IMG/VR virus record: IMGVR_UViG_3300042868_000207
Coordinates: 1 to 25,915 of that record
DNA from: a virus
Length of the DNA: 25,915 nt
Reading direction: 5' to 3' (one strand)
In this document: piece by piece, positions 1 to 25,915 of the stretch
Layout: the number at the start of each line of letters is the position of its first letter
Position numbering within the stretch: position 1 is the first letter of the stretch
Program-made: the position numbers and the translations under genes
Notes under the pieces: model-generated
The model's input: the letters and a program-made list of their open reading frames with translations, nothing else
Told to the model about the DNA's origin: nothing
Databases searched by the model: none

Positions 1-1826
1 CCGCCACCATTACCACCACCGCCTCCGCCTGATGCGTTTGCTTGAACTATAGAACCAAACCCTGCACCACCATTACCGCCTACTCCATTTGGACCACCAG
101 CACCGCCACCAGCACCTGAACCATAACCCGTAGAAGCCACAATACCAAAAGCACCAGCACCGCCATTACCGCCATTAAATGTAACGCCTGTACCACCAAC
201 ACCGCCTGTAGATAAGGGTACTGTAGTTGCAGTTCCGACTAAGCCACCACCAGCAATATTTGTAGTGTTAAATGTAGTAGAACCGCCATTAGCATTAGCA
301 GCAGAAGTGCCAATGGCGTAAGGTATTGCGCCTGTTAAAGTTTGATTGGTTAAAACTGTATATCCACCACCGCCTCCACCACCACCTGCGGCTCGGTTAT
401 TGCCTGATGATGCGCCATTTGCTCCACCACCACCAGCACCAAGCAAATGAATAGTGTTACTAGCGTTATTCCAATCAGCAGGGGTTGTAAAAGAAGTGCC
501 TGTAGTTAATCGGTAGGCTTTTACTGTAGTAGGCTGAAACAATATTCCAGAGTTATTACCGCCATTGGTAGAGTTTGCACCAGCATAAACAAGGTAAGGG
601 TTTGATGCACCTAAAGTATAGGAAAAGTTAATATCTCTGATAGACATATAGTCCATAGATATTGTTCCGCTACCTGTGTAGGTAAATGTTCTTTGAAATC
701 CGTTTGAGTTTGAATTTATTGTTACTAAGTTTCCAGCAGTTCCAGTTACAGTCCAATTAGAAAAATTAAAGCCACCTGATACTTGAATTGTATGTGCAAC
801 TGTTTTTGTGCTTGCAAATGTATTTATTGTTGTGCCAGTAGCACATTGAATAACTGTAGTGGATGTGCCAGTAGTACCACCAATAGTTAAACTATTAAAA
901 GTTAAAGCACCAGAACTAAATTGTCTAAATGCTGTAGATGTATCACTTAAAATAATAGGTGCAGATGCGCCACTAAAAGTTAAATTTGTTATGGTTAATG
1001 TAGCCCAAACAATTCCACCAGCTCCACTTAATGTCCAAGTGCCTGAACCCATTGTAAGTGTTCTAGTATTAGAGTTTGAACTGCTAAATAGCCCTATAGT
1101 TACGTTTTGATTAAATGCGTCAAATGTTCCAGCGGTTAAGGTTAAAGTTCTTGTAGCACCCATTGTTAATGCATCTACCAACTGTACTGTAGCGCTAGGA
1201 GCATTAATTGTTATTGGAAAACCTAATGTTAAAGCGGCAGAAGTAATTGTTTGTGTTCCGCTAGTGGCGGCAAAAGTTGTTACACTTCCACCAGCCGTTA
1301 AAGTCATACCCGATTTAAGGGTAAGGTTTCCATATATTGTTCTTGCACTATTTGTTACTGCACCTGTATAAGTACCACTAAATGTTAAATTCTTGATAGC
1401 TGGACCAACGGCTACAACACCACTACCAGCACTAATATCAAAGCTAATTGAATTTGCTTCTGTTGTTGCACCAGTAGTGATACTTCTTGTAGAGCCTGTA
1501 TTGCCCGTTACTAACATCAATGGTGTGCCTGTAACAGAGAATGTTGTTGCCCCTGTATAAACAGTTAATGTGCCAGCACCAGCCAAATCAATACTGTTAC
1601 TACCAAACGCTAAAGTCCCTGTAAATCCTGTCATTGTCAGCGTTGAGCAAATAGCTGTGCCAGAGCCAATTGTTATTGTATTTGCGCCTGAGTTAGCATC
1701 AAAGAATACAGTATCGCTAGACGTAGGTACAGCTTGACCACCAGCACCGCCAGAAGTCAAAGCCCATTTAGAACCAGCAGTAGCATCCCAATCACCTGTG
1801 CCACCAACCCAATATCTATCAGCCAT
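1..1826 (-). CDS. Large glycine-rich tail fibre, partial at window edge
   Basis: Open from ATG 1826 to the left edge: 608 codons with no stop, checked line by line, so the C terminus is missing. The N terminus is 'MADRYWVGGTGDWDATAGSKWALTSGG', an opening known from phage and environmental fibre-like proteins. Residues about 30-430 are Thr/Gly/Ser/Asn-rich with repeated strands such as 'LTLTAGTFDAFNQNVTIG', consistent with a beta-solenoid. From about residue 440, 'TSFTTPADWNNASNTIHLLGAGGGGANG' opens a glycine-rich domain with GGGGGG runs that resembles the 275-residue adhesin at 7.6-8.4 kb. It is likely a receptor-binding fibre. It directly follows the 52-residue gene (TAAATG). Confidence 0.8.
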   Translation of the reverse strand, partial: MADRYWVGGTGDWDATAGSKWALTSGGAGGQAVPTSSDTVFFDANSGANTITIGSGTAICSTLTMTGFTGTLAFGSNSIDLAGAGTLTVYTGATTFSVTGTPLMLVTGNTGSTRSITTGATTEANSISFDISAGSGVVAVGPAIKNLTFSGTYTGAVTNSARTIYGNLTLKSGMTLTAGGSVTTFAATSGTQTITSAALTLGFPITINAPSATVQLVDALTMGATRTLTLTAGTFDAFNQNVTIGLFSSSNSNTRTLTMGSGTWTLSGAGGIVWATLTITNLTFSGASAPIILSDTSTAFRQFSSGALTFNSLTIGGTTGTSTTVIQCATGTTINTFASTKTVAHTIQVSGGFNFSNWTVTGTAGNLVTINSNSNGFQRTFTYTGSGTISMDYMSIRDINFSYTLGASNPYLVYAGANSTNGGNNSGILFQPTTVKAYRLTTGTSFTTPADWNNASNTIHLLGAGGGGANGASSGNNRAAGGGGGGGGYTVLTNQTLTGAIPYAIGTSAANANGGSTTFNTTNIAGGGLVGTATTVPLSTGGVGGTGVTFNGGNGGAGAFGIVASTGYGSGAGGGAGGPNGVGGNGGAGFGSIVQANASGGGGGGNGG

Positions 1827-1985
1827 TTACTCAGCCTGTGGTGGATTAAAGCGTACACCATCCCATGTGTAACCAATGTCACAAAATGGAATTTCCACCA
1901 AAGTACAACCTTCGGGTGGTGGGTCGGTTACTTCGGCAACAATAATGTTTACTACTACATTGTCTTTAATAACAGCACAATTCAT
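1827..1985 (-). CDS. Small protein preceding the left-edge fibre
   Basis: A 52-residue protein, 'MNCAVIKDNVVVNIIVAEVTDPPPEGC...IGYTWDGVRFNPPQAE'. The layout 'aVI-nNvVvNiIvAe ... C-IGyTwdG--F--P' is a common type of short phage protein next to tail fibres, sometimes annotated as fibre assembly or small tail protein. TAGGAAA, overlapping the stop of the previous gene, is its ribosome site. Its TAA is followed at once by the ATG of the large left-edge gene, which suggests a shared job such as chaperoning or capping that fibre. That is inferred. Confidence 0.72.
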   Translation of the reverse strand: MNCAVIKDNVVVNIIVAEVTDPPPEGCTLVEIPFCDIGYTWDGVRFNPPQAE

Positions 1986-1993
1986 ATATTTTC

Positions 1994-2392
1994 CTATGCT
2001 TGTTGAGCTACAGCGACTACATCCCAGAATGAATCATTAGAGTTATAGATACAACCAACATAGGTTGCCTTTGTAGCTACTGTTGTAGTTGGTAATGTAG
2101 TTCCAACAATTCTATAACCACCAGCAGAAGTAGTCCACGTCAATGCTCTGCCTGTTCCATCATCTTCAATACGAATAATTAACTTTTGACCATCTGTAGG
2201 TGTGCCTGTAGGAATAGCAATAGTAGCTGGTACTGCTAATGCAGTTACGTTGTACTGGTTGTTTCCTGTAGTCGGAGTAATCGTTGACGCAGAAGCTATG
2301 CTGTCAGAAGATGCAGCTACTGAACCAGTAATAGAAAGAACCCCAGTACTTGGGACTATCGTATCTGAAGGATGGTTTAAGTTAATTGCCAT
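1994..2392 (-). CDS. Small fibre-associated structural protein
   Basis: A 132-residue, Thr/Ala-rich beta protein. It carries 'INLNHPSDTIVPSTGVLSITG' followed by 'PTGTPTDGQKLIIRIEDDGTGRALTW' and ends 'SFWDVVAVAQQA'. The 'DGQKL-IRI-DDGT-RALTW' pattern recurs in phage fibre and tail-tip proteins, where it forms a small beta domain. ATG 2392 has a GAGGA site 8 nt upstream. It probably belongs to the fibre complex; the exact role is unknown. Confidence 0.7.
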   Translation of the reverse strand: MAINLNHPSDTIVPSTGVLSITGSVAASSDSIASASTITPTTGNNQYNVTALAVPATIAIPTGTPTDGQKLIIRIEDDGTGRALTWTTSAGGYRIVGTTLPTTTVATKATYVGCIYNSNDSFWDVVAVAQQA

Positions 2393-2461
2393 TTAGCAAT
2401 CCTCTGCACCTTCGTACTGCCCAAAAGTCTTAAGAACTTCATATAGCGCATTACAGTTCAT
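2393..2461 (-). pseudogene. Duplicated 3' end of the 88-residue gene / 22-codon micro-ORF
   Basis: Reads ATG to TAA as MNCNALYEVLKTFGQYEGAEDC. Residues 5-22 match the end of the 88-residue gene upstream of HNH at 14 of 18 positions, and 43 of 57 bases match, with many differences at third codon positions. A good AAAAGGAA site lies 6 nt before the ATG, so it may still be translated; it overlaps the HNH end by 11 nt and abuts the next gene (TAAATG), whose GAGGA ribosome site lies within these codons. It may be the original end of the interrupted gene, or the remnant of a second copy. Confidence 0.7.
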
Positions 2462-3101
2462 ATCTATTCCTTTTGCTTAAATTTTCGTGGGCAGTTAATA
2501 TTTGTAAATTCCAAGGCACATGAAGTCCCGATATGCCATTTGCCTTTAAAGGGACTATGTGGTCTACATGACGCTTAATACCAGTTTGTGCTTCTAAAGC
2601 AGTTGCTATCTCATAAAACTCGGCAATTTGAGCTTTTTGAATGGCGGTAAGCCAATCAGGAGTAGCGTTTGACATTGATGCTCTGCGCCTAGCTCTTTTA
2701 GCTCTTGCTGTTCCAGTATTGTTTTTAAAATATTCTTTACTTCTTTGTCTTTCTTTTTCTAAATAACTTGGGTCTAAACATAACAAATCATACCTTTGTT
2801 TTAATCTAGCCTTTTGCGCTTCTTTGTATTCTTCATCTGTATGCCATTTTTGTTTTTTGGCTTCTTGATGTTTTGCGTAATTTTCAGGGTTTCTAAACTG
2901 ATACCCCTGTAGCATTTTATTGCGTTTTTCTACAGCCTTTGGATATTTGTCCCAATATTTACGCATATAGAGCCGATGGCACTCAACACAACGACCAGTA
3001 TTGGTATTGCGTTCTACTACATGACCATTTTGACAAGGCTTATTAGTAAAGTACCTATCTTTACCTTCAGCTATTGCGGTTGCCCTAATTTTGCATTTCA
3101 T
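2451..3101 (-). CDS. HNH endonuclease, probable free-standing homing enzyme
   Basis: A 216-residue protein. An N-terminal zinc-finger-like set Cys23, His27, Cys38, Cys41 (PCQNGH...CVEC) precedes a long, very basic helical middle (about 45-145, many Lys/Arg/Gln). The C-terminal HNH motif is 'HVDHIVPLKANG' with H178, D180, H181, then 'PWNLQ' with N198, and 'HENLSKRNR'. Such genes are common mobile inserts in phages. It has no ribosome site of its own and is coupled to the preceding gene (TAA T ATG). It interrupts the row of fibre-associated genes and is flanked on both sides by versions of the same 3' gene end, as expected for a mobile insertion. Confidence 0.9.
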   Translation of the reverse strand: MKCKIRATAIAEGKDRYFTNKPCQNGHVVERNTNTGRCVECHRLYMRKYWDKYPKAVEKRNKMLQGYQFRNPENYAKHQEAKKQKWHTDEEYKEAQKARLKQRYDLLCLDPSYLEKERQRSKEYFKNNTGTARAKRARRRASMSNATPDWLTAIQKAQIAEFYEIATALEAQTGIKRHVDHIVPLKANGISGLHVPWNLQILTAHENLSKRNRYEL

Positions 3102-3102
3102 A

Positions 3103-3369
3103 TTAGCAATCTACAGCACCTTCATATTGAGAAAAGGTTTTAAGAATTTCATACATAGCTGGAATTATATCGCCTTTAAGCGATTCAATAGCGATGTAAT
3201 GAGCATCTTCACGAACTGTTGCCATGTTGCTATGGCGTGCATCTTCGTTGTAATAGATTGCAACTTGAACTTGAATTTGGTCTTTTGTACCAAAGAAGTT
3301 CGTAATGCGTGCGTAAGCGTCAGGTGCTGGTGCGCCAAATTGGGTTTCTACTGCGAGCTTAAGTGCCAA
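3103..3369 (-). CDS. Small conserved-looking fibre-region protein, TTG start
   Basis: An 88-residue protein when started at TTG 3369 (M-ALKLAVETQFGAPAP...). The frame extends upstream to an ATG at 3501, but that would lie inside the end of the fibre gene and encode an unlikely Ser/Asn/Tyr-rich stretch, while TTG 3369 has a near-perfect ribosome site. The sequence contains 'YARITNFFGTKDQIQVQVAIYYNEDARH', probably a small beta domain, and ends with 'MYEILKTFSQYEGAVDC'. I do not know its function. Its last 18 codons are duplicated, in diverged form, on the far side of the HNH gene. The HNH ATG follows its stop after one base. Confidence 0.75.
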   Translation of the reverse strand: MALKLAVETQFGAPAPDAYARITNFFGTKDQIQVQVAIYYNEDARHSNMATVREDAHYIAIESLKGDIIPAMYEILKTFSQYEGAVDC

Positions 3370-3374
3370 GATAA

Positions 3375-3382
3375 TTCTCCTT
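3375..3382 (-). promoter_or_regulatory. Strong Shine-Dalgarno AAGGAGAA fixing a TTG start
   Basis: AAGGAGAA overlaps the stop of the long fibre gene and lies 5 nt upstream of TTG 3369. No ATG is near. It is the best ribosome site in the window and decides the start of the 88-residue gene. Confidence 0.8.
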
Positions 3383-6300
3383 AAAAAGTTGTTTCGGTTG
3401 TGCGAATCTGTGCAACTGTTCTGATAGTCGTTGCTGCCTGTCCTGTAAAGGTAACTCTTATTCCACCATTGGTAGTATCGGCTGTTACTGCAATAGTCCA
3501 AGCTGCTGCACCAACATCACCGTGGGTAGATATTACTGTAACTCCAACAAGAGTAGTAGCCGCAGCATTAGCACCTCGTTTAATTACACCTTCGATAGTC
3601 CAGCCTTTAGTGTTACCACCACCAGTTACTCCTGAGATAACTTCACCTCTAAAGAAGTAAGCAGAGTTGTTAGGTAATATTATTTGGTTTGTTGTTCCTG
3701 CTGCTGAACTGTTTGAGCGTAATGCTGTTGCAGTAGCGTCTGTGGTTTGAACCGCAAGAACTAATAATCCAGTTTGCGATACACCAGTAGCATTTGTAAT
3801 TGGCTGGTTTGATGCGGCATTAACTTGATAACCAACAATGCTTCTTGTAGTACCATAACTTCCACCCAAAACAGAAGAATAAGAACCTGAAGCTGTATTT
3901 GTATCGCCATTTAGTACGCTTGCAAAAGATGCATTTACAGTACATCCACTACCATTTCCAATAAATCCTTGACTACTGCTTACATTTTGAAATTGACCAT
4001 TAAGTACGGTAGCATAAACGGAGGATGCGGTATTTGAATATCCAGCACCAATAAATGAGTTATTTCCACTTGCTGTAGAAGTTACAAATCCGTTGTTAAA
4101 ACCACCGCCACAAATTACAGAGCTTATACCTGATGCCACATTTCTTGCGCCACCACCAACAAAACTCCAATCCCCACTAGCCACATTCCTATTAGCCGCA
4201 GTACCAGCATCACCACCACCACCGATAAATGAATAACTACCTGTAGCTTGGTTGTTACCACCGCCTACTACTGTGCCAAATGGTGTTCTAAAGGTTAAAG
4301 TAATAGCGGCATTAGTAGCTGTTGCATTGGCTGTTAAAGTTAAAGATGTTCCCGATACAGCAGAAACATAGGTGTAATTATTTATTCCTGTGCCTTCTAC
4401 CCATTGACCAACCTTAATATTAGCGTTACTGCCTGATAATGTAACGGCAGTAGAACCGCTTGTAGTTGCGGCAGTTTGTGTAGTTACTGCGGCACTTGCT
4501 GTTCCCGAATTACCTTGACCACCGCCAATAACATTTAAGTTCCCTGCGGCAGTATTTTGATAGCCAGCACCAACATAACAGTTATTACCGCTTGCAGTAT
4601 TTGATTCACCGCCAAGAACTGCCGCCCTTATGCCTGAAGCAGTATTTCCATAACCGCCTAAAACAGCCCCATCTTGAGCGTTTGCTGTGTTAAATCTTCC
4701 CCCGACAATGATAGATGTTGATGCACTAGCTACTTGAGCCGCTGTACTTCTAACCGTTTGAAAATCAACAGCATTAGCACCCCTAGCATTACCACCTGCT
4801 GTAGAAGATGTAGTAGCTTGTGCTTGTAATGCGCCTGTTCCTGCTGGTTGTAAATACAATGCACCATTAGACTCTAGTCCAATAGTAGATACTCCACTAA
4901 AGGATAGGGTAGGAGTTCCGTAGATTGCTGTAGTTGTTGTGGGGATGTAGGTATTGGCGGTTGTAGAAAGCTCTACCTGTGAACCCCAAATATAAGTTTG
5001 GTTGTTTGCCCCTAAATATGTTTGAATACCGCCCGAACCAGCACTAACTGTACCATCCGTACTTGAAGCCAAAATAAATCTAGGCGCACTTGCAGTAGTT
5101 CCAACAACAAATGTAATTACGCATCGAAACCAACTATTTCCAGCAGAAGTTATGCTTGTTGAAATAATTGAATAACCAGTTCCGTTTGCTAGGCTTGAAG
5201 ATACAGCACCAGTATTAATATTAAATGATGCTACCGCAAATCTATCGCCAACCGCAATATCAGTAATTCCGACATTTATAAAGTTTAGGCTTTTCTTTTT
5301 CGCATACACAGAATATGTATAAGTGCCACCTGATATAACAGTAATATTCTGTGCTAAATAATGAAGCGCAGATGAAGTTCCATCATCATAAATATCAGCA
5401 GTATTTGTGCCGTCAGGTGCAGTTGTTTCTGTAGTATTTGCAGTAACAGTTAAGTTATTTTTTACCCAACTAGCATTTTCAAAGGTTTGGCTTTGCAATG
5501 ATAAATTCTGCCCAGTACCCCTTAACACTCCTGTCTGTCCTGTAATAGTAGTAGCGTTTACAGTAGATGGGGTAGTAGCACCGATAGTAGTGCCATTGAT
5601 TGTGCCACCAGTAATAGCTACGGCCGCTGGGTTATAAGGATTTGTAACAGCTATGCTTGTACTTGTAGAAGTTTGATTTACTGTTGTCCCTGTTCCTGCT
5701 GTAATTCTTTGAGTTACTGATACTCTAATTGTTATTACACCACCACCCGCACTACCGCCTTTTAATACTGCGGCAACAGTAACTATTGGACCACTAGAAG
5801 GATATGTTGTTGTAAAGCCACCAGTAACCGCAGAATTGTAATAAAGAATATCTCCATCTGCAAAAGCTAAAGTATTAACATTCCGTAATTCACCGTAAGC
5901 CTGAATTAAACCAAAGCCGTTATTAGCAATGTTTTCAGCGGCAACACCAATAATTGTTTGCCCGTTAGTAACTCCTGTTGCTGGTGCGGCTGTTGCTACG
6001 CCACTTGCACCAACAGAGCCAGTAAACATTACTACTTGTCCTTTGGTAATTGTTGCGCTCGCCTTTACATAAATATATGTATCTTCACCAATATGCTGTA
6101 TTACATTGCCACCTATCATTCCAAGGGCTAATGAGTTAAATGTTTCATCCCAACCTAGTTGGCCTACTGTAACTGGAGTTGTATAACCAGTATTAAAATT
6201 TACAAAATTAGGGTTTGTAATTGATGCAACGCCAGTAATTGCTCCTGTATCACTTACTGTAACTACGCTGTTTTGCAATAATTTGCCTGTAGTGGTATCA

Positions 6301-6986
6301 AATCTTGCTATTGCATTGTCTGTTGCAGATGATGGTCCAACAACATCGCCACCAGCAGAAATAGAAGTATTGGTAATTGTAAAGTTAGGATATGTACCGC
6401 TAGTAGATATTCCTGTTCCAGCATTCAATACAACAGTTTGGTCAGGCGCAGTATTAGTAATGTTTAGAGTGCCGCTAGAAGTAATAGGGCTTCCAGTAAC
6501 AGTAATGCCTGTACCAGCCGTTGCCGCAACGCTAGTTACAGTTCCGCTAGCAGGAGTTGTCCAGCCAGTTGCGTAATCAGCATTACTTGTTTTTGCTAAT
6601 ACTTGACCAGTTGTGCCTCCAACAGCCACTCCTGCCCCTGTTGCGCCTGTAGCTCCAGTTGCGCCAGTAGCTCCAGTTGCGCCTTGTATTCCCTGTATCC
6701 CCTGTATACCTTGAATGCCCTGTATGCCCTGTGGAATACCAAAGTTAAAAATTGCGGCAGAAGAAGTACCACTATTGTTTACAGTAGCAGAAGTGCCAGC
6801 ACTAAGAGTGGTAGTTGTTCCTACTGCAACAGTTGCCGCCTGTCCCACTGGACCAATCATTCCTTTATCTACTGTAAGAGTAATCTCATTACCAATAGAT
6901 ACATCAAGCGTAAGGTCTGAGCCTCTAGCTAATTCAATAGAAACATCATTCCCATTATCGGGAGTTTGTATTGTTAAATCGGTCAT
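3381..6986 (-). CDS. Long tail fibre with collagen-like and beta-roll repeats
   Basis: A 1201-residue fibre, presumably trimeric. The order is: N-terminal base (1-82); collagen-like Gly-X-Y with GIQ x5 and GAT x5 (87-116); a fibre-shaft segment 'VTSVAATAGTGITVTGS'; a domain around 260-430 containing 'GEDTYIYVKASATITKGQ'; a likely carbohydrate-binding beta-sandwich (about 500-690, 'FENASWVKNNLTV' to 'IWGSQVELS'); then about 290 residues of 'GG-xNTASG' repeats like YadA-type heads, interrupted by an inserted domain; and a C-terminal domain ending 'VRTVAQIRTTETTF'-like. AAGGAT lies 7-8 nt before ATG 6986. It is a strong candidate for receptor binding. Confidence 0.88.
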   Translation of the reverse strand: MTDLTIQTPDNGNDVSIELARGSDLTLDVSIGNEITLTVDKGMIGPVGQAATVAVGTTTTLSAGTSATVNNSGTSSAAIFNFGIPQGIQGIQGIQGIQGIQGATGATGATGATGATGAGVAVGGTTGQVLAKTSNADYATGWTTPASGTVTSVAATAGTGITVTGSPITSSGTLNITNTAPDQTVVLNAGTGISTSGTYPNFTITNTSISAGGDVVGPSSATDNAIARFDTTTGKLLQNSVVTVSDTGAITGVASITNPNFVNFNTGYTTPVTVGQLGWDETFNSLALGMIGGNVIQHIGEDTYIYVKASATITKGQVVMFTGSVGASGVATAAPATGVTNGQTIIGVAAENIANNGFGLIQAYGELRNVNTLAFADGDILYYNSAVTGGFTTTYPSSGPIVTVAAVLKGGSAGGGVITIRVSVTQRITAGTGTTVNQTSTSTSIAVTNPYNPAAVAITGGTINGTTIGATTPSTVNATTITGQTGVLRGTGQNLSLQSQTFENASWVKNNLTVTANTTETTAPDGTNTADIYDDGTSSALHYLAQNITVISGGTYTYSVYAKKKSLNFINVGITDIAVGDRFAVASFNINTGAVSSSLANGTGYSIISTSITSAGNSWFRCVITFVVGTTASAPRFILASSTDGTVSAGSGGIQTYLGANNQTYIWGSQVELSTTANTYIPTTTTAIYGTPTLSFSGVSTIGLESNGALYLQPAGTGALQAQATTSSTAGGNARGANAVDFQTVRSTAAQVASASTSIIVGGRFNTANAQDGAVLGGYGNTASGIRAAVLGGESNTASGNNCYVGAGYQNTAAGNLNVIGGGQGNSGTASAAVTTQTAATTSGSTAVTLSGSNANIKVGQWVEGTGINNYTYVSAVSGTSLTLTANATATNAAITLTFRTPFGTVVGGGNNQATGSYSFIGGGGDAGTAANRNVASGDWSFVGGGARNVASGISSVICGGGFNNGFVTSTASGNNSFIGAGYSNTASSVYATVLNGQFQNVSSSQGFIGNGSGCTVNASFASVLNGDTNTASGSYSSVLGGSYGTTRSIVGYQVNAASNQPITNATGVSQTGLLVLAVQTTDATATALRSNSSAAGTTNQIILPNNSAYFFRGEVISGVTGGGNTKGWTIEGVIKRGANAAATTLVGVTVISTHGDVGAAAWTIAVTADTTNGGIRVTFTGQAATTIRTVAQIRTTETTF
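3841..4712 (-). repeat. YadA-head-like beta-roll repeats in the long fibre
   Basis: Roughly a dozen degenerate units of 13-16 residues with the pattern (V/I)-(x)-GG-x-x-N-T-A-S-G-x-x-(S/A), for example AVLGGYGNTASG, AVLGGESNTASG, CYVGAGYQNTAAG and SVLGGSYG. These match the left-handed beta-roll of trimeric adhesin heads. A non-repeat domain of about 75 residues (4280-4503) is inserted among them. Confidence 0.8.
6639..6728 (-). repeat. Collagen-like Gly-X-Y repeat in the long fibre
   Basis: Ten Gly-X-Y triplets in a row: five GIQ (residues 87-101) then five GAT (102-116). The DNA shows nearly identical 9-nt units. Such stretches form short collagen-like triple helices in phage fibres, consistent with a trimer. 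Confidence 0.9.
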
Positions 6987-6996
6987 ATAGCAATCC

Positions 6997-7476
6997 TTAG
7001 TTTACGATTGCATCAGAACGCACTAAAAACAATAAAAATATGACTAAATCATTAGCTGGAGTTGTTCCTGCAGTAGGAAAGCTAATTTTAATGCGCCCTG
7101 AGAATCCAGCACCATTGATTGAGGCAATATCTAAATCAGGGTCAGCAGCAACTGCAATCCATGAAGTATCGTCAATGACTAAGGTAAATTGACCTGATGC
7201 ATTTACTCTATTTGTAATAGTTAATGGAATGGCAGTTGGGGCTGGTGTATAGTCACCAATATCAAAAGATAGGCCATACCTCGTATCTTGTACATTGGTT
7301 AATCGCCTACGGATAATCTGAGCATCAATAGTAGTTCCAGTTAAGTCAACTGGGATGCCATCGTTTGCAAGTGTCAGATTCCAAAAGGTTTTTTGCTGAT
7401 AGACTAATTCGCCAGCGATAATCTGATTATCAAAACCCGAAACCTGCGTCAGCGTGTTTTTATTAAATACGGCCAT
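6997..7476 (-). CDS. Baseplate/fibre-associated structural protein
   Basis: A 159-residue beta-rich protein with 'NLTLANDGIPVDLTGTTIDAQIIRR' near the N terminus. This resembles the 'f-l-l-d--g-p-DLTG-ti---ir' pattern seen in N-terminal domains of phage upper baseplate (BppU-like) and fibre-base proteins. It has a strong GGAGAG ribosome site 5 nt before the ATG, following the 113-nt gap, so it may start a subcluster. It precedes the long fibre by 10 nt and could be its attachment base. The role is inferred from pattern and place. Confidence 0.6.
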   Translation of the reverse strand: MAVFNKNTLTQVSGFDNQIIAGELVYQQKTFWNLTLANDGIPVDLTGTTIDAQIIRRRLTNVQDTRYGLSFDIGDYTPAPTAIPLTITNRVNASGQFTLVIDDTSWIAVAADPDLDIASINGAGFSGRIKISFPTAGTTPANDLVIFLLFLVRSDAIVN

Positions 7477-7589
7477 AATCTCTCCAAAACTCGGTTAATA
7501 GGGAATGGAACTCCACTCACCTACGGATAATCTTATGGTGTCTTATAGGGATTATTTTACCTTAATACTTTATTTTTAGTATTAATTTT
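7477..7589 (-). other. 113-nt non-coding gap with an AT-only palindrome
   Basis: This is the largest gap between genes in the window. It contains TTAATACT (7562-7569) and its exact inverted copy AGTATTAA (7578-7585) around an 8-nt AT loop, and an imperfect inverted repeat GAGTGGA-GT-TCCATTC when read on the minus strand (about 7513-7528). On the plus strand the first hairpin is followed by six T; on the transcribed minus strand no U run follows, so it is not a good terminator for these genes. A GGAGAG ribosome site just before ATG 7476 serves the next gene. A promoter is possible but no convincing -35/-10 pair is seen. Confidence 0.4.
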
Positions 7590-8417
7590 TTATCCTACAT
7601 ATTCAATGTAAACAATACCGCCAACACCACCAAAGCCATTACTACCACCACCACCAGCACCAGCACCACTAGCACCAGCAGAAAAAGATGATGTAACAGA
7701 CCAAGCCTCATTGGATTGATTTGATGGTTTAGGAAAATTGCCACCGAAAGGGGTTAAATTTGCAGAAGCAAAATCTAATGTATTAGCATTTCTAATATTA
7801 GCTAACGCGGCAGAACCATTAGCTCCTATAGTTCCCTCACCGCCACCACCATCGGCTGGAGTTCCAAACCCACCGCCAGTAGCAGTAAGTAGTGACCCAA
7901 AGGATGATGAACCTCCTGATACCCCATTTGCACCATTTCCACCACCAGCCCCACCAGCACCTACTGTAACTGTATATCCTGTTGATGGTGATACTGTGTA
8001 ATATCCAATACCAACACCACCATTACCACCTCGATTACCTTGAGTTCCAAAAAAAGCACCTGACCCACCACCACCACCACCAATAACAATAATCCTTACT
8101 TTTGTTACTCCAGCTGGAGTAGTAAAAGTTGACGTTCCTGATGTATATAAAACAGTTTGAAGTTGACCACTTGCGATTGTGTTTGTAACAGTAACAGCAC
8201 CAGTAGAACCTGATACAGAAATACCAGCGCCAGCAACAATAGAAGTAACACCAGCATTGTTAATAGTTACAGCAGAGCCTAAAGCTACTGCACCACCGCC
8301 AGACAATCCAGTACCAGCAGATACAGTTACCGATGAGTTCTGCAAGCCAGTATTATTAGTTTGCCCTGATGTATTAAGTTTGTTCGCAAATTGCGATAGA
8401 TTAAATGCTTGTGTCAT
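7590..8417 (-). CDS. Glycine-rich tail fibre / adhesin
   Basis: A 275-residue protein starting right after the tip protein (TAAATG). Residues 1-90 hold 'GVTSIVAGAGISVSGSTGAVTVTN', a stretch found in phage fibre shafts and echoed in the long fibre downstream. From about residue 95, 'TSTFTTPAGVTKVRIIVIGGGGGGSG' opens a domain with many GG and GGG runs (GGNGGVG, GAGGAGGGNGANG, ASGAGAGGGGSNGFGG) that ends in 'VGGIVYIEYVG'. Phage adhesins such as T-even gp38 use packed polyglycine helices for receptor binding, and this could be similar; that is inference from composition. A related glycine-rich domain occurs in the fibre at the left edge. Confidence 0.75.
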   Translation of the reverse strand: MTQAFNLSQFANKLNTSGQTNNTGLQNSSVTVSAGTGLSGGGAVALGSAVTINNAGVTSIVAGAGISVSGSTGAVTVTNTIASGQLQTVLYTSGTSTFTTPAGVTKVRIIVIGGGGGGSGAFFGTQGNRGGNGGVGIGYYTVSPSTGYTVTVGAGGAGGGNGANGVSGGSSSFGSLLTATGGGFGTPADGGGGEGTIGANGSAALANIRNANTLDFASANLTPFGGNFPKPSNQSNEAWSVTSSFSAGASGAGAGGGGSNGFGGVGGIVYIEYVG

Positions 8418-11400
8418 TTAGACTGCTCCTGTTCTTGCAAAGGTTTGTTGCACCATCAATGTTGTAGCATTATCAGGCGCAGTTGTTAATGTATATGTAT
8501 TAGTGCCAGTAGTAAAATCTGTTGTTTGCTTAAATAAAACGCCATTACTAAATAAATTAAATGCATTAATATTATATGAGAATGGGTAAATAGTTTGCCC
8601 TATTACTGTAAAAGCATCCACATTTACTGGAGTCCCATTTGCTACTCCAAGATTATTTGGTGACCATTGTATAACTTGCAAGCTGCCAGTAGCATTAGCA
8701 ATAAAAGTAATTTCCTGACCACTAATATCATAGTCTTGAGAATTAACTATTGTGCCATTTAAAAACAATAACTCAAAGCCAGTATTTAAAGTAAATCCTG
8801 ATGCTGTATAACTAGCTTGATTAGTAAGTGTTGCGCTATTACGAGTATAGGATGCGTAAACACCTGATGTAGAATTTACCGATTTAAACGATGTAATAGT
8901 AATAATATCGCTAGTTGTAGCCCCTACTGTTAGGGTAACAGTACCAGTAGCACCCCCTGTGTCGGTGTATTCATCTGTGTTTAGCAATAAGCCATTTTGC
9001 ATTACCCAGCATTGACCACTAATATATCCACTAGCCCTAGTCACACTAAAGACAGTCTGGCCACTTGTAGCTGTAAATACTTGTTGAGTATAGTTAAAGT
9101 CATCAGGGGTTTCAAAGCCAACTACTCTGCCATAAATATCAATGGTTAGCGTTGCAACTGCTGAAGTCTGTGTATAAGCACCACCAAAGTCTAAGTATTG
9201 TTGTAGCGATGCAACAATATTTCCTTGGTCATTGTTAGTAACAGCAATCTCACCAGTTCCAACTGATGTTGTTCCTGTGCGTAATAATTGCCCAGTTCTT
9301 TGGTCTAGGTCAATAATGTTTGTACTATCAGGCAATGCAGCCCAAATAGATGGGTCAAATAATAAAGTTGAAGTTGGTACAAAAGCCCCTGTGTTGGCAG
9401 CAAAAGCAGCAAAGCCCGAACTAAAACTGAATCTGCGCCCTGTCCTATTCGAGTACAACAAATACACTAATGCACCACTAGAACCAAAAGCAGATGGGGC
9501 TAAGTACCATGTGTAGTCTGCTGGATTTGTGCTTACGCTTGTACCATTAGTATTAAACAAGCCATAGTAGGTTTTACCCCTTGGGCTTAAATTAAATCCT
9601 GTGCCAGTTATTGAATCTGCATAAGCAACATTTAAATATTTATCGCTATATTGGAATGTGCTTGGTCTCCATTGAAGCAAAGTGCTTGCTAGGCTATAAG
9701 CTGAACTAGCAAGACTATTGACCATACGACTAAAAAAGTACCAATTTCCTGCTGGAATGTTAGAAAGTGTAATGTTTGGTAATAATGTATAAGCTGGCCA
9801 AGGTGTCCCGTTGGATTGAATCTCGCTAGTTCCAGCAAAATACATTTGCTCTTGCAAAGGATTAGAAAATGCCGAATACCATATTTCAGCATATTGAACA
9901 ATGCCTTGATTTGTTGTTCTTGTTTGTATTACAAATGAAGGATTTAATGCTGTTGGAAATTGATTTAAGATTTGTGGCGCTTCAGGAATACCAAAAAATG
10001 TAGGGTCTCCAATACCGCTATTATCAGCAGTAGCAAACTCTGTCACCTGAACATCGTCATAAACAGTAGCATTGTACTCAGACATATTTAACTGAACCGC
10101 AATAGACCCGTCATCGTTAAATTGCTGAACAACTTTGTTAATGCGGAAAGGCTTTGCAACCCATCCGTAATTAGTATTAGTAACAGTAACAATATCACCA
10201 GCATCTAACTGAATACCAATAAAACTTACGCTGACTTCAACTTGTAAATCTTCTCTACCAGCTTTTAAAAATCTATTAGCAATGTATTGGGCTGTAACGC
10301 TATTATTAGTTAATGGCAAACTAAGAGATAGTTTGTTTACTGGTTCATTAGGATATAGCAATGAAGGGTCAATTTCTGCTAAATCAAAAGTTGCAGAATT
10401 GAATGAGTCTTGATTTGTATTATCAGGAAACTTACACTCAATTACATTGTATGATGCCGCAATATCCATTGGAGTAATTTGAATAGCAGAAATCATGTTG
10501 CTATCGTTAATATCCATTACGGCTGTGTATGCTGGGCTTTGAACTATTACTCCCCATTTGGCTGTTATTTCATTGTATTTAATAAGGCAATCGCAACAAG
10601 TAGCCATGTCTTGAAGATTAGCCATAACTGTTCTGCTAGTGTCTAATGTGCCATTAAACTTAAATCTTGGTTGTGTTGTAAATCCACCGCCACTAGGAAT
10701 ATATGTAAAGTTTTGATTTGAATAAGTTGTTAAAGCATCTAAGCTAACTGTATCTATTTGACTACTATCTATGGCGCAACCATATCTTGTATTAAGTAGG
10801 TAGTCTTCAAAACAATCTCCAGTATTACTACGGCTGTTTGTTACTTGAAACTTAGTGCCTTCAAGACCTCTAATATTTGCTGTTTGACTATATGACAAAT
10901 GCAAAATTGCAAAAGCACAATTTGTCATTGCCTTATTGCCATCCCATGTATATTCAAGACCCGCAGTTTGCATTACTTCAATAGCTGTTTGAGTTCCTCT
11001 TACTGGTGTATTAGAGCCGTTTTTATAAAGAAATATTTGAATTTTTCCATTAACAGTTGTATCTGTAATAGAATTGGATTCGTCAAGTAATCCAATTACA
11101 TTTGGACTTGTTGCATCAGCAAAAATTACTTTTTTGCCACCAAAATAAACATCTCCAAAAGTAATATCATCTGGTGTTTGACCAATATTAGTATTGGTTA
11201 CTTCACATATAGATAAGACATAATAAAGTTGTTGATTATCTTCGCTAATAGATAAGTCTGTTACTATGCCGCCTACAAAAGCTGTTCCATAAACTACTGG
11301 CAATTTATTGTCTGATGCTGGTGGAATTTGTTGTCTATTCCCAGGATTTTGGCTTGCGCCTGATAATCCGTTATTAAAAGATGAATCATTTGAAAATGCT

Positions 11401-11573
11401 TTTGTAACAATAGTGGCTACTACTAAATTGATAGCCATTGCCAAAACTGTAACAGCCATAGTACCAGCGTATGCTGTTCCAACAAATGCCGCAGTAGCAA
11501 TAGTCATTCCAATGGCAAATACTGGAATTGCCAAAGTTAGCAAAGATATAAATACCAGTATTTTTTTATTCAT
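8418..11573 (-). CDS. Tail tip attachment / host specificity protein, gpJ-like
   Basis: Large central tail-tip protein. I use ATG 11573, which overlaps the acetyltransferase stop (TAATG), instead of the TTG at 11585; the product is then 1051 residues. The N terminus holds two hydrophobic stretches (about 4-24 and 26-60), the first resembling a signal sequence. Then 'LPVVYGTAFVGGIVTDLSI' and 'DITFGDVYFGGKKV' recall gpJ N-terminal domains, and 'LQDMATCCDCLIKYNEITAKWGV' with 'DAGDIVTVTN' is typical of the gpJ hub region. Three related modules near the C terminus carry 'NG-LL---DY' patterns (QNGLLLNTDEY, LNGTIVNSQDY, SNGVLFKQTTDF). It probably sits at the tip and contributes to receptor contact. 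Confidence 0.85.
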   Translation of the reverse strand: MNKKILVFISLLTLAIPVFAIGMTIATAAFVGTAYAGTMAVTVLAMAINLVVATIVTKAFSNDSSFNNGLSGASQNPGNRQQIPPASDNKLPVVYGTAFVGGIVTDLSISEDNQQLYYVLSICEVTNTNIGQTPDDITFGDVYFGGKKVIFADATSPNVIGLLDESNSITDTTVNGKIQIFLYKNGSNTPVRGTQTAIEVMQTAGLEYTWDGNKAMTNCAFAILHLSYSQTANIRGLEGTKFQVTNSRSNTGDCFEDYLLNTRYGCAIDSSQIDTVSLDALTTYSNQNFTYIPSGGGFTTQPRFKFNGTLDTSRTVMANLQDMATCCDCLIKYNEITAKWGVIVQSPAYTAVMDINDSNMISAIQITPMDIAASYNVIECKFPDNTNQDSFNSATFDLAEIDPSLLYPNEPVNKLSLSLPLTNNSVTAQYIANRFLKAGREDLQVEVSVSFIGIQLDAGDIVTVTNTNYGWVAKPFRINKVVQQFNDDGSIAVQLNMSEYNATVYDDVQVTEFATADNSGIGDPTFFGIPEAPQILNQFPTALNPSFVIQTRTTNQGIVQYAEIWYSAFSNPLQEQMYFAGTSEIQSNGTPWPAYTLLPNITLSNIPAGNWYFFSRMVNSLASSAYSLASTLLQWRPSTFQYSDKYLNVAYADSITGTGFNLSPRGKTYYGLFNTNGTSVSTNPADYTWYLAPSAFGSSGALVYLLYSNRTGRRFSFSSGFAAFAANTGAFVPTSTLLFDPSIWAALPDSTNIIDLDQRTGQLLRTGTTSVGTGEIAVTNNDQGNIVASLQQYLDFGGAYTQTSAVATLTIDIYGRVVGFETPDDFNYTQQVFTATSGQTVFSVTRASGYISGQCWVMQNGLLLNTDEYTDTGGATGTVTLTVGATTSDIITITSFKSVNSTSGVYASYTRNSATLTNQASYTASGFTLNTGFELLFLNGTIVNSQDYDISGQEITFIANATGSLQVIQWSPNNLGVANGTPVNVDAFTVIGQTIYPFSYNINAFNLFSNGVLFKQTTDFTTGTNTYTLTTAPDNATTLMVQQTFARTGAV

Positions 11574-12007
11574 TATTGCATCCAATTTTCATCTAATTTT
11601 GTAAAGCCAAATTTGTCATACTTTATATTAGGGCTCGTAACCATCTTTGCTATTGCAAACATTGATATTCTTCCTTGAGTTTTTAATTCATTTCCATACT
11701 CAATGTATTTCTTTAAAAGCCTATACCCTACGCTAGTGTTTCTTTTTTGCGGAGTTACATACCACGCAAGCTCTTGCATATAAAAAGTTTTGTCGCACCA
11801 TATTGTCGGAGTAATTAATGCCATTATTAGTCCTACTTTATCTTCTATAAAAACTACTCCAGCACCAGCTAAAATTGTGTCAAGCAATCTATTCCAATAT
11901 GGCTCATTGTCTAAACCTTGATATTGCTTAATGTTAGATTCAGCCCTAAACAACTTCATCAATTCAATAATCTGTTTTTTATCATGTTTTGTCGCTTGTC
12001 TTATCAT
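11573..12007 (-). CDS. GNAT-family N-acetyltransferase
   Basis: A 144-residue protein with the GNAT order of elements. There is an opening strand and helix (MIRQATKHDKKQIIELMK), a central strand 'VGLIMALITP', the beta4 strand 'FYMQELAWYVTP', and then an acetyl-CoA-binding loop 'QKRNTSVGYRLLKK' (about 87-100) in place of the classical Q/R-x-x-G-x-G/A. The closing 'YDKFGFTKLDENW' matches the usual 'YeklGF' end of the fold. The size is normal for a single-domain enzyme. The substrate is unknown. It is wedged between two tail-tip genes with TAATG overlaps on both sides, so it is co-translated with structural proteins. Confidence 0.82.
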   Translation of the reverse strand: MIRQATKHDKKQIIELMKLFRAESNIKQYQGLDNEPYWNRLLDTILAGAGVVFIEDKVGLIMALITPTIWCDKTFYMQELAWYVTPQKRNTSVGYRLLKKYIEYGNELKTQGRISMFAIAKMVTSPNIKYDKFGFTKLDENWMQ

Positions 12008-12612
12008 TAACTGTTAGGGCTTGCGCCTTTTCCAAAGTTGTAATTAATATTTGAAATAAATGGCACTCGATTCATACTTGTATCACCAGGGGCAAAGAAT
12101 TGCCAATTGTTATCGTTTGTGTATCTGCCAGCAGTTCTATTCTTAAGGATTAGCTGTATGGAGGATGCGGCAACACTAATAACTCCAACAAATTGCCTGA
12201 GTTCTTCTAGCCATGTTTCCTGAATAGAAAATGAATTGATATAGCCATTGAAGAATTGATACAAGCCACCAGTACCGCCTGTTGTAATTAATTCTCCGTT
12301 GGTATCAAAAAACCCCTTCCAAGCTTCTATCTGACTCCCTTTGACTTGTTGCCCTAACACCCATCCTAGCATTGCAGTATCAATACCGACAAGTGTAAAT
12401 GTTGTTTCATTAGCAGTTGACTTAATGTCCCTTTGCGTATCGCCAACCTTCATTAAAATGCCTAACGCACCAAAAGGTTGTGCATCAACGGCTGGCACAG
12501 TAATCGCTGATGGAGTGCTTGCAAAACGATATGTGGCACTTGGTGTGGTAACACGAACAAAATCAGCGTAGCGGATGTTATTAGTGTTTTCTACGGGTGT
12601 TATTACATTCAT
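12007..12612 (-). CDS. Tail-tip / baseplate hub-like protein
   Basis: A 201-residue protein with 'PFGALGILMKVGDTQRDIKSTANETTFTLVGID' in the N-terminal half and 'NRTAGRYTNDNNWQFFAPGDTSMNRVP' near the end. The second pattern (R-x-T-N ... F-x-P-G-D-x-x-x-x-x-V) recurs in phage tail-tip proteins encoded between tape measure and receptor-binding genes, comparable in place to lambda gpL. That equivalence is inferred. It overlaps both neighbours: ATGA at its start, TAATG at its end with the acetyltransferase gene. Confidence 0.6.
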   Translation of the reverse strand: MNVITPVENTNNIRYADFVRVTTPSATYRFASTPSAITVPAVDAQPFGALGILMKVGDTQRDIKSTANETTFTLVGIDTAMLGWVLGQQVKGSQIEAWKGFFDTNGELITTGGTGGLYQFFNGYINSFSIQETWLEELRQFVGVISVAASSIQLILKNRTAGRYTNDNNWQFFAPGDTSMNRVPFISNINYNFGKGASPNS

Positions 12613-13289
12613 AGTACGCTTTCAAACGCTTTAAATGTTCCTGACCATTCAATAAAAGAATCGTTAGTCATGGGAATTAAAGTGTATGTTGGGTAATCTC
12701 GTAATACTACTTGAAAGGTTGTGCCAGTATAAGTAGAGCCACCCATGCTTACTGTTGTGCCAAATTGACCTATTACTGCATTAACAGGGCTTGCTAATGT
12801 GGTTATAAGATTACGATGTACTGGTATGGTTACTGTTGAGCCACTACCACGCAATACATCTGCTGTTGCAATATACGCATACAATCCTACTTGGCAAAAA
12901 TCTCCTGCTTTAACTATGACTGCAGTGCTGCTTATTGCTGGTAAAGAACCTAATACAAGATTCTTATTTGCTGATGCAGTCTGCCATTGACAAGTAGCTA
13001 TTTGCCCTGAAGTCATATCGCCTTGATAAGCAATGTAATTAATCCATCCAGTTGAGCCAAAATTTAAATATTGTGCTAATGCTTTATCAGGAATACGCAA
13101 TGAGTTTAGCAAAGCTCTATTTTTGCTATAAAGCAAATAGTTCATTGGCTTCATTTCAAAAGCAAATGGCACTACAGTCAATATTTCACTTGTGCTAATG
13201 CGTTGGTTACGACTTACAACTTGTCCAATAAATCGTTGGTCATTGATTCCAACAGATTCGCTATTTGCTAGTATTAGGCTTAAACTCAT
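12609..13289 (-). CDS. Tail protein downstream of tape measure, distal-tail-like
   Basis: A 226-residue, beta-rich protein without a motif I can assign with certainty. The final segment 'VVLRDYPTYTLIPMTNDSFIEWSGTFKAFESVL' has the look of a beta-barrel ending. The gene directly after a tape measure gene usually encodes a distal tail or tail-tip ring protein (lambda gpM or Dit position), and I propose this on position. A GGAAGA ribosome site lies within the end of the tape measure gene, 2 nt separate stop and start, and the end overlaps the next gene by ATGA. Confidence 0.6.
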   Translation of the reverse strand: MSLSLILANSESVGINDQRFIGQVVSRNQRISTSEILTVVPFAFEMKPMNYLLYSKNRALLNSLRIPDKALAQYLNFGSTGWINYIAYQGDMTSGQIATCQWQTASANKNLVLGSLPAISSTAVIVKAGDFCQVGLYAYIATADVLRGSGSTVTIPVHRNLITTLASPVNAVIGQFGTTVSMGGSTYTGTTFQVVLRDYPTYTLIPMTNDSFIEWSGTFKAFESVL

Positions 13290-13291
13290 AA

Positions 13292-15214
13292 TTATCTTCC
13301 TGCTGGTATAGAACGATTAGCAGATTGATTCATGCTCCAAATCGTCATTTTGTTTTTAGCCAAAAACTGTACGCCTGATTGCGTATCAATTGCATTCATA
13401 CTAGCTATATACGGACCATTAATAGTTGTTCCACCTCCACCAAATGCTGAACTTAATTGATGGTTTGGAATAATAGTACCAGCACGACTAGGAACAAACA
13501 ACTCTGGCCCACGTTCCCCCACAAGGCTTGGAACGCCAACAGGAGGCTCACCACCATTTGCAAAGCCAGTATAAGGTGTGCTGTAATCGTAAACATTTCC
13601 TGTTGCACCAACAGCAGATTTTCCTATACCACCTAATGCCATGCTAAACAACTGCATCATTTGCATACGCAACTGTATTTTAATAAGGTCTTTGATAACG
13701 CTTTCTGTAAAATTACTAAAAGAGAATTTGCCTGTGTCTACAAAAGTGTTTATAGCTTGCGTCATACTGTTTGTTAATGTAGAAAATATTTCTTGTGCCA
13801 TTGTTGCGTAGTTGTATGCATTTTCAGCAAACTGATTAAAAGCTACATCCCAACCATAAGCAAATGTTCTTTGGGTAGCAATAGATGTTTCCTCTACATT
13901 TTTAGCCATAGCAATGTAGATTTCTTCAAGCTCAAACACTTTTGCTATCTGTTTATCATACTCAGCTATAACAGTTGCATTAGCTCCACGGCCAGCTGCA
14001 TCTTCACGCTTTTTTGTAATTTCATCTACTTTTCGACTTGTTTCGCCAGTAACTTGATTGATAGCCTCTTGTACCCGTCTTTCATCCTGGGTCATGCCTA
14101 GCATTTTATTTCTAATGGCTAATTGCTGTACAGAGTAAACTTGTTGCCTGTTATATTCATCGCTAATTAACTGAGCAACTTTAAGCATCTCTGCTTGTTT
14201 TTCTGCTTCTTTCTTAGCTGCTTCAGCTGCTTTTTTAGCCTCTGCGCCTTGCTCAATTGTTCTTTTTGGTAATGCATTAGGAGTGCTAGCTGGCGCACCT
14301 TTTGCCGTTTCTCTCCTGTATTCTTGTAGACTGTGTATTGCTAATTTAAAATTATTATCAGCATTCATCATTTGTCTATTCATATCATCAAACGATAAAT
14401 CACGTTTAATGAAACTCCAAATGATTCCTATTTGCTCACTAGCAGTTTGCATCCTTTGTAAAGTAATGGTTGCACCATAAATGATGTTTCCAATCCCACC
14501 AAATATTTTTTCTGCTAAACCACCATCAGTATTTATGACTTCAAAAAACTTAGTCAATGGTGGCATTACATTATTTATAAATGTCAACCCTACTTTGTTA
14601 GATGCTCTTTCAAATTTATCAGTAAGGTCAGCGGCAGCTTTAATTGCTGCTTCATACTTTTGAAATTCCTCTGTGCCTTCTTGTATGTATTTATTAAAAA
14701 TATCCATACTAACTGTACGCATTGATTTGCCAAACAAATCCATTTTTACGCCAGTTTGCGTAGCTTCATTTCCAATATTTGCAATGCCTTGACTTGCTTT
14801 ATTTATCAATTCTGTTTCGGAAAGTGTGGCTAAATCAGATAATGACACGCCAGCTTTTGCAAAAGCTTTTTGCATTTCATCGCTACCACTAGCGGCAGCA
14901 TCAATGTTTTGAATAAACTTAGTAAGGGCTTTACTTCCACTTTCAAAGTTGCCACCAGCTCGTTGCGTTGCATTTGATATTTGTAATACTTTTGCAATGC
15001 TTACTCCTGTAGCATCTGCCAAATCAGCCATTTGGTCTGAAAATTGCATTGCTTTATAAGTCATAGCAACAAAAGCTGCACTAGCTACTGCGCCAGCTTT
15101 AACAGCAAAATCACCTATTTCACCTAATGATTTTTTGGCTCTTTGTAAGCCAGTTGTAAACTGTGCTGTGTCTATCCCTAATACAACGCCTAATCTAGCT
15201 AGATTTTGTGCCAT
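13292..15214 (-). CDS. Tail tape measure protein
   Basis: Sets tail length and is probably ejected with DNA. It has 640 residues; with roughly 0.15 nm per residue (a known rule for these proteins) the tail would be near 100 nm. The N-terminal part begins with 'LGVVLGIDTAQFTTGLQRAKKSL', common in tape measures, and has a hydrophobic segment near 39-52. The middle is Ala/Lys/Glu-rich coiled coil (KKAAEAAKKEAEKQAE). A lambda gpH-like C-terminal block 'TGKFSFSNFTESVIKDLIKIQLRMQ' follows, and then the frequent motif 'GVPSLVGERGPELFVPSRAGTIIPN'. The start overlaps the chaperone stop (TAATG). Confidence 0.95.
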   Translation of the reverse strand: MAQNLARLGVVLGIDTAQFTTGLQRAKKSLGEIGDFAVKAGAVASAAFVAMTYKAMQFSDQMADLADATGVSIAKVLQISNATQRAGGNFESGSKALTKFIQNIDAAASGSDEMQKAFAKAGVSLSDLATLSETELINKASQGIANIGNEATQTGVKMDLFGKSMRTVSMDIFNKYIQEGTEEFQKYEAAIKAAADLTDKFERASNKVGLTFINNVMPPLTKFFEVINTDGGLAEKIFGGIGNIIYGATITLQRMQTASEQIGIIWSFIKRDLSFDDMNRQMMNADNNFKLAIHSLQEYRRETAKGAPASTPNALPKRTIEQGAEAKKAAEAAKKEAEKQAEMLKVAQLISDEYNRQQVYSVQQLAIRNKMLGMTQDERRVQEAINQVTGETSRKVDEITKKREDAAGRGANATVIAEYDKQIAKVFELEEIYIAMAKNVEETSIATQRTFAYGWDVAFNQFAENAYNYATMAQEIFSTLTNSMTQAINTFVDTGKFSFSNFTESVIKDLIKIQLRMQMMQLFSMALGGIGKSAVGATGNVYDYSTPYTGFANGGEPPVGVPSLVGERGPELFVPSRAGTIIPNHQLSSAFGGGGTTINGPYIASMNAIDTQSGVQFLAKNKMTIWSMNQSANRSIPAGR

Positions 15215-16046
15215 TATTTTTTATCCTCAAATAAATGCTTAGGCGCATCAGGTTTTGTCTTTATAAAATTAAGTAAATTTTCGCTTGCTCTTGCTTTTTT
15301 ATCTTGTTCTGTTAATGGCGGATATAGGTACTCATATTGAGTAGGTATAATATCTTGTAGTTTATATGGTTTTTTTCCTTTAGGCAACAAACTATTAAAC
15401 TGACCAGCAGTTAATATCCCTAATACTTGAAGTAATCCATAATTACCAATTAAACCATCGTTATACATAATACATATATCGGTGAATGTTTCTTCATCTA
15501 CTGCGTTTGGGTCAGTACCATGTGCTGTCAAATACGCCTTGACTTGCCTACGGACTGACCTAATTACTTTCCCTTTTGGTCTTTGTAATTGGGAGCAATA
15601 GTATTAGAAATAATCTCAATCAATTCAAGCTGTACAGAAAATGGGAATAATTCTTCTACCATTTCATAAGTTACAGAAGCCATATCAAAATCTTTTTCTT
15701 CTGGTACTAAAAGCCTAACCATAGCAACAATACGATTTTCTGTAATAGTCTTGTTTTTTGCTGCTTCAAGCATTGATTTGTCTTTAACAATGACATCATT
15801 TTCTTCAAACACAACGCCCATTTCAGGCGTAATTTTGTCTTTGTTTTTAATGAATTCGTTTGTAATCTCTGTGTAATACTTGTTTACAACAGCATCATCT
15901 ACTTTGTTTGCTTGTTCTAATAGGGCTTCATATTCGCTTGTTAGTGGCACTTTGACCTTAAATGTATGACCCCCAAATTCAAATGAACGAATACGAACAT
16001 TGTCTTTATTAAAGTTTGCTCCAAAAGCCTGTGCTAATTGTGTCAT
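15214..16046 (-). CDS. Tail assembly chaperone, frameshift fusion (gpGT-like)
   Basis: Longer product made by a -1 shift at G GGA AAG (15573-15567). After the slip the frame reads GTA ATT AGG TCA and stays open to the stop at 15214, giving about 277 residues: 160 from the short form plus 117 extra. The extra region contains 'TFTDICIMYNDGLI' and a basic C terminus (KTKPDAPKHLFEDKK). It has no ATG near its start; the only in-frame candidate is a TTG at 15531 without a ribosome site, so frameshifting is the best explanation. In lambda the T part recruits the tape measure. The final TAA overlaps the tape measure ATG (TAATG). Confidence 0.85.
15564..16046 (-). CDS. Tail assembly chaperone, short form (gpG-like)
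   Basis: The unshifted product of the tail chaperone pair, 160 residues. The N-terminal half is beta-like (RIRSFEFGGHTFKVKVPLT), the rest acidic and helical, and it ends in NYKDQKGK. Such proteins bind the tape measure during tail assembly and are absent from the finished virion. It lies between the gp10-like gene and the tape measure gene, as lambda G does. The last codons hold the slippery heptamer G GGA AAG directly before the TAA stop. No strong Shine-Dalgarno precedes ATG 16046. Confidence 0.85.
   Translation of the reverse strand: MTQLAQAFGANFNKDNVRIRSFEFGGHTFKVKVPLTSEYEALLEQANKVDDAVVNKYYTEITNEFIKNKDKITPEMGVVFEENDVIVKDKSMLEAAKNKTITENRIVAMVRLLVPEEKDFDMASVTYEMVEELFPFSVQLELIEIISNTIAPNYKDQKGK
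15567..15573 (-). promoter_or_regulatory. Programmed -1 frameshift heptamer G GGA AAG
   Basis: Read in the zero frame as AAG GGA AAG TAA, the heptamer has the X XXY YYZ form. It is the same seven bases used for the lambda G/GT frameshift (established knowledge). It lies one codon before the stop of the short chaperone form, and the -1 frame downstream is open for 117 further residues. I did not find an obvious strong stem-loop just downstream. Confidence 0.85.
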
Positions 16047-16049
16047 ATA

Positions 16050-16562
16050 TTATGCTTTCTTTGATTTGTATTTTGCTAATTGCGTTGCTAGATTGCGACT
16101 TAATTCTGATAAAACTGAGGATGTTGTTGTTTCTAAAGATGGGCGCATATATGGCTTTGCTGCCATCTTAGCAGTACCAAATTCATTAGCTATAGCCCTA
16201 CCATCACTTTCAATACCTACTTGTTTTTGACCTGTTTTAACATTGGTAAATTTTTTCTTAGCTAATTGCTTTCCTGATGCTGTCGTTACAGTGCCAATTA
16301 CAACATCGCTAGGATTGACATAAATTGATTTCTTATCCCTACGTGATGGCTTTCTAGCTTCTATTCTTAGACTAGCTCTCAAACCACCTGTATCAATTGG
16401 AGCAAGCTGTCTAGCTTTGCTTAGTACTGGAGCCATTGACTTCCGTATTGCTGAAGTCAAGATTTTCTTTTGGTCTTTTTCGCCAAAGTCATTTTGCATT
16501 TCATTAAGTACTTGTTCAAACTCATGAACACCTGTAAATTGTACTTTTACAATATTGCCCAT
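16050..16562 (-). CDS. HK97 gp10-like tail/head-tail joining protein
   Basis: A 170-residue protein with the family signature 'ARQLAPIDTGGLRASLRI' (about 52-69) and 'NEFGTAKMAAKPYMRPSLE' (about 126-144), which I associate with the HK97-gp10_like family. These proteins act in head-tail joining or tail completion in siphoviruses. Here the gene sits downstream of the tail tube gene and just before the chaperone genes, rather than between head closure and tail terminator as in HK97. It starts 2 nt after the preceding small gene and ends 3 nt before the chaperone gene. Confidence 0.85.
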   Translation of the reverse strand: MGNIVKVQFTGVHEFEQVLNEMQNDFGEKDQKKILTSAIRKSMAPVLSKARQLAPIDTGGLRASLRIEARKPSRRDKKSIYVNPSDVVIGTVTTASGKQLAKKKFTNVKTGQKQVGIESDGRAIANEFGTAKMAAKPYMRPSLETTTSSVLSELSRNLATQLAKYKSKKA

Positions 16563-16564
16563 AA

Positions 16565-16783
16565 TTACATCTTTATGAACTTGTCATATATGCAATTATT
16601 AAGCTTTAATACATATTCAGCCACTTCTTCAGGGGTCATTTTGTCAGCATGATTAGCGGCTATTTTGTAAGCCACATCAATGCCAGCAATCTTTTGTTGT
16701 TGAAAACCAAACCAATTCTTTGTTCCTGAATTGGCCTGGCTTATCAAGTAGCTTAACAAATCATTGTTCGACTGTATCTGCAT
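16565..16783 (-). CDS. Small helical protein of unknown function
   Basis: A 72-residue product predicted to be mainly helical (SNNDLLSYLISQANSG, EEVAEYVLKLNNCIYDKF). No family is recognised. The ATG at 16783 lies inside the end of the 54-residue gene in the +1 frame and has no clear ribosome site, so it would depend on re-initiation. Its stop is 2 nt before the gp10-like gene. It sits between tail tube and tape measure, where chaperone-like proteins are common. It could be a small tail assembly factor, but that is only position-based. Confidence 0.6.
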   Translation of the reverse strand: MQIQSNNDLLSYLISQANSGTKNWFGFQQQKIAGIDVAYKIAANHADKMTPEEVAEYVLKLNNCIYDKFIKM

Positions 16784-16925
16784 TTTTTGTTGTCTTTTTT
16801 TCTTGTATGCTGTCTTGTGCTACAACAGGATTAAATGGGTCATTACCATCAGCAAGGCATTTTGCAATAGCCTCATCAATGTCTTGAGCATCGTACACTT
16901 TTCCGTTAGCAAATTGGATTTTCAT
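16761..16925 (-). CDS. Small protein of unknown function after the tail tube gene
   Basis: A 54-residue product (starts MKIQFANGKVYDAQDID, ends KNADTVEQ), acidic in the middle and lysine-rich near the end. I do not recognise it. It is supported by TAAGGGTTAATATG, a good Shine-Dalgarno overlapping the tail tube stop with 5 nt before the ATG, and by filling an otherwise empty 150-nt gap. It overlaps the next small gene by 23 nt. Genes in this interval often help tail assembly or form part of the tube, but nothing in the sequence shows that here. Confidence 0.65.
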   Translation of the reverse strand: MKIQFANGKVYDAQDIDEAIAKCLADGNDPFNPVVAQDSIQEKKTTKNADTVEQ

Positions 16926-16933
16926 ATTAACCC

Positions 16934-17428
16934 TTATGCGTTATTAGACCAGCCGTACTGATTGCCACGGGGGTGAATTGTAAACGTGCATTTAGCTTCA
17001 GCCGTTGGGTTTGAATCAATATTAAATTGACCTACACGACCATTAAATGCGTAGTACACAATGTTTGCGCCATCTGTGGCAGAGATAACAAAAGTACGGT
17101 CTACAGTTCCACTATAAGCATCACCACGAATCAATAACAAATTAGCATCACTTGGATTCCAAGCGGCAGTAATAGTCATAGATGTAGGTGCAGCTTGCGT
17201 AGGGATTTTATCCGATTGACGGCTACCAGCTATGCCAAAAGAAGCAACAGCATCATCTTGACCAAATTCTGGGATTTCCTCTACAGGAACTAAGTTGCCA
17301 ACTACAGCAAGAGGCGCAACAGAAGCAACAAGCGATAAAGCCGAAGTTGCCAAAGGTGTTGGGCTTGCAGATGGTTGCATATATAAGGCGGCTGAAAAGC
17401 CAGGAAGTATTTTATTTGGTAGTGCCAT
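16934..17428 (-). CDS. Major tail (tube) protein
   Basis: Probable tube subunit that polymerises around the tape measure. The protein has 164 residues, is small, beta-rich and Ala/Ser/Thr-rich, with 'GFSAALYMQPSASP' at the N terminus and a terminal 'AKCTFTIHPRGNQYGW' strand, as in short siphovirus tube proteins. A strong AGAGG ribosome site lies 6 nt before ATG 17428, in a 42-nt gap, in line with the high expression needed for a tube protein. The place after the tail terminator and before chaperone and tape measure genes supports the call. Confidence 0.85.
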   Translation of the reverse strand: MALPNKILPGFSAALYMQPSASPTPLATSALSLVASVAPLAVVGNLVPVEEIPEFGQDDAVASFGIAGSRQSDKIPTQAAPTSMTITAAWNPSDANLLLIRGDAYSGTVDRTFVISATDGANIVYYAFNGRVGQFNIDSNPTAEAKCTFTIHPRGNQYGWSNNA

Positions 17429-17470
17429 TTTTAAACCTCTTTATCAGTAAAGTTAGTAAATCTTATCTTG

Positions 17471-17896
17471 TTAAGATGGTACATAAAGAGTGCAATCCAA
17501 AATAATTTGTTGCATCCCAATTTCATTGTCATAGGTGTTATATAGCCAAACTACATCTACTTTTGATACATAAAACCCTGTTGTAGCAGGATTCCCAAGT
17601 ATTCCTGAGTATCCATGCAATGATTGTAATATTGTATTTGAAATATTGAAAGCCTCATCTACAGTTACTGCAAACACAGACACCTGAAATACTGGGGTGT
17701 CAATACCTTTATTGCTCTGTGTTGTGCCTGTAAATACTGGCTGATGGACATTCCGTAGTTGCCAAGTGACAAATTTGGTCTGTGTTTTATCCCAATTACG
17801 ATTAAAATTGACAAATACTGGTACTGCGCCAAGGATGGTATCTAGTTGATACTGGATTGCTTGGGCGTATATAGCAGGATTTTGTTGAGTTGTCAT
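17471..17896 (-). CDS. Tail terminator / tail completion protein
   Basis: Likely terminator ring at the head-proximal end of the tail tube (DUF3168 / gpU-like class). The 141-residue protein shows an N-terminal helix (AIYAQAIQYQLDTIL), a strand with 'RNVHQPVFTG', then 'FQVSVFAVTVDEAFNISNTILQSLHGYSG', matching the strand-plus-helix core of this family, and a final strand 'MQQIILDCTLYV'. It overlaps the head closure gene by ATGA and precedes the tail tube gene, which is the usual place. The function is inferred from family pattern and order. Confidence 0.8.
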   Translation of the reverse strand: MTTQQNPAIYAQAIQYQLDTILGAVPVFVNFNRNWDKTQTKFVTWQLRNVHQPVFTGTTQSNKGIDTPVFQVSVFAVTVDEAFNISNTILQSLHGYSGILGNPATTGFYVSKVDVVWLYNTYDNEIGMQQIILDCTLYVPS

Positions 17897-18237
17897 ACTT
17901 GTGAATTAGGGTCATTTCTGTAGCACAAAAGGGTAACATTCATTCTGTCGTTTGATTCCCTTACATCTGTAATACGCCAATCATTACCACGCCATGTAAT
18001 ACTATACAATTCTTGCTCGTCTACAATCTCTTTTTGATTAGGCGTGTAGTTAAATGTAAAATTAACTAAATCAGTATAAACCCTATATTTTTCAGATATG
18101 CGTAGGCTATTGCTAACATCAGCTACAACAGCCCTAGTATTAAACCAAGGTGTAATAGTTGTGCTTTGTTCGCCATAAGCATTTACAACTATGGCTACAT
18201 TGTTAACTGTTACATTTTCGTAACGGGCTATAGACAT
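17893..18237 (-). CDS. Head closure / head-tail adaptor protein
   Basis: Probable head completion protein of the SPP1 gp16 / HK97 gp7 kind, which plugs the connector and offers the tail docking surface. The product is 114 residues, the usual size, and mostly beta strand, with the pattern 'LYSITWRGNDWRITDVRESN' near the C terminus that is characteristic of these adaptors ('y-i--rg--y-I--v'). Its ATG at 18237 overlaps the previous stop (TAATG) and its TGA overlaps the next start (ATGA). The call rests on this pattern, size and gene order. Confidence 0.8.
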   Translation of the reverse strand: MSIARYENVTVNNVAIVVNAYGEQSTTITPWFNTRAVVADVSNSLRISEKYRVYTDLVNFTFNYTPNQKEIVDEQELYSITWRGNDWRITDVRESNDRMNVTLLCYRNDPNSQV

Positions 18238-18902
18238 TACAGCACCAAAGGTTTGTATGGTCGCAACAACTGAGACACGCCAAAAGGAATATCGTGCATA
18301 ATGCCTGCCGTTGTATTACTACGATTGTTATATAAGTGGGTTAATAACAACAGTCCAGCTTGTTTAATTACAGGGTATTGGGCTATTGGATTTGCTTTAG
18401 TTGTATAAGTAACAACAATAGGGTTTGAGACTACTGTGCTTACTTCGTTAGGAATGCCTGTGCAAATAACTTTGTTTCCTGTTGGGTCATAAAAATATTG
18501 CGAACTATTAAGTGGAACAAACACAGGAGGAGTGTTGCCATTCCAATACCCTACGCTGTTAATTACAACACCCAATTGACCACGAAAATCTTGTGATACA
18601 GCTGGCAAGTCAAATGATACTTGCGTACCCGTTGTATTGGTTGAGCCATAATATACCTTGTAACTTACAGGAAAAATAGCCATTCCAAGATAATCTTCAA
18701 TTGCCATCCTTGTAGCTACTTCTAGCCCTTGCAAATAACCATCTTGGCTTTCATCTTGAAACAAGTTAAGTTGATTTGTAATCTCATCAAGGGTTAGCCA
18801 AGCCGTTTGTATATCACGGCTAGTCTGTTCAATCTTTTCATAACTGAAAGGATTTCTTGATGAGCCAAAAGATGCTTGTCCTGTTGCGTTATCGTATGGC
18901 AT
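18237..18902 (-). CDS. Head-tail connector protein, gp6-like
   Basis: Likely ring protein that binds the portal after packaging (HK97 gp6 / phiE125 gp8 type adaptor). The 221-residue protein has the family-like N-terminal helical stretch 'WLTLDEITNQLNLFQDE' followed by 'YLQGLEVATRMAIEDYLGM', and a C-terminal helix 'IKQAGLLLLTHLYNNRS'. A middle beta-rich part is longer than in minimal family members. It starts 9 nt after the second capsid gene, with an AAGG site overlapping that stop. It ends in a TAATG overlap with the head closure gene. Position between capsid and tail genes fits. Confidence 0.87.
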   Translation of the reverse strand: MPYDNATGQASFGSSRNPFSYEKIEQTSRDIQTAWLTLDEITNQLNLFQDESQDGYLQGLEVATRMAIEDYLGMAIFPVSYKVYYGSTNTTGTQVSFDLPAVSQDFRGQLGVVINSVGYWNGNTPPVFVPLNSSQYFYDPTGNKVICTGIPNEVSTVVSNPIVVTYTTKANPIAQYPVIKQAGLLLLTHLYNNRSNTTAGIMHDIPFGVSQLLRPYKPLVL

Positions 18903-18911
18903 TGTTTAACC

Positions 18912-19952
18912 TTATACGCCAACTAAACGCACGCCTGCGAATACGTCACGAATTGTTGAAGTTACACGCTTTTCAGCAAACAAAGTAATAAATCCTGCTT
19001 GTGTCTGGTCAAAACGCTGAATACTCATCAATTCACGGTCAGCAATAGTCATGAACTTATCCCATTCGGCCAAATAAACTGGATATTTACCAACCCCAAC
19101 CTCATCCATGTATGGATTTGGAATGACTTTATGTCCAAAAATATAAAGTACAGCTCCACCATCGTCTAAGCCTTGCTCAGCAAATAATCTTGAGGCATTG
19201 CCTGTTGTTGCCGCTTTAAGCTGACGTAAATCGTGAATTGTATTTGGATGCATCATCCAACAAGTTGTAGGCTTATACAAATATTGTGCTGGCAAAGATT
19301 TTTGTAAATTGACTAAGTCATCATAAACAAGTGCTGTTCCTGATGCTTGTGCTACTTGTAATACAGTATGTCTGCCATTGGTAATAGCAGAGCCATTAGT
19401 GCCAAAAGCAGCCGCTGTTGTTGAGCCAGGGTATGAATTAAGACCACGCAGACCAGCTGTTGCTCCAGTTTGAACTGTAGTAGAGCCTGCTTGGTCATTG
19501 TTCAACATCATTGACAATGCTTCTTGTTGTGAAAATTCTAAAGCAATATCAGCAACAATAGATTCTTCAAGGTAATTAACATCTTCTAAAACGGCTGTAC
19601 GAATAGGCACAGTAGCGTTTATTGAGCGTACTGGCAATTGCCAAAATTGAACTGCCTCATTACCAAGGTTAGTTTTAATTGTGTAATCCCAAGGATTATC
19701 TGTGCCGCTTTGAAGTAAAGTGGCATTACCTGTATTAACAACAAAGGCTTCATCTGAGCCAATAGTTGTAATTACTCTTGCGCCACACATACGGAATGGA
19801 TTGGCATAGCGTAATGCTGCAAAAGCATCATCATAAATAACACGACCACCAACCCCTGAACCTGAAGCAGTAAGCGCAGATGCTTCTGTAAGGTTTATTG
19901 TGGCCTTGCCTTCAACAAGGGCTTTTTTTACTGCATCAAGGATTAGGCTCAT
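18912..19952 (-). CDS. Major capsid protein paralog 2, without coiled-coil prodomain
   Basis: A second HK97-fold capsid protein of 346 residues. It is clearly homologous to the upstream capsid protein: EASALTASGSGVGG against EASALTGSGAGVGG, ANPFR against LNPMR, VPIRTAVLEDV against FPIRTAALDDI, FSQQEALSMMLNNDQ against FSQAEALSMIQNNDQ, and RFDQTQAGFITLFAEKR against RYDQTLPGFITFYGEKR. Only about 22 residues precede the EASALT block, so the scaffolding-like domain is missing. I take ATG 19952, which has a TTTGGAA site before it, rather than the upstream TTG at 19964. It may form pentamers, be co-assembled with capsid protein 1, or be a minor shell component. These roles are inferred. Confidence 0.9.
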   Translation of the reverse strand: MSLILDAVKKALVEGKATINLTEASALTASGSGVGGRVIYDDAFAALRYANPFRMCGARVITTIGSDEAFVVNTGNATLLQSGTDNPWDYTIKTNLGNEAVQFWQLPVRSINATVPIRTAVLEDVNYLEESIVADIALEFSQQEALSMMLNNDQAGSTTVQTGATAGLRGLNSYPGSTTAAAFGTNGSAITNGRHTVLQVAQASGTALVYDDLVNLQKSLPAQYLYKPTTCWMMHPNTIHDLRQLKAATTGNASRLFAEQGLDDGGAVLYIFGHKVIPNPYMDEVGVGKYPVYLAEWDKFMTIADRELMSIQRFDQTQAGFITLFAEKRVTSTIRDVFAGVRLVGV

Positions 19953-19975
19953 GTTTAATTCCAAATATAGTTAAT

Positions 19976-20003
19976 GAAAAACGGCAGGGCTTGTGACCCC
20001 GCC
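19976..20003 (-). terminator. Intrinsic terminator-like hairpin between the two capsid genes
   Basis: On the minus strand, GGCGGGG (20003-19997) pairs with CCCTGCC (19989-19983) across a 7-nt loop. This gives seven base pairs, one of them G-U, and two further weak pairs (U-G, A-U) can extend the stem. One G and then five T residues (19981-19977) follow. This GC-rich stem with a U tract stands out sharply in AT-rich DNA and lies in the only 50-60 nt gap of the head genes, just after the capsid 1 stop. It would lower, but need not abolish, transcription of the genes downstream. Confidence 0.75.
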
Positions 20004-20010
20004 ATCTTTA

Positions 20011-21351
20011 TCAGGTTGCAGTACCTGTAGAACGATAACGCACGATTGCATTAATATCAACTACAGAAGTTGCCAAACGCTTTTCACCATAGAAAGTGAT
20101 AAAGCCAGGCAATGTCTGGTCATATCTACGCATAATCATGTTAAGACGGTCTACGATTGTAAATGCCTTATCAAAATCACCAAAATACATTGGGTACAAG
20201 CTAGTTGTGCCAGCTGCCCCAGTTGTAGTTTGACTTGGCAAATCAAGGTAAGAGTTTTCTACAACATCGAAACCTAACATTGTTCCAATAACGCCATCAA
20301 CACTTAAACCAGTTGTACGATTAAAGATTGGTGCGCCTTGCAAATCAGTTAGATTGCGAATTTGCGACATGAATGTGCTATTCACCATAAACTTACAAGA
20401 TGGAGTACGGTACTGTTGTGGCAAAGCAAACAAGAAATTTACAAGGTCTTTGTAAGTTACGTTTGAAGCTGCAACTGTATTCACGTTGGATGTAAGCTGG
20501 TCATAAGTAGCCATGCTATGCAAGCCTGATGTAGAACCAGTACCACTTGTTCCAAATGAAGCCGCAGATGTTTTGCCACCTGTGTAGGTAGCATTAGCAC
20601 CACCGTATTGATTCAGGCCACGCAGACCATTAGAGCCACCATAAGGCAAAGATGTTGCACCTTGGTCATTGTTTTGAATCATTGAAAGTGCTTCAGCTTG
20701 GCTAAATTCAGCCAACATATCGCTAACTACGTTACCTTCCAAACCATCAATGTCATCCAATGCCGCAGTACGGATTGGGAATTGGCAGTTTAAGTCTTGG
20801 AGGGTTAATTGCCAAATGTTGGTGTTTTCAGTAGTAGCTGCACCGTTGTTTTGGATTGCATAGCCCCAAGCTGCACCAGCGTTTCCAACTTTTGCACGGA
20901 ACTGATATGTTGAGCCATCAGTAGCAACTGAACGAGCAACGCCACGCATCGGGTTTAACAAACGCAATGGAACAAATACAGGGTCATACGCTGTACGACC
21001 ACCAACGCCTGCGCCTGAACCAGTCAATGCTGATGCTTCTTTTAGGTAAGCATCATATTGGCTTTCATCAGCCCACATTTTTAATTCTTTTTGAATCTTA
21101 GCTTCGCCACTTACAAATGCTTTTAACTGCTCTTTAACAGAACGATTAACTTCTTGGCTAATTGTTTTGTAAGTTTTGATAGATGGTGTTGCGCCTAATT
21201 GGCTAACTTTTGCTTCCAAAGAGGCAACTTTTTCTTCAAAAGTAGCAACTTTTTCGTCAACTAATTTAGATGTTTCAACTTTGCCTTCTTCAATCTTAGC
21301 AACAGTATTTGCTTCAATTTCGTCTAGCTTTGCAATAATTTGCTCTGACAT
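20011..21351 (-). CDS. Major capsid protein 1, HK97 fold with coiled-coil prodomain
   Basis: Main shell protein. Of 446 residues, about 1-104 form a charged heptad-rich segment (for example KLDEIEANTVAKIEEGK), matching in size and nature the HK97 delta (scaffolding) domain that the protease removes. After it come EASALTGSGAGVGG (105-118) and the folded capsid domain with NPMRGVAR, FPIRTAALDD, FSQAEALSMIQNNDQ, LRGLNQY and a C-terminal GFITFYGEKRLATSV block. Cleavage probably occurs close to residue 104; the exact bond cannot be seen. The Shine-Dalgarno AAAGGA is well placed before ATG 21351. A paralog lacking the prodomain follows, separated by a terminator-like hairpin. Confidence 0.95.
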   Translation of the reverse strand: MSEQIIAKLDEIEANTVAKIEEGKVETSKLVDEKVATFEEKVASLEAKVSQLGATPSIKTYKTISQEVNRSVKEQLKAFVSGEAKIQKELKMWADESQYDAYLKEASALTGSGAGVGGRTAYDPVFVPLRLLNPMRGVARSVATDGSTYQFRAKVGNAGAAWGYAIQNNGAATTENTNIWQLTLQDLNCQFPIRTAALDDIDGLEGNVVSDMLAEFSQAEALSMIQNNDQGATSLPYGGSNGLRGLNQYGGANATYTGGKTSAASFGTSGTGSTSGLHSMATYDQLTSNVNTVAASNVTYKDLVNFLFALPQQYRTPSCKFMVNSTFMSQIRNLTDLQGAPIFNRTTGLSVDGVIGTMLGFDVVENSYLDLPSQTTTGAAGTTSLYPMYFGDFDKAFTIVDRLNMIMRRYDQTLPGFITFYGEKRLATSVVDINAIVRYRSTGTAT

Positions 21352-21361
21352 GATATTTCCT

Positions 21362-22159
21362 TTATTTAATGCGTTTAGATAATGCTTTCAACAACTCTCT
21401 TTGCTCTAAAGCAACTAGGATTGCATCAGCTTCATTTACCACCGCTTCAGGCTCACCCTGAGTAGGTGCTTCTTCAATGGTTTCCTTAACAACATCACGC
21501 TGTTCAAGAATCTTCTTAAAGATGGAAGTAGCGGTGGTCGCATACTTCTTGGAAAGACCAGCATCTCGCAGGGCTTCCTCAACTGTTCGTGGATTGATAT
21601 GCCCTTCAGCATCAAAACACTCTAATTTCATTACTTCGGCATCTGGATTGTTTGGATACATGACAACTGACAATTCACGCAAACCACCTTTTGTGATTTG
21701 GAAATAGGCTTCACTATCGTCTGCACCAGACATCAATTGATTTCCTTCAGCATCTACCATGCATGCTTCTTCAGCATATGCGCCTACAGAAACGCCACCA
21801 AATAGCTTTGGAGATTCTTTTAATACCTTATACATATCTGAACCTACTGTTGTTTCCATAAATAGATTGCCTTTTGCAGTCATTCCTTCTTCATCGAAAC
21901 AAATTTCATTCCATTGGCCTACGGGCATACCCATATCGTTATGGTTTAAAAACATAGGCAAAGGCTTTTCTGACTTAGCAAATTCGTCTGCCCAGTCCAT
22001 GAATCCTTCAGGTTGATAGTTAAAACGCCTACCATCTGCGCCTTCTCTTGCGCCCCATGTAGTAGCTCTAGCTTCTATTAGTCCTGTTGGATTGATTGCT
22101 TCGTCTGCGCTTTTGCCCAGTTGTACTTGCGCTTCGCAGACTAGAATTAAATTCTTCAT
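21362..22159 (-). CDS. Prohead maturation protease, HK97 family
   Basis: Serine protease that cleaves the capsid prodomain and itself during prohead maturation. The 265-residue protein shows the family pattern: an early 'EARATTWG' strand, PMFLNHND with the probable catalytic His73, 'PVGQW', then 'KLFGGVSVGA' with the probable nucleophile Ser124, and 'LRELSVVMYPNNPDAEV' (about 160-176), matching the conserved 'ELS-V--P-NP-A' block. The C-terminal third, rich in Glu and Lys, is expected to be a helical, disposable tail. ATG 22159 is preceded by a weak GGGGCA site, and ribosomes may also arrive from the overlapping 72-residue gene. It lies between portal and major capsid genes, as expected. Confidence 0.93.
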   Translation of the reverse strand: MKNLILVCEAQVQLGKSADEAINPTGLIEARATTWGAREGADGRRFNYQPEGFMDWADEFAKSEKPLPMFLNHNDMGMPVGQWNEICFDEEGMTAKGNLFMETTVGSDMYKVLKESPKLFGGVSVGAYAEEACMVDAEGNQLMSGADDSEAYFQITKGGLRELSVVMYPNNPDAEVMKLECFDAEGHINPRTVEEALRDAGLSKKYATTATSIFKKILEQRDVVKETIEEAPTQGEPEAVVNEADAILVALEQRELLKALSKRIK

Positions 22160-22286
22160 TTATTGCCCCAAGTTTAATGGATTGGTCATTGTCTTGTATT
22201 GTATGGGCTTTTTCTGCTTTTGTTAGAAGTTTATCACTTCTACACCTAATTTGTGAAGATAATTTGTCAAATAAATCTTTTAGCAT
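22068..22286 (-). CDS. Small protein of unknown function between portal and protease
   Basis: A 72-residue product that I do not recognise. It starts at ATG 22286, which overlaps the portal stop (TAATG), the same coupling used at several other junctions here. It is very hydrophilic and becomes Arg/Ser/Asn-rich at its C terminus (QKRRRSNQSNRTNRS), so that part looks basic and disordered. The last 92 nt overlap the start of the protease gene in another frame, which could mean only the first two thirds are under independent selection. There is no good Shine-Dalgarno of its own. It may be a small head-assembly or DNA-binding protein, or only a coupling leader that carries ribosomes to the protease start. 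Confidence 0.5.
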   Translation of the reverse strand: MLKDLFDKLSSQIRCRSDKLLTKAEKAHTIQDNDQSIKLGAINEEFNSSLRSASTTGQKRRRSNQSNRTNRS

Positions 22287-23686
22287 TAAGTTGTGCCTAT
22301 ATTCATTTTTCGAGTTTGGTTACCACCACCTCCACCTGTATCTTGTGGACTTGACCCTGCAATCGGTTGTGCTGGCTCTGATTTTGCTACTAAATCATCA
22401 TAACCATCAATTTTTGCCATGTTTAAATATACTCTGGCTTCATTAGGGGTCATAATACCATTAGTAACGCCTGCTGTTACTAAATTCATTTGGTCTAATG
22501 CTGCACCCTTTAAAAATTCTTTTGTATCAAAGCGCACACAAAGATTTGGATAACCTTTAAACAAATGTAGATTAAGTTTTTGTTCAATACTGATAACCAT
22601 TGGATACATAGTTGTTTTGTGGAACTCATCAAGCATAGTTTGAGTATTATTGAATTTGCCTTCTCCTACGCTAACCATCTGAGGAGGCACACCAAACAAT
22701 CCACAAATACGCTTCATGGTTTGTTCTTTGAGTTTTGCTGCATCAGCATCCTGTAATGTCAGCATATCTACAGTTTCAAAGGTCATACCTTGGTCTAACA
22801 GCATTCCTTGTCCTGGCTTTGATAAATCGGTACTGCGTGAGCCTGTCATACTTGACCATGCTTCTTTTAATCTTGCGGCTATCTCTTTGTATTTAGCATC
22901 AGGGATAACTTGTTCTGTACGGAATAAACCACTTGGTTTTGCTCCATTTTGCATTACATAGTTAGCATACAAATCAATATCTTGGTCTAATGCAACTAAT
23001 TCTGTAGCCAAAATACCTTTGTTAAAACCAGCAGAACCTTGCCAAGCTGCTTCTTTTATATGCATTACTTGATGTGAAGATAATAGTTCATCCTTGTTAA
23101 AGCCGTAACTTGGAGTGGATAAACGATATGATGGATACCGAGTAGGTGTAAGCTGTACAGTAATTAGGGTTGCATCTAGGTTATACATCTCAAGTGGGGT
23201 TGCCAATGAATCAGCTTGGTCTTTACGCCACCACAATGTAAATGTTTCTCCAGCTAAATCTTGCCACATACACCATTGATACCAAAATTCATATTGGCTT
23301 TCAAAGTTGTTAGGGTTTGTAAGTAGGTTTAATACTTGTTTGGCTTTTGATTTGTCCCGATTAGAAACTGACTTAGATTCAATAGCGTCTACAAATTCTC
23401 CGTTTTCGCCTTTGCTCATAATGCGTATAGGCAGTTGTGCTAATGTTCTTGCTTTTACTCCTACACATGACATTACTGTGCTGTTCCTTGAAAGAACAGA
23501 CATATCTATTGCACGACCAGCAGAAGTGACGCTCGAAGTAGTTACGTAAAGAAGTTGCTGTGATACAGTTTGCCTGCCACCTTGGCCTTGATAAATGACA
23601 TTATTACCAAGTTGTGTTTGACCAAATAGGGTATTTGATTCAGTTTTGACTGCATTTTTTCGCTTGAAAATGTCTAATAAAGCCAT
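22286..23686 (-). CDS. Portal protein, HK97-like
   Basis: Forms the ring at one vertex of the head through which DNA enters and to which the tail attaches. The protein has 466 residues. The early block 'GVKARTLAQLPIRIM' and the later 'LFGVPPQMV' and 'NLHLFKGYP' segments are typical of HK97-type phage portals. The gene follows the large terminase after 32 nt and has an AGGGGG ribosome site 6 nt before ATG 23686. The C-terminal tail is rich in Gly, Gln, Ser and Asn, probably disordered. Its TAA stop shares a base with the ATG of the next small gene (TAATG), which suggests translational coupling. Confidence 0.95.
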   Translation of the reverse strand: MALLDIFKRKNAVKTESNTLFGQTQLGNNVIYQGQGGRQTVSQQLLYVTTSSVTSAGRAIDMSVLSRNSTVMSCVGVKARTLAQLPIRIMSKGENGEFVDAIESKSVSNRDKSKAKQVLNLLTNPNNFESQYEFWYQWCMWQDLAGETFTLWWRKDQADSLATPLEMYNLDATLITVQLTPTRYPSYRLSTPSYGFNKDELLSSHQVMHIKEAAWQGSAGFNKGILATELVALDQDIDLYANYVMQNGAKPSGLFRTEQVIPDAKYKEIAARLKEAWSSMTGSRSTDLSKPGQGMLLDQGMTFETVDMLTLQDADAAKLKEQTMKRICGLFGVPPQMVSVGEGKFNNTQTMLDEFHKTTMYPMVISIEQKLNLHLFKGYPNLCVRFDTKEFLKGAALDQMNLVTAGVTNGIMTPNEARVYLNMAKIDGYDDLVAKSEPAQPIAGSSPQDTGGGGGNQTRKMNIGTT

Positions 23687-23718
23687 CGTAAACCCCCTAA
23701 AGTTTTATGAATATTACA

Positions 23719-25386
23719 CTAAAAACTTCGAAAACCAAAACTATTTGATACAAAAGCATTATCAAGAGAACAATGAGATGCAATAATCATAGCAATTATT
23801 CCATCTACTTTAGCTGACTTGTCTGCTTCATTCTTGCGTATTTTAATATTGCCATTAACATCTTCGTAAACTTCGCAATTTCCTAATTGCCATCCTAAAA
23901 ATGGGTTGCCATCGTGTTTAATCTGTTGATTCAGAATTAACTTCTCTACATACTTAGAGGGGTTAGATAATACTGCCATTCCTTGACCAACCTTTTTAAC
24001 TGGTATGCCAGCATCATATAGTCTAGCTACAAGGGATGCAGCATTATAGGCATCATAGCCAACTTCTTTAACACTATATTTTTCACATTCTTGTTTTATG
24101 TAATCTGATATTTCCCTATCATCCATCACATTACCTTCAGTTAACTTTAGGATGCCAGAATCAATAGCAACTCTAAATATGTCTTGATAATGCTTTGGAA
24201 TTAAAGCATACCCAGCTTCAGGCAAAAAGAACTTCCAATGGGCATGGTAATCTAGCTCCCCATATCGCTTTAGGGTACATACTGCATTTAAGTCTCTAGT
24301 TGCTGCCAAGTCAAAGCCAATAAAAACTGCTTCTGGCTCTTTGTTTGTAATCGATTGGATACACTCTGGCTTATCCCAACTTGCCCTATCAATCCATGCA
24401 CTATTGGCACTAACAAATATGTTAAGGGTCTTACAAAGGAATTCATTAAGCACTGCTGGCTTTGCTTTAGCTTCTTCTGCTCTTTGTTGGATAGCTTCTT
24501 CAAAAATGCTAATCCCATGCATAGGATTGGCTTTTGCCCAAGTTTTAGGGTCTCTCCAATCATCTTGAGGGTCAAGAGAATAAAGCAATCCAAACCACTT
24601 TGGATTATCTGTAGCCTCTCCATTTAGCATGGATTCTAGCATGGACATATCTTCATAAAACTTAGTGTCCTTGCTAAAACTAGCAGTTGTGATATAGATA
24701 CGTAATGGATTTTGTCTAGCAACCATGCCTGAGTGCAAAACCTCAATACTATTTCTATCAATAATGGCAGATGCTTCATCCACAATTACACAAGATGGTG
24801 CTTTACCATCGCCTGTTTTTTTGGTGTCCCTAGACAATGCTTTGAATATTGTTTGAGAATCGCCAAACTTTCCAATCTGATATTTGCTAACAGAAAACAA
24901 ACTAGCTATGTCTTTTGGCCCAGTTTCAATAAATCCTTTTGCAGCATCAAACACAATGGATGCTTGTTCTCTATTGGTTGCTAGGGTAAATACTTCTGCA
25001 CCAGCTTCGCCACAAGCTAGTTCATAAAGTGCAATTATGGCAGTAAGGGTAGATTTACCAGCTTTCCTTGGGATATACAAAATGACATCTGTAACCATCC
25101 TTTTGTTGTGATTTTTTTTTGCTCTAAACCCATAAATGGCACAGATAAAGAAAATCTGGAATGGTTCTAAAACTACATTTTGCCCTGCCTGGTGTCCTTT
25201 AGTATGCTTCAATAAGGATGCAAAGCCTAAAACATGGTTAGGGTAATCCGCATCAAATTCCCATTCCCATTCTTTGTTTTCAAGGAAATTTAAAAAACGC
25301 TGGCAAGCAAGCCTAACATTTCTACAAACCTCTATTTCCCCTTTGGCTACCTGATTGGCATACTGGATGCCATCTTGATAGTTCAT
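23719..25386 (-). CDS. terL: Terminase large subunit
   Basis: ATPase and nuclease of the packaging motor; it pumps genome DNA through the portal and cuts it. The protein has 555 residues, normal for HK97/P27-type large terminases. A Walker A-like motif (PRKAGKST, residues 106-113) and a Walker B motif (CVIVDE, 199-204) are visible, followed by an ITTAS coupling motif near 232-236. The C-terminal nuclease part shows GFDLAATRD (357-365), with acidic residues D359 and D365 as expected for the RNase H-like fold. The ATG at 25386 follows a clear AAGGA Shine-Dalgarno that overlaps the end of the small subunit, with one base between stop and start. The start context, length and motifs agree, so the call is strong. 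Confidence 0.97.
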   Translation of the reverse strand: MNYQDGIQYANQVAKGEIEVCRNVRLACQRFLNFLENKEWEWEFDADYPNHVLGFASLLKHTKGHQAGQNVVLEPFQIFFICAIYGFRAKKNHNKRMVTDVILYIPRKAGKSTLTAIIALYELACGEAGAEVFTLATNREQASIVFDAAKGFIETGPKDIASLFSVSKYQIGKFGDSQTIFKALSRDTKKTGDGKAPSCVIVDEASAIIDRNSIEVLHSGMVARQNPLRIYITTASFSKDTKFYEDMSMLESMLNGEATDNPKWFGLLYSLDPQDDWRDPKTWAKANPMHGISIFEEAIQQRAEEAKAKPAVLNEFLCKTLNIFVSANSAWIDRASWDKPECIQSITNKEPEAVFIGFDLAATRDLNAVCTLKRYGELDYHAHWKFFLPEAGYALIPKHYQDIFRVAIDSGILKLTEGNVMDDREISDYIKQECEKYSVKEVGYDAYNAASLVARLYDAGIPVKKVGQGMAVLSNPSKYVEKLILNQQIKHDGNPFLGWQLGNCEVYEDVNGNIKIRKNEADKSAKVDGIIAMIIASHCSLDNAFVSNSFGFRSF

Positions 25387-25387
25387 C

Positions 25388-25858
25388 TTATCCTTTTACT
25401 CCCCTAAGAAACTTAGATACAGCAGAGTTATCGTTAGTATTGCCTTCTGTTTTATTTAATCTACTTCTAGGGGTTAACCCTAATTCATTCATTAATTGAA
25501 TTACTAATTTTAAAGCATTGTTCCTAATTGATATGATTGGATTTGGTGCAAGAGTTTTTCCATCATTTGTAGATATTACTAAATCACTATTAGCTAATTG
25601 AATGTTGCAAGAAACATACAAATCTATTTGGTCTGCCAACATAGCTAAAGTATGTTTATCTTGGTCTGAGCCAATTCCATAGACATCAAATAGGAATTCA
25701 GCAGTTTCAGTAACAAAAATTGTTTTATCCCATTGGGTAGGGTTGGTCATCCACTCAGCTTCAGGGATTCTCTTTTTTACCGATTCGGGCAAAGTAATGG
25801 CTTGGTGGTCTGGCTTAGTGCCATGCACAAGATGTAGTTCAATTGGTAGTTTGTTCAT
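25388..25858 (-). CDS. terS: Terminase small subunit, P27-like
   Basis: Probable DNA-recognition subunit of the packaging motor, working with the large terminase encoded 1 nt downstream. The protein read from ATG 25858 has 156 residues. It begins with an N-terminal segment (LPIELHLVHGT) that resembles the 'PTALKLLRGNP' opening of P27-family small terminases, and it ends with the family-like 'NELGLTPRSRLNK' C-terminal motif. The reading frame stays open upstream to the window edge, with a TTG at 25906. I prefer ATG 25858 because the family-like N terminus starts there. No good Shine-Dalgarno lies within 5-10 nt of it; a G-rich run is about 22 nt away. The position directly before the large terminase supports the call. 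An N-terminal extension beyond the window cannot be excluded. Confidence 0.8.
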   Translation of the reverse strand: MNKLPIELHLVHGTKPDHQAITLPESVKKRIPEAEWMTNPTQWDKTIFVTETAEFLFDVYGIGSDQDKHTLAMLADQIDLYVSCNIQLANSDLVISTNDGKTLAPNPIISIRNNALKLVIQLMNELGLTPRSRLNKTEGNTNDNSAVSKFLRGVKG

Positions 25859-25915
25859 GACTGTAGTGTAAACGCAACACCCCCCTTTTGCCAACTTGTT
25901 TTGCAAAAGATTGGG

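Follow-up and report, generated by a model that had tools for sequence, protein, structure and literature searches.

A probable mobile HNH homing endonuclease gene of phages that carries a replacement 3' end for its host gene

Results

The window (the whole stretch of DNA that was analysed, 25,915 nucleotides of the viral record IMGVR_UViG_3300042868_000207) contains an HNH gene flanked by two diverged copies of the same gene end. Comparison of this locus with its homologues makes it very likely that the HNH gene is a mobile homing endonuclease gene which travels with a replacement 3' end of its host gene, inserts at a fixed site and displaces the resident end. The mobile unit would comprise a host-gene 3' end some 27 codons long, the stop codon and the HNH gene, and its insertion site would lie roughly 82-96 nt from the end of an 88-residue tail-region gene.

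The terminase of the window (23719..25386) is 71.8% identical to that of Methylophilaceae phage P19250A, which suggests that the virus is a phage of freshwater methylotrophs. Two adjacent major head protein genes (18912..19964 and 20011..21351, minus strand), both assigned to phrog_10 and 38% identical, are by their sequences a tandem capsid-gene pair.

Organization of the locus

The locus occupies positions 2393-3369, as given by the first-pass annotation, and all its features are on the minus strand. The host gene (3369..3103) codes for 88 residues, ends with ...AMYEILKTFSQYEGAVDC* and starts with TTG (3367-3369), where most of the relatives shown have ATG and locus L200 has GTG. Its body (3185..3369) is phrog_18037-like and is assigned to the resident phage by this PHROG match and by its likeness to locus L003; identity to L003 collapses in the remaining part (3103..3184, stop codon included), which is the incoming 3' end. 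The HNH gene (2451..3101, 216 residues; identified by PHROG matches, motif columns and an AlphaFold model) starts one base past the stop of the host gene. The junction reads TAA-T-ATG and the HNH gene is probably translationally coupled to the host gene. Behind it lies a remnant ORF, MNCNALYEVLKTFGQYEGAEDC* (2393..2461), composed of an ATG that overlaps the HNH stop and of the displaced resident 3' end; this in-frame ATG at 2461 precedes the native part, which reads ALYEVLKTFGQYEGAEDC* (2449..2393). The resident downstream gene (1994..2392, 132 residues) follows directly behind the remnant stop. Since the host gene stop precedes the HNH ATG and no Rfam match was obtained in window positions 1900..4000 at E<=1, the locus does not belong to the group I introns or inteins, and an intron reading was dropped.

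A recount of the two ends flanking the HNH gene gave exactly the values first reported, 43 of 57 bases and 14 of 18 residues, with the changes mainly at third positions (3, 2 and 9 differences at the first, second and third positions of the codons). The best other ungapped 57-mer match in the whole window, on both strands, reaches only 30/57, which excludes chance as the source of the likeness, and both ends were recovered in the record by tblastn with the 88-residue protein. When the ends were compared at 83 loci with HNH hits, those in which this HNH subfamily occurs together with a remnant scored 81-95 and all others 37 or less; among these 83 loci, no flanking end duplication was found at the closest HNH homologues outside the subfamily, which lie in other contexts.

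Occupied and empty sites in the 88-residue gene family

Two scans of phage contigs for the 88-residue family gave 311 and 296 candidate hits. The comparison was carried out on 162 loci (numbered with the prefix L), 131 of them distinct and 118 of these with enough downstream sequence. A second end was present in only four of the 118 (the window, L022, L062 and L216), and in all four the HNH gene lies between both ends. Loci with HNH gene and stub had second-end scores of 81-95 and the others 42 or less, the scores of 42 coming from a distant paralogue. HNH-less relatives with both copies, which had been named beforehand as the observation that would separate the duplication from the insertion, did not occur among the loci compared.

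The HNH subfamily was found in six distinct loci, the four above, L200 and L168/L169, and in all six the gene begins 1 nt past the host-gene stop; in L200 and L168/L169 it stands at the usual place and the stub is missing. Its presence is thus patchy, with six carriers for about 131 distinct homologous loci and about 125 empty sites. As expected of a homing gene, the site is fixed, occupied in some alleles and empty in syntenic relatives. The empty-site relatives of the window are L273 and L001. In L273, which is 73-74% identical to the window, an HNH-less and single-ended host gene stands directly before a homologue of the window's next gene (74% identical to the 132-residue gene over the full length); L003 has another downstream context. 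The exact unoccupied end of the window (remnant pattern followed by TAAATGG) was found in no contig of the viral collection. For L022, the empty-site relative is L075 (next gene 92% identical); the downstream sequence of L062 is common to the HNH-less L039-L041, and the next gene of L216 starts as in the HNH-less L209 and L227. The next gene of L200 recurs in HNH-less L236 at a distance of 8 nt vs 641 in L200, and that of L168 in HNH-less L220 and L230 at a distance of -4 vs 641 in L168.

In INPHARED, the 88-residue gene had no match and the window HNH protein reached only 31-34% identity in the best records among the matches listed; no relatives of either protein were found in the genome contig collection. 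In L237, L234, L212, L225, L239 and L246, further unrelated inserts, about 100-980 nt in length, separate the 88/89-residue gene from the gene that usually follows it, and this interval seems to be a hot spot in general.

The upstream end is foreign and the downstream stub is resident

The body, the upstream end and the stub of each carrier were compared with 125 HNH-less homologues. The window body is nearest to L003 (92%), then to L001, and the window remnant is nearest to these same two loci (L001, 86%; L003, 82%), which rank second and first by body identity. The upstream end of the window has other neighbours, L052 (95%), L022 (93%) and L062 (91%), and the body of L052 ranks only 28th for the window body. 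In L062, the same locus, L078, is nearest for both body and stub. The stub of L216 is 96-98% identical to L209, L210 and L229 (93-96% when L209 and L227 are compared), and that of L022 has its nearest native end in L075, with a likeness of only 81%. The incoming ends of the window, L022 and L062 are 91-98% alike and their bodies 71-79%. When each end was compared with the ends of the ten nearest bodies, the mean similarity was 0.63-0.70 in all six carriers vs 0.84 +/- 0.08 in HNH-less genes, and the stubs gave 0.71-0.80. The upstream end therefore fits the lineage of its body poorly whereas the stub fits it, meaning that the upstream end came in and the stub is resident.

These data bear out the proposal of the first-pass annotation that the HNH gene arrived with the 3' end of a diverged phage, in agreement with the breakpoints described below and with stubs at four loci. 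They also uphold its second part, the resident end left behind, because the stubs resemble HNH-less relatives of the resident phage and the empty sites are single-ended; the outcome is, as had been proposed, an intact hybrid host gene plus a relic in which the resident 3' end persists. AU tests on ends and bodies gave p = 0.10-0.48, the ends (60 nt) being too short for formal rejection, and on the body alone a single clade of the window, L022 and L062 was not rejected in an underpowered test (p = 0.48).

Two HNH-less loci have unusual ends. L052 (4001-4270) combines the incoming-type end with a different body, and a GKAF variant immediately precedes that end; ends of this type therefore also travel, or are maintained, in the absence of the HNH gene. 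The end of L078 (2319-2585) is chimera-like, its left part matching the incoming end of L062 (21/24) and its right part the L062 stub (38/42), and it may have arisen when the two end copies recombined and the HNH gene was lost.

The stub might also be more than a relic and either function as a mini-gene or provide homology on the right-hand side for further homing. In all four loci it shares its reading frame with an ATG that overlaps the HNH stop, for which the chance is 1/27 to 1/81, and L022 and L062 have their first stub codons in common; this common junction, however, reduces the number of independent events in the count. Moreover, two carriers have no stub, and the stub sequences have drifted (L062, DLLPAIYGVLKTFEQYKGAEDC). 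We regard this addition to the preferred explanation as unlikely.

Breakpoints and putative cut site

The positions of the breakpoints were counted by hand on printed alignments and are given in nt before the gene end. Between the window and L003, the ~86 bases immediately upstream of position -82 contain a single mismatch, and divergence is then instantaneous. The other left breakpoints are equally sharp: -82 for L022/L075, -87 for L216/L230, -91 for L200/L230 and -96 for L169/L212. The five mappable carriers are thus spread over about 15 nt (82-96 nt before the gene end). The native part of the stubs begins at about -81 in L216, -69 in L022 and L062 and -57 in the window. Left breakpoints and stub starts bracket the conserved AHYI..E(D/S)L.GD codons, and the cut of the HNH protein is therefore predicted there.

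At the breakpoint, an E-S codon pair replaces E-D in 5/6 carriers (L216 being the sole exception) vs 10/125 HNH-less genes (Fisher p=6e-5, post hoc). No single base splits all carriers from all HNH-less ends (6 vs 125); the nearest separator, a T in the penultimate codon (6/6 carriers vs 12/125), may reflect only the ancestry of the tail.

Ordinary long-range co-conversion, in which general homologous recombination would carry the HNH gene between phages, terminate by chance within the host gene and leave the stub as a crossover accident, is in accordance with the dragging along of flanking sequence that is usual in phage homing gene mobility (PMC2988022). It would also account for the tails of L216 and L200, which are 79% alike vs 89% for their bodies and so do not form one frozen cassette. 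Nevertheless, the left breakpoints nearly coincide in five carriers, which points to a discrete insertion and not to a random tract, and stubs recur at four loci with different downstream genes. Co-conversion of this kind is consequently judged quite unlikely, and the incoming end looks like a part of near fixed size of the mobile unit.

The HNH protein

The 216-residue protein of the window has a Cys/His-rich N-terminus with a zinc-like motif (C23, H27, C38, C41), a long helical middle part and a C-terminal HNH motif, HVDHIVPL...HVPWNLQ...N..K. Residues D180, H181, H194, N198 and N207 are invariant in 25/25 relatives and the other motif columns are nearly so. The best PHROG matches are phrog_1035 (endonuclease VII, 5.9e-21) and phrog_26577 (1e-19). 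From this conserved catalytic motif the protein is classified as an HNH endonuclease, with weak support from the fold: the AlphaFold model has a mean pLDDT of 86, and a PDB fold search gave nothing significant (colicin E7 nuclease, E=1.7, prob 0.28). A PDB sequence search yielded only the Cas9 HNH domain (E=0.08), and Pfam and NCBIfam contained no match for the protein. A fold search with the 88-residue protein likewise gave nothing significant.

Membership of the Endo VII/DHHRN group was considered and rejected, as the protein lacks a DHDH core with flanking CX2-4C and CX2C. Its core is V-D-H-I-V-P-L, and the conserved cysteines C23, C38 and C41 are located far N-terminal of it.

The endonuclease VII label of the best PHROG match, together with the packaging role of some phage HNH proteins (a title in the references of PMC12724721), could designate the protein as a packaging nuclease or resolvase instead of a homing endonuclease. 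Patchy presence, fixed site, transfer across lineages and a premature stop in L022 fit a selfish gene instead and make this assignment very improbable. The L022 HNH gene is interrupted by a TAA at codon 170 (L022:1630-1632) and is otherwise about 96% identical to that of L062; such an in-frame stop is expected of a decaying selfish gene.

The mobility of the gene is illustrated by these two loci. From about -85, across the HNH gene and into the stub, L022 and L062 hardly differ, whereas beyond the stub they are unrelated; their identity is 98% for the end, 96% for the HNH protein and 73% for the body. As in homing genes, the transfer was independent of the phylogeny of the host gene.

The remaining suggestion of the first-pass annotation, a tandem duplication of the 88-residue gene with the HNH gene replacing the front of the second copy, is next to negligible: although some relatives have a distant paralogue (MALIKPVPTDFG..., 30% over 50 residues, E=5e-5) immediately behind the gene, the end of this paralogue differs, stubs track the body lineage while upstream ends do not, and no HNH-less relative among the 118 loci has a second copy of the gene end. 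This paralogue is the next gene at L200:3912-4187 and in many relatives.

Proposed mechanism

The following pathway would account for the observed loci. When a diverged phage infects the same cell, the HNH protein would cut the unoccupied copy of the gene in that phage close to ...AHYI..EDL.GD.... The left broken end would then pair with the homologous gene body of the donor, and the donor 3' end and HNH gene would be copied from it, whereas the right broken end, the recipient's own 3' end, would be rejoined behind the HNH stop. Such a reaction would lead to the product that is found: an intact hybrid host gene made of its own body and the donor end, the HNH gene 1 nt further on, and the resident 3' end kept as a stub of 22-29 residues whose frame is that of the ATG at the HNH stop. 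Two of the six carriers have no stub; there it has been lost or never arose. Since the unit brings its own diverged end, the gene of the carrier would no longer contain the resident site, and the replaced end may thereby protect the carrier from self-cutting.

Discussion

The closest known parallel is found in the mORFs of fungal mitochondria, described for atp6, atp9, cox2 and nad3 of Glomus sp., atp6 of Allomyces macrogynus, atp9 of Rhizopus and cox2 of Mortierella, in which a mobile endonuclease ORF is accompanied by a foreign C-terminus fused in frame and the native C-terminus is displaced downstream (PMC3630166). In both systems, an endonuclease ORF lies near the 3' end of a gene, a foreign replacement end yields an intact hybrid gene, and the native end, related to that of close relatives, is found downstream with largely synonymous differences. 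A foreign C-terminus in frame and a native end behind the HNH gene are present in the window, L022, L062 and L216. The systems differ in that the mORFs are mitochondrial, with a LAGLIDADG enzyme in the class named for Glomus atp6, whereas the window is a caudovirus contig with an HNH enzyme; furthermore, the phage unit carries about 27 codons only, and one gene has been struck repeatedly in diverged phages. By these features the phage unit works like a mORF, yet it is not filed as a member because mORFs are located in fungal mtDNA.

Free-standing phage homing endonuclease genes, such as mobE, segF and segG of T4 and the HNH genes of lactococcal Skunavirus, are, in the available parts of PMC2988022 and PMC12724721, also intergenic beside their presumed target, patchy and associated with co-conversion of the flanks, and they may start near the upstream stop (mobE, UAAUGA). 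Co-conversion of flanks, marker exclusion and split genes are described in these parts, and a displaced stub with an intact hybrid gene is not. The F-CphI or Endo VII-type (DHHRN) phage homing endonucleases, with a DHDH core between CX2-4C and CX2C (PMC6083498), share with the window protein the C-terminal catalytic motif, the phage homing context and the endonuclease VII PHROG match. They differ from it by the DHDH core and flanking CXXC pairs, in place of which the window protein has the DHIVPL/HVPWNLQ motif, and the collaborative homing of F-CphI relies on an intron (PMC6083498) that the window locus does not have. No phage example of an intact hybrid gene with a displaced end was found in the open-access literature, an absence which at this scope is weak evidence.

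That phages harbour a whole class of such discrete units, each homing gene being invariably accompanied by a recoded end of its target and the displaced stub, still in frame, serving as right homology arm in the next round, is a tentative extension that we consider somewhat doubtful.

If the proposed reading is true, insertion into a coding sequence keeps the gene intact without intron or intein. To introns and inteins this would add a third harmless way of occupying a coding gene, and one common to mitochondria and phages. The scar left behind, a stub with a sharp breakpoint, orients each transfer and makes the cut site predictable from the sequence. Such a unit would also explain the abrupt mosaicism at the 3' ends of phage genes that gene trees misread.
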